64,000 nt of DNA, from positions 1-64,000 of the forward strand of contig NZ_JACJSA010000014.1 in NCBI RefSeq assembly GCF_014697545.1, in the 5' to 3' direction. Within the stretch, counting starts at the first letter, position 1, and each line of letters begins with the position of its first letter. The position numbers and the translations under genes are program-made. Positions 1 to 64,000 of this stretch are shown here, one piece after another. The notes under the pieces are model-generated. The model had not been told where the DNA came from and did not search any database. It was given only the letters and a program-made list of their open reading frames with translations. The stretch comes from Oscillatoria sp. FACHB-1407. Its GTDB lineage: Bacteria > Cyanobacteriota > Cyanobacteriia > Elainellales > Elainellaceae.

Positions 1-305
1 TTCATCTCTTCGTCCCACGGTTGCACTGACCCAGTAGCGACTGTTTCGTTCAAGGCAAGTCATTGTCCAACCCTCAGACTCACGGGGGGGAAGGTTCTCG
101 TTGACACGAGTGTAGAGTTCAGCGTTCTCCAGGGTCACATCCCTATCTTCAGCAGCAGGCGACCAAGCCAATTCTTGCTCTGCTACTCTCTGCTGCCAGC
201 GCAGAATCGTTGAGTGGGATTGATCGAGCACTCATCCACTCGCTCTCACTCCCATCCCTTCACTCCGCATCTTCAGTGCGCTGGCTTTGGCAATGAGGGT
301 AGTGC
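1..305 (-). pseudogene. IS1-like transposase relic, N-terminal part
   Basis: Reading the minus strand gives a continuous transposase-like frame: an N-terminal stretch ALKMRSEGMGVRASG, an in-frame TGA at 232-234, then VLDQSHSTILRWQQRVAEQE, followed by NLPPRESEGWTMTCLERNSR. The first part resembles the helix-turn-helix and the last part the start of the catalytic core of IS1-type transposases common in cyanobacteria. The TGA sits where an arginine codon would be expected, so the copy is dead. It runs off the left edge. The family assignment is from memory of such proteins and is moderately sure; the relic status is seen directly. Confidence 0.6.
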
Positions 306-861
306 ATGGCTAGAATTTCGTCACGGCTCCCATTTTAACTGCCACTCATTACAAGACCAGTGCCGTTGACCTCCCTGAATTAAAGCAGATCAACAGCAAG
401 ATTCCGCAAATTAGTTCAATTCATCTTTGTGGAGCGTCAGTACCATAAAAATACAAATACCAAGTACTGACGTCGCACAATGTTATTCTTCACGCTCAAT
501 AACGTTATTGACATCTCGGCACTATCTTTCTCATTTCTTGAGCTGATGTTGCGATCGATGAGTATTGTCAGCTTAAATATCGCTAATTTGCATCGGTGGG
601 TTGAATTAATTTCTTGGGAAACTGCTGTGGATGAGCAAAAGTTTCGACGTGATTTGCAAATGAGCGACGTAATTTATCGATACATCTCTAGTTCAGAGAG
701 CGGCTTTGATTGCCCAAAACGAACTGTGTTTACGCAACAGTGATTCAAAATAGGTCGGGAACCTAAAACGCTGACAAATTCTAACTTTGCAGATTTACAC
801 CACTCATCTACAAACTGTGTCATTTTTTCTGCTTATTCACAATAGGACAGTGGTATTTGAT
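306..861. other. Region without a convincing gene
   Basis: No supported gene lies between the transposase relic and the repeats ahead of the large kinase. An 87-codon open frame at 480-743 (+) has no recognisable domain and no good ribosome-binding site. It begins over a perfect 16-base palindrome, TCAATAACGTTATTGA, at 496-511, which could be an operator or chance. Confidence 0.4.
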
Positions 862-907
862 ACAAGTTGGCAGTATCTAAAAATACAAGTTAGTAGTATC
901 TAAAAAT
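862..907 (+). promoter_or_regulatory. Two contiguous 23-bp direct repeats upstream of the kinase
   Basis: Two abutting 23-base units at 862-884 and 885-907 each begin ACAAGTT and end AGTATCTAAAAAT, differing at two positions. They end 73 bases before the ATG of the large kinase gene, in an AT-rich stretch suited to a promoter. A 23-base spacing is near two helical turns, so two regulator monomers could bind the same face of the DNA. The repeat is seen; the operator role is inferred. Confidence 0.5.
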
Positions 908-980
908 CATGTAAAAAATTTTCGGTTCGGGGAATAAATGACCTTATGCTACAAAAATCCAGTTTTCACTTAACAAAGTT

Positions 981-3900
981 ATGGATACAGCACTGGCTAA
1001 GCTTCACGATCGCCTCGCTGCCCTAGAACAAGAAAATGCCAGACTGCGATCGCGCCTTGAGTCGTGCGAACGTTCCTACGCAGTCTCACAAGCAGAAGTA
1101 GCCAGATATCGACAACCCAAACAAGATGAGCGAGAACCAGCAAGGCAGGCAGAACCCGATGAGTGGGTCTCTACTGGCAGTTCTTCTTTAGAGCACCACC
1201 TGTTAGAAACGACCGCAGAAGTTGCTCGCGTGTTATTAACGCTCACGCCTCTGAATGCAGCAGTCAATACTGCTTTAGGAATGCTTGGTGAGGCATTAGA
1301 CACCGATCGCATTAACGTCATAGAGAATTTCGACTCGTTCTGCGATTCACCCTTCCCAAGATGGAGAGCGTTGGAATATGAGTGGACTTCACTAGGGATA
1401 GTGCCGCAGCATGCTAATGGGAAAGCTGGACAGGGTAGCTATGAGGAGATTCAGTGGTTGTATGAGTTGTTTCAGCAGGGTCAGACAGCAAGTTACCTAA
1501 TTGACGAAGCTCCGGAACCCTTTCGCAGTGAGCAGATGGCGATTGGGGTGAAGTCTACTCATCTGGTTCCCATTTCTGTAGAGGGGCAGTGGTGGGGTGT
1601 GGTGGGGCTTGATGACTGTCGGGCAGCAAAACAGCGCAGTGCAGCCGAACTCACTGTTTTGAAAATTGCCACTGATTGTATTGGTAGTGCCATTGAGCGC
1701 GATCGCACTCAACAAGCTCTCCTACAAGCCGAACAGGAGCGGACACACAATGCTGCGAAGCACTCGCAAGAACTTGAACGACTTAACGCCGAATTGCGGC
1801 AAACACTCGAACACCTCACGGAGTCTGAAGAACGCTATCGGACTCTGTTTGAGCTGAGCAGCGAAGGAATCTATCGATGGCAATTAGATCAGCCCATTTC
1901 TATAGCCTCACCTGTTGATGAGCAAGTGGAGCGAATTCGTCACTCCCTTTACGTCGCTGAGGCAAATGCTGCCTATGCTGCGATGTATGGCTTACCGACG
2001 ACTGATGCCGCTTCTGGTTTGCGCCTGAGTAATATCCACATTCCAACTTCAGGTAAAAATCTTGAATTTCTGCGTCGGTGGATTGAGAATGGCTATCGCA
2101 TCCGAGCGGCAGAGTCAGAGGAAATCACCCCTGAAGGAAAGCGGTGCTATTTCTTCAATAACGTTATTGGAATCGTTCGAGATGGGCACCTCATCGGTGG
2201 CTGGGGAACCCAACTTGACATTAGTGAGCTACGGGAAACTCAGCAAGCCTTATTAGAAGTAGAACAGAAGCGATCGCAAGAACTCGAACGAATCAACGCT
2301 GAATTACAACAAACCCTCGATCACCTGACAGAATCGGAACAACGATACCGCCAACTGATGGAACTTGCTAGCGAAGGCATCTTCCGAGTGGAGTATGAAC
2401 AACCCATTCCCATTCACCTTCCCGTTGAGGAGCAAGCTAAGCAGATTTATCAACAGTTTCGGTATGCAGAACATAACCTTGCCTTTGCTCAGATGTATGG
2501 CTATGACGAACCTGATGCTTTAGTAGGTACACCATTGGCTCATGTGATGGAAGCTCCTGAAAATGCCGCGCAAATGGAGCAATTTGTCCGGAATGGACAT
2601 CAGATGAGAAACCAAGAAACGATAGAGTTCGATCGCTTTGGGCAGAAACGGTACTTCCTCAACAATGGATTTAGTATCATCCGAGATAGCTATGCGATCG
2701 GTGGGTGGGGCACTCAGATTGACATTACCGAACTTCGAGAAACCCAGCAAGCTTTACTGGAAGCAGAACAGGCGCAAGTCGCAGAACTGAAAAAAGCGAA
2801 CGAAGCACTTGCCCGCACCTCTCAACGCTTGTCAGAGCAACCTGACCTCTCTGCTTTTTTGAGCCATGTGGCACTGGAGGCGATCGCTCAACTGGATGCT
2901 GATGCTGCCATGATATCGATGCTAGATAAACAGCATCAAACACTACGGGCTGTCGCTCATGTGGAGCAAGGGCGGGTTGCGTCTGGTTTGGGAGCAGAGA
3001 TGCCTATCAATGAAGCTGAATTTGTTAACCTGCTTCTAGAAACACGCAAACCTCGCTACTTTGACCTGGAGCGAGAAGCCCACCTGTTTTGGCCTGGGGC
3101 GATCGCCTATCACCAACAACGCCATCATCAAGCCGTCATTGCTGTTCCCTTATTTGCGGGGGCAGAATTTCTGGGTCATTTGGGACTAGCATTCACCCAT
3201 ACAAATCCAATCAATGAACAGAGCAGTGAACTGTTGTATGCACTAGCTCAACAAGCCGCTTTATCCATTCAACTGACACGACTAGCAGAAGAAGCCAAAC
3301 AAGCGGCGATCGCCCGTGAGCAAGAAAAATCCGCGCAAGAACGGGCTGCTGAATTGGCAAAGGCAAATGAAGCTCTGAAGCGTTCCGTTGATGTTCTCGC
3401 AACACAAACTGATCTGAATCAATTTATTGGGCATGTTCTACGGCTTGCCGCTGAGCAGTTTGATGCACCACTAGCAGAATATTGGGAAACGACTGATCCC
3501 AACATTGGCAGAATTGTTGGTTGGTGGGGACATAACCAAATACACGGATTTGGACAACCGCATAACCATCCAGCAAGCAAGTCAGGTGTTCGGGTTCCCT
3601 CTCATATGCTTGAGCAAGGACAATTTAGCGATCGCCGCAAGCATTTTGTGGCTCCGTTTGATCACTCCGTTCAACCTGCTGAAGGAGAGTTTTCCGATGA
3701 TCCGGCTAGCTGGTATGCATCGTTCGGAGTAAATTTGCAACTCAATCTGCCGTTGATTGTGGGAGAAACCTGCTTCGGAGTGCTGAACTTCTGGCAATCG
3801 AGTGATCACCCATTCACAGAACAACAGATTGAACTCGGCTATGCTCTTGCCCAACAGGTAACATTAGCAATTCGTCTGAGTCAATTAGCAGAAGAGGCGA

Positions 3901-5732
3901 AACAAGCGGCGATCGCTCGCGAACAAGAAAAAGCTGCTCAAGAACGCACCACAGAACTATCCAGAGCTAATACTCTCCTGCGAAATAGCTTAGGTCGCCT
4001 TTCAACTAACCCAAATCTTGATGATATTTTGGGGCATCTCTTAGTTGAGTTGGTTTCCTATGTCGGTGCATCCGTTGGGCATATTTTTATCCATGATGCC
4101 GGACAAAATACGCTAAATCTAAAAGTCCGTTGTCAAGATGGGCAAGCCTTTTGGACACCAGATGCAGATGAACCAGTCTTCTTTCAGTCCCCGATTCTGG
4201 TGGAACAAACCCAGATTTTTACCCAGTTGAGTGCCCAACCGCGACTGGCAATTCTAAACCAGCCCGACTTCGAGGAAAACCTCTGGCAGGGTGTGCCGGA
4301 ATGGTTTCAGGCCAAGGACTATCAGGGAACCAGTAGCTGTATTCTCATGGTAGGCGATCGCCCCTTGGGTTGGTTAGCGATGGCATTTGCTCAGCCAATT
4401 GCGTTCAGCCCTGTGGAAGAAGAATTGATTTTGGCATTAGCGCAGCAGATCGCTCTGGTGATTCAACTCAACCTGCTAAGCGAAGCGGAAAAACAAAAAG
4501 CGATCGCCCGTGAACAAGAAGAAGCGGCACAAGACCGGGCAGCAGAGTTGGCAAAGGTCAATCAGGCTCTAGGACGTAGCCTGGATAAACTTGCCAACGA
4601 TCGCAATCTCGATTCTTTTTTAGAGCATGTTTTGCACGAAGCCCTGCAAATGTTGGATGGGACAGTTGCACAATTTTTTATGTATGACCCAGACTCAAGC
4701 AGGTTAAGACCCTCCATTGCGGTTAATTCCCAGCGAGAAGCCTTACCAGCACCAGGCTTAATGGAGGGCTTATCAATTTTAAGTAAGCCCTTTCCTGCCA
4801 ACATTACCGGAGCGTGGGAACGGTTACTGGATCAGCGTTGCCCGATTTATCTTGACCTGAACCAAGATGCATCTGATTTCTGGCCCGGAATGATTGATTG
4901 GCATCGACAGAGGGGACATTCTGGTGTAATTTGTACAGCTCTAATGATGGGCGATCAACCGTTAGGGCTGTTAGGGGTGGCACTGTGTGAGCAAACTGAG
5001 ATTACAGCGGCTGAGTTTGAGTTTTTTCAAGCCTTAGGGCAGCAAGCAACATTAGCCATTCAACTGACACAATTGGCAGAAGAGGCAAAGCAACTGGCTC
5101 TTTTTCAGGAACGCAACCATATTGCCCGCGAAATTCATGACACTCTGGCGCAAGGCTTTGCAGGTATCCTCATGCAACTGCAAGCCGTGCTTCGGTTTGT
5201 CGCAACTGAGCCAGAGCAAGCCCAGATGCACCTCAATCGTGCCCGTGATCTTGCCCGTTCTGGGCTGGTCGAAGCCCGTCGCTCTGTCTGGGTGATGCGC
5301 CAAGACAGCACCGAATATAGCGACTTCGTGCAGCTTCTCGGTCAATTAGCCGAACAGATGGCGATCGGCACTCCAGTCAGGACTCAGGTGCAGGTGCAGG
5401 GGGTACCTTATCGGCTGCGACCAGAAGTCGGTATCAATCTCTTGCGAATTGCTCAAGAGGCAATTACGAATGCACTCCGTCATGCCAATGCACAAACGAT
5501 TGAACTTGAACTCTGCTACGATTCCAATTATGTGCGACTTCAGATCCGTGACGATGGTCGAGGATTTAACCCTCAAACGCTAAATCGTGGCTTGGGTTTA
5601 ATGGGGATGCAGCAACGAGCCGATCTCATTAATGCTCAGCTTCGCATTAGCAGTTCCCCTAGTAAGGGAACAACTATCAGTGCTATGTTGCTCTTGTTTG
5701 AGGAGGAGCTAGAAAACTTTAAAAGAAGTTGA
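981..5732 (+). CDS. Multi-GAF/PAS sensor histidine kinase (HisKA_3 type)
   Basis: A 1583-residue cytoplasmic sensor kinase of the NarX/DesK-like class. In order: N-terminal coiled coil (1-45), GAF (about 80-240), two PAS-like units starting near 281 and 450 that share the signature ASEGI(F/Y)R, four GAF units starting near 613, 803, 1004 and 1200, then HisKA_3 (1376-1445, motif REIHDTLAQGF with phosphoacceptor His1386) and HATPase (about 1485-1575, motifs QEAITNALRHA, DDGRGF and GLGLMGM). No membrane helices are seen, so it probably senses a soluble ligand or redox state. The four late GAF units are joined by near-identical linkers of the form AIAREQEKAAQERAAEL, which points to internal tandem duplication. 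The likely partner is the LuxR-type regulator 94 bases downstream. Confidence 0.93.
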   Translation: MDTALAKLHDRLAALEQENARLRSRLESCERSYAVSQAEVARYRQPKQDEREPARQAEPDEWVSTGSSSLEHHLLETTAEVARVLLTLTPLNAAVNTALGMLGEALDTDRINVIENFDSFCDSPFPRWRALEYEWTSLGIVPQHANGKAGQGSYEEIQWLYELFQQGQTASYLIDEAPEPFRSEQMAIGVKSTHLVPISVEGQWWGVVGLDDCRAAKQRSAAELTVLKIATDCIGSAIERDRTQQALLQAEQERTHNAAKHSQELERLNAELRQTLEHLTESEERYRTLFELSSEGIYRWQLDQPISIASPVDEQVERIRHSLYVAEANAAYAAMYGLPTTDAASGLRLSNIHIPTSGKNLEFLRRWIENGYRIRAAESEEITPEGKRCYFFNNVIGIVRDGHLIGGWGTQLDISELRETQQALLEVEQKRSQELERINAELQQTLDHLTESEQRYRQLMELASEGIFRVEYEQPIPIHLPVEEQAKQIYQQFRYAEHNLAFAQMYGYDEPDALVGTPLAHVMEAPENAAQMEQFVRNGHQMRNQETIEFDRFGQKRYFLNNGFSIIRDSYAIGGWGTQIDITELRETQQALLEAEQAQVAELKKANEALARTSQRLSEQPDLSAFLSHVALEAIAQLDADAAMISMLDKQHQTLRAVAHVEQGRVASGLGAEMPINEAEFVNLLLETRKPRYFDLEREAHLFWPGAIAYHQQRHHQAVIAVPLFAGAEFLGHLGLAFTHTNPINEQSSELLYALAQQAALSIQLTRLAEEAKQAAIAREQEKSAQERAAELAKANEALKRSVDVLATQTDLNQFIGHVLRLAAEQFDAPLAEYWETTDPNIGRIVGWWGHNQIHGFGQPHNHPASKSGVRVPSHMLEQGQFSDRRKHFVAPFDHSVQPAEGEFSDDPASWYASFGVNLQLNLPLIVGETCFGVLNFWQSSDHPFTEQQIELGYALAQQVTLAIRLSQLAEEAKQAAIAREQEKAAQERTTELSRANTLLRNSLGRLSTNPNLDDILGHLLVELVSYVGASVGHIFIHDAGQNTLNLKVRCQDGQAFWTPDADEPVFFQSPILVEQTQIFTQLSAQPRLAILNQPDFEENLWQGVPEWFQAKDYQGTSSCILMVGDRPLGWLAMAFAQPIAFSPVEEELILALAQQIALVIQLNLLSEAEKQKAIAREQEEAAQDRAAELAKVNQALGRSLDKLANDRNLDSFLEHVLHEALQMLDGTVAQFFMYDPDSSRLRPSIAVNSQREALPAPGLMEGLSILSKPFPANITGAWERLLDQRCPIYLDLNQDASDFWPGMIDWHRQRGHSGVICTALMMGDQPLGLLGVALCEQTEITAAEFEFFQALGQQATLAIQLTQLAEEAKQLALFQERNHIAREIHDTLAQGFAGILMQLQAVLRFVATEPEQAQMHLNRARDLARSGLVEARRSVWVMRQDSTEYSDFVQLLGQLAEQMAIGTPVRTQVQVQGVPYRLRPEVGINLLRIAQEAITNALRHANAQTIELELCYDSNYVRLQIRDDGRGFNPQTLNRGLGLMGMQQRADLINAQLRISSSPSKGTTISAMLLLFEEELENFKRS

Positions 5733-5826
5733 AATCTTTATTCGGACGGACTGTAACAAAACAAAAGAAGATACTTTAGAAACAAGTTACGTTTAATCGA
5801 GTCAAAAAATTATCAATCTTTCAGTT

Positions 5827-6453
5827 ATGTCTCAAACATCAATTCGGATTCTCGTTGCCGATGATCATCCTGTTGTGCGAGATGGGTTAGCAGCAGTTCT
5901 CAATGGTGAACCTGACTTTGAAGTTGTCGCTCAAGCTAGTAATGGTCAGGAGGCTATCCATCAATTTCGGCTGCACCAGCCCGACGTAACTGTTATGGAT
6001 TTGCAGATGCCTCAAGTCAGCGGTACGGAGGCGATCGCCACGATTCGAGCTGAGTTTCCGTCTGCTTGCTTTGTGATGCTTACCGTTTATGACGGAGATG
6101 AAGACATTTATCAGGGGTTTCGTGCTGGAGCGAAAGCTTATTTACTTAAAGACACTCCCTGCGAGGAAATCGCTGATGTTATTCGAGAAGTGTGTCACGG
6201 AAATCGGTATATTCCTGAAGGTGTTGGTGCTCAGTTAGCGACTCACTTAGAACTTCCCACGTTAAGCGATCGCGAACGTCAGGTGCTCAAGCTAATGTCA
6301 AGCGGAAAAGGTAATAAAGCGATCGCGAAAGCAATGAATGTAACCGAAGGCACAATAAAGTTTCACGTTAATAACATTCTAACTAAGTTGGGTGTTGGCG
6401 ATCGTACTCACGCCGTGGTTACAGCCCTAAAGCGAGGGATCATTCGACTTTGA
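5827..6453 (+). CDS. NarL/FixJ-family response regulator
   Basis: A 208-residue two-domain regulator. The receiver domain has the acidic pair DDH near residue 13, phosphoacceptor Asp58 in VMDLQMP, and the conserved lysine in LLKDTP. The C-terminal LuxR-type helix-turn-helix has LSDRERQVLKLMSSGKGNK and the recognition helix region VTEGTIKFHVNNI. It follows the GAF kinase in the same direction and is its probable partner, acting as a DNA-binding output. It is clearly paralogous to the regulator at 47295-47936. The class is certain; the ligand and target genes are unknown. Confidence 0.95.
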   Translation: MSQTSIRILVADDHPVVRDGLAAVLNGEPDFEVVAQASNGQEAIHQFRLHQPDVTVMDLQMPQVSGTEAIATIRAEFPSACFVMLTVYDGDEDIYQGFRAGAKAYLLKDTPCEEIADVIREVCHGNRYIPEGVGAQLATHLELPTLSDRERQVLKLMSSGKGNKAIAKAMNVTEGTIKFHVNNILTKLGVGDRTHAVVTALKRGIIRL

Positions 6454-6602
6454 TTTCTACAAAAGCTTCACCTATTTTCTGATCTCTAACCTGGTTGTCA
6501 CCCTATCTAAAGTACAGGTCAGAAAATCAACTTCTCATCAGTCAGTAAAGTTGAATATACCAGTAAGCTATCAAACATTATAGATTCTCAACTTTCAAGC
6601 GG

Positions 6603-6685
6603 TATAGTAGCCGAAAGGCTGGTTAAACGGGGTGCAGGGGTTCTACCCCTGGCTGGAGGCTTCGCTTCCACACCCTCTGCCCTGA
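6603..6685. repeat. Dispersed GGGGTGCAGGGGT hairpin repeat, copy 1
   Basis: This segment holds a perfect hairpin, AGGGGT-TCT-ACCCCT at 6636-6650, followed by a second GC-rich half (GGCTGGAGGCTTCGCTTCCACACCC). The same arrangement recurs at 48080-48157 and 61019-61072, and inverted at 22398-22450. This copy and the 48 kb copy also share the preceding bases (TAGC..CCGAA..G.TGGTT). It lies in the 336-base gap between the response regulator and the DsbA-like gene. Confidence 0.7.
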
Positions 6686-6789
6686 CTATTTCTTGAATTG
6701 CGATAAATCATCCCTTCAACTACTCAATTTCCCCCCGGATTCGAGACACTTCACACGTTAACTCATGGCATTCCATAGTAGAGCAACCA

Positions 6790-7320
6790 GTGAATACCAA
6801 TGGGCGACTGGTTTTACCAGTCAGTAACCGAGACCATATTCAGGGATCAGAAACAGCTTGTACAACCTTGGTGGAATATGGTGACTACCAATGTTACAGA
6901 TCGAGCGAGGCGCATCGAGTTGTTAGGCAACTTCAACAGCAGTTTGGCGATCGCTTACGCTTTGCGTTCCGCCACTTTCCTCAATCACAAGTTCATGACT
7001 ATGCCCAACATGCGGCTGAGGCAGCGGAAGCGGCAGCAGCACAGGGTAAGTTTTGGGAGATGCACGCCTGTCTGTGTGAACACTATTATGCCCTTAACGA
7101 TGGGCACTTAGTTGAATACGCAATGGCAATCAATCTCAATATCAACCAATTTCTCAAGGAGATGACCAATGATGTGCATGTCGAGCGAGTGCAACAAGAC
7201 TATCAGAGTGGATTACAAAGTGGCGTTATGTATACGCCTACCTTTTTTATCAACAACATTCAACATCAAGGTGCTTGGGACAGAATGACGCTGGCAACCG
7301 CCATATTAGCTCAGCTATAG
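6790..7320 (+). CDS. DsbA-fold protein with CxxS site
   Basis: A 176-residue thioredoxin-fold protein of the DsbA type. It shows LVEYGDYQC leading into the active site, the helical insert HAAEAAEAAAAQGKFWEMH, and the cis-proline loop YTPTFFIN. The usual CPYC is C35-Y-R-S38, so only one active-site cysteine remains. This favours a monothiol, glutathione-linked or non-redox role over disulfide oxidation. No signal peptide is seen, so it is probably cytoplasmic. The start is GTG at 6790 without a strong ribosome site. It follows the kinase/regulator pair, and a paralogue (48241-48798) occupies the same position in a second such module, which suggests a functional link. Its substrate is unknown. 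Confidence 0.85.
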   Translation: MNTNGRLVLPVSNRDHIQGSETACTTLVEYGDYQCYRSSEAHRVVRQLQQQFGDRLRFAFRHFPQSQVHDYAQHAAEAAEAAAAQGKFWEMHACLCEHYYALNDGHLVEYAMAINLNINQFLKEMTNDVHVERVQQDYQSGLQSGVMYTPTFFINNIQHQGAWDRMTLATAILAQL

Positions 7321-7392
7321 CGTTTAACTCAATCACACTTCATCAGCTTGCTCCTGAGCAGCAAAGAGTCATACTCGCACTACATGATGCAG

Positions 7393-7450
7393 TAATGATA
7401 GCTTTGGTCTGAAAGCTTAAAGCAAAGGCAATGGCTCAAACCCGGATGCT
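7393..7450. repeat. Short direct repeat shared with 9341-9398
   Basis: The bases around ATAGCTTTGGTC(T/A)GAAAG, followed by a CAAAGGC-type block and GGCTCAA, occur here and again at the end of the truncated AraC gene at 9341-9398. The two copies flank the tandem AraC pair in direct orientation, as expected if this segment was duplicated together with the AraC genes or is part of a mobile sequence. Confidence 0.5.
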
Positions 7451-7570
7451 GGGAAAGCTGCCTGACTTGCCTCCGCCCCATCGAATGTAGCTACGGCTAT
7501 GTTTGCTTTGATAACCCTATCAATCTGACTTTCAACATTGTCAACACATGCCGATGGAGAAGCCCAAATC

Positions 7571-8467
7571 ATGACTCAAGAGCAAGAATTGCAAGTTGAT
7601 TTTGCAGAGAAAAGTGCTACAGATAAAATTTTACCTAAACCTTCCTTGTTCTCCAGTCACACTTTAGGATGGAATGGCATTCTAGTTCAACACCATTATC
7701 AGCCAGCCTGGGAAACACCTGAGTACACTGCTTTGAAACATTCAATATCCATCCATCATCTCAATCATGCGGTAGAGTCAGAGCGAGTATTGGATGGTGA
7801 GAGGCAATATGAGCAAATTCAAAAGGGAGATATTGCTTTAATTCCGGCAAACATGTCTCACAAAAAGCTGTGGCAATGTGATTGTGAGTTTACGTTACTC
7901 ATGCTTGATCCAGTTTGCATTGACCACATTGCTCATGAAACTGTTGATGCGGATCGTGTAAATATTGCCCCGCACTTTGCTAAGGCTGACCCGCTCATTT
8001 ACCAAATTGGAGTGGCATTGAAATCAGAATTAACTTCAGAACAGCCCTCTACTCGCCTCTATATTGATTCGCTAACAACTGCGCTGGCAGCACATCTAAT
8101 CACACATTATTCTACAACTAAGATAAAGATGCCAACGATAACGAGTGGATTACCTAAGTATGCTTTAGAGAAAGTGATCGATTACATCCATACTCATCTC
8201 GATCAAGAAGTTACACTTCCTCAGTTAGCTGATTTGACTGGTATGAGTCAGTATTACTTTTGTAGATTGTTTAAACAGTCAATCGGAATGCCACCTTATC
8301 AGTATTTACTTCAACAACGAGTTGAGCGAGCCAAGCAATTGTTGTTGGAACACAAATTTTCGATTGCTGATATTGCCCTCCAATGTGGATTTGCTAATCA
8401 AAGTCATCTCAATCGCCAGTTCAAGCGCATTGTTGGAGTAACTCCTTTTGTATTTCAGAGGCAGTAA
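7571..8467 (+). CDS. AraC-family transcriptional regulator
   Basis: A 298-residue regulator with an N-terminal ligand-sensing half (GWNGILVQHHYQPAWETPE; later DPLIYQIGVALKSE) and a C-terminal double helix-turn-helix (LPQLADLTGMSQYYFCRLFK and IADIALQCGFANQSHLNRQF, ending GVTPF). I chose the ATG at 7571 over the one at 7538 because GGAGAAG stands ten bases upstream. It belongs to one subfamily with the genes at 8528, 22553 and 37473 in this window. The target is unknown; the DsbA-like gene upstream and the paralogue downstream are candidates. Confidence 0.9.
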   Translation: MTQEQELQVDFAEKSATDKILPKPSLFSSHTLGWNGILVQHHYQPAWETPEYTALKHSISIHHLNHAVESERVLDGERQYEQIQKGDIALIPANMSHKKLWQCDCEFTLLMLDPVCIDHIAHETVDADRVNIAPHFAKADPLIYQIGVALKSELTSEQPSTRLYIDSLTTALAAHLITHYSTTKIKMPTITSGLPKYALEKVIDYIHTHLDQEVTLPQLADLTGMSQYYFCRLFKQSIGMPPYQYLLQQRVERAKQLLLEHKFSIADIALQCGFANQSHLNRQFKRIVGVTPFVFQRQ

Positions 8468-8527
8468 CAAGAACAAGCGCAAAAATGTACTAAAAATCAC
8501 AAAACTGTTGTATCAAGCAGATACTGA

Positions 8528-9367
8528 ATGCGTAAAACTGACTATATGATGCATCAGTTAAAGAGTATGTCAATGGCACCACCATTAATTGATCCAACAA
8601 AGGCTGAAACCATCCTGCAAATTGTGCCCTGTCCTCCGATAAGTACGAGTGACCATTTGGGGTGGGCTGGAATTCAAGTACAACACCATTGCCCCCCTGC
8701 CTGGGAAAATGCTGAACATTCAATGAATCAGCACTTTGTGGTAGTCCACCATGCTGACCAAACAGCTCAGGCAGAGCGAACGATTGATGGACGTCAGCAG
8801 AAGGAGCAATTAGATAACGGACAGGTGGTTATTCTTCCTGCAACTGTCTCCCATAAAGTGCGCTGGAATAGACAGGGTAACTTTACGGTGCTCATGTTGG
8901 ATCCACTTCATTTAGCTCGCACTGCCTATGAGTCTGTTGATAGCGATCGCTTTGAGTTAATTCCTCAATTTGCTATGTTTGATCCACTGATTTATCAAAT
9001 TGGCTTAGTTCTCAAAGCAGAAGTTGAATCAGGAGTTAATAATCGTCTTTATGTTGATTCGTTAACAACCATGCTATCGGCACATTTGCTACAGCGTTAT
9101 TCGGTTTGGAAGCAAATACTTCCCTCTTACCAAGGTGGTTTGCCCAAACATCAACTCCGATTAATTCTCGACCTTATCGATACCTATTTAACAGAAGAAC
9201 TATCATTAGAAACATTAGCAGTAGCATTACAGATGAGCCCATTGCGCTTCATGCGCTTGTTCAAGCAATCTACTGGTTTAACACCTCACCAATATGTGCA
9301 GCGTCAAAGAGTTGAAAAAGGGAAAAGGTTTTATCGCCGTAGTTATAGCTTTGGTCAGAAAGATTAA
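8528..9367 (+). pseudogene. AraC-family regulator, C-terminally truncated
   Basis: A tandem paralogue of the preceding gene, with the same sensing half (HLGWAGIQVQHHCPPAWENAEH) and first helix-turn-helix (LAVALQMSPLRFMRLFKQST). Homology stops after HQYVQRQRVEKGKRFY, and the second helix-turn-helix, about 45 residues in the neighbours, is missing. The frame then runs into the short repeat beginning near 9341 and ends at 9367. A protein of 279 residues could be made but would probably bind DNA poorly. Gene loss by insertion or deletion at the repeat is the simplest explanation. Confidence 0.75.
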
Positions 9368-9395
9368 GACTAAGACAAAGGCTCAACCCCTGATG

Positions 9396-9482
9396 TGACT
9401 GAGCAGTAAAAAATAGCACAATTTGCAAATTAGTTGCGCGCCGCATAAACCTGTGAAGCCCTTATTATCTCAGGCTTTCAGA
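9396..9482. repeat. Repeat with ACTGAGCAGTAAAAA core, copy 1
   Basis: This segment contains GACTGAGCAGTAAAAA, GCACAAT, ATAAACCT and a hairpin of the form AAGCCCTTATTATCTCAGGCTT. The same ordered blocks occur at 35382-35443. Both copies lie at the broken end of a gene: here the truncated AraC gene, there a truncated SDR. That is what an insertion-sequence end or a small non-autonomous element would do. No coding sequence was recognised inside. The stretch 9483-9637 shows nothing else. Confidence 0.55.
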
Positions 9483-9637
9483 TATTGAGACAAATCAAGC
9501 CAAGAAGCATCAATATCCTACCTTTGAAACTCAAAACGCTGGTTCAGCAAAAGATCAGGGATTTACGCTATTCATTTGCTAATTGCGCCAAGTCATTTGC
9601 TTATCCATAGTCAAGAGGCACCTGCAAAACATTCACC

Positions 9638-10561
9638 TCAAGCACAAGGATGGAGCGGATGACGATATGCCGCCGATGCGCTGATGCAGCTCAGCGGAGC
9701 GTGTTTAAGCAAATCCAAAAATGCATAGGCTGCCGGAGTCAGGAGCGCGTCCGACAAAATTGCAACACTAATCATCCGAGACAGAGGAATGGGCAAACTG
9801 TACACTTTGATTTCCGATGGAATGGGTTCAGCAGCTAGGCGGGGGCTGATGGCGGCTCCAATTCCACGGGCTACCATGTTAACGATGGTGGCATCGGAGC
9901 GGATTTTGTAGGTTGCCTCCAGACTGATGCCGTAGCTGGCACAGTGGGCATAGACCATTGCATCGCAACCGTCGCCATCGGGAGCCATGATCAGCGGGTA
10001 ACGGGTCAAGTCCTCCCATTCCAACCGGGAGGTTGTCGGTTCAAAACTGGGGGGGAAAAGTACCACAAACTCATCGCGCATCAAATCCCAGGTTTCAAAT
10101 TCGCTGCCTGTGGGTAGGTAGGTAATGCCAATATCAGCGCGACCTTGACGCAAATCAGTTTCGACATCGGGGCGATCGTCATACTCGGCAATACGAATGG
10201 CGATCGCTGGATATCTCTGACAAAACTGCGCGATCACATCCGGCAGAATGTGTGTCGCCGCACTACGAAAGGACGAAATCCTCAGCTGCCCGCCATCCAG
10301 TCCTTTAGCCAGGTTTGCCTGGTTGAGGATGTCATCCATCAAATACATCACCTGACGAGCCCGATCGACCACCTGTTGCCCAACAGGGGTAACATGGGCA
10401 CCGTAACGCCCGCGAGACACTAGCAGAACACCGAGATCGTCCTCCAGGGTGGCGATCGCATAACTCACCGCCGACTGCGACACCTGCAACCGCAGGGCAG
10501 CTTCGCTAAAACTGCCACTATCCACAACGGCAATTAGCACCTGAAGTTGCGAAAGTTTCAT
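9638..10561 (-). CDS. LysR-family transcriptional regulator
   Basis: A 307-residue LysR-type regulator. The N-terminal helix-turn-helix is MKLSQLQVLIAVVDSGSFSE with LQVSQSAVSYAI, followed by a LysR substrate-binding domain (residues about 90-290). I chose the ATG at 10561 because the family start MKLSQL lies there; the frame upstream to 10684 has no homology. It is divergent from the EamA exporter at 11070, a common LysR/exporter pairing, so it may control that gene in response to the exported compound. Confidence 0.9.
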   Translation of the reverse strand: MKLSQLQVLIAVVDSGSFSEAALRLQVSQSAVSYAIATLEDDLGVLLVSRGRYGAHVTPVGQQVVDRARQVMYLMDDILNQANLAKGLDGGQLRISSFRSAATHILPDVIAQFCQRYPAIAIRIAEYDDRPDVETDLRQGRADIGITYLPTGSEFETWDLMRDEFVVLFPPSFEPTTSRLEWEDLTRYPLIMAPDGDGCDAMVYAHCASYGISLEATYKIRSDATIVNMVARGIGAAISPRLAAEPIPSEIKVYSLPIPLSRMISVAILSDALLTPAAYAFLDLLKHAPLSCISASAAYRHPLHPCA

Positions 10562-10917
10562 CGAATTTAGGCGTTGATCATGCACAGCAGTACCTCCCAG
10601 GGGTGCAACATTCTGGATCAGTTTTGATTTTCCATTGCTCAATCTCAAGCAACGATCTGATTTTTGGGTGGGGGTATCCACCAAACCAACTGCTCCTCAT
10701 GTCTGCATTGTTACAAAAACTATGACAGGACAAAAGCGATTGATCTATCGAATTCCTTGATGGACGTGATGCACTTCTCCTTTTGCGGGGATTGAGACAA
10801 TCCTTCACCATAGGCGCATCCCTCTCAAAAAACTGGCTGTTTCTTTTAGGTCTGTTCTGTTGGAGAGCCATGCTTTCCAAAGTTCCTTCTGCCGAGAATG
10901 GGAACCTTGAAAAATCA

Positions 10918-11042
10918 GGCGTTGCTGAAATGACAAATGATACGTAAATTCCCAACGTGAGCGAGACGCTCACTCTATCGGGATCATCACAAGGGAGTGC
11001 GAGCATCTTGCTCGCGATTTCATATCCTCAATCAGCAACGCC
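10918..11042. mobile_element. MITE-like element, 125 bp
   Basis: The ends are perfect inverted repeats, GGCGTTGCTGA at 10918-10928 and TCAGCAACGCC at 11032-11042. Inside are two further perfect hairpins, GTGAGCG-AGA-CGCTCAC (10957-10973) and GCGAGCA-TCT-TGCTCGC (10999-11015). There is no coding capacity. The structure fits a miniature inverted-repeat element mobilised by a transposase elsewhere. It lies in the 508-base gap between the LysR gene and the exporter and ends 27 bases before the exporter ATG, so it may supply or disturb its leader. Confidence 0.65.
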
Positions 11043-11069
11043 AAAAATCACTATCTGGGCTGCACTACC

Positions 11070-11921
11070 ATGCTCGTACTGAATAAGAATTTGCATGTTC
11101 AGGGGCTTCTGTTACTCCTGCTCACCACTATCATCTGGGGGACATCTTTCCCTTTACTAAAGGGAATTCTGGTGGATTTGTCCCCGGCCGCTATTATTGC
11201 CATGCGGTTTTCTGTGGCTGCGATCGCCGTCCTCCCTGGTCTGCGCCAGATCAACCCCACCCTGCTTCGCGATGGCATCCTGTTAGGCAGCATTTACTTT
11301 GGGGAATGCGCCCTCTCGCTCATCGCACTGGAAGTGATCCCTGCCAGTCGTTCAGCTTTCATCATTGGTCTGAATGCATTTCTGGTCCCCCTCTTTGGAC
11401 TGTTTTTAGGTTATCGCCTGCCGATGCGGGTGCTATGGGCGGCAGCAGTCGCCGTTGTTGGCATTGGTCTACTGTCGTGGGAAGGGGGCGGCTTTAACTG
11501 GGGAGATGGGGTAACCTTGGGATGCGCGATCGCCGTAGCGATTTACATTCTTCTCTTAGAACGCATCGCACCGCGTCATGCCACCCTGCCTCTGGTGGCT
11601 GTACAGCTTTCGGTCATGGCAGTGTTAGGCACGCTCTGGGCTTTGCCTGAGCTGATGACGCAGATAGGGGCGATCGCCCACCACTTTGGCACTCTCCTCT
11701 ATGCTGGTTTGGTCATCACCGCTACCCCAATTTGGACTCAGGCTCTAGCCCAACGCTGGGTTCCCTCCTACGAAGCTGCTCTCATTTATACGCTGGAACC
11801 CGTCTTTGCAACCATCTTCGCCTTTTTCATGCTGGGCGAAGCGTTAGGAACCCGAGGTTTACTTGGTGGTGCGCTGATCATCGCCGCTACCCTCTGGAGC
11901 CAGCGCAGCGGTTCATTGTAA
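11070..11921 (+). CDS. EamA/DMT-family exporter
   Basis: A 283-residue inner-membrane protein with about ten hydrophobic helices arranged as two EamA repeats, the first opening with TTIIWGTSFPLLKGILVDLSP. The helix and motif pattern is that of drug/metabolite transporters that export amino acids or small metabolites. It is divergent from the LysR gene at 9638-10561, its likely regulator. Its 3' end overlaps the convergent aldo/keto reductase gene by nine bases. The substrate cannot be read from the sequence. Confidence 0.9.
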   Translation: MLVLNKNLHVQGLLLLLLTTIIWGTSFPLLKGILVDLSPAAIIAMRFSVAAIAVLPGLRQINPTLLRDGILLGSIYFGECALSLIALEVIPASRSAFIIGLNAFLVPLFGLFLGYRLPMRVLWAAAVAVVGIGLLSWEGGGFNWGDGVTLGCAIAVAIYILLLERIAPRHATLPLVAVQLSVMAVLGTLWALPELMTQIGAIAHHFGTLLYAGLVITATPIWTQALAQRWVPSYEAALIYTLEPVFATIFAFFMLGEALGTRGLLGGALIIAATLWSQRSGSL

Positions 11922-12980
11922 ATCACATCCAAGCACCTGCCGTGAAACAGGATGCAACCTTAAATCAATCGTTTCAGTTGCCGCACCTAAAAATAAGTTC
12001 TGCAATCGGCGTAGAAACTTCAGGGCAAAGCCAAGATCGACTTCGCTAGCAGCATTTAGCCGAGTTATCTGATCATCGTTTAATGTCACATTTAAACAAC
12101 CAAGATTCTCTTTTAGGTGATCTAAACTTCTCGCTCCAATGATGGGAATATGACGGGGCGACTGTTGGCGAATCCAGGCAAGGGCAACCTGTGCGGCACT
12201 ACAGCCAATTTCATTCGCAACATCAACAACCACTTGAGCAATTTGCATGGCGCGATCGCTCTTGTACTGCTGAAAATACTCCGCTTTATTGAGGCGATCG
12301 CCCTCAGCATCCTGATTCAAATACTTCCCTGTCAGCACGCCACCCCCCAATGGTGACCAGTCTAAAACGCTCAAATTCAGATCTTCTGCCATCGGCAGCA
12401 AATCTCGTTCTACGGTGCGCTCCACCAAATTGTACTCAAGCTGAATGGCCGCAAAGGTAGTCATGTTCTTCAATTCGGCGATCGTCTGAGCGCGGCTGAT
12501 AATCCAGGCAGGAGCATCGGAAATACCAACATACATGACTTTGCCAGAGCGAACGGCATCGTCCAGTGCCCGCATGATTTCCTCAACCGGGGTCACAGTA
12601 TCCCACATATGTACCCAATAGAGATCGATGTAGTCAGTGTTGAGCCGCTTGAGGCTGGCTTCTAGCGATCGCATCAAGTTTTTTCGTTGATTGCCACTGG
12701 AATTGGGATCATTCGGATTCATCATCACCGTGTACTTGGTAGCGATGACAAAGCGATCGCGTTCTGACTCGACAAACTCACCCAACATTTTTTCACTTGT
12801 GCCGTTGGTGTAGACATTGGCGGTGTCGATGAAATTACCTCCTGCTTCAGCAAATGCATCAAATATGGCTTGGCTGGTTTCTTTATTTGCACCCCAATCC
12901 CAGTCCTCGCCAAAGGTCATAGCACCGAGGCACAGTTCAGACACTCTCAATCCGGTGTTACCCAAAAGTTTGTATTGCAT
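11913..12980 (-). CDS. Aldo/keto reductase
   Basis: A 355-residue NADPH-dependent aldo/keto reductase. The family signatures are LGAMTFGEDWDWG, the catalytic Asp/Tyr region NFIDTANVYTNGTSE, the catalytic Lys in FVIATKYT, the His in DLYWVHMWD, and the cofactor region PIIGARSLDHLKENL. It would reduce aldehydes or ketones in the cytoplasm. It is the last gene of a minus-strand run (15949 down to 11913) that also holds two SDRs, a monooxygenase-like protein and an SMP-30-like protein. The final 40 residues are atypical and lie in the overlap with the convergent exporter gene. Confidence 0.93.
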   Translation of the reverse strand: MQYKLLGNTGLRVSELCLGAMTFGEDWDWGANKETSQAIFDAFAEAGGNFIDTANVYTNGTSEKMLGEFVESERDRFVIATKYTVMMNPNDPNSSGNQRKNLMRSLEASLKRLNTDYIDLYWVHMWDTVTPVEEIMRALDDAVRSGKVMYVGISDAPAWIISRAQTIAELKNMTTFAAIQLEYNLVERTVERDLLPMAEDLNLSVLDWSPLGGGVLTGKYLNQDAEGDRLNKAEYFQQYKSDRAMQIAQVVVDVANEIGCSAAQVALAWIRQQSPRHIPIIGARSLDHLKENLGCLNVTLNDDQITRLNAASEVDLGFALKFLRRLQNLFLGAATETIDLRLHPVSRQVLGCDLQ

Positions 12981-13020
12981 GAGTAGGTTCCTATCTCCAA
13001 TCGTGATTACGAAGGCTCAA

Positions 13021-14007
13021 TTATGAGAGTGCAAATCGGCGTACAAAGAAGCGATCGGGAATTGCGGTTTCTTGTCCTGATACAAGGCGATGACGGAAAA
13101 GCGATTCTGTCAACCAGATTTCTCCACCCACAACAGTTAAATTAACAGGTAAATCCATCCCAGATGCCAGTGTATTGAATTGAGGTCTAGCACCCGTTTC
13201 TAAACCATGTAGTTGCAACAGGCGACCATTCCCACTGTCGATACCCCCCTCAACCATGATGAGAGAGCCATCGGCAGCGAATTGAATTGCATCCGAACCA
13301 TCGATTTTGCGGGGTAGCTCAATTTCATCAACGGTGGGATTTCCGATAGACTGTGGCGTTACCTTAAACAGACGACCATCGGAGTACATCGTGACAAACA
13401 GAACGCCATCGGCGTTACGCACAATTCCAGACAACCCAAACCGAAGCTGAGTCCGGAAGCGATCGTCTTCTGCCCAGGTTTGAAATTGAGTTGTCCCTGG
13501 TGGTAAGTAATGAATACGAGGACGCAGAGAGTCTGTTACATAAACGCCTCCTTGCGGATCAAGCGCAATATCATTTCCAAACCCTCCATCTGGCATGGGG
13601 ATGACATGCTGGACTTCACCAGAGCGAACATCGATGGCAAAAATTCGGTGGGGATTTTGAACAGTTTCGCCATGGCTTTGCCGTGCCCCCAGTACGTCAG
13701 GAGAAGCCCCCCACAACAGGTGACGTGGCTCATCCAGACGTAGACTTGTCACTGCAAAAATATCGTCATTTCCCTCAAAGAGTGTTTGAGCTTCACCCGC
13801 AGAATTGATCTGTAGAATCCGACCGCTGAGAACAGAACCGACATACAGCGTGCCATTCTGCGAACGAGCAATCCCGTTGGGATACTGAAAGCCAGCAGGT
13901 AACTCAAGTGGGTCTAATTCCCTGATTGAAGCGGCAACCGAACGTAGTGGGGATAGGGCGATCGCACCCACACATCCGAGCGCAAACAATACTTCTCGTC
14001 GTTTCAT
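13021..14007 (-). CDS. SMP-30/NHL-type beta-propeller protein, exported
   Basis: A 328-residue protein with an N-terminal export signal (MKRREVLFALGCVGAIALSP, a twin-arginine-like start) and repeated strands typical of SMP-30/gluconolactonase or NHL propellers, for example FQYPNGIARSQNGTLYVGS, GNDIALDPQGGVYVTDSLRP and SGIVRNADGVLFVTMYSDGR. Such proteins are lactonases or sugar/ligand-binding propellers; which applies here is not clear. It starts 14 bases after the upstream SDR ends, so the two are probably co-transcribed. It would act in the periplasm. Confidence 0.8.
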   Translation of the reverse strand: MKRREVLFALGCVGAIALSPLRSVAASIRELDPLELPAGFQYPNGIARSQNGTLYVGSVLSGRILQINSAGEAQTLFEGNDDIFAVTSLRLDEPRHLLWGASPDVLGARQSHGETVQNPHRIFAIDVRSGEVQHVIPMPDGGFGNDIALDPQGGVYVTDSLRPRIHYLPPGTTQFQTWAEDDRFRTQLRFGLSGIVRNADGVLFVTMYSDGRLFKVTPQSIGNPTVDEIELPRKIDGSDAIQFAADGSLIMVEGGIDSGNGRLLQLHGLETGARPQFNTLASGMDLPVNLTVVGGEIWLTESLFRHRLVSGQETAIPDRFFVRRFALS

Positions 14008-14021
14008 TGTCTTCCTCCTAA

Positions 14022-14807
14022 TTACGCAATACGATGTCCTGGAATGGCATAGCCACCATCCACAACAATGGTTTGTCCGGTGATGTAAGTGGCAGCATCA
14101 GAACAGAGCCAAACCACTGCTTCTGCCACTTCTTCAGAAGTGCCTAACCGCTTCACTGGAATGTGCCGGGCGAATGCTTGAACAACGGCATCATTCGGAT
14201 CATCGGGATTGCCAAAGCGTCGAAACATTTCGGTATCGATGATGCCAGGATTCACATTGTTAACCCGGATGCCATACTGGGCACATTCCAATGCGGCTGC
14301 TCGCACCATGCCATCTAACCCTCCTTTGCTAGCAGAGTAGATGGTGGAGCCGAGCAATCCACCTTTCGCCAACCAGGACGAGGTATTGACGATCGCGCCC
14401 CCTGTGCCCTGCTGGATCATCTGCTCAATTTCGTATTTCAAACAGAGCCAAACGGCTTTGAGATTGGTGGTGATCGTATGTTCCCAATTGGCTTCTGTCA
14501 GTTGGGTGATGGGTGCAAACACCCCTTCCGTTCCGGCATTGTTGAAGGCGTAGTCTAACCGCCCATAAAGGGCGATCGCTTTGTGAATCAGTGCCTCAAC
14601 TTCGGCGGGTTGAGAGATATCTGTTTTGACAAAACTGGCTTCTCCTCCCATCTGCTGAATTTGCTCTACAACCTGTTTGCCTTCCGCCTCGCGCCTCGCT
14701 GCGATGACAACGCTTGCTCCCTGTTTAGCAAATTGCACAGCCGCTGCACGACCCATACCAGAAGTGCCACCTGTAACCAAAGCAACCTTGTTGTTGAAAG
14801 TGTTCAT
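14022..14807 (-). CDS. SDR-family oxidoreductase
   Basis: A 261-residue classical short-chain dehydrogenase/reductase. It has the cofactor-binding VTGGTSGMGRA, the NNAG motif, the catalytic Ser region NTSSW, the catalytic YSASK, and the C-terminal GQTIVVDGGYAIPGH. The R in AARREAEG after beta-2 suggests NADP(H) preference. It is the third gene of the minus-strand oxidoreductase run and shares it with a second SDR 44 bases upstream. The substrate is unknown. Confidence 0.93.
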   Translation of the reverse strand: MNTFNNKVALVTGGTSGMGRAAAVQFAKQGASVVIAARREAEGKQVVEQIQQMGGEASFVKTDISQPAEVEALIHKAIALYGRLDYAFNNAGTEGVFAPITQLTEANWEHTITTNLKAVWLCLKYEIEQMIQQGTGGAIVNTSSWLAKGGLLGSTIYSASKGGLDGMVRAAALECAQYGIRVNNVNPGIIDTEMFRRFGNPDDPNDAVVQAFARHIPVKRLGTSEEVAEAVVWLCSDAATYITGQTIVVDGGYAIPGHRIA

Positions 14808-14851
14808 GATGATTTCTCCGTTGAATGTGTGATTGAAAAGTCGTGCGATCG

Positions 14852-15589
14852 CTAAGTCAGGTACAAACCACCGTTAACGCTGATGGTCTGCCCAGTCATG
14901 TATCCATTTGCGGCAAGCATTACAGCCACTTGTGCGACTTCTTCAGCCGTACCAAATCGCCCCATAGGAGCCGTAATTGAGCCTGATAGAGACGCGATCA
15001 TGTCAGTATCAATAGCAGCAGCGGCGATCGCATTCACCGTAATTCCTTCATTGATTAAACACCGGGCGTAATAGTGCATTAATCCCAGTTGTCCTGCTTT
15101 GGATGCGGCATAATGCAGTCCTACTGCACCGCCGATTTGAGCCGCTATTGAGGAAATCATGATGATGCGTCCCCATTGCTGTTGTCGCATCTTGGGCAGA
15201 ACAGCCTGTGTCACCAGAAACGTTGATTTGAGATTCACGGCGATCGTCTCATCCCACTCTCTTTCAGTCACTGACTCTAATGAACACGGTTGAGCAATAC
15301 CAGCATTATTCACCAGAATTGAAATGCTTCCTAATGTCTGCTCAACGTGCTGAATCATTTGTTCAGTGTCGTTAAACTGAGAAGCATCCGCTTGTACTGC
15401 AATCGCTTTTTGCCCAGTTTCTCTAAGAAGATGACAGACTTGATCCGCTGCCTCTTTTTGCTTGTGAAAGTTTACTGCAACATGGACTCCAGTGTTTGCC
15501 AGAGCGATCGCGATCGCCCTACCAATTCCACGACTGCCACCTGTTACTAATGCAACTTTCCCATTCAATTCGTTGGCTATTTCTAGCAT
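14852..15589 (-). CDS. SDR-family oxidoreductase (FabG-like)
   Basis: A 245-residue classical SDR with VTGGSRGIGRA, the NNAG motif, the catalytic YAASKAG, and the C-terminal GYMTGQTISVNGGLYLT, overall close to 3-oxoacyl-ACP reductase-like SDRs. A strong ribosome site, GAGGAG, precedes its ATG. It is second in the minus-strand run after the ABM-domain gene and ahead of the SDR at 14022. The generic family membership is sure; the substrate is not. Confidence 0.92.
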   Translation of the reverse strand: MLEIANELNGKVALVTGGSRGIGRAIAIALANTGVHVAVNFHKQKEAADQVCHLLRETGQKAIAVQADASQFNDTEQMIQHVEQTLGSISILVNNAGIAQPCSLESVTEREWDETIAVNLKSTFLVTQAVLPKMRQQQWGRIIMISSIAAQIGGAVGLHYAASKAGQLGLMHYYARCLINEGITVNAIAAAAIDTDMIASLSGSITAPMGRFGTAEEVAQVAVMLAANGYMTGQTISVNGGLYLT

Positions 15590-15652
15590 TGTGACTCCTC
15601 ACAAGCTTAAAAGCATGAGCTTGAATCCTATTTAGAATTGCAATGATCTACG

Positions 15653-15949
15653 TCAGCTAATTTCTCGTAATACCGTTATGTGAAGCGGCTCAGCCAGTAG
15701 GTTCGGCGCATTGGCAGCAAATTCTTTTGAGTGGGCAAGACTAAAGTGCAAATCAAGTGCTGCTTGATCTGTCCAGTTTTCATACAGTAGAAATAAGCCA
15801 GGTTCGTCGATCGCCTCATGCAGGTCATAGTTAAGGCAACCAGCCTCGGCTCGACTGAGAGGAACCAGATGTAGCAAGGCATCTCGGAGTTCAGCTTCCT
15901 TGCCCGGTTTCGCCTTTAAACGTCCAATAATTGTGAGTTTTTCTGACAT
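15653..15949 (-). CDS. Antibiotic-biosynthesis-monooxygenase (ABM) domain protein
   Basis: A 98-residue single-domain protein of the ABM/YgiN fold (MSEKLTIIGRLKAKPGKEAELRDAL; CLNYDLHEAIDEPGLFLLYENW; HITVLREIS). Relatives act as quinol monooxygenases or protect against reactive electrophiles. It heads the minus-strand oxidoreductase run, and the LysR gene at 16680 diverges from it across 730 bases. A LysR-type palindrome lies 30 bases upstream of its ATG, so it is probably the first gene of an inducible operon. Confidence 0.88.
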   Translation of the reverse strand: MSEKLTIIGRLKAKPGKEAELRDALLHLVPLSRAEAGCLNYDLHEAIDEPGLFLLYENWTDQAALDLHFSLAHSKEFAANAPNLLAEPLHITVLREIS

Positions 15950-15978
15950 ATATTGTTTCTCCTTCTACAGTCAACCCA

Positions 15979-15995
15979 TTTCAGTGACAGTGAAA
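15979..15995 (-). promoter_or_regulatory. LysR-type operator candidate (TTTCA-N7-TGAAA)
   Basis: TTTCAGTGACAGTGAAA is a 17-base interrupted palindrome of the T-N11-A kind bound by LysR regulators. It lies 30 bases upstream of the first gene of the oxidoreductase run, while a LysR gene (16680) lies divergently beyond it. A second interrupted repeat, ACAGT...ACTGT, follows at 16041-16065. The sequence is seen; binding is inferred. Confidence 0.4.
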
Positions 15996-16069
15996 TCACA
16001 AACCAAGTAGATGAGATAAAGTACAATCTGCTGAACTTCAACAGTATATTTTTCAGTTAAACTGTGCTG

Positions 16070-16237
16070 TCAAATTCCGAAGATCTTACTCAATAATTCC
16101 GAACGCTGCTGCTGCAAATCTTCGAGTTGTTCCTCAATTTCTTCCAGACGGACAAGGAGTACCGCAAGAGTTTTGGCTTCTCCACGAAGACAAAGAGCAG
16201 GATTCCATTGCCACTGGTCATTTTGAATTTGATTCAT
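16070..16237 (-). CDS. Small coiled-coil protein, unknown
   Basis: A 55-codon frame from ATG 16237 to TGA 16070, ending LQQQRSELLSKIFGI. Residues about 28-50 (VLLVRLEEIEEQLEDLQQQRSELL) form a strongly amphipathic coiled coil, unlikely in random sequence, and the N-terminus has DQWQWNPALCLRGEAKTLA. The family is not recognised. It could be a genuine small protein or the remnant of a larger one. It lies between the ABM gene and the LysR gene. Confidence 0.45.
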   Translation of the reverse strand: MNQIQNDQWQWNPALCLRGEAKTLAVLLVRLEEIEEQLEDLQQQRSELLSKIFGI

Positions 16238-16679
16238 GACTTCATCTGCTGGAAAATGCTTCCTAAACGGAGTAGATTAATTTGTCGGATTGTTCGTATT
16301 GAGTCCTTGATTCTAATCTCACAATCGCTCTTTTATTTCTTGTGTTTGCTAACCTTTTAGTCTTGTAGTTGACTCAATCTCATTTTTCTTTCCTCCTGTT
16401 GATGATTGAGAGTTGGGCGATCGCCAGCACAAAGCAACCTCATGGAAAGGCATCTTCTGTGAACGGTTTTTGAAGAAGACGATTCCTATTAAGGACAGGT
16501 CTGTAGAAGCTCAACTGCCAAATTTGAGTTGCTTGATTACCCAGGCTGAATGGATAGTTGTTTTTGGTTTTCGCCGTTTGTTTGCCAAAACGACTTCGAT
16601 AGCTTTAGTGTATATTCGTGCTTGAAATATTGACAATACCTTTTTTGAGCACCACTGTCGTGCAAAAAACGCAATAATC
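16238..16679. other. Intergenic region upstream of LysR gene
   Basis: No supported gene. Two open frames on the plus strand (16127-16360 and 16413-16625) have no domain signature and no clear ribosome sites. AT-rich sequence just before 16680 would fit the LysR promoter. Confidence 0.4.
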
Positions 16680-17573
16680 ATGAGTCGTCTTCAAGATTTA
16701 GAAGTGTTTGTGCAAGTTGTTGAAAGTGGCAACTTTGCTAAAGCTGCCGCACAATTGCAGTTGAATCCCTCTGCCGTTAGTCGCCGCATTAGCAACCTTG
16801 AAGACCATTTAGGAGTGCGTCTGTTTAATCGCACTACTCGGAGCCTGAGCTTAACGGAGGTGGGCAAACGCTACTTCAATCGTTGCCTAAATATTTTGGG
16901 AGATATTGAGGAAGCTGAGCAGGAAGCACGGCAACACAGTGACGAGCCACAGGGATTACTCCAAGTCAGTTGCTCGACCTTCTTTGCCTATCAAGTCATT
17001 CTCAGCCGACTTACCGAATTTCTGAACCAGCATCCACAGGTACGGCTTAAGCTGGTGTTGACCGACGATGTGGTTGATGTGGTAGCTGAAGGAGTGGATG
17101 TTGCCATTCGGATTGGCGAATTAGCAGATTCTTCACTCATTGCTAGAAGATTAGTCTCCAATCGGCGGATTGTTTGTGCCGCTCCTGCTTACCTTGAGCG
17201 ACATGGTATACCGATGACTCCAGATGATTTGGCACAGCACAATTGTTTAGTTTTGAGTGCTTATAAAACTACACTCAATCAATGGCGATTTAAGGATGGA
17301 AGCGGATATCGCGAGATGAGTGTACAAGGCAACTTTGAAGTAAATAGTGGTAACGCCCTGTATAAAGCTCTTTTAGCTGGAGTAGGAATCAGCCGAGTAG
17401 CAACGGCTCTGGTTACCTGCGATCTGCAATCCGGTCGATTGATCCGCCTGCTTGAAGACTATGAAGATGATACTGATGGCGGAATTTATGCAGTGTTTCC
17501 GAGCGATCGCTATTTGTTACCCAAAGTGAGAGTTTTTGTTGAGTTTTTAGTCAATACTTTGTCTCAACAATGA
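16680..17573 (+). CDS. LysR-family transcriptional regulator
   Basis: A 297-residue LysR regulator of the large CrgA/DmlR-like group. The N-terminal helix-turn-helix has MSRLQDLEVFVQVVESGNFA, LNPSAVSRRIS and LFNRTTRSLSLTEVGKRYF, and it is followed by a periplasmic-binding-fold effector domain. Members of this group often control adjacent oxidoreductase genes. It is divergent from the minus-strand oxidoreductase run at 15949-11913, and the palindrome at 15979-15995 is a plausible binding site. Confidence 0.93.
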   Translation: MSRLQDLEVFVQVVESGNFAKAAAQLQLNPSAVSRRISNLEDHLGVRLFNRTTRSLSLTEVGKRYFNRCLNILGDIEEAEQEARQHSDEPQGLLQVSCSTFFAYQVILSRLTEFLNQHPQVRLKLVLTDDVVDVVAEGVDVAIRIGELADSSLIARRLVSNRRIVCAAPAYLERHGIPMTPDDLAQHNCLVLSAYKTTLNQWRFKDGSGYREMSVQGNFEVNSGNALYKALLAGVGISRVATALVTCDLQSGRLIRLLEDYEDDTDGGIYAVFPSDRYLLPKVRVFVEFLVNTLSQQ

Positions 17574-17630
17574 TGATTACTGTACTTCTCAGACAACGTT
17601 TTATTGTAGAAGTTAAATGATTTGATACAT

Positions 17631-17979
17631 CTAAAGAAGTTGTACCAGTAGTTGTGATGCTAGCAGAAAATGTATGCGTCCTGGTGTGTTTGCACCAACA
17701 ATAGGAAACTGGTCGAGAAAGCTCAGTCCCCAGCGAGTTGCTGCAAAATATTTATCCAACATCGCTATAGTTGGTTAGCTTCAACTTAGTTTCATCCTGT
17801 GTTTGGGCGATCGCTTGAAACAAAGTCTGTAGGATATTTGTCGTGGTGGGTTGCTCCGTCCTGATCGTTACGATGCGTTGAACAGCAGAATTTGTCAAGT
17901 GACAGCCTGTCAAAGAAAAGCAAAGAGTTAAGACAGGGCGGCAAAGTGTACTCGATCGAGGTCTATCCAACAGTAGCAA
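17631..17979 (-). other. Possible broken small gene with lipoprotein-like start
   Basis: On the minus strand, a frame from 17979 encodes an arginine-containing start, a hydrophobic stretch and a good lipobox (CFSLTGC). It then gives SAVQRIVTIRTEQPTTTNI and stops at 17752. An overlapping frame (17762-17631) continues with LDKYFAATRWGLSFLDQFP and PGRIHFLLAS. Together they could be one frameshifted gene. No family was recognised and this may be chance, so I give it little weight. Confidence 0.25.
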
Positions 17980-18097
17980 GATACTTTTACTCTGAGTTTA
18001 CGCGATGGGCAACTTCGTGAAAAATTCCTCCTCTAGTACTTCCCCGATACAGCTACGGTGTATACAGATCTCGCTCTTCTCCAAATCATTCGGGAAC

Positions 18098-18300
18098 CAG
18101 GCATTGGTGGGTTCCCCCAAACCCCCATTGGGGGACGCCACTGCCTCCCCTAAGCCCCCTTAGCAAGAGGTGTTTCAGTTCACCCAAAAACGCGCTTCGC
18201 ATCGACTCCAAGTACGGGTATTTCTGATTGGATCAAGACCGTTGACGAAGGCTCAAAGTCCCCCAATTTTGGGGGATGTAAGGGGGCTGAGAGGACTTGT
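18098..18300. repeat. GC-rich palindromic repeats upstream of exporter operon
   Basis: Two C-run/G-run hairpins occur: CCCCC-ATT-GGGGG at 18122-18134 and CCCCCAA-TT-TTGGGGG at 18260-18275. Near them are TAAGCCCCCTTAGCAAGAGG and TGTAAGGGGGCTGAGAGGAC. These resemble the short dispersed repeats of cyanobacterial intergenic DNA. The rest of the gap 17980-18401 holds nothing recognisable. Confidence 0.5.
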
Positions 18301-18401
18301 GTATACGCGGTAGCCTCTAGAGAAGTTGCACACCACGTTGGTTTTGTTTCATCCAATATCATCGGCAAACTGAGCCTTTATCTACAACGAGGGAGATTTG
18401 T

Positions 18402-18449
18402 ATGACTGACTTTGCAACTGATTCCTATCGATGGATTGCTATTTCCTAG
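18402..18449 (+). CDS. Possible 15-residue leader peptide
   Basis: An ATG at 18402, preceded by the strong ribosome site GAGGGAGAT, opens a 15-codon frame (MTDFATDSYRWIAIS) that stops at 18449, 15 bases before the exporter's first gene. Its ribosome site is better than many in the window. A translated leader that couples to or attenuates the exporter operon is possible; chance is also possible. Confidence 0.3.
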   Translation: MTDFATDSYRWIAIS

Positions 18450-18464
18450 GGAAGATGAGATTCT

Positions 18465-19631
18465 ATGACATTGCAACAGTTAAAAACACTCAAGCGATCG
18501 ACTCTTACTCTGATTGGATTGGGAATTGCGATCGCCAGTGGCTCATCCTATTACGCTTTTTCTCAAGTTGAGCAAGAACCGACTGAACCTGTTGTCACGG
18601 CTCCCGTTGATGAACCTGTCACCGCACTGGGACGGCTAGAACCCGTTTCAGAGGTGGTGCGTGTTGCGGCTCCTACGAGCTTAAACAATGATCGGATTGC
18701 CCAGTTGTTAGTTGAGCGGGGCGATCGCGTCCAATCGAATCAAGTGATTGCGATTTTAGACAGTCACAATCGCTTGCAGACGGCACTGTTGCAAGCACAG
18801 GAGCAGGTCAGAGTCACTCAAGCTAGATTGGCTCAAGTCAGAGCCGGAGCACAGTCAGGAGAACTGGCAGCACAACAGGCTGAGATTGTGCGGTTGGAGG
18901 AGGAGTTGCAGGGAGAAATTACCACTCAAACCGCAACCATTGCTCGACGCCGTTCAGAAGTCAATGTGGCACAGGCGGAATACAATCGCTATCTGGCTTT
19001 GTATCAGGAAGGGGCGATCGCCGCTTCTGAGCTTGACCAGCGGCGGCTCACTCTGGAAACGGCTCAAGCTCAACTCAATGAGGTGCAAGCAAATCGCAAT
19101 CGCACCGCGGATACTTTGCGCGCTCAAATTAATCAAGCCAGAGCCACACTAGATCAAATTGCTGAAGTTCGTCCAGTTGATGTGCAGGTTGCACAGTCTG
19201 AGGTAGATCAGGCGATCGCGGCGGTTAAACGGGCTGAAGCTGAGTTAGAAGAGTCTTATATTCGGGCTCCGATTGCAGGACAGGTGTTGGAGGTATATAC
19301 CCAATCCGGTGAGGCGATCGCAGAAGCAGGAATTGTTGATTTGGGTACAACCGAGCAAATGGAAGTGGTGGCAGAGATCTACCAAACTGATATTGGCAAA
19401 GTTCGCACGGGGCAATTCGCGGTGATTACCAGTGAGGCGTTTCCGGGAGAACTGCGTGGAACGGTTCAACTACTTGGGCTGCAAGTGAGTCAGCAGGAGG
19501 TTTTTAGTAATCAACCTGGGGAAAATCTTGATCGCCGTGTGGTGGATGTGAGAATTCGATTAGATGAAGAAACCAGCAAGCGAGTGGCTAGCTTAACCAA
19601 TCTGCAAGTACAGGTTAGTATTCAACCCTGA
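18465..19631 (+). CDS. devB: DevB-type membrane-fusion (HlyD) subunit of ABC exporter
   Basis: A 388-residue periplasmic adaptor. It has an N-terminal membrane anchor (about 12-33), a first barrel/lipoyl half (VTALGRLEPVSEVVRVAAP; LLVERGDRVQSNQVIAILDS), a long alpha-helical hairpin (about 100-260), and a second lipoyl half and barrel (SYIRAPIAGQVLEVYTQSGE). The order membrane-fusion, permease, ATPase and the sequence style match DevBCA of cyanobacteria, which exports glycolipids or other compounds through a TolC-like channel. Heterocyst function cannot be claimed from this window. The next gene starts six bases after it ends. Confidence 0.88.
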   Translation: MTLQQLKTLKRSTLTLIGLGIAIASGSSYYAFSQVEQEPTEPVVTAPVDEPVTALGRLEPVSEVVRVAAPTSLNNDRIAQLLVERGDRVQSNQVIAILDSHNRLQTALLQAQEQVRVTQARLAQVRAGAQSGELAAQQAEIVRLEEELQGEITTQTATIARRRSEVNVAQAEYNRYLALYQEGAIAASELDQRRLTLETAQAQLNEVQANRNRTADTLRAQINQARATLDQIAEVRPVDVQVAQSEVDQAIAAVKRAEAELEESYIRAPIAGQVLEVYTQSGEAIAEAGIVDLGTTEQMEVVAEIYQTDIGKVRTGQFAVITSEAFPGELRGTVQLLGLQVSQQEVFSNQPGENLDRRVVDVRIRLDEETSKRVASLTNLQVQVSIQP

Positions 19632-19637
19632 TTTAAT

Positions 19638-20804
19638 ATGATGCGTAAATTGTTTCGCAAAACTCCTCTGGCGTGGCTTCAGGTCAGGCGAGAGAGAACT
19701 CGTCTCCTGGTGGCGATCGCAGGGATTGCTTTTGCAGATATCCTCATCTTTTTCCAACTGGGGTTGATGGAGTCCGCCTATGTTTCTGCCACAGGAATGC
19801 ACTATCGATTGCAAGGCGATTTGTTTCTGATTAACGCCATCTCAGATAACGTCAACACCATCAGACCATTCCCTCGTTCTAGATTATTTCAAGCCGTGGG
19901 TACGGATGGAATTGCTTCCGTCAACACGTTGTATACCGGGATCGGAAATTGGCGTAATCCCAACAACCGCACCTTCTGGCAGGTACAAATCTATGGTCTA
20001 AACCCCAGTAATCCTGCAATGGATGTGCCTGATGCCAGAGCTAAACTGAGCCAACTGAAGATGTTGAATTATGTCTTGTATGACCGTGCGGCTCGCCCCA
20101 ATTTAGGAGATGTGGCAGGACAGCTAGAGCGATCAAATTCGCTCACAGCTCAACTGAATAATGTCACCATTCAAGTGGCGGGTGTGTTCACGATGGGAGC
20201 TTCATTTTCAGCAGACGGCAATCTGATTGTGAGTGATTCTACTTTTCTGCGTTTGTTTCCTGAGCGTCAACCTGATGAGATTGATGTCGGCTTAATTGTG
20301 CTGGAACCGGGTGCCAATCTTGAACAAGTACAAGCTGTCTTAAGAGCTAAATTGCCAGATGATGTGCTGGTTCTCACCAAGGCAGAATATATTGCGCGGG
20401 AAAGGGAATATTGGAGCCAGGTTAGCCCCATTGGAGTGATTTTCGGCTTCGGCACGATTGTCGGTTTCCTGGTTGGAACGGTGATTGTCTACCAAATTCT
20501 CTATTCGGATGTATCGGATCACCTGCCAGAATACGCCACCCTCAAAGCAATGGGCTACAGCGATCGCTACCTCATCGGGGTGCTGTTTCAAGAAGCTTTG
20601 ATTCTGGCAATTCTTGGCTTTATCCCAGGGTTTGCGATCTCACTGGGGCTGTATGGACTGATTTCCCAAGCCACCCTGCTCCCCGTCAGAATGTCTGTTA
20701 ATCGTGCCACGCTTGTGCTGATTATGACATTGTTAATGTGCATTGCATCGGGGGCGATCGCCATGCGGAAGTTACAGTCTGCCGATCCTGCTGATATTTT
20801 TTAG
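19638..20804 (+). CDS. devC: DevC-type ABC exporter permease
   Basis: A 388-residue permease of the MacB/FtsX kind as found in DevC. One N-terminal membrane helix (about 22-45) is followed by a large periplasmic domain (about 50-255) and three C-terminal helices (about 263-380, VIFGFGTIVGFLVGTVIVYQ, then LGFIPGFAISLGLYG). It lies between the adaptor and the ATPase genes in one operon, with six bases to the gene upstream and 37 to the one downstream. Confidence 0.9.
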   Translation: MMRKLFRKTPLAWLQVRRERTRLLVAIAGIAFADILIFFQLGLMESAYVSATGMHYRLQGDLFLINAISDNVNTIRPFPRSRLFQAVGTDGIASVNTLYTGIGNWRNPNNRTFWQVQIYGLNPSNPAMDVPDARAKLSQLKMLNYVLYDRAARPNLGDVAGQLERSNSLTAQLNNVTIQVAGVFTMGASFSADGNLIVSDSTFLRLFPERQPDEIDVGLIVLEPGANLEQVQAVLRAKLPDDVLVLTKAEYIAREREYWSQVSPIGVIFGFGTIVGFLVGTVIVYQILYSDVSDHLPEYATLKAMGYSDRYLIGVLFQEALILAILGFIPGFAISLGLYGLISQATLLPVRMSVNRATLVLIMTLLMCIASGAIAMRKLQSADPADIF

Positions 20805-20841
20805 TCGATTATTGGTCAGCTTTTCTATTTATCCACTCCTC

Positions 20842-21540
20842 ATGCAACCAGCCATCTCAATTCACAATTTGAATCATTACTTTGGCGAAGGAGACTTGCG
20901 GAAGCAAGTCTTATTTAACATTAATCTTGAAGTTTACTCTGGTGAAATTGTGATTATGACAGGGCCTTCAGGCTCGGGTAAAACGACATTGCTAACGTTA
21001 ATGGGTGGTCTACGATCTGCTCAGGAAGGCAGCCTCAAGATTTTAGGACAGGAAATCAAGGGAGCCAGTAAGCGAAATTTGATCAAAATACGACAGAACA
21101 TTGGTTACATCTTTCAAGCCCATAATCTGTTGACCTTTTTGACAGCCCGACAAAATGTACGGATGTCGCTGGAGTTGCACGATCGCTATCTGGAGCAAAA
21201 TCTGGATCAGCTTGCAGACGATATACTCGATACCGTTGGATTAAGCCATCGGGTTGATTACTATGCAGATAGCTTATCAGGCGGACAAAAACAACGAGTG
21301 GCGATCGCACGAGCGTTGGTCAGTCGTCCCAAAATTGTCCTTGCTGATGAACCGACTGCTGCCCTGGATAAGAAGTCAGGACGAGATGTGGTAGAGCTAA
21401 TGGAGAAATTAGCAAAAGAGCAAGGATGCACAATTCTATTAGTAACTCATGACAGTCGTATTCTCGATCTCGCAGACCGCATCGTGTATATGGAGGATGG
21501 TTGTCTAGTTGACGCTGATTCAGCAATTCCCTTGCATTAA
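20842..21540 (+). CDS. devA: DevA-type ABC exporter ATP-binding subunit
   Basis: A 232-residue ATPase with Walker A GPSGSGKTT, Q-loop IGYIFQAHNLL, signature LSGGQKQRVAIARAL, Walker B IVLADEPTAALD and the H-loop His in LLVTHD. I chose ATG 20842 (MQPAISIHNLNHYFGEG), where homology begins; the frame extends upstream into the permease gene without similarity. The subfamily is that of LolD/MacB/DevA exporters. It completes the DevBCA-like operon. Confidence 0.92.
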   Translation: MQPAISIHNLNHYFGEGDLRKQVLFNINLEVYSGEIVIMTGPSGSGKTTLLTLMGGLRSAQEGSLKILGQEIKGASKRNLIKIRQNIGYIFQAHNLLTFLTARQNVRMSLELHDRYLEQNLDQLADDILDTVGLSHRVDYYADSLSGGQKQRVAIARALVSRPKIVLADEPTAALDKKSGRDVVELMEKLAKEQGCTILLVTHDSRILDLADRIVYMEDGCLVDADSAIPLH

Positions 21541-21619
21541 CTACTCCCCTCCCACTTAAAGATTAAGGAATGAGCGAAAATATGAAGTTGAGCGTTTTTT
21601 GCACTTGTTCTGCGGATAA

Positions 21620-22150
21620 AAACGGATGCGAATCAAAAAAATGATTCAACTGTTGTGCAATCTGCACGAGTGTTGTTCCAATCGGCAAGTGGGCAGAGGT
21701 GATTACGGCAGAGTGAATTGCTCAAGGGTTGGTGCGGGAAAGCGGTGAAGTTTCTAACCGTCGAGAGGGTCGTCCTGGCACTGGGCTGAGCCTGAAGCCT
21801 GAGGGGGCATTTTTTATTAGGACGGTGATCGAAACGGAGCACATCACTGTTGTGAAGTATTAATGCAAATGGGCGATCGCGTTCAGCAAGTTGACTCTGC
21901 TCACCATGAAGTTTATCTGGGCAATGCCATGCAAAGCTTGAGCCTGCTCTACATTCTGATTAACCAGGGAGTTGGCAGCGGCATTATTGTGAATAATCAG
22001 GTGTTTCGAGGAGCGTATGGCACAGCGGGTAAAATCAGTACGCTGATGAGTGACCCGCCAGGGCAGGACGATCTGGAGTTATGGACGCATAATGTCGCTA
22101 AGGATGCGCTGCTCGATCGTAGCGCAGCAGGGTGGCAAAGCGAAGAATCT
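21620..22150 (+). pseudogene. ROK-family transcriptional regulator relic
   Basis: Two blocks of ROK-regulator sequence survive. The first (21723-21863) reads QGLVRESGEVSNREGRPGTG then LSLKPEGAFFIRTVIETEHI, the end of the winged helix and start of the ROK fold. The second (from 21863) reads LLYILINQGVGSGIIVNNQV then FRGAYGTAGKISTL, the conserved glycine-rich core. An in-frame stop, a disturbed frame upstream and a gap of roughly 100 residues between the blocks show the gene is dead. It probably once controlled a sugar-related gene nearby, none of which remains. Confidence 0.7.
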
Positions 22151-22397
22151 GAACCAGTTCGTCAAGAATTTAGGCAAAGGAAAAGCGATCGCCAATTCTG
22201 CTTTAGAATTACCCACAAGATGATATCCTCGAACGCACATCACTTACAGGCTTGTTGGTATAGCACTCCTTCTTGGGCAAATTCATTCTTTTGCAACATA
22301 CGGTAAGCGTAGAGTAGTCCGTTAGCCATCTTTAGTACATTTAACTCGTGTCTATTCTCCTTGTGGGCTAGTGTTGCGAACACAAAGTTCTGCAATG

Positions 22398-22450
22398 TAG
22401 GGGGTTTGGGAGCTTCGCACCCAAGAAGGGGTTCCACCCCTTCACCCCTT
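22398..22450. repeat. Dispersed GGGGTGCAGGGGT-type repeat, inverted copy
   Basis: Read on the minus strand this is GGGGTGAAGGGGTGGAACCCC, then GGGTGCGAAGCTCCC and AAACCCCCT, the same layout as the copies at 6603, 48080 and 61019. It lies in the gap between the ROK relic and the AraC gene. The rest of 22151-22552 shows no gene. A minus-strand frame at 22485-22240 crosses the repeat and is probably not coding. Confidence 0.6.
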
Positions 22451-22552
22451 TCAAAACATATTTTTTGCTGTGCTAGTTTAATCATCTGAGGCGATTCGAG
22501 AGCCGTTCATTGAAATTCGATAAACTACAAGTAGCAGTAATTTCTAGCCTTC

Positions 22553-23452
22553 ATGCCAGCTATGGATCAATTGCCACAGGTTGATATGACTCACCATACT
22601 CATCCGGCGCTTGCTGATCATCCGACGTTGTCCAGTGAGCAGTCCGGGTGGAATGGCATTTTTTTCCATCACTATGATCATCCGGCTCACCAAAGTCCAA
22701 CCCATCAATGGATGCAGCATATTGTTGGCATCACAGGACAGGGCGGACATCCAGTTGAGTCGGAACATCAGGTAGAGGGGCAACTTTTAAGCTGCTACTG
22801 TCAACCGGGTGAAATGTTGTTTATCCCGGCTGGGATCAACTATTCGTCGCTCTGGCATGAGGCAGGCGAATTTTCCCTATTGGGAATTTCCCCTCAGTTT
22901 CTTGAACAGATTGCACATGAATCGATTCGAGTGAAGCAGATTGAGTTGATTCCACACATCGGGGTTGGCGATTTGCTGGTACAGCAGATTGGATTGGCTT
23001 TGAAAGCAGATATTGAAGCAAAACATCCGGCAGGTCGAATGTTTGGAGAATCGCTCGCAACGGGCTTAGTCATTCATCTTTTGAAGCAGTATTCCGTCTG
23101 GCAACCTCGATTGTCTGATGATACAGGTCGTTTGTCAGAACACCAGCTACAAAAAGTGTTCAAGTACGTTCAAGACCATCTTGAACAGGATATTGCTTTA
23201 TCTGATATGGCAAGTGTTCTAAATTTAAGCCAATATCACTTCTGTCGGTTGTTCAAACAATCAACCGGATTAGCTCCTCACCAATACTTAAGCCAGTGTC
23301 GAATTGATCGCGCCAAGCATCTACTGCAATTCACTCAACTCACCATTACTGAAATCACACTTGCAGTTGGGTTGAACAATCACAGTTCTTTCACTCGGCT
23401 GTTTCGTCGCTATGTTGGGACGACTCCGAAAGAATTCAGAGCGTCATTGTAG
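22553..23452 (+). CDS. AraC-family transcriptional regulator
   Basis: A 299-residue regulator of the same subfamily as those at 7571 and 8528: sensing half QSGWNGIFFHHYDHPAHQSP, middle QIELIPHIGVGDLLVQQIGL, and a complete double helix-turn-helix (LSDMASVLNLSQYHFCRLFK; ITEITLAVGLNNHSSFTRLF) ending GTTPKEFRAS. The start is the first ATG; a second in-frame Met (residue 4) is possible. Its targets could be the frameshifted membrane-protein gene 117 bases downstream or genes elsewhere. Confidence 0.9.
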   Translation: MPAMDQLPQVDMTHHTHPALADHPTLSSEQSGWNGIFFHHYDHPAHQSPTHQWMQHIVGITGQGGHPVESEHQVEGQLLSCYCQPGEMLFIPAGINYSSLWHEAGEFSLLGISPQFLEQIAHESIRVKQIELIPHIGVGDLLVQQIGLALKADIEAKHPAGRMFGESLATGLVIHLLKQYSVWQPRLSDDTGRLSEHQLQKVFKYVQDHLEQDIALSDMASVLNLSQYHFCRLFKQSTGLAPHQYLSQCRIDRAKHLLQFTQLTITEITLAVGLNNHSSFTRLFRRYVGTTPKEFRASL

Positions 23453-23569
23453 AAACTCAGCAAGATTTGCACAGGTTGAGCAAAAAAGGTCAAGCTTTAA
23501 GAGAGGGGCGATCGCTACACTCTGCATATTCCATCATGAAAAGCAGTTAGTGTCCTGACAGGAGTATCT

Positions 23570-24171
23570 ATGACGACAACTGGAGCGAGTGAAAAGCGAT
23601 CGCAGTCTGATACAGCCCAACAGAAGCAACAACGATTCAAACTGAGTCTTCAGCAGAAGAACTGGGTTCTAACCTTCCACATTGGCTTTGCCGCACTGTG
23701 GACAGGAACCGTTCTCAGTATGTTTCTGATTGCACTCAGAAATAACAGCACAGCAATGCTGATGTTCTCTTCGCACTCAATTCAGTGATCAACTTACTGG
23801 ATGATTTTATTGTGATTCCTGCGGCGATCGGTTCTGTCGTGACAGCAACTCTCCTTTGCTGGCAAACAAACTACGGTTTCTTCAAATTCTACTGGGTAAT
23901 TACCAAATGGATTTTGACCACTGGGCTGATAATTTTTGGAACCTTCTGGTTGTTCCCCTGGGGTAACACGGCTGAGGCGATTAACGCTTTGCGCAACTCC
24001 GTAGGAACCGCCCAATTAGAAGGCTTAGATGCCTTCAGTAACCCCATTGACAGGTTTGATACAAAAGGAGTATCGATTGGATCAGCTATTCAAGTTTCGC
24101 TCCTGTTTATCATCATTGTGATTTCAACAGTGAAACCCTGGGGAAGACAATCAGCCAGAATTCAAAGTTAA
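23570..24171 (+). pseudogene. Membrane protein, frameshifted
   Basis: Two overlapping frames make one protein. The first (23570-23788) has a polar N-terminus and helix NWVLTFHIGFAALWTGTVLS, then leaves frame after RNNSTA. The second continues with ADVLFALNSVINLLDDFIVI and further helices to KPWGRQ at 24171. One base is missing near 23755-23760. The joined product, about 200 residues with four helices, resembles small DUF2269-type membrane proteins, but I am not sure of the family. A sequencing error would give the same picture. Confidence 0.6.
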
Positions 24172-24201
24172 AGCCTTTCCCTCTAGAACAAAAAAAGGAG
24201 C

Positions 24202-24327
24202 GATGCTGGACTGGTGCGACCGTTACTCAATAGTCAGGTGTCCAGATTTTCTGAAGTGGCAGCAGCACACCAACGGGCTAAGTCGGAGCAAGCGATCGGG
24301 AAAGTGGTGTTGCAGCAAGAGTCATGA
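24202..24327 (+). pseudogene. C-terminal relic of a zinc-type/quinone alcohol dehydrogenase
   Basis: The frame 24202-24327 reads DAGLVRPLLNSQVSRFSEVA, AAHQRAKSEQAIGKVVLQ and a stop. This is the characteristic C-terminus of medium-chain dehydrogenase/quinone reductase proteins (a Lx.V.P..EA..AH.......GK.VL pattern). Nothing of the catalytic or cofactor domains precedes it, so only the last 41 residues survive. It marks another deleted oxidoreductase in this region. Confidence 0.6.
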
Positions 24328-25056
24328 CTGTTCAAGATTATGCTCGTGACGTACCCCGATGACAAAGTCTTGTTGCATAACATGTTGACTGCAAATTGAG
24401 AATCCTTGATGTAATTGGGAAGGGAGTAGATGCATCTTGAACCTAGCCAAAAGTTTGGGTAAGTCACTCACTGTTTAATTACAAAATGATCAATGCTTCT
24501 GCCCTGTAAAACTGAACTTACTACGGGCGACAGCAGGCATTTTGCGGTTGCAACTACATGAATCATGATTTATGAAGTTAAAACCCAACTAGCTCAGATT
24601 TCCTGAGGTTAAAAATCTTTAGAAAGTAGTCAAATTAAGCCTAGCTCTATAGTCAGACCTTCTAGCAAAGCTGGAGACTTAATGAGTGGAACCGCACCAA
24701 ACGCAGGTATTCTCATCGGGAGCTTATTCGTTTGATCTCTAGAAATATCATCCTTACATCTACTAAGGTCTTACTCTCGGACGTATCCCTTGGCTGCCTC
24801 TAACTCAAATTTCACGGTCGATATTGCATAACCTCTGACTCAGAAAGTTTCCTCCTACGGAATTAGCTGATTAGCCACTGTAAGCATTACTTCGCTATCA
24901 CACGTGCAAAACTCCTCAAGTTGCACTGGTCGAACCAGGAGCTTGTCTCAAGTGCTTAGTTAGACAGTACAGCAACCGCTGTGACAGGATTACTGGGATA
25001 CCTGTTCAATTTTTAGTTTTTGATAGCGAGTATTAAGTGATTAAGATTGTGCTTCT
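24328..25056. other. Gene-free 730-bp stretch with several hairpins
   Basis: No coding frame was recognised on either strand. Small perfect hairpins are present: CTGGT-CGA-ACCAG (24926-24938), ACAGC-AACC-GCTGT (24969-24982), and ACAGG...CCTGT (24984-25005) followed by TTTTTAGTTTTT. CATGAATCATGA at 24557-24568 also occurs at 32943-32954. A decayed element or a structured RNA could lie here; none of the RNA families I compared by eye (RNase P, tmRNA, SRP RNA, glnA) matched. Confidence 0.35.
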
Positions 25057-25533
25057 TTAAGAGAGTGTATATTTGTACTCGGCTTTTAACAATTTAAGAA
25101 TGAAGTGTGAATCATGCCGAACAATTCCTGGAATTTGTTTTAGCTTCTCAAAGAAAGAGGTGACTTCAGTGTAACTACCAAAAAAGACATCAGCAATGAT
25201 GTCGTAATGCCCTGTGGTAATTGCCACAAAGCGTACTTCCACCATTTGTTCTAATGCTTTTGCAACAGAGTCAATATAACTATTTTCAACGATCAGGGAA
25301 ACGATTAGGACATGGGGAGTTCCCAACTTTTCTAAGTTGGGCCACGCTAACACTTGAACAATGCCCGATTGAAGTAATCGCTGTACTCGATAACGGGCGG
25401 TTGCTTCTGGCATATTCAACCGCTTGCCAATTTCGGTAAATGACATCCGCCCATCAATGCGAAGCAAATTAATAATGTCTTGATCAATTTCATCCAACGT
25501 TGAAATCGAATTTGGAGTGGAGCCAGACTGCAT
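25057..25533 (-). CDS. Lrp/AsnC-family transcriptional regulator
   Basis: A 158-residue regulator. The N-terminal helix-turn-helix reads LDEIDQDIINLLRIDGRMSF, TEIGKRLNMPEATARYRVQR; the C-terminal RAM/AsnC ligand domain follows (about 75-155, with VRFVAITTGHYDIIADVFFG). I chose ATG 25533 because homology begins with MQSGSTPNSISTLDEID; the frame upstream to 25602 is not similar. It diverges from the membrane oxygenase-like gene at 25702, so it may regulate the nitrogen-compound cluster that follows, sensing an amino acid or related metabolite. Confidence 0.9.
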   Translation of the reverse strand: MQSGSTPNSISTLDEIDQDIINLLRIDGRMSFTEIGKRLNMPEATARYRVQRLLQSGIVQVLAWPNLEKLGTPHVLIVSLIVENSYIDSVAKALEQMVEVRFVAITTGHYDIIADVFFGSYTEVTSFFEKLKQIPGIVRHDSHFILKLLKAEYKYTLS

Positions 25534-25701
25534 TACGGTTCTCCCTAAAATAGTAAAACTTAAAGCCGTACCATCAGATTTTAGCAAGCATTTTTTGCAC
25601 AATTCCTTTTGTATTAAAGGAAACAGTTTGTTATTTTTGAATTCATTAATTTAGCTCTCACATCGAATTTTTCAAGAAATTCTTATCAACGGAGTATAGT
25701 A

Positions 25702-26763
25702 ATGTCTTCTGTCTCCTCCGACCTGGCATTCAGGATGGGGCAACGTTCCTATGGAATGAGTGGGCTAGCGTTGTCCTATGTCCTCATTGGATATGTAGTA
25801 TCCATTGTTTGTATTAGCTCTAGGTCTTGGTTTGCCAATGCTTTAGGCGTTTTTCTACTCATTCATACCTTAATATGGGCTGCTTACTTCGTACATGAAT
25901 TCATTCATGGCACAGTTTTTCGGCAACCTCGTATGAATGCCTGGTTTGGCAATCTTATGTTGTTTTTGACAGGCTCGTGTTATTGTCATTTTCGTGATTT
26001 AGCTCGCAATCATTTAGCCCATCACAAAAATCGAGCTGACTTTTCTGCATTCTCAATTGCTGACTTTCTCAAATCACTGCCAAAGCCACTGACACAACTC
26101 ATTGTTGCTCTGGAGTGGATGTACTTTCCAGCCGTTAATTTGATCTTGCGTTGGCTGTGCATCATGGCTCCTTTCCTGGGGCAAGCTCGTCGTGATGAAC
26201 GATCGCGCACTCTTGGATTGCTGGCGTTAAGAGGCAGTTTCTTTATTGCGTTGGGGTTGTATTCGTGGCGATCGCTCCTCTTATACGGCTTCGCTTACAT
26301 TTGCTTTATTAATATCTTGCGGTTTATGGATTGTTTTCAGCACACCTATGCAGTGTTTCAACTGGGGCAATCACTACCGCAATACAGCCTGGAGTACGAA
26401 GAATCCAATACCTATTCCAACCTGATGCCCGATCGCTGGCGTTGGTTAAATCTGCTATTTCTCAACTTTGGCTATCACAACGCCCATCATCGTGTGATTC
26501 ATTGTCCCTGGTATTTGTTGCCTCAACTGGATGCAGAACTTTACCCATCAGACTACCGACAGCACATAACGCTCGATCGCTTCGTGAAAAACTATCACCA
26601 GTTTCGGATTCATCGTTTGTTTAACAATGGTGGAACGGTGATAGACAGCGAGCAGGGATTAGATCTTGACTCGTTTGTGGGTGCAGTAGGAGTCTCATTT
26701 TTGATTCTCAGAGAGCCTTTGGAATGGCTGAATTTAACCGTTTCAACGGCTCAACCGACTTAA
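25702..26763 (+). CDS. Membrane di-iron desaturase/hydroxylase-like protein
   Basis: A 353-residue integral membrane protein with the three histidine clusters of the fatty-acid desaturase/alkane hydroxylase superfamily: HEFIHG (about residue 68), NHLAHHKN (about 100) and GYHNAHHRVIHCPW (about 255). Hydrophobic helices lie between them. It should bind two irons and use O2 to desaturate or hydroxylate a lipid-soluble or small substrate. It is paralogous to 34349-35341, with shared sequences such as LNLLFLNFGYHNAHH. It diverges from the Lrp/AsnC gene. The substrate is unknown; I see no reason to prefer a fatty acid. Confidence 0.85.
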   Translation: MSSVSSDLAFRMGQRSYGMSGLALSYVLIGYVVSIVCISSRSWFANALGVFLLIHTLIWAAYFVHEFIHGTVFRQPRMNAWFGNLMLFLTGSCYCHFRDLARNHLAHHKNRADFSAFSIADFLKSLPKPLTQLIVALEWMYFPAVNLILRWLCIMAPFLGQARRDERSRTLGLLALRGSFFIALGLYSWRSLLLYGFAYICFINILRFMDCFQHTYAVFQLGQSLPQYSLEYEESNTYSNLMPDRWRWLNLLFLNFGYHNAHHRVIHCPWYLLPQLDAELYPSDYRQHITLDRFVKNYHQFRIHRLFNNGGTVIDSEQGLDLDSFVGAVGVSFLILREPLEWLNLTVSTAQPT

Positions 26764-26814
26764 ACAGACTGGCTTGAACAACAATAATCATTCGCTACTA
26801 GGAGTCATCCGTCT

Positions 26815-27174
26815 ATGGGTCGTTCCGGTTTGGGTCGTCTCTGTGTTGGGGCAAAGGCAGATATTGTCTTGATTGATTTTGATAACCTGGCGATTGGTCC
26901 CGTGTATGACCCAATTCGATCGCTGGTACATCTTGCCAACGGCAGTATGGTTGATACGGTGATCATCGATGGGCAAATTGTGCTGGAGCACAAACAGCTA
27001 CTTGTTTGCAATGAAGCAGAGGTTCTACATAGCGCAAAAACATGGGCACAAGACTCTTGGGCAACCGCACCGGAACGCCATTGGGCAGGACAAACCATCG
27101 ACGAACAGTTTCCGCGATCGCTCAAACCCTGGCAAGAATCGGTCAGCCCTCCTCAACTCCAACTCAATGTTTAG
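26815..27174 (+). pseudogene. Amidohydrolase, C-terminal fragment
   Basis: The 119 codons match only the end of metal-dependent amidohydrolases of the cytosine/guanine deaminase and TrzN/AtzB kind: LGRLCVGAKADIVLIDFDNL, YDPIRSLVHLANGSMVDTVI, IDGQIVLEHKQLLVCNEAEV. The TIM-barrel with the metal-binding His and Asp residues is absent, and the frame begins soon after the upstream gene ends, so this is a 5'-deleted relic. Its presence hints that the ancestral cluster handled a nitrogen heterocycle or amide. Confidence 0.7.
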
Positions 27175-27219
27175 CTTTCTGTGGTGAGGAGGTCAGTTGA
27201 ATTGCTTCCTCACACTTCA

Positions 27220-28089
27220 TCAAGCCTTGCTGGAGAAGACATGGCTAAACTGCTGTCGTTGTCGCTCTGCCATCCAGCAGGTGATCTCCCACACATCAGC
27301 AACAGGCATTCCTGTGAAAGGTAGTGTCTGCATGTAGCCATCCCACAAAAACTCGGGTGTCATCGTCACTTGAGTCATGCCTTGTTGCGCCTGTGCCTGC
27401 CAAATCAGATTCCACCAACGCTCATGTGCTGCCAAAGCGGTTGCGTATTCGGGCGCACGGGGATCGGTGACTTGAGCATGTTGAGCATACCCAACGCGAC
27501 AATGAATATGCATCGCTCGTTGAGCGCATAATTCTAGAATTGACCATTCCGTGTCAATCAGGCGTTCGCACACGACACACCAATGGCTAAAGTCACAAGT
27601 CAACTTCATCGCTGGAAAATGCTGCAACAAATCGCGTGTGATCCAGGGATTAAACAGCGATCGACTGCGGTGCGTTTCAAAGCTAATGGTGACTCCAGAG
27701 ACGCGCTCCAATTCCAATGCACGCCCGAAGAAATCGACATTCTGCTGCCACGACCAGGCATCATATCCGCACATCGTTGAGACAAACAATGCACCCATCT
27801 CAGCCGCTTGATCAACTGTCCACTTCAAATCACTGAGATGATCGTCAAGGGTGCGATCGCCACGCGGTATCCACCAATCTCGTTCACTGGTGGGATCAGT
27901 CCCCGTTGTGGCTTCAGCAACAAAAGCAAGTTGGCGATCGCGCAAGTGTTGACGCAATGCCCTTCGCTGAGATTCATCCTTGGGAATGGGTCCCTCAATG
28001 CCGTTAAATCCAGCCGTAATGGTTTGCTCAATCAACTCATCTAGGTCGCTAGAACCCGACCACACGGTACGTAATATTAATAATTTCAT
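27220..28089 (-). CDS. Sugar-phosphate isomerase/epimerase-like TIM-barrel protein
   Basis: A 289-residue protein of the AP-endonuclease-2/xylose-isomerase-like TIM-barrel family: TITAGFNGIEGPIPKDE, TISFETHRSRSLFNPW, MKLTCDFSHWCVVCERL (metal-ligand region) and MHIHCRVG. Such proteins isomerise or epimerise small hydroxy-acids or sugars with a divalent metal. It is the last gene of the minus-strand transporter operon, 13 bases or more after the permease. The substrate is presumably the imported compound or its product; the true reaction is unknown. Confidence 0.8.
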   Translation of the reverse strand: MKLLILRTVWSGSSDLDELIEQTITAGFNGIEGPIPKDESQRRALRQHLRDRQLAFVAEATTGTDPTSERDWWIPRGDRTLDDHLSDLKWTVDQAAEMGALFVSTMCGYDAWSWQQNVDFFGRALELERVSGVTISFETHRSRSLFNPWITRDLLQHFPAMKLTCDFSHWCVVCERLIDTEWSILELCAQRAMHIHCRVGYAQHAQVTDPRAPEYATALAAHERWWNLIWQAQAQQGMTQVTMTPEFLWDGYMQTLPFTGMPVADVWEITCWMAERQRQQFSHVFSSKA

Positions 28090-28102
28090 GGATACCCTCG
28101 AT

Positions 28103-28969
28103 CTAACTTTTGTTGACTGCCCAGGGAACAGTCAGCTTAAAGATCAGCTTAAAGATGCAGTCAATGCCCAGTCCAATTAAGCCAATCAGAATGATACCAA
28201 CAAAGATTTCATCTGTCTTTAAAAAGCGTTGAGCCATCATGATCATGTTGCCTAACCCTGAGTTGGCTCCAACTAACTCCGCTACTACAACAAAGTTCCA
28301 GGCTCCAGCAACATTAATTCGCAAGGTGTCAATAATATTGGGCAGTGTTGCTGGAAAGATGACATGTAAAAACACATCTTTGCGGTTGACCCCCATGGTG
28401 TAAGCGGCTCTCAGGAAATCATTTGGGATAAATTTGACTGCATCGGCAATCATTAACGTGTTATAGAAGAAGCTACCCAGGAAAATAATCACCACTTTTG
28501 AGGGTTCTCCCAATCCCACCCACAAAATGATCAGTGGAATGAAGGCAGCCGCAGGCATGTATCGGAGGAGAGCAACAATGGGTTCAAATAGCCCCTCCAT
28601 GCTTTTGAAAGTGCCGATTAGCAGCCCCAACGGAATGCTAATCAACGCGGACATTAGAAACCCCCACGCCACTCTAGAAATGCTTGTCAGCGCATGATGA
28701 ATCAATTCGCCACTTTGCAATAGGGCGATCGCTTGTTGAATCACTCCAGTTGGAGTTGGGAGAAACAATGGCTCTACAAATCCTCCGTAGGTTAACAGTG
28801 CCCATCCCAACACAGGCAACAGAAGGGAGAGTGCCACCATCATGTAATAGAGCTGTTTAGGAATATCGCTACGGATCTTCCAAAATACCGATCGCCGTTG
28901 ACGAGATGGAGTCGTCGATTGTTGCTCAGTTTTCACAATTGGAATGGATAGTGGCGTTTGAGTTTTCAT
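28103..28969 (-). CDS. ABC transporter permease (NitT/TauT type)
   Basis: An inner-membrane permease of about 288 residues with six helices and the BPD-type loop (FLRAAYTMGVNRKDVFLHVI, then FPATLPNIIDTLRINVAGAW). It is similar in layout to SsuC/TauC/NrtB proteins. The start at 28969 (MKTQTPLSIP, with GGAAA upstream) is preferred; an in-frame ATG at 29005 is also possible. It sits between the TIM-barrel and ATPase genes in one operon. Confidence 0.9.
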   Translation of the reverse strand: MKTQTPLSIPIVKTEQQSTTPSRQRRSVFWKIRSDIPKQLYYMMVALSLLLPVLGWALLTYGGFVEPLFLPTPTGVIQQAIALLQSGELIHHALTSISRVAWGFLMSALISIPLGLLIGTFKSMEGLFEPIVALLRYMPAAAFIPLIILWVGLGEPSKVVIIFLGSFFYNTLMIADAVKFIPNDFLRAAYTMGVNRKDVFLHVIFPATLPNIIDTLRINVAGAWNFVVVAELVGANSGLGNMIMMAQRFLKTDEIFVGIILIGLIGLGIDCIFKLIFKLTVPWAVNKS

Positions 28970-29067
28970 AAAAGATTTCCATTTTGTTTGCGCTGGCTTG
29001 GGCATCGAGTGACCTTGGAAGATGCGATCGCTTGCACAGGATCTTGAGTTTTTGATCGTGAATGGTA

Positions 29068-29847
29068 CTAACCAGCAACGGCTAAGATTTCATCTCGAAT
29101 TAACTGCAAAACTTCTTGTCGTTTACACTGAAACAACTCAGTTCCTTTGATTGATAGGTCACGTTGATCGTCAAATCCTAACTGCACTTCAGCTTTTAGC
29201 TCACCTGGACGAGACGACAACACATAAATACGTTGAGATAGAAATACAGCTTCTTCAACATCATGCGTCACCATAAAAATGGTTTTGTGGGTTTGTCGCC
29301 AAAGCTGCAACATAAACTCTTGCAACACCTCTTTTGTTTGAGCATCCAACGCACCAAACGGTTCATCCATCAGCAAAATGTCAGGTTCATTCGCCAGAGC
29401 ACGGGCGATCGCTACTCGTTGTTTCATGCCTCCAGACAGCGTTCTCGGAAGCGCATCTGCAAACCGAGTTAACCCAACGATTTCAAGGTAATAAGCCACC
29501 CGTTGTCGCCGCTCAGTCAGGGGAACTTTCTGCATCTTCATCCCAAATTCCACATTTTGAGCCACTGTTAACCAGGGGTAGAGTGTGTAATTTTGAAACA
29601 CCATACCCCGATTAGCTCCGGGACCATCAATTGGTTTCCCTTCTAATAAAATCTCACCAGAAGTTGGTTCTTCTAATCCGGCAATCAGATTCAGCAGTGT
29701 CGATTTGCCACAACCCGATGCCCCAACCACACAGACAAATTCATTCCGGTAAACCGTGAGATTGATGTTCTTGAGTGCAACGATCGCCCCTCGTTTGCCC
29801 GGAAAGCTTTTGTAAAGATTGCGAATAACCAATTCAGAGTGATTCAT
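29068..29847 (-). CDS. ABC transporter ATP-binding protein (NitT/TauT type)
   Basis: A 259-residue ATPase with Walker A GASGCGKST, Q-loop GMVFQNYTLYPW, signature LSGGMKQRVAIARAL, Walker B ILLMDEPFGALD and H-loop MVTHDVEEAV. It is of the SsuB/TauB/NrtD group, importers of sulfonates, nitrate or other small nitrogen or sulfur compounds. It lies 11 bases downstream of a substrate-binding protein gene and upstream of the permease gene. Confidence 0.93.
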   Translation of the reverse strand: MNHSELVIRNLYKSFPGKRGAIVALKNINLTVYRNEFVCVVGASGCGKSTLLNLIAGLEEPTSGEILLEGKPIDGPGANRGMVFQNYTLYPWLTVAQNVEFGMKMQKVPLTERRQRVAYYLEIVGLTRFADALPRTLSGGMKQRVAIARALANEPDILLMDEPFGALDAQTKEVLQEFMLQLWRQTHKTIFMVTHDVEEAVFLSQRIYVLSSRPGELKAEVQLGFDDQRDLSIKGTELFQCKRQEVLQLIRDEILAVAG

Positions 29848-29858
29848 GGTGGAACCTT

Positions 29859-30902
29859 TTATCCCTTCAAATACTGTTCAACAAAACCGCGATCGATATA
29901 CGGCTCAATCGAGTCTGGCTTACGGGTGATCAGATCTTGTTGCAGCATGAAGTCGCCAATCACCTGTGAAGAGTACAACACTGATTCCATACTGTCTCCG
30001 GGTTCAAATGCTTTGAGACACTCTTCTGGGGTTAACCAGGAAAATCCTTTTAGAATTGTGTTGTATTCTTCTAAAGAAACGCCTGCTTGTTTGGCTTCAA
30101 TGGGAAGCACCTCATCCAAATGTGTCTTGCGATAGTTCAACGTTTCATACCAAACGGTCATTAATGCCTGGATAGCCTCCGGTTGCTCGCTCAATACTTG
30201 ATCGTGAACTACCAATGGATCGGGAATAATGCCTGGAATGTCTTTGCTGGAAAAAATTACCTTTCCTTGACCCGATTGCACAGCCTGGCTGACAAACGGC
30301 TCATAAGAATAAGCACAATCCGTTTTCCCCGCAATCAACGCTGCTGTGGCTGCATCCGCCGATTGATTAACGATTTCAACTTGATCCGCCGATACACCTC
30401 CCTGTTCTAACGCTTTCAGAAAGAGCATGTGTCCGACTGTTCCAATCTCGATCGAAGCTCGTTTCCCGACTAGATCTTGCATAGAGTTGATAGCAGGTGA
30501 CACTAGGATAGCGTCTGCACCTAACGAAATATCCGTGATGGCGACAATTTTGGTTTGCAATCCGCCTGCTAAACCCGTCAACATATCTGACATTGTCATT
30601 CCAGCGACATCGACCTTTCCGGCATTAAATGCAGTCAACTGATCCGACAACACTGGAAACCAAATCACTTCTGCATTGATTCCATGAGCGGTGAAAAAAT
30701 CCTTTTCCTGTGCAACCTTCCAGGGCATAAATCCTGCCCATAAATTCATGCCAATGCGTAAAGGGCGACTTTGGGAGTTTCCAGATGAGTTAGTTGATCG
30801 ATCACTGCAACTGACGGTAGCGATCGCCGCCATTGTGGATAAAGCCGCAGATCGCAAAAATGAACGACGAGACAGAGCCGACAATGGAAGACGATCAGTC
30901 AT
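29859..30902 (-). CDS. ABC transporter substrate-binding protein, Tat-exported
   Basis: A 347-residue NMT1/TauA/SsuA-like binding protein. The N-terminus has a twin-arginine signal (LSRRSFLRSAALSTMAA) and a near-lipobox before Cys (ATVSC). The mature part begins with RIGMNLWAGFMPWKVAQEKD and includes KTDCAYSYEPFVSQAVQSGQ. I chose ATG 30902, where the signal begins. It is a tandem paralogue of the next gene (30931-31965), so the importer may have two receptors with different ligands. Confidence 0.9.
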   Translation of the reverse strand: MTDRLPLSALSRRSFLRSAALSTMAAIATVSCSDRSTNSSGNSQSRPLRIGMNLWAGFMPWKVAQEKDFFTAHGINAEVIWFPVLSDQLTAFNAGKVDVAGMTMSDMLTGLAGGLQTKIVAITDISLGADAILVSPAINSMQDLVGKRASIEIGTVGHMLFLKALEQGGVSADQVEIVNQSADAATAALIAGKTDCAYSYEPFVSQAVQSGQGKVIFSSKDIPGIIPDPLVVHDQVLSEQPEAIQALMTVWYETLNYRKTHLDEVLPIEAKQAGVSLEEYNTILKGFSWLTPEECLKAFEPGDSMESVLYSSQVIGDFMLQQDLITRKPDSIEPYIDRGFVEQYLKG

Positions 30903-30930
30903 AGGTTGATCCTTTTGAAATAGATGACAA

Positions 30931-31965
30931 CTAAGCAGGATGGCGTGACACGTAATCTTGCATAAAGCGATTGTCAATCAGCGTTGCTATATCTGGAGGA
31001 GTGGTTTGCAACAGCTTTTGCTCAACCATGAAATCTGCAACGACTTTACCTGCATGAAGCAGCGATCGCGTCGTATCCCCTGGTTTGAAGGTTTCTAATG
31101 TCTGCTGTGGGGTCAGCCATTCCAAGCCTTTTTGCAACGTGGCATAGTCCTCTACAGAGACTCCGGCTCGCTTTGCCTCAATCGCGTAGGCTTCTTGTTG
31201 ATGTTGATTGCGGAAGTCTAAAACTTGATGCCACACATCCACGAGTTTTTGCACTTCTGCACTGCGATGATCCAATAGGGATTGCTGAGCAACAACAGTA
31301 TCGGCTATCAAGCCTGGAACATCTTTGCTCGAAAAAACAACGTTCCCTTTGCCACTATTGAGGAGTTGAGTGATGAATGGGTCGTAGGAATAAGCTACAT
31401 CCAACTTGCCCGCAATAATGGCACCGATCGCGGCATCTGCCGCCATATTGACCATTGGTACAGATTGAGGATCAATGCCATTGTGAGCCAGAGCTTGCAG
31501 AAATAATAAATGACCAATCGTAGCGACCTCAACCCCTGCTTGCTTGCCAACAAAGTCTTGAACCGAATTAATCGAATTGGAGGCAACGATCGCATCTGCA
31601 CCCGCCGATACATCAGGCATCAGAATTAGCTTACAAGGTACTCCATTGGAGTTGCTCATAAACAGATCGTTTAAAGTTAGATTAGCAATGTCGATCTTGC
31701 CTGCGTTGAACGCATTGATCTGATCTCCCAGGACTTGAAACCAAAGAATTTCGGCGTTGATACCAGCTGCCTTAAACAATTCCTGTTCTTCAGCAATTTG
31801 CCAGGGAATGGCTCCAGGCCACAAATTTAATCCCAATCGAATGGGCTGATCCGAGGATGCAGATGAAGATAGATTGTGCCGACTACAACCTGCGGTGATT
31901 AGCGTAGATGCAGTTGCTAAAGCAGACGATCGAATAAATGAGCGACGAGAAAACAGATGAGGCAT
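30931..31965 (-). CDS. ABC transporter substrate-binding protein, Tat-exported, paralogue
   Basis: A 344-residue protein closely similar in design to its neighbour: twin-arginine signal FSRRSFIRSSALATAS, a lipobox-like TAGC, RLGLNLWPGAIPWQIAEEQE, and KLDVAYSYDPFITQLLNSGK. I chose ATG 31965 because the signal starts there. It is 28 bases upstream of its paralogue, between the SDR gene and the rest of the importer operon. The residues that differ between the two ligand pockets cannot be judged by eye. Confidence 0.9.
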   Translation of the reverse strand: MPHLFSRRSFIRSSALATASTLITAGCSRHNLSSSASSDQPIRLGLNLWPGAIPWQIAEEQELFKAAGINAEILWFQVLGDQINAFNAGKIDIANLTLNDLFMSNSNGVPCKLILMPDVSAGADAIVASNSINSVQDFVGKQAGVEVATIGHLLFLQALAHNGIDPQSVPMVNMAADAAIGAIIAGKLDVAYSYDPFITQLLNSGKGNVVFSSKDVPGLIADTVVAQQSLLDHRSAEVQKLVDVWHQVLDFRNQHQQEAYAIEAKRAGVSVEDYATLQKGLEWLTPQQTLETFKPGDTTRSLLHAGKVVADFMVEQKLLQTTPPDIATLIDNRFMQDYVSRHPA

Positions 31966-32027
31966 ACAAAATGTGCTCCCAAAAGGTGAACCAAACAATG
32001 CAGCGAACCAACACCAGCCAACAAATT

Positions 32028-32789
32028 CTAAAGAGTTGTTCGTCCTCCATCAGCCACAATCGCCGCACCGTGGACAAACACAGCATCATCACTGGCAAGA
32101 AACAGTGCAACGCGAGCGATATCATCAGGTGCGCCTAACCGCCCAACTGGGATCGATTGAATCGTGGCAACTTCTTCTGCTGTTGGGTTGCTTGCCAGAT
32201 TAAATTCAGCCTGAAGCATGGGCGTTTGAATGGGACCGGGGCAAATGGCGTTAATCCGAATTCCTTTGGCAGCCCACTCGACCGATAGGGCGCGAGTGAA
32301 TGCCAACACACCTCCTTTAGTGGCACAGTAGGCCGTGTAGAGCGACTGACCGACGATCGCTAATTCAGAAGCCGTGTTGATAATCACACCGCCCCCTTGC
32401 TGCACCATCGGCGGAATGGCATGTTTGCAACCAAAAAATACACCTTTGAGATTGATATTAAACAACAAATCCCAATCGGCTTCTGTGGTTTCAGTGATGG
32501 GTTTGAGAATCGAAATTCCGGCATTGTTATGCAATACGTCTAATCGCCCAAATTGCTGAATAGTCGTGGCGATCGCATCTACAACTTGTTGTTCTTGCGT
32601 CACATCAACTGCAATTGCGTGACCCGTTCCGCCTGTCTGTTCTATTAAATATTGAGTTTTTTCGGCGGCTTCTAAATTGCGATCAGCGATCACAACAATC
32701 GCCCCTTCACTGGCAAATCTCAAAGCAACAGCCTGTCCAATTCCTGATCCAGCCCCGGTAATGAGACTGACTTTGTCCTTTAATCTCAC
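32028..32789 (-). CDS. SDR-family oxidoreductase, first gene of importer operon
   Basis: A 253-residue classical SDR with ITGAGSGIGQA, the NNAG motif, NTASE (Ser region), the catalytic YCATK, and the C-terminal DDAVFVHGAAIVADGGRTTL. It starts with GTG at 32789, after GAGG ten bases upstream, and is 62 bases ahead of the first substrate-binding protein gene. Being first in the operon, it probably oxidises or reduces the imported compound. An NtcA-like promoter lies just upstream. Confidence 0.9.
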   Translation of the reverse strand: MRLKDKVSLITGAGSGIGQAVALRFASEGAIVVIADRNLEAAEKTQYLIEQTGGTGHAIAVDVTQEQQVVDAIATTIQQFGRLDVLHNNAGISILKPITETTEADWDLLFNINLKGVFFGCKHAIPPMVQQGGGVIINTASELAIVGQSLYTAYCATKGGVLAFTRALSVEWAAKGIRINAICPGPIQTPMLQAEFNLASNPTAEEVATIQSIPVGRLGAPDDIARVALFLASDDAVFVHGAAIVADGGRTTL

Positions 32790-32821
32790 AGTCTTGCCTC
32801 AGACGTGTTGTGTTGGTGATG

Positions 32822-32863
32822 AGCATAGACCGGAGAAATTAAATGAATTGTGATGGCAGTTAC
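32822..32863 (-). promoter_or_regulatory. NtcA-activated-type promoter candidate
   Basis: On the minus strand, GTA-N8-CAC (positions 32863-32850) is one base from the NtcA consensus GTA-N8-TAC. It is followed after exactly 22 bases by TATGCT (32827-32822), a TAN3T -10 box. That spacing is the classic NtcA class II layout. The predicted start lies about 26 bases before the GTG of the SDR that heads the importer operon. The motif is seen; regulation by nitrogen is inferred. Confidence 0.5.
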
Positions 32864-33505
32864 ATTATCTCAAAATTTTTACTAAATCCACAATTTTAAA
32901 GTTCAAGAGCTTGCGTTTTTTGTGTTTACGAATCAATTAATTCATGAATCATGAACAGAATAAATTTTTCATTTAGAAATCATGAATTTAAAAACTTTAC
33001 ATTTCAAATCACAATAAGCATCACCTGATGGTTAAAAACGGCTGTGCTAAAGGATTTGATGTATATTCAAAGTTTGTCTGATTAAATTATCCTAGTTTGA
33101 GCAACATCAATAGACGGATGCAGCGATCGCCTATACCAGCGTTATAACCTTTGCGATCAACGCGATCGCTGCACTCATCCAGATCAAATAACCCAGCCCG
33201 TCAGGCACATATCGCGTTCATAAAACAACAAATGTTTTGATATTTGATTCAGAATTTAGTAGGCGATCGACCGTTTAACTCATTTGTAGCGCAAGTAACG
33301 AATTATTTTCTCAGTCTTGAATAGCCTTGCAACAGGGTTGATTTACGTTAGTCGTTAAAACTTAGGAATAAGCAGTAAATCGCCTGGTTTCTGTGGATGC
33401 GTTGTGGCTCTCCCTAACCAATCAATCCCCTAACGCAATCCGTCATGTTGCATCAACGTATCCTACAGATTCCAAACATCATTTGAACCAATCAGGAGTT
33501 TTAGT
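32864..33505. other. Divergent intergenic region, no gene
   Basis: This AT-rich stretch between the importer operon and the deacetylase gene holds no supported gene. It contains CATGAATCATGA-type repeats (ATTCATGAATCATGAAC near 32940-32956 and AATCATGAATTT near 32989-33000) and HIP1 sites (near 33122 and 33165). Two regulator half-sites of this kind could serve a dimeric regulator such as the Lrp/AsnC protein, but this is speculative. Confidence 0.35.
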
Positions 33506-34345
33506 ATGCCGTTTGCTTGGGCTGCGGGTGTCCGTTGTGCTGCTGTGCTCAGCTTTGATGTGGATGGTGAGTCTGGAATGCTTCAGGCTGATCCTAAAAA
33601 TAAGAATCGGCTCTCGGTTATGTCATGGGCACGCTATGGTCCTAAAGTTGGAGTCCCTCGAATCTTAGATATGCTTGAAGCAAAAGGGGTAAAAGCCACC
33701 TTTTTTGTTCCGGGTTACACCGCCGAACTCTATCCTGACTTGGTTAAGCGGATTCATGACGAAGGACACGAGGTTGGAGCACACGGCTATCTACACGAAC
33801 CCGTGTCTACCCTTGACCCAATTCAAGAAGAAGCGGCCTTAGTAAAAACTTGTACCATCTTGGAGCAAATCACAGGTCGTAAACCCGTAGGATATCGTGC
33901 TCCTTTGTGGGAGGTAAACCCTTGCTCAGCGGAGATTTTAGCTCGTCATGGATTGATCTATGACTCTTCTTTAATGGATGACGATCGCCCCTACACCTTC
34001 TCAACACCTGCCGGGGATTTGGTGCAGATCCCTGTTCATTGGACAAACGACGATTGGGAACAGTTTGCCTTTTTGTATGAACCTCGCATCGGTAGTGGTG
34101 TCATCGAAAGTTGTGAAAAAGCACTCCAGGTTTGGAAAGAAGAATTTGATGGGATGCACCGCTATGGTGGAGCCTTTGTGTTAACCATGCATCCTGAATT
34201 GATTGGTCGTCCGGCACGAGTCATGATGCTAGAGCAATTAATCGATCACATGCGATCGCGTGATGGGGTATGGCTAACCACCTGTGAGGAAATCGCTCAC
34301 TACCAAATCAGTCGCTCCGCTGCACTCGCCAGTACGGAGGTCTAG
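33506..34345 (+). CDS. NodB-type polysaccharide deacetylase/cyclic-imidase-like protein
   Basis: A 279-residue NodB-fold metal hydrolase. The first motif is LSFDVDGE, the His-containing motif is EVGAHGYLHEPV, and later motifs are GYRAPLWEV and LTMHPELIGR. The style (DVDGE; YGPKVGVPRILDMLE; KATFFVPGYTAELYP) is close to the HpPgdA/PuuE-like group. That group includes peptidoglycan deacetylases and cyclic amide or imide hydrolases. With no signal peptide and a transporter next door, a cytoplasmic amide or imide hydrolase is more plausible here. It is co-transcribed with the membrane oxygenase that starts three bases later. Confidence 0.82.
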   Translation: MPFAWAAGVRCAAVLSFDVDGESGMLQADPKNKNRLSVMSWARYGPKVGVPRILDMLEAKGVKATFFVPGYTAELYPDLVKRIHDEGHEVGAHGYLHEPVSTLDPIQEEAALVKTCTILEQITGRKPVGYRAPLWEVNPCSAEILARHGLIYDSSLMDDDRPYTFSTPAGDLVQIPVHWTNDDWEQFAFLYEPRIGSGVIESCEKALQVWKEEFDGMHRYGGAFVLTMHPELIGRPARVMMLEQLIDHMRSRDGVWLTTCEEIAHYQISRSAALASTEV

Positions 34346-34348
34346 GGA

Positions 34349-35341
34349 ATGACAGTTTCATCTCCGCTCGTCTCACCCCTATTCAAGAATGTGGGAGCGA
34401 TCGCCTATACCTTCGCTATGTATGCTCTAGGTATTGGGTTGATCCTTGTGCAACCGTGGCAACTGAATGGGTTGGGTGTTGTTCTACTGGTTCACGCACT
34501 TGTTCTTTCCGCAACGTTTACCCACGAATTCATTCACGGCAATATCTTTAAAGATCGGCGGCTAAACGCCTTTTGGGGACAGGTGATGACCCACCTCAAT
34601 GGGGGATGTTACGCCACTTGGGATGCCCTGGTCGAACATCACTTCAACCATCATTTGCATCATGCTGATTTTGTTGGATTTGATTTTCTCAAATACTTCA
34701 ATACCATGAATCCGTGGCTCCGCTCCATTTATGTAGTACTGGAATGGTTGTACTTTCCTATCTTTGAATTTGAACTGCGCTGGCGGGTGATCTTAGCTCC
34801 CTGGCTTGAGCCTGAGAAACGATCGCTGCGTTGGCGAGCGATCGCATTGATGCTCTATCGTACAACTCTATTCATACTCCTTGCCTGGATTTCCTTGAAA
34901 GGATTAGTGCTCTATTTTGTAGCGTACATCTCGTTTGTCAACATCATGCGATTTGCTGATGCGTTTCACCACACATACGAATACGCTATCGTTGGACAAG
35001 CTTTTCCTAAGCGCGATCGCACCTATGAACAGGAACATACGTTTTCTAATTTGGTGTCTATCAAGTATCCCTGGCTCAACTTACTTTTTCTCAATTTTGG
35101 CTATCACAACGCCCACCACCACAACATGAGTTGTCCCTGGTATGAACTTCCAGAATTACACCAAAAGCTTTATAGCGAGAAGGGAGGGGGATTGTTACCG
35201 CTACCTCAGTTAGTTAGTAACTACCATCACTTTCGGTTGTATCGTTTGTTCTCTGGGCAAGGAGACGCCATTCTCGATGAAGGTACAACGCCTGGTTCGT
35301 TTACAGGTGGCGTTGGCGTTTCTTTTCTCACCCCTCCGTAG
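34349..35341 (+). CDS. Membrane di-iron desaturase/hydroxylase-like protein, paralogue
   Basis: A 330-residue membrane protein with the same three histidine clusters as 25702-26763: HEFIHGN (about residue 60), EHHFNHHLHHADF (about 95) and GYHNAHHHNMSCPWYELPEL (about 252). It starts three bases after the deacetylase stop codon, which strongly suggests translational coupling and a shared pathway. Expected activity is O2-dependent hydroxylation or desaturation at a di-iron site. The two paralogues bracket the importer operon. Confidence 0.85.
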   Translation: MTVSSPLVSPLFKNVGAIAYTFAMYALGIGLILVQPWQLNGLGVVLLVHALVLSATFTHEFIHGNIFKDRRLNAFWGQVMTHLNGGCYATWDALVEHHFNHHLHHADFVGFDFLKYFNTMNPWLRSIYVVLEWLYFPIFEFELRWRVILAPWLEPEKRSLRWRAIALMLYRTTLFILLAWISLKGLVLYFVAYISFVNIMRFADAFHHTYEYAIVGQAFPKRDRTYEQEHTFSNLVSIKYPWLNLLFLNFGYHNAHHHNMSCPWYELPELHQKLYSEKGGGLLPLPQLVSNYHHFRLYRLFSGQGDAILDEGTTPGSFTGGVGVSFLTPP

Positions 35342-35381
35342 CAAACTCACTCCATGAGATTTAACAATGGTAATGCCAATT

Positions 35382-35443
35382 GCGACTGAGCAGTAAAAAT
35401 TGCACAATATAAACCTTTGGAGCCCTTATCATTTAGGGCTTTC
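35382..35443. repeat. Repeat with ACTGAGCAGTAAAAA core, copy 2
   Basis: GACTGAGCAGTAAAAATTGC, ATAAACCTTTGGAGCCC and the hairpin AGCCCT-TATCATTT-AGGGCT (35421-35440) match, in order, the repeat at 9396-9482. It begins about 40 bases after the membrane oxygenase gene and abuts the broken end of a minus-strand SDR relic. The hairpin could also act as a terminator for the upstream operon. Confidence 0.55.
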
Positions 35444-35571
35444 AACTGTTCTAATTTACGTGCTGTAATAATCACCCGATCGCCATGCTTGAGAACTGTT
35501 TCAGTGAGCGATCGCCCTAACCCAGTTGAGCTACCTGTAATGAACTAAACCCTTGCATAGTTGTTAGCCAT
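35444..35571 (-). pseudogene. SDR N-terminal relic
   Basis: From ATG 35571 the minus strand reads MANNYARV, a TAG stop, then FITGSSTGLGRSLTETVLKH and GDRVIITARKLEQLKAL. This is the cofactor-binding start of an SDR in which a Trp codon has become TAG. A ribosome site, TCTCCAGGAG, precedes the ATG. Homology ends at the short repeat at 35382-35443, so everything after about residue 40 is gone. Confidence 0.7.
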
Positions 35572-35627
35572 GTTAATCTCCTGGAGATAGAAAATGTGAC
35601 TGTATGTGAAGAAATTGAGTTCAGCGA

Positions 35628-36563
35628 TTACACCAGATGCTTCTGCATGAAGGGGACAACGGCATCGATCGCTTTGTACATTTCAGGTGCAACATCATAG
35701 AAATTGAAGTGATACCCTTCTGACCACACCAATTCTTTTTCACTCTGCACCAACTCATAAAACTTACGGGCTTGAGCCGGAATCAAAGCATCATCGGTAC
35801 TAAATACCAACACTGGAATTGTGATTTTAGAGGCTTGACTGATCGGATCAAATACCTCAACCCATTCATCCCAGGCACCCCAAAAAATCGCATTCTTCCA
35901 GTTAGGAATACTGCCACCACGATGCAAATCGAAATAATACTCACCGGGAGTGAGATTAAACCCTTCAACTTCTGGCGTGTTGGTAAAAATTTGAGTGGTC
36001 AGGAAGTCACCAGATTGCTCAAATCGCTGACGGGCATCTTCGGCTCGTTTTCGATTATGCTCCAACGTTTCCTTGCCCCAAAAGGGTTCTGCTAATGCCG
36101 GTTCGTACATCCAGGGAACCACCGCAGCCACGGCAGCGAGGCGATCGTCTTGAGCTGCAAGATACGCCGCATTGCCACCAGATGTGCAGATTCCCACCAT
36201 ACCAATTTTGTCTACAAAAGGTAGTGTTTTGAGGTAGGAAACTGCTGCTTGCAAATCTTTCAGTTTGCCTGCTACGTTCTCATTCTGGCGCGGTAGGCCT
36301 TCACTTTCGCCATAAGAGGCATAGTCAAACGCAAGAACCACAAATCCTTCTTGGGCTAACAGTCGAGCATAATTATCAGGCATCATTTCTTTGACAGAAC
36401 TGATTGAACCCTGACAGATCAGTGTTGGATATTTGAGTGTGGAATCAAAATTAGGAGGTGTAAACAAATGTCCAACTAATTTCAACTCATCTCGCTGGAA
36501 ACTAATTTTTTGTTTGGTGATGGATTGCATAAAAGTGTTGTACTTGAGGACGGATTGAGTCAT
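35628..36563 (-). CDS. Alpha/beta-hydrolase (dienelactone-hydrolase-like)
   Basis: A hydrolase of about 311 residues: FQRDELKLVGHLFTPPNF, then LAFDYASYGESEG, the nucleophile elbow GMVGICTSGGNAAYLA (a GICTSGG variant of GxSxG), the acid region LVFSTDDALIPAQ, and the catalytic His in SEGYHFNFYD. I chose ATG 36563; the frame extends to 36953 but its first 130 codons cross repeats and show no homology. The next in-frame Met (36530) is an alternative. The substrate is unknown; relatives cleave esters or lactones. Confidence 0.85.
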   Translation of the reverse strand: MTQSVLKYNTFMQSITKQKISFQRDELKLVGHLFTPPNFDSTLKYPTLICQGSISSVKEMMPDNYARLLAQEGFVVLAFDYASYGESEGLPRQNENVAGKLKDLQAAVSYLKTLPFVDKIGMVGICTSGGNAAYLAAQDDRLAAVAAVVPWMYEPALAEPFWGKETLEHNRKRAEDARQRFEQSGDFLTTQIFTNTPEVEGFNLTPGEYYFDLHRGGSIPNWKNAIFWGAWDEWVEVFDPISQASKITIPVLVFSTDDALIPAQARKFYELVQSEKELVWSEGYHFNFYDVAPEMYKAIDAVVPFMQKHLV

Positions 36564-36592
36564 TACATTCACTGGAGAAGGTTCTAAAGAGT

Positions 36593-36815
36593 TTATAGAG
36601 TCATGTATTGAGATAGCTGCATTGCCTGTTGCCGCAACCGCTGGGCAGACTGGGTAAAATCGTAGGTTGGATAAACCTCCAGTGCGATAGGCTCTCCCGT
36701 TTGGATTAGTCGTGTTTGAGTTGCAATCAGAGTGATTGAAGCGATAACAATGTGGTATGGGCTGATTGACTGACAAAAGTTCTGAAACCCTTGACATTCC
36801 CTGCTGTGGCTGGTG
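36593..36815 (-). other. Unidentified coding-like remnant
   Basis: A minus-strand frame ending at TAA 36593 reads SPYHIVIASITLIATQTRLI, QTGEPIALEVYPTYDFTQSA, QRLRQQAMQLSQYMTL. It has protein-like composition and continues for over 60 codons. It overlaps, in another frame, the upstream extension of the hydrolase frame. I do not recognise the family; it may be the end of a lost gene. Confidence 0.3.
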
Positions 36816-36879
36816 AATGGAATTCGCGCCTATCCGATCGAAGTCCCCTGCGCGGACTGGATGCATCCAGGTTTTCTGT

Positions 36880-36897
36880 AACCCGCGTCGGCGGGTT
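36880..36897 (+). terminator. Hairpin AACCCGC-GTCG-GCGGGTT with T-rich tail
   Basis: A perfect seven-base-pair stem with a four-base loop is followed by TTGTTCTTAT. It has the shape of an intrinsic terminator on the plus strand but follows no plus-strand gene. It may instead belong to a dispersed repeat, as the flanking bases (GGATGCATCC and CCTGCGCGG) are also palindromic. Confidence 0.3.
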
Positions 36898-37001
36898 TTG
36901 TTCTTATAGCGTTCGACTGAGCTCACGCCGAAGTCTGCGATTTCAATCGCCAAGCATCAAAGATTTGTCAGGCAGTCAGCGGTATGGGACTTTGAAAAAC
37001 A

Positions 37002-37400
37002 TTATGAACTATTGCACAGATGCTGAATGAATCTTGGTTGGATCACTAACGCTTCCTCCAAAGCATCATTTGGTTGCTCAACATGTGGTAAGTGTCCACA
37101 ACAATCAATGAGTGTAAGTTGAGCATTGGGAAGCGGTTGAGACAAGCGTTTGCCCCATACCGATGATGTAAGCTGATCACTTTGTCCGTGAATTAATGAT
37201 GTTGGCATGGTGAGTTCAGACAGGCGATCGCCCAAGTCATCTGCATCTTGACCAATCGATTGAATCGTCTGGTATTTGGTATAACCATCATTGATTAACA
37301 TCTGCTGTGCGAATTGTTGATTGATTGCATGTTCAGTTACAAAATTGCGATCGTTATAAAATAGAGAGTGAACTGCTAAGACAGCATGAGCGTAGTGTAA
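37002..37400 (-). pseudogene. Alpha/beta-hydrolase C-terminal relic
   Basis: An open frame on the minus strand contains HYAHAVLAVHSLFYNDRNFV, then MPTSLIHGQSDQLTSSVWGK and LIDCCGHLPHVEQPNDALEE. These are the acid (GQSD) and histidine (GHLPH) parts of an alpha/beta-hydrolase. The first half with the GxSxG nucleophile is missing, so it cannot be active. It lies directly downstream of an AraC gene and its repeated half-sites, so its missing 5' part was perhaps the original target of that regulator. Confidence 0.65.
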
Positions 37401-37406
37401 GCTGGC

Positions 37407-37468
37407 TCTTGTAGAAAAGTCTTGTAGATTTATGCTCCCTCTTGTAAATTCTGGCGATTTTTTGTAGA
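37407..37468. promoter_or_regulatory. Four TCTTGTAGA-like direct repeats, probable AraC sites
   Basis: TCTTGTAGA at 37407 and 37420, TCTTGTAAA at 37440 and TTTTGTAGA at 37460 all point the same way. The last three are spaced 20 bases apart, two turns of the helix. AraC/XylS regulators typically bind direct half-sites about 21 bases apart. The array lies immediately after the AraC gene at 37473 (minus strand) and before the hydrolase relic. Confidence 0.5.
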
Positions 37469-37472
37469 CGAT

Positions 37473-38333
37473 TTAGAGGCGATCGCGGTATTGTCGCGGG
37501 GTCAGCATTGTGTGCTTACGAAACGTATGAGTGAAATGGCTCTGGTCATAAAAACCCAACTGCTGACCGACTTCAGCAATTGCAAGTTGTGGGTTCGATA
37601 GAAGCTTTCTAGCTTGTTCAATTCGGCATTTCATGACATATCGATGAGGAGGCATTCCGGTGGTTTGTTTGAACCGCTTGCCAAAATGATGCGGACTCAT
37701 ACTCGCAACCTTGGCTAAGTCAGCTAATTCTATTTCTTGTTCTAAATGGCTTTGAATGTAATCTATGACCCGCTGCAACTTAGCTTGCGGCAAATCTTGA
37801 GGAGTGTTGGGATTGCGAACGGTAATTGTGCAATGCTGACGTAACAAATGAACCGCTAACACATTTTGCAGCGATTCAACGTAGAGCTTGTTAAACAGAG
37901 TACCGCTATTCAATTCTGCGATAAATGCTAGCGCAAGTTGTTCTAGAAACGGGTCACGAGTTGCAAATCGATCGATTAACTCAATTTGCTGGGGTGGTTT
38001 TTCAAAACTCTCGATCGCCACTTGTTCAAGGTGTGAGGGCGGTAAATAAATTTCTAACAGCTCAACCTCTCTGTCCCAAAGCCACTCAGGAGCGTGCTGA
38101 GCAGGTACAAATGTAAGCCCACCCGGATAAGAGGGGCTTCTCATCCATTTACCACCCTCCAACCGCCGTTCTAAATGATCAGCATTAGCAATATGAAAGA
38201 TGATGCAATGGTCTGGTTGTCTAGAATAAACAACGCGATCGGGAGGTGGTGGACTCACATCTCGACAGACTCGAAAACTATTCCATGTCAGCTCTATCGG
38301 TTCATCAGTCAGTTGCTTTAAGGACGAAGGCAT
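37473..38333 (-). CDS. AraC-family transcriptional regulator
   Basis: A 286-residue regulator with an N-terminal sensing half (PPPPDRVVYSRQPDHCIIFH; FVPAQHAPEWLW; QIELIDRFATRDPFLEQLAL) and a complete double helix-turn-helix (LADLAKVASMSPHHFGKRFK; IAEVGQQLGFYDQSHFTHTF), ending MLTPRQYRDRL. It is a more distant member of the subfamily seen at 7571, 8528 and 22553. The repeated half-sites directly downstream suggest it regulates genes to its left. Confidence 0.92.
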   Translation of the reverse strand: MPSSLKQLTDEPIELTWNSFRVCRDVSPPPPDRVVYSRQPDHCIIFHIANADHLERRLEGGKWMRSPSYPGGLTFVPAQHAPEWLWDREVELLEIYLPPSHLEQVAIESFEKPPQQIELIDRFATRDPFLEQLALAFIAELNSGTLFNKLYVESLQNVLAVHLLRQHCTITVRNPNTPQDLPQAKLQRVIDYIQSHLEQEIELADLAKVASMSPHHFGKRFKQTTGMPPHRYVMKCRIEQARKLLSNPQLAIAEVGQQLGFYDQSHFTHTFRKHTMLTPRQYRDRL

Positions 38334-38623
38334 ATGTTGCTCTTAAAACTTGATTGTGGAGTTAGTCATTACGTTGGCGATGATTAGACGATTTGGATGT
38401 TGTGAATACATTACTTCAAGGGATACTTAACTTTTGCGCCGCAGTCTATCACATTCTTGTCGCCTAGAAATTCATATGATCTACTCAGTATTAAATGTCA
38501 AACCCCTACGGCTCTTGATGGGTTAATCACAAATGACAAGTTTTGTTGGATTCGTCCGCAGAAGAAGGTTGATGACAAGGTGCGCTTTACGCTTGTTCCC
38601 CTGTTCAACTTTCGGGAACCACT

Positions 38624-39655
38624 TCATACATCTAAAATCTGCTTGATTCTATCTTTGGTTTCACAAGCTGCTTTTCTAAGTTCCTCGTGGCTTGATCTTT
38701 GTAATCGCTCTAAACCATTGTCAATCTCTTGATCACCTGGATAAATCACGTGAGCAAGGTTCTTGACAGCAAGAAGTTGGTGCTTAGGCGTTCCTTCATA
38801 TAATTCACGCAACACATAATTGCGATAAATACTTAAGTAATGATTGCTGAACTCAAGAGCACACTGACACAGCGATCGCAACTTCTGCCGCTCGGCTTCT
38901 CCATCTGGGATGAGATAGTACCAACGATTTCGACACTGTTCATACATCTGCTCAACTAGAGGTGTCCATTGATCATTGATGTGCGTCTTATATAGTTGAA
39001 CGGCTTCTCTCTTGCTATCGACATACTGCTGAGTTTGGTAAGCCACTAGTGCTGTTGCGATCCATCCCACAGTTGCAATCAACCATTTACTACTTGGACG
39101 CTCAATGCCATCAGCACAAGGAATTGTCTGGCGATCGTACCCATAAAACTCTGCTTGAATGTCTGGGTAATTCAGAGGGAAAACTAAAACTTCTGTTGCG
39201 CGTGTAACCATTAGGGATGCTTGAGGTGCTCTCATTGCCCACCTCACCCAGTCATCGGAGGCAAAGGTTGGGATTTGGTCACGAATATCCTCACCGTAAA
39301 GAAATTGAGTGGAATTTTTGAAATTTAAGGCAATCCCTGCATTTTCAGCTTGATGAAGATCAAGTTCGGCACCAGGTTTGATTTCCAGAAGCACAGGGCT
39401 GATTTGGGCACACGATTGACTGAGACTTACGGCTGTTATGGCTTCTACTGGGCTACTAAATCTCTCTTTGAAGATGACATACATATCGAGGTCACTATTC
39501 GTAACCGTGCTTCGGTTCCCAAAACTACCCTCTAGATAATAGCCCCGAATTCGGCCTAAAAAAACTTTTTCAAATACACCAATCACGCCCTGAAGAATCT
39601 GATTGATTTTGGGATGCTCAGTGATATAGGCAAGCGTATATAGTTCAGTACTCAT
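38624..39655 (-). CDS. Nucleotidyltransferase-domain protein
   Basis: A 343-residue protein with a DNA polymerase beta-like nucleotidyltransferase core near the N-terminus: YYLEGSFGNRSTVTNSDLDM, giving the GS-x-DxD pattern, and a possible third acid in KPGAELDLH. The C-terminal 200 residues are helical, with no clear motif, and recall aminoglycoside adenylyltransferase-like or GlnE-like helical domains. ATG 39655 is chosen; the frame runs to 39763. It may adenylylate a small molecule or protein. It stands alone, convergent with nothing, between AraC and SDR relics. Confidence 0.75.
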   Translation of the reverse strand: MSTELYTLAYITEHPKINQILQGVIGVFEKVFLGRIRGYYLEGSFGNRSTVTNSDLDMYVIFKERFSSPVEAITAVSLSQSCAQISPVLLEIKPGAELDLHQAENAGIALNFKNSTQFLYGEDIRDQIPTFASDDWVRWAMRAPQASLMVTRATEVLVFPLNYPDIQAEFYGYDRQTIPCADGIERPSSKWLIATVGWIATALVAYQTQQYVDSKREAVQLYKTHINDQWTPLVEQMYEQCRNRWYYLIPDGEAERQKLRSLCQCALEFSNHYLSIYRNYVLRELYEGTPKHQLLAVKNLAHVIYPGDQEIDNGLERLQRSSHEELRKAACETKDRIKQILDV

Positions 39656-39897
39656 GAGATGTCCATTCTTGATGACTCTGCCAATCCTAACTGAACTGTC
39701 ATTACCCCACCAACTATCTCGATCTGCGTCTATACAGTAACTTTCTATTTGTCGTGTAGACACATTGGTGTCGTTTAAGGAGTAAAACTAAACCTGGCTT
39801 ACTTTTCAGCCTATAGTCAGCGTGGCAATTCTGATAATTTAAACGTTAAGTTTCTGAGTGAACTTTCTCTGCAATTTTGTAATAGGGAGGATTTTGC

Positions 39898-40467
39898 TCA
39901 ATGGCATGAATTTGTCTTGATGTCCTTTAATTTGGCACTGTACAACCGTTTCGACAAACTTTTGGTGAGATTTAAGACTGCACATTTTGCCGCTGTGTAG
40001 TCAGGCATCATGGCAAACGGTTGTAATAATTGAGCACTCGCAATATTGATGATGCGTCCCCATCCCAGCGTTTCCATGTGAGGTTTCAACGCATTGATCA
40101 GACGGACAATCACCAGCACAACACCGTCATACATCTGCGCCCAGTTCTGATCATTGACATCATCCCAGGTTTCGTAATAGCCAATCAGCCCAGCATTGTT
40201 GATCAGAATATCCACTCCACCAAACGCATCACGGGCATCCTTCGCAACCTGTTGAGCGGTAGTGACTGAGCCGAGATCCCCAATGACCACAGCGGCTTTA
40301 CCTCCCTCTTCTCGAATATCTGCGGCAACGGCTTCAGACCGATGGCGATCGCGGTCATGCACAATCACATAAGCACCTTCGCGGGCAAGGGTTTTAGCAA
40401 TCTCAGCTCCCGTTCCTGTACTGGAACCTGTGACTAACGCTCGTTTGTCTTTGAGTTGTAAATCCAT
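39898..40467 (-). pseudogene. SDR, C-terminally truncated
   Basis: 189 codons: LKDKRALVTGSSTGTGAEIA (cofactor site), ILINNAG, INIASAQ (Ser region), DYTAAKCAVLNLTKSLSKRL (catalytic Tyr and Lys). The frame then diverges into YSAKLKDIKTNSCH and stops, about 60 residues short of a full SDR. The substrate-binding and C-terminal strand regions are missing, so it is probably inactive. A C-terminal SDR fragment lies just upstream in the same direction; the two are not parts of one gene in this order. Confidence 0.7.
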
Positions 40468-40493
40468 TGAATTTTTCCGGTAATCGCTGTTGA

Positions 40494-40862
40494 TTAATGA
40501 GTAGCTGCCGTCGTTCCTGCGCCATACACCTCGCCACCATCAGCAAGCAGAGTAAAACCTGTCATGAATAGGGCAAGGTCGCCAGCGGCAAACGTCATCA
40601 CACAAGCAATATCATCGGGTTCAGCTAAACGTTTTGCAGGGAACGTAGCTGTAAATCGGTCGCCAATGGAACCCCCTGTTTGAGCATCAACCCGTTCCAT
40701 TACAGACAGCATTCCGGGCGATCGCGTCAATCCTGGAACCACGGCTAAAACGCGAATATTATGTTGAGCAAACTCGATAGCTAACGCGGCGATTATGTGC
40801 CAGGGGAATAAAAATAGTAACCCCTTTTTTTGCAGAATTTTACGCTTGTGGTGCCGCGCCAC
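40494..40862 (-). pseudogene. SDR C-terminal fragment
   Basis: The last 100 residues of an SDR are present: ALAIEFAQHNIRVLAVVPGL, RLAEPDDIACVMTFAAGDLA, FMTGFTLLADGGEVYG. The first 22 codons (MARHHKRKILQKKGLLFLFP) are not SDR-like. The cofactor site and catalytic Tyr/Lys are absent. This is a second SDR relic next to the one at 39898, so at least two SDR genes have decayed here. Confidence 0.7.
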
Positions 40863-41214
40863 GAAGTTGAAAGATACACCATTCTCTATGAACGTACAAC
40901 AACTCAGAACGGACGGACAGCGTTACCGCCTTGCATATTCCAGACACGCAGCGTACTATCGATCCATCACAATGGCTACTGGCAAGCCATAGGACACAAC
41001 TGGCTTGCCAAATCTATTTCCCAGGGTTACGAAGATATTCTGTAAGACATTTGAAACCTGAGCCAAAGCTTCTTGGAGTCCGTCAGTAGGGGAGGATTAG
41101 CTTCGGAGGAATTAAATCGTTGTCTCATTGGTTGACTGAATTTCTTATTCTCATCCCCCATGCAGTTCATGTCATTAACAGCATGACTCACGACTTTCAT
41201 GTGAACAGAGTTTT
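40863..41214. other. Intergenic region upstream of the fusion kinase
   Basis: No supported gene. An open frame at 40830-41045 (+), ending GYWQAIGHNWLAKSISQGYE, has protein-like composition but no family I recognise and overlaps the SDR relic. The last 170 bases before 41215 should hold the promoter of the kinase operon; no clear box was identified. Confidence 0.3.
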
Positions 41215-44200
41215 ATGATTGTCTTATCTGGAATTACGATCCAAAGCAAGATCTATGAGAGCTCGGCATCTTTGGTATATCGGGGATTTAAGGAGGAAGA
41301 TGGTCAGGCGATCGTCATTAAACTGCTCAAGCAAGATTATCCTTCTCCTCAAGAATTAACGCGCTACAGGCAAGAATATGCCATTACCCGGTTTCTAGAT
41401 GTAGAAGGCGTAATCAGAGCTTATAGTCAGCAGGACTATCAACGTACACTTGCTATTCTTCTGGAAGATTTTGGGGGGGAGTCCCTAGAGTATTGGATAC
41501 GGCAACGCCCAGAAGCTTTCTGCCCCATGCCTGTCTCTAATTTTCTTCCTCTTGCCATTAATCTCAGCAGCATTTTAGGCAAAATTCATGCGGCGGGTGT
41601 GATTCACAAGGATATTAATCCTGGCAACATCGTTCTCAATCCAAATACTGGCGTTGTTAAAATCATTGACTTTGGAATTGCAACTCAATTCAACCGCACC
41701 AATCCTACGTTCAAAAGCCCGCATGTATTGGAAGGTACCCTCGCTTATCTCTCTCCAGAGCAGACCGGGCGGATGAACCGTTCAATTGATTACCGTACCG
41801 ATTTTTACTCGCTTGGAGCGACGTTTTACGAATTACTCACCGGACAAGTGCCGTTTCCAACAACAGATATTCTTGAACTTGTCCATTGTCATCTTGCCAA
41901 GCAACCGATTCCGCTACATGAATTTGAGACTGTAGGGCGTGGGGTGTCGAGAATGGGGGATGAGTCATCATTTGTAGTGAATGCAATTCCCAAGGCAGTT
42001 TCGGATATTGTGATGAAGTTGATGGCAAAGAATGCAGAGGATCGCTATCAAAGTGCTTGGGGAATTAAAGCAGATTTAGAACGTTGTCTGTGTCAACTTG
42101 AAGCAACAGGATGGATTGATGATATTCAACCAGGTCTACAGGATGTTTCCGAGCAGTTTCACATTCCCCAAAAGCTGTATGGGCGTGAAGTGGAGATAGC
42201 AGCATTATTAGCAGCGTTTGACAGAGTAGCAGAGCAGGAGAGTGCAGGAGTAGAGGAGTATGGGAGTAGAGGAGTAGAGGAGCAATCTAACATTCCCCTC
42301 TACCCTTCCACCCCTCTACCTCTCCAACCTACCCATAGCAAGTTAACCCTGGTCTCTGGCTATTCTGGTGTCGGCAAGTCAGCGTTAGTACAAGAACTTT
42401 ATAGACCGATTACAGCAAGGCGTGGGTATTTTACCTCTGGTAAATTTGATCAGTTGCAGCGTAACATTCCCTACAGTGCCATTGTGGATGCCTTACGAAA
42501 ACTGGTGCAGCAACTGTTGAGTGAACCGGATCAGCAAGTACAACGGTGGCGATCGCACCTCCTCAATGCGCTGGAAAGTAACGGGCAACTCATCATTGAT
42601 GTCATCCCTGAAGTAGAGCTGATTATTGGTGAGCAACCCCCTATACCAGAAGTTGGGGCAGCAGAAGCTCAGAATCGTTTCAATCGAATCTTTCAGCAAT
42701 TTATTCGGGTGTTTTGTTCCCAGGATCATCCACTGGTCATCTTTCTGGATGATTTGCAGTGGATTGACTCTGCTACGCTGAAGTTAATTGAGCTGATGCT
42801 GCTCGATGAGCAAACTCAAGCCCTGTTTCTAATTGGAGCTTATCGTGACAATGAAGTTACTGCTATCCATCCACTAGCATTGTCATTGGAAAACTTACGA
42901 AAGCAAGGGGTCGTACCTCATAATATCGTTCTATCCCCCCTAACGCTGGAACCACTGAATCAATTAATTGCTGAGACACTACATCAAACTGTTGACACGG
43001 TTGCTTCTTTAGCCGAGTTAGTGTTGCATAAAACCGAGGGCAATCCCTTCTTTGTGGGTGAATTTTTGCGATCGCTATACAGTGAAAATCTCTTAAACTT
43101 TGATCTTGAACAGCGAAACTGGCAGTGGAACATTGCTCAAATTGAAGCTCAGAACATCACCGATAATGTAGTGGAGTTGCTGCTGTTCAAATTAAAGAAA
43201 CTATCAGAAGACACTCAGCAGCTACTTCAATTAGCCGCCTGCATTGGAGCTGAGTTTGATTTAGAGACATTGGCGATCGTATCGAATCAATCGCCTCAAA
43301 CAATTTTCCAGAACTTATTCCCAGCAGTACAAACCGGACTCATTCAGCCTCTCTCTGAATTAGATGAGAACTTGTTAGTTCAAGAGTATAAGTTTTTACA
43401 CGATCGCGTTCAGCAAGCTGCTTATGCTCTCATTGATGAGTCGCAGAAACAAGGGGTACATCTGCAAATCGGTCGCGATTTACTCGAAAGGACGTTGCCA
43501 GAACAACTAGCAGAGCGGTTGTTTGAAATCGTTGACCATCTGAATTGTGGAACCGAATTAATTACGGATCAATCTGAACGGAGTAAGCTTGCCGAACTGA
43601 ATTGGCAAGCTGGTCAGAAAGCGATGGCAGCGATGGCTCATGAAGCTGCTTTTAAGTATTTCAATACAGGGCTTAAACTCCTTGATGTAGAGAGTTGGCA
43701 GCGTGAGTATAACCTGACGTTAGCGTTGTATTCAGAGGCAGCGGAGGCAGCATACCTCAGTGGTCACTATGACGAAATGGAGCAGCTCGTAGACGTAGTA
43801 CTCAGCCATGCAAAGACAGTGCTTGACACCGTGAAAGCTTACGATAGCAGAATTCAATCATGGCTATCTAGGGGAGACCCGAAAGAAGCCCTGAAAGCTG
43901 GCTTGAAAGTGCTGCAACGCTTGGGAATTCATTTAATGGAATCTCCCAGTCAGTTAGATGTTCAAGCTGGATTAGAAGAAACCGCTTCACGGTTGGCTGG
44001 ACGGGAAATCGAAGATTTGATTGATCTGCCAGAGATGACTGAACCTCTACCACTGGCAGCAATTTACACATTAGTCAGCACCGTGGGTTCAGCTTTTAAT
44101 GTGAAACCCGCTTTGATGGTGCTGATTGTTTGCAAGATGGTCGATCTATCGATTGCCCATGGAAACGCGATCTGGTCAGTTCTGGGTTATGCTGCCTATG

Positions 44201-47200
44201 GCATGATGCTCTGTGGCGTTGTCCAAGACCTTGAGCTGGGTTATCGATTTGGCCAACTATCCCTCAATTTAGCGAAGCGATTGAATAACAAGAGAGGGAA
44301 CTGCAAAGCATTACTGATGGTGAATTTCCATATCATTCACTGGAAAGCTCACCTTAAAGAGACATTCCCTAGTCTAGTGGAAGCTTATCAAAGCGGGATA
44401 GAAAGTGGAGAGTTTGAATTTGCAAGTTATTGTGCATTTAGCCTCTGTTATTGCCCCTTTTTTGCAGGACAAGAACTAACCGAACTGGAGCAACAAACCG
44501 CGATTTATCGGAAAGCCACTGCTCAAATTAGACGAGAGACTGCTGCTACCTGGCTCGCTATGTTGCAGCAAACGATCCTGAACCTGCAAGGGCAATCTGA
44601 AAACCCAAGTCACTTAGTGGGGTGTCTCTATGACGAAGAGCAAGCAATAGCACAGGCGATCGCTGCCAAGGATGGAACGAGTCTTCACTACTTTTATTTG
44701 AATAAACTAATTCTATGCTACCTGTTTGGGGAATATGAGCAGGCGGCACAAACGGCTATTTTGTCAGAGCAATATTTAAGTGCAGCCACAGCATTAGTTT
44801 CTGTACCTCCATTTCATTTCTATGACTCCCTAATATTTTTGAGCTTATGGGCAAATGCTTCCGATGCTGAGAAGGAAAATTGGCTGAATCGCGTTAATGC
44901 CAATCAGGAGAAGATGCAGACATGGGCACACCACGCCCCCATGAATTTTTTGCATAAATTTCAGTTAGTTGAGGCAGAGAAAGCGCGAGTTTTGGGTCAG
45001 TTTTTTGAGGCAGAGGAGCTTTATGAACAAGCCATCCAAGGGGCTAAGGAAAATGAGTATCTTCAAGAAGAAGCATTAGCCTATGAGTTGGCTGCCAAAC
45101 ATTACTTGGCTCGTGGTCGAGAAAAGTTTGCTCAACTCTACATGAAGGAAGCCCACTACTGCTATGAGCGGTGGGGCGCAACTGCAAAAGTCAATGATTT
45201 AGAAACTCGCTATCCACAGTTTTTTCCTCAATCGCTGAATGTGGCTCCTATACCAGTTCGTACCACTACTGGAACGATGTCTAACACCTCACAGGTCGCT
45301 TTCGATTTAGAAACCGTGATACGAGCATTCCAAGCCATCTCTCGTGAAATTGAACTGGAGCAGTTGCTCCGTTCGTTGATGCAGATCTTGATTGAGAATG
45401 CTGGCGCACAAACTGGATTCCTGATTCTTGAAGAATCAGGAGAATGGACAATCGAAGCGACTTGTGAACTCGTTGATGGTGAGCAAGGTTGCACTACACA
45501 AGTACTGCAATCAGTTCCAATCGCAAATCGCTTACCTGAATCAATTGTTCATTATGTGATTCGCACGCATGAATCTGTCATCTTAAATGATGCAACTCGT
45601 GAAGGTAATTTCATTAATGAGCCCTATATTCAGCAGAACCAGACTCAATCCCTTCTTTGTTTGCCACTGTTGAATCAAAATAAGCTTGTTGGCGTGCTGT
45701 ATCTAGAAAATCAATCAGTAACTGGGGTATTCACAGCAGAGCGATCGCAACTCTTGAATTTGCTCTCGACTCAAGCGGCGATTGCGATCGAGAATGCCAA
45801 ACTATACTCAGAGCAGCACGCTAGCAAAAGTCGAATGACTCAATTTTTAGAAGCAATTCCAATTGGAGTTGCAGTTGTGGATGCGGTGGGTCGCCCTTAC
45901 TACTTCAATCAACAGGCCACTCAGCTGATCGGCAAAGGGGTTATTTCTTCTGTAACAATGGATCAACTGACAGAGACATATCAAGCCTATATAGCTGGAA
46001 CGAATCAAAAATATCCTACTGAACAACTCAATTTATATCGGGCATTGAGAGGTGAACGCACAAGAACAGATGATTTAGAAATTCACCGAGACAACACCAT
46101 CATTCGACTCGAGATTTGGGGCACTCCTGTTTTTGATGAACAGGGCAATGTCGTTTATGGAATCGTTGCCTTTCAAGACATTACTGAGCGTAAACAAGCA
46201 GAAAAGCTGTTGGCTGACTACAACCGCACCTTAGAGCAACAGGTCGCAGAACGGACAGCCGCTTTAGTGAAAAGCGAAGCTGAACTACGCCAGGTCTACG
46301 ATGAGCTTCGCTTACGAGAAGAAGAATTACGAGTGATTACAGACGCTCTACCCGTTTGCATCACCTATGTCGATGCCAACCAGCGTTATCGATTTGCCAA
46401 CCGTACCTATGAGGAATGGTTTCACCGTAGTCCAGGTGAGATTCTGGGTAAGCATGTTCGCGAAAATTTGGGTGAGGCGTCTTATCAAGTGGTTCAACCC
46501 TACATCGATCAAGCACTGGCAGGGCAAATCACAACCTATGAGGCAGAAATTCCGTGTGTGTTTGGCAAGAAATATATCAGTAACTCCCTTATCCCTGATA
46601 TCGATTCTAATGGTCAAGTGAAAGGATACTATGGTTTGATTGCCGATATTAGCGATCGCAAACGTGCTGAGGATTCCTCAATTTTGGAAGAGCGCAACCG
46701 TATGGCACGAGAAATTCATGATACATTGGCACAGTCCTTTACTGGCATTCTGCTGCAAGTAGGAGCGGCGACACAGCTGCTGTCTAATGATTCGGAGACA
46801 GACTTAGCACATTTGGAAATACTGGAAATCATTGATGAGCTAGCCCGCACTGGGCTAGCTGAAGCGCGTCGCTCCGTGGCGGCTCTCCGTCCTCAGCTGT
46901 TGGAAGAAGGTAATTTACAGGATGCTATGGAACGTCTTGTTAATCAAATGCGAGTAACTGCTAATACTACTCTGATTTATCAAGCCCAGGGTGAGGCCTT
47001 TCCTCTGCCAGCTGAAGTAGAAAATCATCTACTCCGAATTGGACAGGAAGCATTAACCAATGCCATGAGATATGCAAATGCAAGCGAGATCTTAGTTGAG
47101 TTGATGTACAACAGCACCCAGTGCCTTTTACGGATCAAAGATGATGGACAAGGCTTTGGGGTTGGTAGTATCTCATCAGGTAGTGGTTTTGGTTTGCTAG

Positions 47201-47298
47201 GTATGAGTGAACGGGCAGAGCATATTGGCGCACAATTGACGATTCAAAGTCAACCTGGACAGGGAACAGAAATTACTGTCATTGTTAATCGAGCGTGA
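41215..47298 (+). CDS. Ser/Thr kinase - AAA ATPase - GAF - PAS - histidine kinase fusion
   Basis: A 2027-residue signalling fusion of the HstK type. The Ser/Thr kinase (about 1-275) has HKDINPGN with catalytic Asp133 and IDFG with Asp152. The AAA/NACHT-like ATPase (about 310-650) has Walker A GYSGVGKSA near 383 and Walker B VIFLDD near 510. A long helical TPR-like region reaches about 1340. Then follow GAF (1362-1520), PAS (about 1540-1660), coiled coil, PAS (about 1705-1810), HisKA_3 (from 1822, His1835 in REIHDTLAQSF) and HATPase (about 1935-2025). The response regulator overlaps its stop. Residues about 340-372 are an in-frame repeat insertion. The ligand is unknown. Confidence 0.95.
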   Translation: MIVLSGITIQSKIYESSASLVYRGFKEEDGQAIVIKLLKQDYPSPQELTRYRQEYAITRFLDVEGVIRAYSQQDYQRTLAILLEDFGGESLEYWIRQRPEAFCPMPVSNFLPLAINLSSILGKIHAAGVIHKDINPGNIVLNPNTGVVKIIDFGIATQFNRTNPTFKSPHVLEGTLAYLSPEQTGRMNRSIDYRTDFYSLGATFYELLTGQVPFPTTDILELVHCHLAKQPIPLHEFETVGRGVSRMGDESSFVVNAIPKAVSDIVMKLMAKNAEDRYQSAWGIKADLERCLCQLEATGWIDDIQPGLQDVSEQFHIPQKLYGREVEIAALLAAFDRVAEQESAGVEEYGSRGVEEQSNIPLYPSTPLPLQPTHSKLTLVSGYSGVGKSALVQELYRPITARRGYFTSGKFDQLQRNIPYSAIVDALRKLVQQLLSEPDQQVQRWRSHLLNALESNGQLIIDVIPEVELIIGEQPPIPEVGAAEAQNRFNRIFQQFIRVFCSQDHPLVIFLDDLQWIDSATLKLIELMLLDEQTQALFLIGAYRDNEVTAIHPLALSLENLRKQGVVPHNIVLSPLTLEPLNQLIAETLHQTVDTVASLAELVLHKTEGNPFFVGEFLRSLYSENLLNFDLEQRNWQWNIAQIEAQNITDNVVELLLFKLKKLSEDTQQLLQLAACIGAEFDLETLAIVSNQSPQTIFQNLFPAVQTGLIQPLSELDENLLVQEYKFLHDRVQQAAYALIDESQKQGVHLQIGRDLLERTLPEQLAERLFEIVDHLNCGTELITDQSERSKLAELNWQAGQKAMAAMAHEAAFKYFNTGLKLLDVESWQREYNLTLALYSEAAEAAYLSGHYDEMEQLVDVVLSHAKTVLDTVKAYDSRIQSWLSRGDPKEALKAGLKVLQRLGIHLMESPSQLDVQAGLEETASRLAGREIEDLIDLPEMTEPLPLAAIYTLVSTVGSAFNVKPALMVLIVCKMVDLSIAHGNAIWSVLGYAAYGMMLCGVVQDLELGYRFGQLSLNLAKRLNNKRGNCKALLMVNFHIIHWKAHLKETFPSLVEAYQSGIESGEFEFASYCAFSLCYCPFFAGQELTELEQQTAIYRKATAQIRRETAATWLAMLQQTILNLQGQSENPSHLVGCLYDEEQAIAQAIAAKDGTSLHYFYLNKLILCYLFGEYEQAAQTAILSEQYLSAATALVSVPPFHFYDSLIFLSLWANASDAEKENWLNRVNANQEKMQTWAHHAPMNFLHKFQLVEAEKARVLGQFFEAEELYEQAIQGAKENEYLQEEALAYELAAKHYLARGREKFAQLYMKEAHYCYERWGATAKVNDLETRYPQFFPQSLNVAPIPVRTTTGTMSNTSQVAFDLETVIRAFQAISREIELEQLLRSLMQILIENAGAQTGFLILEESGEWTIEATCELVDGEQGCTTQVLQSVPIANRLPESIVHYVIRTHESVILNDATREGNFINEPYIQQNQTQSLLCLPLLNQNKLVGVLYLENQSVTGVFTAERSQLLNLLSTQAAIAIENAKLYSEQHASKSRMTQFLEAIPIGVAVVDAVGRPYYFNQQATQLIGKGVISSVTMDQLTETYQAYIAGTNQKYPTEQLNLYRALRGERTRTDDLEIHRDNTIIRLEIWGTPVFDEQGNVVYGIVAFQDITERKQAEKLLADYNRTLEQQVAERTAALVKSEAELRQVYDELRLREEELRVITDALPVCITYVDANQRYRFANRTYEEWFHRSPGEILGKHVRENLGEASYQVVQPYIDQALAGQITTYEAEIPCVFGKKYISNSLIPDIDSNGQVKGYYGLIADISDRKRAEDSSILEERNRMAREIHDTLAQSFTGILLQVGAATQLLSNDSETDLAHLEILEIIDELARTGLAEARRSVAALRPQLLEEGNLQDAMERLVNQMRVTANTTLIYQAQGEAFPLPAEVENHLLRIGQEALTNAMRYANASEILVELMYNSTQCLLRIKDDGQGFGVGSISSGSGFGLLGMSERAEHIGAQLTIQSQPGQGTEITVIVNRA
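42232..42331. repeat. Purine/pyrimidine-asymmetric palindromic insert within the kinase gene
   Basis: GGAGTAGAGGAGTATGGGAG and more GGAGTAGAGG units are followed, after about 15 bases, by CCCCTCTACCCTTCCACCCC and TCTACCTCTCC, which can pair with them. It encodes SAGVEEYGSRGVEEQSNIPL and PSTPLPLQPT between the kinase and ATPase domains, a low-complexity stretch unlike its surroundings. It keeps the frame. This fits a short cyanobacterial repeat inserted into a linker. Confidence 0.6.
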
Positions 47299-47936
47299 GA
47301 ATGACGATGAAACAATCTACTTCGATTCGTGTTCTGATTGCTGATGATCATGCCATTATCAGGCGGGGACTGGCGACCATCATCAACCATGATTCAGAAA
47401 TGACCGTCATTGCTCAGGCGGAAGATGGTGATCAGGCGATCGCCCTTTATCGTGAACACCAACCTGATGTCACCCTCATGGATCTACGCATGCCCAACAT
47501 GGGAGGAGTTGAAGCCATTACTGCGATCTGTGCCGAATTTAAACATGCCCGAATTGCTGTGCTCACAACCTACGATGGGGATGATGATATTTATCGTGGC
47601 TTGCAGGCAGGTGCTCAGGGCTATCTACTTAAAGATGCTAAACCCAGCGAGCTTTTGAATGCTATTCGCGCCATTCATAGCGGTGAAAAATATATTCCAC
47701 CCGCTGTTGGAGCAAAATTATTACAGCGGATGAGCAATCCAGAGTTAAGTGAACGAGAGTTAGGGGTGCTCCGTTTGATGGCACAGGGAATGAGTAATCA
47801 AGTAATTGGAACGACTTTAAGTATCAGTGAAAGCACTGTTAAGGCACATGTGAATCGTATTTTGAGCAAACTGGGAGTGAATGACCGTACTCAAGCCGTG
47901 ATTATTGCCATTAAGCGTGGAATTGTTAATTTGTAG
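47295..47936 (+). CDS. NarL/FixJ-family response regulator
   Basis: A 213-residue receiver plus LuxR helix-turn-helix: ADDHAIIRRGLATIINH, phosphoacceptor Asp63 in LMDLRMPN (counting from GTG), LLKDAKPSE, LSERELGVLRLMAQGMSNQV, ISESTVKAHVNRILSKLGVN. The first possible start is GTG 47295, which overlaps the kinase stop by four bases; ATG at 47301 or 47307 is also possible. The overlap suggests translational coupling and a cognate pair. It is paralogous to 5827-6453. Confidence 0.95.
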   Translation: MRMTMKQSTSIRVLIADDHAIIRRGLATIINHDSEMTVIAQAEDGDQAIALYREHQPDVTLMDLRMPNMGGVEAITAICAEFKHARIAVLTTYDGDDDIYRGLQAGAQGYLLKDAKPSELLNAIRAIHSGEKYIPPAVGAKLLQRMSNPELSERELGVLRLMAQGMSNQVIGTTLSISESTVKAHVNRILSKLGVNDRTQAVIIAIKRGIVNL

Positions 47937-48079
47937 GTGTACTTAAGTGAGTTTCAAATTCCAACTTTAGTTGTAGTCAATCTTAGCCAAGAGATGAACT
48001 AGACATTCATCACTCGATCATACAAAATTGTCGCCCTGATATGGACGACAAGAAAGAAGCCAATGTCTATATTGATATC

Positions 48080-48157
48080 TATAGCAACCGAAGAGTTGGT
48101 TGGGACGAGGTGCAGGGGTGGAATCCCTGGCTGGGAGCGTAGCCCCTAAACCCCCTT
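48080..48157. repeat. Dispersed GGGGTGCAGGGGT hairpin repeat, copy 2
   Basis: TAGCAACCGAAGAGTTGGTT, then GAGGTGCAGGGGTGGAATCC, CTGGCTGGGAGCGTAGCCCC and AAACCCCC follow the same plan as 6603-6685. As in the first module, it stands between the response regulator and the DsbA-like gene. It ends 83 bases before that gene's ATG; the first copy ends 104 bases before its own. Confidence 0.7.
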
Positions 48158-48240
48158 GTATTAACTGTCTCGACAGTTGCTGTATAAGTGCTGAAGCAGT
48201 TAGGTTGTAAGGTTTATGTTTGCCTTAAACAAACTCAAAG

Positions 48241-48798
48241 ATGACTTACAACTACTTTAATAGCTTTCTAGCTATACCACCTTCAGAGCATGATCATCAT
48301 CATGGTCTGTTGAATGCCGCTGTAGTGCTCGTTATGTATGGAGATTATGAATGTTTTCAGAGTGCAACTGTCTATCGATTAGTTAAAGCTGCCCAGCAAA
48401 AGCTGAAAGCTTCGCTAGGAGATCACAATTCGTGTTTTATCTTTCGTCATTTCCCTCAGCTGCAAATTCATCCTCATGCTCAGCGAGCAGCGGAAGCAGT
48501 GGAAGCAGCTGCAACTCAAAATCAATTTTGGCCAATGCATGAGATGTTGTTTATTCATCAACAGGAGTTGGCAAATGGCTTTCTGGTAGAGTATGCCCAT
48601 CGTCTAGGGCTGGACATTCCTCGTTTTTTGCAAGATTTGTCTGAAGGAATTTATGTTGATCGCATCATTACAGACATTCAGAGCGGATATCGAAGTGGAA
48701 TAGAAGCTGCACCAGCTTTGTTTATTAAAGGGGTTCGTTATCACGAGCGTTGGACGATTGAGCAATTGATAGCAGCTATTGTGGCAGCAATTGGTTAA
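48241..48798 (+). CDS. DsbA-fold protein with CxxS site, paralogue
   Basis: A 185-residue thioredoxin-fold protein: VLVMYGDYECFQSATVYRLV with C38-F-Q-S41 in place of CxxC, FIFRHFPQLQIHPHAQRAAE, AVEAAATQNQFWPMHEM, and the cis-Pro loop AAPALFIKG. It is the paralogue of 6790-7320 and again follows a kinase and regulator. A second active-site Cys is absent in both. It is cytoplasmic by lack of a signal, although a histidine-rich N-terminus (EHDHHHGL) could bind metal. Confidence 0.85.
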   Translation: MTYNYFNSFLAIPPSEHDHHHGLLNAAVVLVMYGDYECFQSATVYRLVKAAQQKLKASLGDHNSCFIFRHFPQLQIHPHAQRAAEAVEAAATQNQFWPMHEMLFIHQQELANGFLVEYAHRLGLDIPRFLQDLSEGIYVDRIITDIQSGYRSGIEAAPALFIKGVRYHERWTIEQLIAAIVAAIG

Positions 48799-49093
48799 CG
48801 TTTTTGATGTTTATCCCGATGAAGGTTTCCATGGGCAGCTTTCATAACTTCAACTAGTTGTGGAGACATTGCAACTCAGTGAAATCTTTAACAGTTGAGA
48901 AAAGATAATGCAATTGATCATTGAGGGCGATCGCGATCTAAGCATTACACAAGCGTTTTACATCGGTGAGGACACAGATAAAATTCGTACACAACACCCT
49001 CGAACACAACATATCTAGAAAACCTTGTGTAGAGCATCCCGTTCTAGTCAGCGTTTCGCAAAACGTCGCTACAAAATTCATGTATTGGATTAG
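48799..49093. other. Region without a recognised gene
   Basis: No gene or notable repeat is seen in the 295 bases between the DsbA-like gene and the regulator-like relic. A single HIP1-type GGCGATCGCGA occurs near 48927. Confidence 0.4.
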
Positions 49094-49306
49094 CAATACC
49101 AAGATATCCGTTCATTTTATCCCGACTCTTTATACATCGAAGCTCAATTCACTGGAATTTTGAAAGCCCATCAGGGCACCCATAATTCAGTCACGCTTCA
49201 ACTCAAAGAACTTGAGTGGTGCGGATTGAGCAAGCACAGAAGAATGAAATTAACCGAGGTGGGTAACAAGCTCATCGACCTAAAGCCAACACTAGACAAC
49301 AGCTAA
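49094..49306 (+). pseudogene. Winged-helix regulator relic (HxlR/MarR-like), tentative
   Basis: A 71-codon frame reads QYQDIRSFYPDSLYIEAQFT, VTLQLKELEWCGL, and KLTEVGNKLIDLKPTLDNS before TAA. The LxxLEWxGL and LTExGxxLI motifs are those of the recognition helix and wing of HxlR/MarR-type regulators, but the N-terminus and the middle are missing. A shorter, more degraded match lies at 51303-51398. ACTCAA-N5-TTGAGT (49201-49217) lies inside it. Confidence 0.35.
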
Positions 49307-49320
49307 AACGAGAACACCCG

Positions 49321-50175
49321 ATGAAAACGCAAAAAGTATGGTTCATTACCGGAGCCTCCAGAGGCTTTGGGTTCGAGATTGCTAGAGCAGCCCTGGAAGC
49401 AGGCGATCGCGTCGTAGCAACAGTTCGTAGTCAGCCCGGACAACTCGCCGCCATTTTGGATAATCACCCGGAACTGGATGTAGTGCAGATGGATGTCACC
49501 CAGGAAGACGAGGTAAAAGTGGCAGTTAAACGAGCCATTGCCCGTTTCGGTCGGGTTGATGTCTTAGTCAATAATGCCGGGTATGGCATGGTAACGGCGA
49601 TCGAAGAAGCCACAGATGCCGAAGTTCGCAAACAGTATGACACCAACGTGTTTGGGCTACTGAACGTGACTCGTGCTGTGTTGCCGTACCTGCGTCAGCA
49701 AAAGTCTGGGCACATCATCAATATCTCATCGTTGTTTGGCTACGATGCCATTCCAGGTTGGGGATTATACGGCTCTACCAAATTTGCGGTTGAAGGTCTT
49801 TCAAAAGGGCTGGCGGTCGAATTGGCACCGCTCGGCATCCACGTTACGGTAGTTGCTCCTGGTCTGTTTAGCACCGACTTCCTCAGCACTGACTCCTATG
49901 TTACGGCTAAAACCATCATCGCCGATTACCAGGAAACCGTAGGACCGATGCGGAGTGGAGCTGATGCGCTACACGGCAACCAACCCGGTGATCCGAAAAA
50001 GTTTGCCCAGGTGATTCTCCAAGTTGCCAATACGGATCATCCTCCGCTGCACTTACCTGTCGGAAAGGACGCGATCGGGATGTACCAAAACAACGCTGCA
50101 AAAGTAGCACAGGACATCGAAGCCTGGTTGCCCGTTGCGACCAGCACCGACCATGACCACCGTGTTGCGGCTTAG
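49321..50175 (+). CDS. SDR-family oxidoreductase
   Basis: A 284-residue classical SDR with WFITGASRGFGFEIARAALE, the NNAG motif, NISSLFG (Ser region) and the catalytic YGSTK, followed by the extended C-terminus typical of SDRs of this size (HPPLHLPVGKDAIGMYQNNA). It is the first gene of a plus-strand set of small-molecule enzymes reaching 58.5 kb. The next SDR starts 50 bases on. The substrate is unknown. Confidence 0.92.
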   Translation: MKTQKVWFITGASRGFGFEIARAALEAGDRVVATVRSQPGQLAAILDNHPELDVVQMDVTQEDEVKVAVKRAIARFGRVDVLVNNAGYGMVTAIEEATDAEVRKQYDTNVFGLLNVTRAVLPYLRQQKSGHIINISSLFGYDAIPGWGLYGSTKFAVEGLSKGLAVELAPLGIHVTVVAPGLFSTDFLSTDSYVTAKTIIADYQETVGPMRSGADALHGNQPGDPKKFAQVILQVANTDHPPLHLPVGKDAIGMYQNNAAKVAQDIEAWLPVATSTDHDHRVAA

Positions 50176-50225
50176 CCATCGCCTGACTTGCATCATTTGC
50201 CCATTCATTCTAAAGGAGCTTTACC

Positions 50226-50936
50226 ATGAGCACTGAACAAAAAGTTGCTGTAATTACTGGCGCGTCGCAAGGGATCGGCGCAGCTCTTGTTAAGGCATAC
50301 CGCGATCGCAACTATCGAGTGGTCGCCATCTCACGCTCAATCGAGTCATCTGACGATGATGGAGTCGTGGTGGTGTCCGGTGACATCGCCGATCGCAAAA
50401 CGGCTGAGCGTGCAATCATCGAAGGCGTAACGCGATTTGGGCGCATCGACACCCTTATCAATAACGCTGGCATCTTCATCGCCAAACCGTTTACTGAATA
50501 TACCGAAGCAGACTATGCGGCGTATCTAGGTACCAACATTGCTGGCTTCTTTCACATTACACAATTGGCGATCGCTGAGATGGAGAAGCAAGGCAGCGGT
50601 CATATCGTGCAGATCTCAACTAGCCTGGTGGACAACCCGATGGCAGGTGTACCCTCTGTCCTCGCATCACTCACAAAAGGTGGACTGAATGCCGCAACCA
50701 AATCATTGGCGATCGAGTATGCCAAGCGCGGGATTCGGGTGAATGCGATCGCACTGGGTATCATCAAAACGCCCATGCATCCCCCTGAGACTCATGCTCA
50801 GCTTGCGGCTCTGCACCCAATCGGTCATATAGGCGAGATTTCCGATGTTGTTGATGCCATCCTCTACCTCGAATCCGCCAACTTTGTAACGGGCGAAATC
50901 CTTCACGTCGATGGTGGACAGAGTGCGGGGCATTAA
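50226..50936 (+). CDS. SDR-fold protein lacking the catalytic tyrosine
   Basis: A 236-residue SDR with VITGASQGIGAALVKAYRD, the NNAG motif, QISTS (Ser region) and TGEILHVDGGQSAGH. Where YxxxK is expected the sequence is VLASLTKGG, so Ala stands four residues before the Lys. The protein can still bind NAD(P) but may use a different chemistry or act as a partner. An AGGAG ribosome site precedes ATG 50226. The next gene starts four bases after its stop. Confidence 0.88.
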   Translation: MSTEQKVAVITGASQGIGAALVKAYRDRNYRVVAISRSIESSDDDGVVVVSGDIADRKTAERAIIEGVTRFGRIDTLINNAGIFIAKPFTEYTEADYAAYLGTNIAGFFHITQLAIAEMEKQGSGHIVQISTSLVDNPMAGVPSVLASLTKGGLNAATKSLAIEYAKRGIRVNAIALGIIKTPMHPPETHAQLAALHPIGHIGEISDVVDAILYLESANFVTGEILHVDGGQSAGH

Positions 50937-50940
50937 AGGC

Positions 50941-51270
50941 ATGATCTACGAATTACGCATTTATCACGCCATGCCTGGACGGCTACCCGCGTTGATTTCG
51001 CGCTTCCAGAACCACACATTAAAGATTTGGGAGAAGCATGGTATCCGTCAGGCTGGATTTTGGACAACGCTGATTGGCGAGAGTGAGAGTAATCAACTCA
51101 CCTACCTGCTCGCCTGGAATAACCTGGCTGAGCGTGAGGAGCGATGGAACGCATTCCTCGCTGACCCTGAATGGATTGCGATCAAAACTGAAACCGAGAA
51201 GAACAGTCCACTGGTGCAGAACATCAGCAATGAGTTGTTAGCACCAACCGCTTTTTCCTCAGTGAAGTGA
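50941..51270 (+). CDS. NIPSNAP-family protein
   Basis: A 109-residue dimeric alpha/beta-barrel protein: MIYELRIYHAMPGRLPALIS, FQNHTLKIWEKHGIRQAGFW, TYLLAWNNLAEREERWNAFL. NIPSNAP proteins are relatives of ABM and EthD domains and often accompany oxidoreductases that handle reactive small molecules. I chose ATG 50941 at the start of homology, four bases after the SDR stop, so the two are probably coupled. Confidence 0.88.
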   Translation: MIYELRIYHAMPGRLPALISRFQNHTLKIWEKHGIRQAGFWTTLIGESESNQLTYLLAWNNLAEREERWNAFLADPEWIAIKTETEKNSPLVQNISNELLAPTAFSSVK

Positions 51271-51302
51271 CGTTTAGGAGAACACCCAGTTAAGTCGCGT
51301 GT

Positions 51303-51398
51303 TAACTCAAACAACTTGAGTGGTGTGAATGGGGCAATTACCCCGCAGGGGGAACTGCTTCGCATCGCAGAAGAATGAAAAGTAACCGAAGTAGATAT
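51303..51398 (+). repeat. Leader repeat, second copy of the 49.2 kb regulator-like sequence
   Basis: ACTCAA-ACAAC-TTGAGTGGTG at 51305-51325 and CAGAAGAATGAAA, AACCGA further on match 49201-49260 in order, with a short GC-rich insert (ACCCCGCAGGGGGAA) between. In both places ACTCAA-N5-TTGAGT ends 103 or 105 bases before the next gene's ATG. It is either a second regulator relic or a duplicated leader. Confidence 0.5.
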
Positions 51399-51426
51399 TC
51401 AACTCACAAACCTAAAGGAGATCAAG

Positions 51427-52107
51427 ATGAATACCAATCCTGTCAACAGTCCCGACCTGAAACTCGAAGTCGTGATATTCAGCGTTTCTGATGTTGAGCG
51501 CACAAAGGCATTCTATGAAAATCTTGGCTGGCGATTCGACATCGACGTGGTAGAAGGTGACTTTCGCGGCGTACACTTTACACCGCCCAACTCAGATGCC
51601 TCAATTCTCTTCGGCAAGGGAGTCACTCCGAACAATTCTGGCTCCGTGCAAAACCTGGTTCTCGGTGTGGATGACCTCGATGCTGCCCGCGCAGATTTGA
51701 TTGCTCGTGGTGTCAACGTCAGTGAAATCTTCCACTACCCTGGTGGTCCTTTTAACAACACTCTAGAGAACTCCCGTGTTACTGGGCGCGACCCGCAAGG
51801 TCGTTCCTACTTCTCCTTTGCTTCCTTTGAAGACCCGGACGGAAACCTCTGGCTACTCCAGGAAATCACAACGCGGATTCCGGGTCGTCTATGGGACACT
51901 CCACAAACCGACGTTGCCACCCTTGCCACCCTCCTCCGCGAGACGGCAGAGCACCACGATCACTACGAGAAGACTCACGGTGAGCATGACTGGTGGGACT
52001 GGTACGCACCCTATCTAAGTGCTCGTCAAAATGGCAGCAGCCCAGAAGAAGCTGCCGCCATAGCTGATCGCTACATGGAAGAGCTTTTGCCCGTTCTTTC
52101 GAGATGA
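51427..52107 (+). CDS. VOC/glyoxalase-family protein
   Basis: A 226-residue protein with one vicinal-oxygen-chelate domain (about 8-130): LKLEVVIFSVSDVERTKAFY, ENLGWRFDIDVV, SFASFEDPDGNLWLLQE. A C-terminal helical tail of about 80 residues is rich in His and Trp (EHHDHYEKTHGEHDWWDWYA). The domain binds a metal in glyoxalases and dioxygenases; the Glu in LLQE and His24-type positions are partly kept. GGAGATCAAG precedes the ATG. It probably acts on an electrophilic or aromatic metabolite. Confidence 0.88.
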   Translation: MNTNPVNSPDLKLEVVIFSVSDVERTKAFYENLGWRFDIDVVEGDFRGVHFTPPNSDASILFGKGVTPNNSGSVQNLVLGVDDLDAARADLIARGVNVSEIFHYPGGPFNNTLENSRVTGRDPQGRSYFSFASFEDPDGNLWLLQEITTRIPGRLWDTPQTDVATLATLLRETAEHHDHYEKTHGEHDWWDWYAPYLSARQNGSSPEEAAAIADRYMEELLPVLSR

Positions 52108-52160
52108 TTCGGCGGAATGTTTAGCCTGAGTCACGCAACGGACAGTCATGTTTCAGAAAT

Positions 52161-52256
52161 GTTTCAGATCTGTTGCTACTAACCCCCACTGTCACCGTCC
52201 CCCTTGGCAAGGGGGACTACAGGGGGTCTACGGAGGCTATCAAGAGGTTTGGAACA
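52161..52256. repeat. Long inverted repeat, left arm
   Basis: GTTTCAGATCTGTTGCTAC, CGTCCCCCTTGGCAAGGGGG, ACTACAGG, TACGGAGGCTATCAAGAGGT and TTGGAACA appear here. They recur in the same order on the opposite strand at 58573-58671. The arm also has its own hairpin CCCCCTTGGCAAGGGGG. It lies just upstream of the DUF6130 gene. Confidence 0.75.
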
Positions 52257-52294
52257 TTATCAAACGAACCATTTTGCAGCCAAGAGAAAACACG

Positions 52295-52867
52295 ATGCCT
52301 AAACTAAACAAAGTACGCTACACAATCAAAGCTCGCACCATAAGTACTTTCGTCCTACTCTCAGGGCTTCTCGCCATACTCTTTGTAGCAGTAGTGTTAC
52401 TGGCACCGCCCGATCGCGTGTTGGCGCAGCAATCGGCCCAGGCTAGCGCACAAGCCCAGGTCATGACCGTGGCAAGCGCGAGGGATATTCGCGGCCCTTC
52501 ACCCTACATTGCGATCGAGAATGAACCCGCACCCAAGCTAATCGTCGATCCCCCGCTTCCCGAAGGGTTGGTTCAAGGGGTCTACTGGGCGCAATATCGG
52601 GTGGAGAACTTGCGTATCGTACCTGTATTTGGAGCGAGTGCTGTCCAGGTCTCTCCACGGGCTGGGCACCTGCACGTCATCGTCGATGATCTGCCCTGGT
52701 GGTGGGCGGATGCGAGTGACAACAACACAGTTGACATCGCGAACCTGCCGCCTGGTCAACACAAGGTACGGATCGAGTTAGTTGACCCTAACCACAATAT
52801 CTTCCCCGGACAGGTGGTGACGCAGACATTCACTATACCTGGCTACGAGAGCGCACACCTGCACTAA
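52295..52867 (+). CDS. DUF6130-type exported protein
   Basis: A 190-residue protein with a long signal peptide (TFVLLSGLLAILFVAVVLLA, cleaved near VLAQQSAQ). The mature beta-rich domain has QVSPRAGHLHVIVDDLPWWW, DNNTVDIANLPPGQHKVRIE and LVDPNHNIFPGQVVTQTF, as in DUF6130 proteins of unknown function. ATG 52295 is chosen over 52148 because the signal begins there. Its 5' leader and signal peptide are nearly the same as those of the epoxide hydrolase at 55773, although the mature parts are unrelated. Confidence 0.82.
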   Translation: MPKLNKVRYTIKARTISTFVLLSGLLAILFVAVVLLAPPDRVLAQQSAQASAQAQVMTVASARDIRGPSPYIAIENEPAPKLIVDPPLPEGLVQGVYWAQYRVENLRIVPVFGASAVQVSPRAGHLHVIVDDLPWWWADASDNNTVDIANLPPGQHKVRIELVDPNHNIFPGQVVTQTFTIPGYESAHLH

Positions 52868-52885
52868 CGGAACCAGAGAAAGATC

Positions 52886-53347
52886 ATGTTTGAAAAAATC
52901 AACCATCAACGCCGCCGCTTTTTGGGCATTGCGGACTCACCCATTGGACTCGCCGCTTGGCTCCTGGATCATAATGATGCGGGCGGACAACCAGCCGCAG
53001 CGGTCGTCGAGGCTTTGACCCGGACTACAAGCCCCACAGGCGAACTGACACGAGACGAGATCCTGGATAACATCACGCTCTATTGGCTGACAAATACGGG
53101 AGTCTCTGCGTCCCGTCTCTATTGGGAATATAAGGGTGGCTTTTTTAACACCAAGGGCGTATCTATTCCAGTGGCGGTGAGTGTCTTTCCCGGTGAGCAA
53201 TATGAGGCTCCGCGAAGTTGGACTGAGCGGGCTTATCCCAATCTTATCTACTACAACCGTGTGGAGAAGGGCGGACACTTCGCAGCCTGGGAGCAGCCCA
53301 TGATCTTTACTCAGGAACTCAGGGCGGCGTTTCGATCGCTGCGCTGA
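52886..53347 (+). pseudogene. Epoxide hydrolase C-terminal fragment joined to a Tat-type N-terminus
   Basis: The first 16 codons (MFEKINHQRRRFLGIA) look like the start of a twin-arginine signal. They join directly to DSPIGLAAWLLDHNDAGGQP and the rest of an epoxide hydrolase (DEILDNITLYWLTNTGVSAS; FPGEQYEAPRSW; VEKGGHFAAWEQP). The catalytic His remains, but the nucleophile GGDWG region and two thirds of the enzyme are absent. The C-terminus matches the intact gene at 55773 closely, so this arose by duplication and internal deletion. Confidence 0.78.
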
Positions 53348-53424
53348 ACCCCATATTAGAGAGAACCGTCAAAGTTCTCTAATTCCCTGAACCTATCCGA
53401 ACGCAACAACAGGGAGGTCAGCAC

Positions 53425-54510
53425 GTGCCAAAAAAAATTAATCATAATCGTCGCTACTTTCTAACAACTATGGTTAAAACTATCGCTGCCACCCAGCTTG
53501 GCATGATTGGCTGCACCACACAGCACACTACAACAACGGCTGAATTACCGATTGAAGGTGAACTACCTTCTCTGGACGGAGCGATCGCCTGGCTCAATTC
53601 ACAGCCATTAACCGTTGATGAACTGCGTGGAAAAGTTGTGCTGATCAACTTCTGCACATATACCTGCATCAATTGGCTACGCCAACTCCCCTATGTCCGC
53701 GCATGGGCTGAGAAATATCAGGATCAGGGACTCGTTGTCATCGGTGTACATACGCCGGAGTTTGAATTTGAGAAGATTACCAATAATGTCCGCCGAGCTT
53801 TGGCAGACATGAGGATTGCCTACCCGATCGCGATGGACAACGATTATGCGGTGTGGCGTGCATTCGGGAATCATTATTGGCCAGCCCTGTATTTTGTAGA
53901 CAGGCAAGGACGGATTCGGCATCACCAATTTGGCGAGGGCGACTACGAGCGATCGGAACGGGTGATTCAACAGCTATTGTCTGAGTCTGGAGCTAATCCT
54001 GTCAGCCAAGATGTGGTGGAAGTCGATGCTCATGGTGTTGAAGCTGCCGCCGATTGGAACAGCCTGAAATCGCCTGAAAACTACCTTGGCTACGAGAGAA
54101 CAGAGCATTTTGCGTCTTCTGGCGCAGTGATCAACAAGCCTCGTTCGTATACTGTCCCCGCACAATTGAGACGTAATCAGTGGGCACTTTCTGGCGATTG
54201 GACCATTGGACGACAAGCCATTGTCCTGAATCAGTCCGGTGGACGGATCGCATACCGCTTCCACGCCCGCGACCTGCATCTGGTTATGGGCCCGGCTGAG
54301 CAAGGAACATCCGTACGGTTTCGCGTGTTCATAGACGGACAACCAGCCATTGCAACTCGTGGACTTGACATCAATGATCAAGGCGAAGGCACGGTTACTG
54401 AACAGCGGTTATACCAACTGATTCGACAGCCCCAGCCGATTAGCGATCGCCAGTTTGAGATCGAGTTTTTAGATGCTGGAGTGGAGGCGTTTGCGTTTAC
54501 GTTCGGTTAA
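53425..54510 (+). CDS. Exported TlpA/redoxin-like protein with DipZ-type C-terminal domain
   Basis: A 361-residue protein: a twin-arginine-like signal ending in a lipobox-like MIGC (about 30), a thioredoxin/AhpC-TSA domain (about 60-185: LRGKVVLINFCTYTCINWLR, GLVVIGVHTPEFEFE), and a C-terminal beta domain like that of the DipZ family (about 215-361: YLGYERTEHFASSG; LSGDWTIGRQAIVLNQSGGR). In DipZ the CINC motif supplies both cysteines; here it reads CINW, so the resolving Cys is lost. The start is GTG 53425 with AGGGAGGT upstream. It is likely a periplasmic thiol protein, perhaps monothiol. Confidence 0.82.
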   Translation: MPKKINHNRRYFLTTMVKTIAATQLGMIGCTTQHTTTTAELPIEGELPSLDGAIAWLNSQPLTVDELRGKVVLINFCTYTCINWLRQLPYVRAWAEKYQDQGLVVIGVHTPEFEFEKITNNVRRALADMRIAYPIAMDNDYAVWRAFGNHYWPALYFVDRQGRIRHHQFGEGDYERSERVIQQLLSESGANPVSQDVVEVDAHGVEAAADWNSLKSPENYLGYERTEHFASSGAVINKPRSYTVPAQLRRNQWALSGDWTIGRQAIVLNQSGGRIAYRFHARDLHLVMGPAEQGTSVRFRVFIDGQPAIATRGLDINDQGEGTVTEQRLYQLIRQPQPISDRQFEIEFLDAGVEAFAFTFG

Positions 54511-54534
54511 TCACGCCATTAAAAGGTAAATAAT

Positions 54535-55485
54535 ATGACAAAGACATCCACACACGACAGCCCCATCCTCGTGACCGGAGCGGCGGGCGATATCGGCGGC
54601 ATTGGTCGCCATCTCACTGCCATGCTGCTCGACAAGGGTTATACCGTACGCGCCCTGGTTCGACGGGAGGATGAACGCGCTGAAAGGCTGCGCCAGCTTG
54701 GAGCTGAGGTTGTGCAGGGTGACTTGACTGATTTGGACTCAATGCACCGGGCGATCGCAGGTGTCACTCGCATCTATTTCGGAATGTCTGTCTCTCCAAG
54801 TTATTTGGAAGCAACGGTCAATGTGGCTGCGGTGGCACGGCATCACGGGGTCGAAGCCTTCGTGAATATGTCGCAGATGACGGTAACGCAAATGAGCATC
54901 ACAGCGACTACTGACAGCCCACAGCACAAGTTGCATTGGCTGGCAGAACAGGCATTAGCGTGGTCGGGACTGCCGGTTGTAACAGTGCGACCGACGGTTT
55001 TCCTCGAAGGCTTTTTTCTGCGTCTTGCTGCGGCTGGTGTGCGAGACAACGATGAACTGGCACTGCCGCTGGGGAACAGCAAGACCTCACCGATCTCGGC
55101 TGTTGATGTAGCACACGCTGTATCCGTGATCCTCGACGATCCTGCCCCGCACATTGGTCAGGTTTACAATCTGACTGGATTTGAATCAGCCGATTTGAAC
55201 CACTACGCGCATATCTTTTCCGAAGCACTCGATCGCCCGATTCGCTATCGCGACGTGCCACTCTCTGAATGGACTGATACACTTCGCAAGTTTGGGGTAC
55301 CAACGCACCTCGTCAATCACCTTGCCGTGATGGCTGAACTTCACACGCAGGGGCGATATGACCGCATGACAGATGACCTGTTTAAGCTCACTGGCAAGAC
55401 GCCGACGAATATGTACGACTTTGTGAAATTGCACGCTGCTGAATTCACCCAAAGTCAAGTCGCGGCTCGGTCTAGCCGCAGGTGA
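54535..55485 (+). CDS. NmrA-like NAD(P)-binding protein
   Basis: A 316-residue atypical SDR: ILVTGAAGDIGGIGRHLTAM, TVRALVRREDERAERLRQLG, EVVQGDLTDLDSM, then MVNMSQM-type strand AFVNMSQMTV, and a C-terminal domain with NHYAHIFSEALDRPIRYRDV. This is the NmrA/azoreductase-type family: quinone- or azo-compound-related reductases, or redox-sensing regulators without catalysis. GGTAAATAAT precedes ATG 54535. It follows the redoxin gene by 24 bases. Confidence 0.9.
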   Translation: MTKTSTHDSPILVTGAAGDIGGIGRHLTAMLLDKGYTVRALVRREDERAERLRQLGAEVVQGDLTDLDSMHRAIAGVTRIYFGMSVSPSYLEATVNVAAVARHHGVEAFVNMSQMTVTQMSITATTDSPQHKLHWLAEQALAWSGLPVVTVRPTVFLEGFFLRLAAAGVRDNDELALPLGNSKTSPISAVDVAHAVSVILDDPAPHIGQVYNLTGFESADLNHYAHIFSEALDRPIRYRDVPLSEWTDTLRKFGVPTHLVNHLAVMAELHTQGRYDRMTDDLFKLTGKTPTNMYDFVKLHAAEFTQSQVAARSSRR

Positions 55486-55720
55486 ACCGCAGTACGACGA
55501 GCTTGAGACGCGACTCGCTACATTCCCCCTCATTACCGTGCCCACCATCACGCTTGAAAGTGATGCCAACGGCGCGCCACACCCCGATAGCAGTACCTAC
55601 GCCAGCAAGTTTACCGGCAGATACTCACATCGGGTCATCAACGGTGGTATCGGGCACAATCTGCCGCAGGAAGCACCACGGGAGTTTACAGAGGCAGTCA
55701 TTGAGGTAGATGGGTATTGA
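55466..55720 (+). pseudogene. Alpha/beta-hydrolase C-terminal relic
   Basis: Overlapping the end of the NmrA gene in another frame, LGLAAGEPQYDELETRLATF, PLITVPTITLESDANGAPHP, then SHRVINGGIGHNLPQEAPRE and EVDGY before TGA 55718. This is the acid (ESDANG) and His (GGIGHN) part of a hydrolase of the haloalkane-dehalogenase/epoxide-hydrolase kind. The catalytic nucleophile half is missing. It shows a further deleted enzyme in the cluster. Confidence 0.65.
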
Positions 55721-55772
55721 TGGGGCTTAGTCTGAATCGTGAAACGAACCATTTGCAGTAACGAGAAAACCC

Positions 55773-57134
55773 ATGACCGAATTGAAAAAAGTACGCTACA
55801 GAACTAAAGTCTGCACTGCAAGTGTCTTCGTTCTGCTTTCGCGATTTCTGGTCGCGCTCTTGGCAGCAACGGTTCTGCTGGCACTGCCCGTTCACGTGCT
55901 GGCGCAGCAATCCGCTCAAATCAGGGCACAAACTCAGGTTGTTTCTGAGGCGATCGCAGACAACGCTATCCACCCCTTCCGTGTCCAGGTTCCACAAGAG
56001 TTGATCGATGATCTCCACCGTCGCCTCGTGATGACACGCTGGCCCGATCAGGAGACGGTTATGGATCGATCGCAGGGTGTGCAACTGGCGACGATACGGG
56101 ATCTGGTAGACTACTGGCAAACGGACTACGACTGGCGAAACGCTGAAGCGAAGCTCAACGCCCTGCCGCAGTTCATGACCACGATCGACGGTGTTGACAT
56201 TCACTTCATCCACGTCCGCTCCCGCCACCCCAATGCGCTGCCGCTAATCATGACCCACGGCTGGCCTGGCTCAGTGTTCGAGCTGCTCAACGTCATCGAA
56301 CCCCTCACCGATCCCACGGATTACGGAGGGCGTGCAGAGGACGCATTCGATCTCGTGATCCCGTCCATACCGGGCTTTGGTTTCTCTGGCAAACCAATGG
56401 GCACTGGCTGGAGTCCCGATCGCATCGCCCGCGCCTGGGATGTCTTGATGAAGCGACTGGGATATACACGCTACGTATCCCAGGGTGGCGACTGGGGTGC
56501 GATCATTTCCGATGCCCTTGCCCGTCAGGCTCCTCCAGGTCTGCTCGGCATCCACGTCAACCGACTTGAACGCGCAGCGACCCTCCCACCGAATGTGGCA
56601 GAGGCATTGACCAATGGGCAGCCTGCCCCAACAACCCTGACGACTGAGGAACGAACGGTGTTTGATCAGATCAGGGACTTTTACAAGACAGGCAATGGCT
56701 ATGCAGCGATTATGGGCACACGTCCGCAAACGATTGGATACGGACTCTCGGATTCACCAGTAGGACTAGCAACATGGATCTATGACAAGGTTGCTGACTG
56801 GGTGTTCACTCGCGGTGAACCAGAGCGATCGCTCACCCGCGACGAGATACTGGATGGCATCACACTCTACTGGCTAACGAATACTGGTACCTCAAGTGCG
56901 CGGATCTACTGGGAAAATAACGCCAACAACGTTGGTGCATTCGAGATCTCAATTCCCGCAGCAGTAACAATTTTTCCCGGCGAGATCTACCAGCCACCTA
57001 AAAACTGGGTAGAGCGAGCCTACCACAACCTCATCTACTATCATCGAGTGGATAAGGGCGGACACTTTGCAGCATGGGAGGAGCCACAGCTTTTTTCTGA
57101 AGAGGTTCGTGCTGCGTTCAGGTCACTGCGTTAG
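55773..57134 (+). CDS. Exported epoxide hydrolase (EHN type)
   Basis: A 453-residue alpha/beta-hydrolase with the EHN epoxide-hydrolase N-terminal domain. A signal peptide (FVLLSRFLVALLAATVLLAL, cleaved near VLAQQ) precedes IHPFRVQVPQELIDDLHRRL. The core has oxyanion-hole THGWPGSVFEL, nucleophile Asp in SQGGDWGAII, ring-opening Tyr candidates in the cap, and catalytic His in KGGHFAAWEEP. It should open epoxides to diols in the periplasm. The intact copy of the fragment at 52886. Its leader and signal resemble those of the DUF6130 gene. Confidence 0.92.
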   Translation: MTELKKVRYRTKVCTASVFVLLSRFLVALLAATVLLALPVHVLAQQSAQIRAQTQVVSEAIADNAIHPFRVQVPQELIDDLHRRLVMTRWPDQETVMDRSQGVQLATIRDLVDYWQTDYDWRNAEAKLNALPQFMTTIDGVDIHFIHVRSRHPNALPLIMTHGWPGSVFELLNVIEPLTDPTDYGGRAEDAFDLVIPSIPGFGFSGKPMGTGWSPDRIARAWDVLMKRLGYTRYVSQGGDWGAIISDALARQAPPGLLGIHVNRLERAATLPPNVAEALTNGQPAPTTLTTEERTVFDQIRDFYKTGNGYAAIMGTRPQTIGYGLSDSPVGLATWIYDKVADWVFTRGEPERSLTRDEILDGITLYWLTNTGTSSARIYWENNANNVGAFEISIPAAVTIFPGEIYQPPKNWVERAYHNLIYYHRVDKGGHFAAWEEPQLFSEEVRAAFRSLR

Positions 57135-57158
57135 TTCAAGCTATCAACAGAGGTAACG

Positions 57159-58535
57159 ATGGAAACAGCAGATTTGATTGTCATTGGCAGTGGTCAGGGT
57201 GGAGTTCCACTTGCGGCTGACTTTGCCAGAGCCGGTAAGAAAGTTGTCTTATTTGAGCGGGATGCGTTGGGTGGCAGTTGCATCAACTACGGCTGTACAC
57301 CGTCTAAAGCCTTTCTAGCGGCTGCCCATGCCGCAGGTCGTGCCAGACAAGCGGCAAAGCTCGGCATCCACGCGCAAGTTGAAGTCGATTTTTCTGCGGT
57401 GATGGAGCGGGTACGTGGCATTCGCAGCCAGTTTAATCAGGGAACCCAACAGCGATTAGAAAGTGCAGGGGTTAAAGTCGTTTGTGCTGAAGCCACGTTC
57501 ACGGGAGAGCGAACGGTGAGCGGAGGTGGGGTAACCGTGCAAGCTCCGATTATTGTGATCAACACAGGCACATCCTCCACCATTCCTGACATTCCCGGTT
57601 TGGCAGGAACACCGTATCTCACCAACCGCAATTTCTTTGATGTGCAGCAGATTCCGTCCCGGTTGCTGGTGGTTGGCGGAGGCTATATTGCTCTGGAGTT
57701 GGGGCAGGGAATGGCACGGTTAGGTAGTCAGACTGAATTGATTGTGCGGGGCGATCGCCTACTCGCTCAAGAAGAATCCGAAGTCAGTGCAGTGCTGTTG
57801 GATGCATTCAAGCAAGACGGAATTGGAGTGCATCTCAAGACAACCGTGAAGCAGGTTGATTACACGAACGGTGTGTTTACCCTGACTCTGAGTAATGGGG
57901 CGGCACTAGATGGAGACGCATTGCTGATTGCAACTGGGCGCAAACCAAATACAGCCGCATTAAATTCTGCGGTGGCAGGTGTTGAACTAGATGCCCAGGG
58001 GTTTGTCAAAATCGATGATCACTTTCAAACAACTTCCCCTGGAATTTATGCGATCGGAGATGTGGCTAAACAGCCTGCGTTTACCCATGTGGCCTGGGAA
58101 GACTACCGCCGCTTAAACGCCATTCTCTGTGGGGAACAGCGAACCCGTAGCGATCGCGTCTTAGGTTATGCCGTCTACACAGAACCGCAAGTGGGTCGCG
58201 TGGGAATGACGTTAGAGCAGGCTCAGAGACAGGGTATCTCTGCTCGCGAAGTCACCCTGCCAATGGCTCATATCGCCCGTAGCATTGAGTGGGGACACGA
58301 TCTGGGGTTCTACAGCATGGTTATTGACACCCAAACGAATCTGATTTTAGGCGCAACGCTGGTGGGATACGAAGCAGCTGAACTGGTGCATGTCTTTTTG
58401 TCATTAATGGAAGCAAAAGCGACGTGGCAATTACTTGAACAATCGGTTCACATTCACCCAACCTATGGTGAAGCATTACCCAGTCTTGCAAGGCTACTGA
58501 TTGGAGAGGATATGCCAACTTGTCCCAATATGTAA
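57159..58535 (+). CDS. FAD-dependent disulfide oxidoreductase (mercuric-reductase/Lpd-like)
   Basis: A 458-residue class I flavoprotein disulfide reductase: FAD site LIVIGSGQGGVPLAADFARA, redox disulfide GGSCINYGCTPSK, NAD(P) site LLVVGGGYIALELGQGMARL, second FAD site GIYAIGDVAKQPAFTH, and the C-terminal catalytic pair HIHPTYGEALPSL. There is no N-terminal HMA domain, so mercury specificity is not implied. It ends the plus-strand detoxification set, 24 bases after the epoxide hydrolase gene. The electron acceptor is unknown. Confidence 0.92.
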   Translation: METADLIVIGSGQGGVPLAADFARAGKKVVLFERDALGGSCINYGCTPSKAFLAAAHAAGRARQAAKLGIHAQVEVDFSAVMERVRGIRSQFNQGTQQRLESAGVKVVCAEATFTGERTVSGGGVTVQAPIIVINTGTSSTIPDIPGLAGTPYLTNRNFFDVQQIPSRLLVVGGGYIALELGQGMARLGSQTELIVRGDRLLAQEESEVSAVLLDAFKQDGIGVHLKTTVKQVDYTNGVFTLTLSNGAALDGDALLIATGRKPNTAALNSAVAGVELDAQGFVKIDDHFQTTSPGIYAIGDVAKQPAFTHVAWEDYRRLNAILCGEQRTRSDRVLGYAVYTEPQVGRVGMTLEQAQRQGISAREVTLPMAHIARSIEWGHDLGFYSMVIDTQTNLILGATLVGYEAAELVHVFLSLMEAKATWQLLEQSVHIHPTYGEALPSLARLLIGEDMPTCPNM

Positions 58536-58572
58536 GCAAAGATTGGCTCATGATTACTGTGAATAAAGGTGG

Positions 58573-58671
58573 TGTTCCAAACCTGTTGATAGCCTCCGTA
58601 AGAATCGCCTGTAGTCTCCCTTATCAAGGGGGACGACGACAGCCGGGGATCAATAGCAACAGATCTGAAAC
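58573..58671. repeat. Long inverted repeat, right arm
   Basis: TGTTCCAAACCTGTTGATAG, CCTCCGTA, CCTGTAGTCTCCCTTATCAA, GGGGGACG and AGCAACAGATCTGAAAC are, read on the other strand, the same ordered blocks as 52161-52256. Only a few bases differ. The pair encloses the genes from DUF6130 to the FAD reductase (6.5 kb). This arm is 38 bases after the last of them. Confidence 0.75.
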
Positions 58672-58705
58672 ACTATCCCTCAGTATCTATTCCCATTCCT
58701 AAAAG

Positions 58706-60967
58706 CTACTCCCGGTTCACAATGACAACGACTTCTGTACCTTGTCCCGGTTGGCTATGAATAACTAACTCACCCTTCATCTGCTCAACCCGTTCACTCA
58801 TTCCCAAAAGTCCAAATCCTTCATTAGGTGGAATTTGGTTAATGTCAAATCCCTGACCATTGTCTTTGACTCGTAATACACACTGTGGCTCCTCACAAAC
58901 AAGTTCAACTTGAATTTCAGTCGCGTGAGCATATTTAATGGCATTGGTTAATGCTTCCTGCCCAATCCGAAGTAAGTGATTCTCTACATCGGGTGCTAAT
59001 GAGTAAGCCGTGCCAATGATGTTACATGTGAGATCTGTATTAGTAGACGATCGCATTTGAAGCGTTAATTGCTTGAGAGCACTAAATAAGTCTCCCTCTT
59101 CTAAAAGTTTGGGACGTAGTGCTGCTACTGATCGCCGAGCTTCAGCCAGCCCAGTCCGCGCCAACTCTTCTAACGTTTCCAAATGGGTTTGTGCTAAAGC
59201 AGGTTTCTTCGTAATTTGTTCAGCGGCAGCTCCGACATGCAGCAAAATACCTGTAAATGCTTGGGCTAATGTATCGTGAATTTCACGCGCCATGCGGTTG
59301 CGTTCCTCTAAAATTGAAGCTTCTTCGGCTCGTTTGCGATCGCTAATGTCTTGTCCAATACCGATAAATATGCAGTCAGTGAGTTGAACATTTGTCCATG
59401 TTGTGTCTACCCAATGCTTATCTTTAGTTTTGATTTTGAGATCTAACCAGTTGCCAGTTGCAGATAACATATGGTTTAAGATTTGTTGTTTTTGCTCTAA
59501 GTCAGAACAACATTCAGCAATCAAATCAATGTAGTGTAAGTCTGTGGTTGTCCATCCCAAAATGTGCTCACACTGCCGATTCACAAATTCAACCTTGCCC
59601 GCTTCATTGTAAAGCGTAATCATCACAGGAATGTGATCCACGATCGCTTGCAAAAGCTGTTTCTGTTGACTCAGCGTATCTTCTGCCTGTTTTCGTTCAA
59701 TAATCTCTTGCTGTAGTTTTACAGTTCGTTCTTCTACTTTCTGCTCCAGGTTGCGGGCATATTCCTTCAGGTTTTCCCATAATAGGTAGCTATTGCTTGT
59801 GATAGCAGAGCCAATGAGGGCTAACAGCGGAGGAATAATAATGACCCACCAACCTGCTAGAAACAGCCCATAGGCACTAACAAACAGAACAAGTCCCAAT
59901 ACAAAAACTCTAATTGTGGTTTGGCGAGGCGATCGCGATGTCCATCCAATAACTGCCCCAATCGTAGACCAAAGCACAATCCACAGCGATTCCAATAAAT
60001 CTGACCAAACCTTCAACAAGGGGCGACCATCCAAAGCTGCACTGAGCAATTGACTGGTTAGCAATGCATGAACTTCAGCACCTGACGGTGCTGCAATTGA
60101 GTCAGCCGTGTAAGAGATGAAAAATTTATCTTCGATACTCTCCGCCGTGATTCCAATTAAAACAATGCGATCGTGCATGAGATTGTTGGGGACATGACCC
60201 TCCAACACATCGGTCATTGAAACGGTGCGAAAATGATTTGGCAGTTTAGGGAAGTTTGACAAAATCTGATATCCACCTGCATCAACGCCAACATAACCGC
60301 CATCGTTGGGTTGCAAGGATGTAAATGTGGTTCGACCTAAGCGAAACTCTCCTTGACTGGCGTTCAATATTTCTAACTCAATGCCCTCACCTTCAAGATA
60401 GATAAAGGCGAGTCGTGCGCCTAAAGTTGCGATCGATTGTCCATCTTGGTTAGTTAAGTACACCAAACTGCGGCGAATGGTGCCATCGGTATCCAACAGG
60501 AGATCACTGGAACTAATTTGATTACGCTGCTCTAACACGGGTGTTGCTTGAATCACTTCACCTTGAGCCGTTTCGATGACCTTCTCAACTCCAATCAAAT
60601 TAGGAGTCGAGGTAAAAACGTTAAGCAGTTCTTGATGACCGGGTTCGACAGGTAAATCTCGAAAAATGTCTAATCCAATCACTCTAGGCTGTTGCTGTTT
60701 GACAGCCAAAATTAACTGAGCCAGCACTGCATCAGACATCGGCCACTGTCCCATCTGCTTGATATCTGACTCATCGATCGTAACCAGAACAATTCGTGGA
60801 TCAGCTGGTTCAAATGGGCGCAAGCGAAACATCTGGTCAAGTGCCGCTAACTCCATTAGCTGGAGTGCCCCTGCAAACCGCAAAATCAGCAATCCTCCAG
60901 CAACACCTGGAACAGTTAGTAAAACACCGCGCCATCGCCGAATGGTTTGGTTCAAGGTTGTCCACAT
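58706..60967 (-). CDS. CHASE2-domain sensor histidine kinase
   Basis: A 753-residue membrane kinase. An N-terminal helix (about 14-37) is followed by an extracytoplasmic CHASE2 domain (to about 320: RIVLVTIDESDIKQMGQWPM; DRIVLIGITAESIEDKFFIS) and three helices (about 325-400). A coiled coil then leads to PAS (about 440-545) and HisKA_3 (His564 in REIHDTLAQAF), with HATPase at 655-750 (QEALTNAIKYA; DNGQGF; GFGLLGM). The transmitter is very close to that of the 41.2 kb fusion kinase. No response regulator adjoins, so it may use the regulator at 47295. It is in the same orientation as the DUF928 and CHAT genes. Confidence 0.95.
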   Translation of the reverse strand: MWTTLNQTIRRWRGVLLTVPGVAGGLLILRFAGALQLMELAALDQMFRLRPFEPADPRIVLVTIDESDIKQMGQWPMSDAVLAQLILAVKQQQPRVIGLDIFRDLPVEPGHQELLNVFTSTPNLIGVEKVIETAQGEVIQATPVLEQRNQISSSDLLLDTDGTIRRSLVYLTNQDGQSIATLGARLAFIYLEGEGIELEILNASQGEFRLGRTTFTSLQPNDGGYVGVDAGGYQILSNFPKLPNHFRTVSMTDVLEGHVPNNLMHDRIVLIGITAESIEDKFFISYTADSIAAPSGAEVHALLTSQLLSAALDGRPLLKVWSDLLESLWIVLWSTIGAVIGWTSRSPRQTTIRVFVLGLVLFVSAYGLFLAGWWVIIIPPLLALIGSAITSNSYLLWENLKEYARNLEQKVEERTVKLQQEIIERKQAEDTLSQQKQLLQAIVDHIPVMITLYNEAGKVEFVNRQCEHILGWTTTDLHYIDLIAECCSDLEQKQQILNHMLSATGNWLDLKIKTKDKHWVDTTWTNVQLTDCIFIGIGQDISDRKRAEEASILEERNRMAREIHDTLAQAFTGILLHVGAAAEQITKKPALAQTHLETLEELARTGLAEARRSVAALRPKLLEEGDLFSALKQLTLQMRSSTNTDLTCNIIGTAYSLAPDVENHLLRIGQEALTNAIKYAHATEIQVELVCEEPQCVLRVKDNGQGFDINQIPPNEGFGLLGMSERVEQMKGELVIHSQPGQGTEVVVIVNRE

Positions 60968-61018
60968 AGGATAAATGCGATCGCTTAGTATAACTCGTCG
61001 TAAATAAGGGTGGGAATT

Positions 61019-61072
61019 CGGGGTGCAGGGGTGGAACCCTTGCCTGGGGACACAGCCCCCACACCCCCTGGT
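61019..61072. repeat. Dispersed GGGGTGCAGGGGT hairpin repeat, copy 3
   Basis: GGGGTGCAGGGGTGGAACCC, TGCCTGGGGACACAGCCCCC and ACACCCCC match the 6603 and 48080 copies in order. It lies between the CHASE2 kinase and DUF928 genes, in the 148-base gap. Confidence 0.7.
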
Positions 61073-61115
61073 TTTATTTCCAAACCCTATCTGTGAATAA
61101 CAGTACTTAGCAGAG

Positions 61116-61907
61116 TTATCTGGATCTGGCTGAATTAATCTCTATCATGGTATCCACCCCTTCAGAGTTCAAAAACTCACGCCATGCTGCATCGATCTCC
61201 GGGTCATTGGGTTGGTTGCGCTTCAACTCAAATAGAAGATTGAGGGCATCATACCAAATGCCATCCTCCTGATATAAGGCAATGCGCTGCCTGATAGGGG
61301 TTTGTTCAATTTGACGTAGACGTACCGGATCAAGCGCAGTTCGTTCTATGTTACTTATGACAAATTGATCAGCCATGCGACGGTTTGGATTACAGATAAT
61401 AGCGAATACCCACATATAGGGTCTGCCAACCTCTAACGGCTCTGTTTGATCTGGCATCGGAATGCTGACGATATCAGGCGTATGAGTTAAGGGAATTGTA
61501 GTTCGATAAATGCCGCGTCCGTCTCGGGTACTGAGGCTAAATTCCGCAGTTTCAGCACTGGTTCTAGGCACATATACCAGAAATGTCGGACGCGCTTCGA
61601 GTGTTAAGCCTGTCCCAGTCATTGGGCTAAGGGGGATCAAGGGCAGGCTAGTTGTTTCTGAAATCCCGTCTTGAGGGCACGCATTCGAATTGCGGCGTCC
61701 CCCGGCTACTGAGCTACCTGGATTTCGCCGTGGAGGGGGAGAAGCCGTTTGATTGGGGGTCTGGTGAGAGGCTACACGTTGTTTACCTTCATGTTGCGTT
61801 GTGGCAGTGCCAGGAGCCATTGTGATGATGCTGAGAGCGATCGCCAGTTCCGAAGCCAGGGCAACGCCAATAGCGATAGAGCGTAACAGAGATTTGATGT
61901 AGACCAT
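61116..61907 (-). CDS. DUF928-domain exported protein
   Basis: A 263-residue protein with an N-terminal signal (AIGVALASELAIALSIITMA), a low-complexity Gln/Arg linker (about 45-75), and a DUF928 domain: PLIPLSPMTGTGLTLEARPT, FLVYVPRTSAETAEFSLSTR, GRPYMWVFAIICNPNRRMAD. DUF928 is common in filamentous cyanobacteria beside CHASE2 and CHAT proteins. The function is unknown; export to the periplasm is likely. It lies 31 bases after the CHAT gene, so co-transcription is probable. Confidence 0.85.
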   Translation of the reverse strand: MVYIKSLLRSIAIGVALASELAIALSIITMAPGTATTQHEGKQRVASHQTPNQTASPPPRRNPGSSVAGGRRNSNACPQDGISETTSLPLIPLSPMTGTGLTLEARPTFLVYVPRTSAETAEFSLSTRDGRGIYRTTIPLTHTPDIVSIPMPDQTEPLEVGRPYMWVFAIICNPNRRMADQFVISNIERTALDPVRLRQIEQTPIRQRIALYQEDGIWYDALNLLFELKRNQPNDPEIDAAWREFLNSEGVDTMIEINSARSR

Positions 61908-61938
61908 AGTTTTTAAAAGGTGAAGTTGTTAAAGGTTT

Positions 61939-64000
61939 TTAGAGCCAATTTCCTAACAGAACAAACGGTGCCCAGTAATAAGGAATCATGTAATCATCCT
62001 GCTGTAGTAGGCTTACCTGCGCCCGACGCAGTGCTTCAGCTTTCGTCATTCCGGGTTGAGCCAACTGATGATAAAACTCAATCATCAACAGTGCAGTGGA
62101 GCGATCGCTCACCGACCACAACGAGGCAAGGGTACTGCGTGCTCCCGATCGCACAGCTACTCCTGCCATGCCTAATGCGGCGCGATCGTCGCCTTCTGCC
62201 GTTTGACATGCACTCAAGACTAACAGTTCGATCGGGTTAAGATTGCCTTCTCTCGTTTGCAAGAGCTGATCTAATTGTTTGACGTTGATGCGCCCATCCC
62301 AGGTCAAGATAAATGTATCATCTGCATTTGAGCTAAACTGACCATGGGTTGCAAGATGAACAATGGACGACGGAGTAGAATCAACTCGAGTTTGAAACGA
62401 GTCATTGGTAAATGATTGATCTAGAAGAACCTGAGATGGAATTTCAGCCCTGATTTGATCAATTTCAACGCTGACATTCGGCAATGGCGGAAAGTTTTCG
62501 CGAGCTTGACTCACTCCTGCCAGTAGCCCTTGTAGTCGCATCTGAGTCAGGGGTTGGGGTTGCAACAGTTGTAAACCAGGCGTGAGAACAACAGCGTAAT
62601 TTTCAATTAAATAATGCTGCCCATCATGGAGCACCGCCATTGGGATATTTCGCAGTAAGCCATCTGGCACAAACACGAGAGTCTTAATATTACTGGCTGC
62701 CAGTTGCGTTTCTACAGGACGCAGGAGTAGATTGTAGACCTGTTGAGCAGCAGGCATCCAATCTTCTAGAAAGGCAGTAGGTCTGAGCGAGTCGTAGAGT
62801 TGAGTGAGGATGCGCTCTACTTCGGTTTGAGGAAGGGAAGTTTTGTAATAACGCAGCGGTTGATTTGGCAACCCTACAATAACCGCAAACTGGGTCGGCA
62901 AAATGATCGGGTAAATGACAGCAGCGTGTGGATCAATTTGGTCAATTTCGACTGGACGAGCATTTAAACAGGCTTCTCGAAAGAAGTTATCCAATTCTGC
63001 TAACTGGAGTGCTTCAATCACCTCACGCGCTTGTTTCAGGTTTTCCTGACTCGGTTTTGCCCCCCCTCCTTCGGAAGGAGGGGTTAGGGGGGAGTGCAAC
63101 AGCAGTTCTACAAACTGTCGATAAACCGGTTCGACACCTTCTCGAAACGAAAACTGCACCTCTTGATTGATTGCGACTAAATCATGGCGGAGAGATTGCA
63201 ACGTTTTTACAGCTTCTCCATAGGCAACCGTTGCATTCTGCACATCTCCAGCAGCAGCACAGGGCTGCGTATTGTGACAAAAGATTCGTCCCAATTGCCA
63301 CTGCCACTGATAAGTCACATCAGGTGCATCAATTGACTGAGCAATTCTCAGTGCTTCCTGTGTCAACGTTTTAGCACTATCCCACTGATGTGTTATTTCA
63401 TACAGGCTTCCTAATGTGCCCAGGGCATACGACTCAGCCCGGCGATCGCCCATGCTACGCGCTTGACTAATGGCTGTTGCAAGATCCTGAGCTAAAGCAC
63501 TGAAATCAAAAGATCCTTTTGCGGCGAGTTCTGTTTGTTTGTTGCCCCATTTGATTAAGCTTTGAGCCAAGTTGATGCGAGCATAAACAGCCAGACGACC
63601 AGGAGGCAAATTGGTGATTTGGGATTGCAGTCCTGGCAGCACCTGTTGCACATCTGTCAGTCGATCGGCTTCAACCAACAAACTAAATTGAACGAGTTGG
63701 ACTTGCGTTTTGGTTGTGGCTGAAGGAGCCGTAGCTGCTGCCTGTTGATAGAACGCGAGTGCAGAATCAATTTCTCCTTGAGCGCGAGTTGTGTTGCCCA
63801 AACTGAGCAAGATCCCACTGATATTAGTTGCAGATTCAGGAGAATTATCCTGGAGTTGGAGGGCGATCGCTAAGCTTTCTTCCAAAACGGCTCGTGATTG
63901 AGGCAGACTACCAACTAACCGCAGCATCTTGCCTAGATTTCGCAAACCAGTGACCTTGAGCCATGAATTAGGTTGGTTATGAAGGGATTGCTCAATCTGG
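61939..64000 (-). CDS. CHAT-domain TPR protein, N-terminus outside window
   Basis: The frame stays open to the right edge (QIEQSLHNQPNSWLKVTGLR precedes the first listed Met), so the gene is partial. TPR-like helices fill the first 300 residues; the CHAT caspase-like domain follows (about 360-668), with the catalytic His in VHLATHGQFSS and the Cys in LSACQTAEGD. CHAT proteases are related to caspases and to HetF of heterocystous cyanobacteria. It is upstream of DUF928 and CHASE2 in one direction. A palindromic repeat sits in frame within it. Confidence 0.93.
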   Translation of the reverse strand, partial: QIEQSLHNQPNSWLKVTGLRNLGKMLRLVGSLPQSRAVLEESLAIALQLQDNSPESATNISGILLSLGNTTRAQGEIDSALAFYQQAAATAPSATTKTQVQLVQFSLLVEADRLTDVQQVLPGLQSQITNLPPGRLAVYARINLAQSLIKWGNKQTELAAKGSFDFSALAQDLATAISQARSMGDRRAESYALGTLGSLYEITHQWDSAKTLTQEALRIAQSIDAPDVTYQWQWQLGRIFCHNTQPCAAAGDVQNATVAYGEAVKTLQSLRHDLVAINQEVQFSFREGVEPVYRQFVELLLHSPLTPPSEGGGAKPSQENLKQAREVIEALQLAELDNFFREACLNARPVEIDQIDPHAAVIYPIILPTQFAVIVGLPNQPLRYYKTSLPQTEVERILTQLYDSLRPTAFLEDWMPAAQQVYNLLLRPVETQLAASNIKTLVFVPDGLLRNIPMAVLHDGQHYLIENYAVVLTPGLQLLQPQPLTQMRLQGLLAGVSQARENFPPLPNVSVEIDQIRAEIPSQVLLDQSFTNDSFQTRVDSTPSSIVHLATHGQFSSNADDTFILTWDGRINVKQLDQLLQTREGNLNPIELLVLSACQTAEGDDRAALGMAGVAVRSGARSTLASLWSVSDRSTALLMIEFYHQLAQPGMTKAEALRRAQVSLLQQDDYMIPYYWAPFVLLGNWL
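63057..63100. repeat. In-frame palindromic repeat inside the CHAT gene
   Basis: CCCCTCCTTC-G-GAAGGAGGGG at 63063-63083 is a nearly perfect 21-base palindrome followed by TTAGGGGGGAGTGCAA. It encodes HSPLTPPSEGGGAKPSQEN on the minus strand, a stretch out of keeping with the helices on each side. Its insertion keeps the frame. This is the mobile short-repeat type whose relatives lie between genes. Confidence 0.65.

Follow-up and report, generated by a model that had tools for sequence, protein, structure and literature searches.

Here we describe a gene cluster in the cyanobacterium Oscillatoria sp. FACHB-1407 in which two neighbouring genes with unrelated mature products begin with a shared stretch of DNA. 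The window, meaning the whole stretch that was analysed, comprises 64,000 nucleotides. Its cluster, which also occurs in other cyanobacteria, contains SDRs, NIPSNAP, a glyoxalase, DUF6130, the epoxide hydrolase EH-A, a TlpA-like protein, an NmrA-like protein, an alpha/beta hydrolase (ABH), a further epoxide hydrolase (EH-B) and a pyridine-nucleotide oxidoreductase. The features that concern us are the following.

52119..52141, plus strand: upstream part of the putatively captured leader (TGTTTAGCCTGAGTCACGCAACGGAC), directly 3′ of the glyoxalase gene, with matches in the DUF6130 leader of FACHB-502 and in those preceding EH-B
52160..52257, plus strand: 98-nt dispersed repeat in the DUF6130 leader, with imperfect terminal inverted repeats TGTTTCAGATCT / TGTTCCAAACCT
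52261..52294, plus strand: downstream part of the putatively captured leader, with the ribosome-binding-like GAGAAAAC
52295-52867, plus strand: DUF6130 gene
52295..52480, plus strand: DUF6130 signal peptide of Sec type with its linker, for which EH-B is the probable source; the likeness to EH-B stops near 52462
52481..52867, plus strand: DUF6130 mature domain (PF19625), predicted Ig/PKD-like beta fold with weak structural matches
52886..53347, plus strand: EH-A remnant, a Tat-cassette start (MFEKINHQRRRFLGIA) in frame with the last ~138 EH-A residues
53425..54510, plus strand: TlpA/AhpC-like thioredoxin protein with a diverged Tat-type start (MPKKINHNRRYFL)
54535..55485, plus strand: NmrA-like NAD(P)-binding protein, a member of the same cluster
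55461..55720, plus strand: ABH remnant, mostly deleted; the gene has a Tat cassette in relatives
55730..55772, plus strand: EH-B leader, donor type
55773-57134, plus strand: EH-B gene
55773..55958, plus strand: EH-B Sec-type signal peptide and linker, the probable donor cassette
55959..57134, plus strand: EH-B mature epoxide hydrolase (PF06441 and PF00561)
58573-58672, minus strand: second window copy of the 98-nt repeat

In a BLAST self-comparison of the window, positions 52262-52461 match 55742-55939 with 71.5% identity over 200 nt (E 3e-20), and a local alignment of 52261-52461 with 55742-55939 has 145 of 197 bases identical, scoring 114 against a maximum of 31 in 300 dinucleotide shuffles. 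The common DNA begins in the non-coding leader (AAACGAACCATTT(T)GCAG...GAGAAAAC...ATG), an intergenic piece of about 50 nt with a ribosome-binding-like site, and it stops some 167-186 nt inside the genes. The encoded signal regions agree at 36 of 62 residues and diverge after that; between the mature parts nothing was found beyond a chance 10-mer. These mature parts fall into unrelated Pfam families: the first matches DUF6130 (PF19625) at E 2e-38, with 131.9 bits against a gathering cut-off of 23.7, and EH-B matches EHN (PF06441) at E 2e-41, with 141.1 bits against a cut-off of 22.8, as well as Abhydrolase_1 (PF00561) at E 2e-10. The predicted DUF6130 fold is a small beta domain (a moderate model, pLDDT 72) whose Ig/PKD-like structural matches are weak, none of them below E 1e-3; EH-B, as an epoxide hydrolase, has the alpha/beta-hydrolase fold. 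Changes between the two cassettes number 16, 15 and 29 at the three codon positions, with a dN/dS of 0.27, a purifying pattern suggesting that each copy is being kept as coding sequence.

A sequence-only reading of the window had proposed that two unrelated exported proteins share a leader and a signal peptide, and that the likeness ends after the signal region. Both proposals agree with the alignment, leader included, which stops just past the signal. The motifs quoted in that reading were too short, as the match covers the signal in full and then a linker of 15 residues, and its picture of the leader has to be corrected, the DUF6130 leader being interrupted upstream by the 98-nt repeat. A search for further copies in the genome, which it had suggested as a check, returned none: the whole 8.1-Mb genome holds the cassette only on DUF6130 and EH-B (E 6e-21), and the next match is an 18-mer with E 0.13. 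The window by itself reveals the shared cassette; neither direction nor donor could be deduced without relatives.

Across the cluster there are two 5′ cassettes, a Tat type (MSEKINHQRRRFLGIA...) common to EH-A, ABH and DUF6130, and a Sec type (MTKLKKVRYKTKART...VLAQQ) that appears native to EH-B. These assignments are predictions from motif and hydrophobicity. The Tat-type consensus (A2, MSEKINHQRRRFLGIAAMTIAATQLGRFGSANAQ) combines an RRxFL motif with a moderately hydrophobic core and an AxA-type end, while the Sec-type consensus (A1, MTKLKKVRYKTKART..FVLLSRLLVALFAATVLLAPP.RVLA-QQ) has a basic n-region, a strongly hydrophobic core and the small residues at -3 and -1 expected for signal peptidase I; the 16-residue hydrophobicity maxima are 3.1 and 2.7 for Sec versus 1.1-1.3 for Tat. 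The cassettes circulate within the cluster, as the matches in FACHB-471 indicate. There the DUF6130 N-terminus (MSEKINPLRRRFLGIAALSIAATQLGRFGLANAQ) is of the Tat type and recurs on EH-A and ABH, the DNA matches of DUF6130 with ABH and of EH-A with ABH span exactly ATG to +114 nt at 82-85%, and the match between DUF6130 and EH-A starts in the leader, takes in the linker and stops at the mature-domain border. Scytonema likewise carries the Tat cassette on DUF6130, EH-A and ABH (84-91%). EH-B with the Sec cassette is found in five genomes of the same order and in more distant cyanobacteria. Profiles of both cassettes, run against the order and 386 genomes of the phylum, returned only this cluster and orphan stubs, with no new cargo; wherever it was found in the genomes searched, the Sec cassette stood on EH-B, on DUF6130 or on an orphan stub, and the 386 phylum genomes added two occurrences beyond the window's own genome, one on EH-B and one an orphan stub. 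In another cyanobacterial family, orphan Sec and orphan Tat cassettes persist as short ORFs from which the enzymes have been lost (L089 8289-8474, reverse complement of the G416:C1 region).

A DUF6130 profile scan of genome contigs gave 53 relatives, among which one and the same mature domain carries three export signals, two of them of the neighbours' kinds. Proteobacterial DUF6130 has a Sec signal of its own, ending ...AFAQ-SAREIRG (L106, L109, L111 and others). The EH-A Tat cassette, with the join ...AIRP(F/S)..(A)Q-SARDIRG, occurs on DUF6130 in five cyanobacteria (L097-L101: FACHB-471, Mojavia, two Nostoc and Scytonema). The EH-B Sec cassette stands on DUF6130 at eight loci, namely L102-L105, L107, L114, L116 and the window; within the same order these are the window, FACHB-502 and FACHB-886. 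The window's genome has a second DUF6130 gene (L093, G000:C32 34727-35110), which starts at the domain and lacks a signal peptide.

Tandem intermediates survive in Nostoc desertorum, N. flagelliforme and N. indistinguendum (L102-L104). In all three, a Tat leader and start are followed by the EH-B Sec signal joined to DUF6130, and the Tat start is dead, its twin-arginine RRR having become RCR and its frame being closed. Between the Tat start and the Sec signal, L102 and L103 hold the tail of the ABH gene (GTGCTCGTCAAAGTT..GACGGTTACTGATCG) and the EH-B leader, which are both missing from L104. There (8100-8240) the Sec leader was apparently dropped by a later, secondary deletion between two ACCATGAC repeats, and the Tat linker abuts the Sec start. 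At L105 the ABH-tail junction GTGCTCGTC directly follows the Tat ATGTC, and the identical junction is present in L102 and L103. In Phormidium tenue FACHB-886, ATCGGAGAAAGATCAACATCTGAAAAAATCAAT lies 5′ of the Sec leader; it is the fossil of a Tat leader whose start codon is dead, with five codons and the Tat ribosome-binding region still in place. The fossil has been lost at the breakpoints of FACHB-502, M33 and the window, for which we infer the same path from Tat to Sec.

The tandem intermediates and the fossil Tat starts together give both the direction, from Tat to Sec, and the source, the border of ABH and EH-B. Thus EH-B was very probably the donor, and its Sec-type signal took the place of a Tat-type one on DUF6130. 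In the mature-domain tree the Tat forms do not come out as basal to the Sec forms, so the direction rests on the fossils. In all likelihood, then, the EH-B 5′ region was copied by illegitimate recombination into a DUF6130 gene of the same cluster, where it displaced an earlier Tat signal derived from EH-A.

In an earlier step, DUF6130 would have been fitted with the Tat cassette of its neighbour EH-A at the signal-cleavage region. Later, a segment that in its longest preserved version consists of the ABH gene tail, the intergenic leader with its ribosome-binding site, the Sec signal peptide and a short linker would have been placed by illegitimate recombination just 5′ of the mature domain. 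The Sec cassette would then have taken over translation start and predicted export, and the stranded Tat start upstream would have decayed at a pace differing by lineage. Since EH-B retained its own copy, the event would have been duplicative. Perhaps the simplest route is a tandem duplication reaching from the mature part of DUF6130 to the EH-B signal, with a junction that linked the Sec signal to DUF6130, followed by a deletion uniting the Tat linker with the ABH tail; a templated patch would be an alternative. We infer this molecular route, a function for both signals and a real change of export route from Tat to Sec. At L100 the EH-B donor and the Tat-DUF6130 recipient have GAGCGCGA in common at the junction, a sharing that fits short-homology recombination and is only suggestive; equally suggestive, and only that, is HIP1 (GCGATCGC) as a recombination site, a motif present at the EH-B junction in several genomes.

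How often this happened is less settled, and it is possible, though less likely than not, that DUF6130 captured the EH-B cassette independently two or more times, in the Nostoc group of L102-L104 and in the group of the window. The mature-domain tree separates these two groups and requires two changes, as does the cassette tree for Sec-DUF6130, and FACHB-502 has a longer captured leader than FACHB-886. A single Sec-DUF6130 clade is nevertheless not rejected (p-AU 0.43 for the mature domain and 0.23 for the cassette), and both groups (L102/L103 and L105) have an identical odd junction, GTGCTCGTC, where the Tat remnant meets the ABH tail.

The remaining explanations do without a local copy from EH-B. 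Had DUF6130 and EH-B descended from one exported gene by whole-gene duplication, with the mature part replaced in one copy, the window would show the same shared 5′ end; but in relatives DUF6130 already lies behind the glyoxalase with a Tat signal, the locus having stayed constant while its 5′ end changed, and the intermediates, with a Tat remnant upstream of the Sec cassette, contradict replacement of the mature domain, making this history very improbable. More improbable still is a small mobile genetic or regulatory element inserting 5′ of exported genes, even though the cassette is a short, sharp-bordered unit with a leader and a start codon. Two copies in 8.1 Mb and two further occurrences in 386 genomes of the phylum are not the many dispersed copies of a mobile element or MITE, no terminal repeats were seen on the cassette, and the longest captured segment contains the tail of the gene preceding EH-B, as expected for a local copy. 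Signal peptides are of low complexity and similar composition, and two of them under like selection might converge; an identity of 72-74% that is unique in the genome, lies far above shuffles and takes in the non-coding leader refutes convergence, to which we give practically no credence.

With copying from EH-B as the preferred reading, the claim that an export cassette has been shuffled onto different coding sequences draws support from the three signals on DUF6130 and from the tandem intermediates. The term shuffling is apt for movement between unrelated genes and inapt for a mobile cassette: the spread is rare local recombination among the genes of one rearranging cluster. That cluster is actively rearranging, as is evident from the EH-A remnant, the ABH remnant and the leader split by the 98-nt repeat. 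EH-A, full-length in relatives, has in the window been reduced by an internal in-frame deletion to a 153-residue ORF of the Tat start and the C-terminal third, and the 7-nt ATTGCGG at the join is common to both ends. About 87 codons are left of ABH, the last of the gene. The 98-nt repeat has at least 39 further near-full-length copies in the genome among the matches listed. In FACHB-471, EH-B (L044 13899-15344, reverse complement) has an EH-A-like linker, and over 704 nt its DNA is 76% identical to that of EH-A, which suggests that the two hydrolase genes have exchanged sequence.

Stavrinides, Ma and Guttman reportedly described how 5′ regions bearing a secretion signal come to be fused to unrelated coding sequences. 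The likeness to type III effectors lies in a signal-bearing 5′ region on unrelated coding sequences; here the same 5′ region stands on unrelated mature domains, and the DUF6130 domain occurs elsewhere with another 5′ end, in three signal states. Their work (PLoS Pathog 2:e104, 2006) is cited in PMC2722093 for terminal reassortment of type III effectors. Those effectors have a type III secretion signal and belong to pathogens, whereas the present N-termini are predicted to be of Sec or twin-arginine type, not type III, and belong to enzymes of one cyanobacterial cluster; moreover, unlike in the effector case, a signal for one route here gives way to a signal for another on one and the same domain, with intermediates preserved. 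By analogy, we regard the DUF6130/EH-B case as a general-export counterpart of effector terminal reassortment, which would work like it without being identical. Conotoxin precursors have a conserved signal region and a variable mature part, and their origin is attributed to duplication and subsequent divergence of the mature part. They resemble the present genes in pairing a conserved signal region with an unrelated or fast-changing mature region, but here the folds are unrelated and there are recombination junctions. Horizontal regulatory transfer, or intergenic region switching, in bacteria (PMC5890482 and PMC9944727) is alike in that upstream DNA is swapped at a constant gene, and differs in that the piece exchanged here includes signal-peptide coding DNA and comes from a neighbour in the same cluster. 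Our literature search found no paper on DUF6130, and on signal exchange only engineering work or unrelated themes. Reassortment of 5′ ends is thus an already known kind of event, of which a swap from Tat to Sec with preserved intermediates is an unusual variant.

The gain or change of export signals is usually deduced from end states; here a single syntenic locus preserves donor, recipient, tandem two-signal intermediates and decayed remnants, and a signal of the Tat type gives way to one of the Sec type. This offers a testable natural case of whether the route for folded proteins (Tat) and that for unfolded proteins (Sec) are interchangeable for one domain, and it shows in what way a horizontally spread gene cluster can re-equip a newcomer with a local export tag. 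Tentatively, and at rather less than even confidence, clusters of exported enzymes might form a pool that repeatedly refits incoming genes with resident export signals by short-homology recombination at the signal-cleavage border, changes of pathway included, as when DUF6130 would have passed from its own Sec signal to Tat and on to another Sec.

Sharing of 5′ ends may also occur in a second phylum. In Mesorhizobium (L109 7007-7092; L111 7023-7100 and 5268-5348) the native DUF6130 signal DNA is similar, at 72-74%, to the 5′ end of an unrelated ORF that neighbours it and, at 80%, to a decayed second DUF6130 start.
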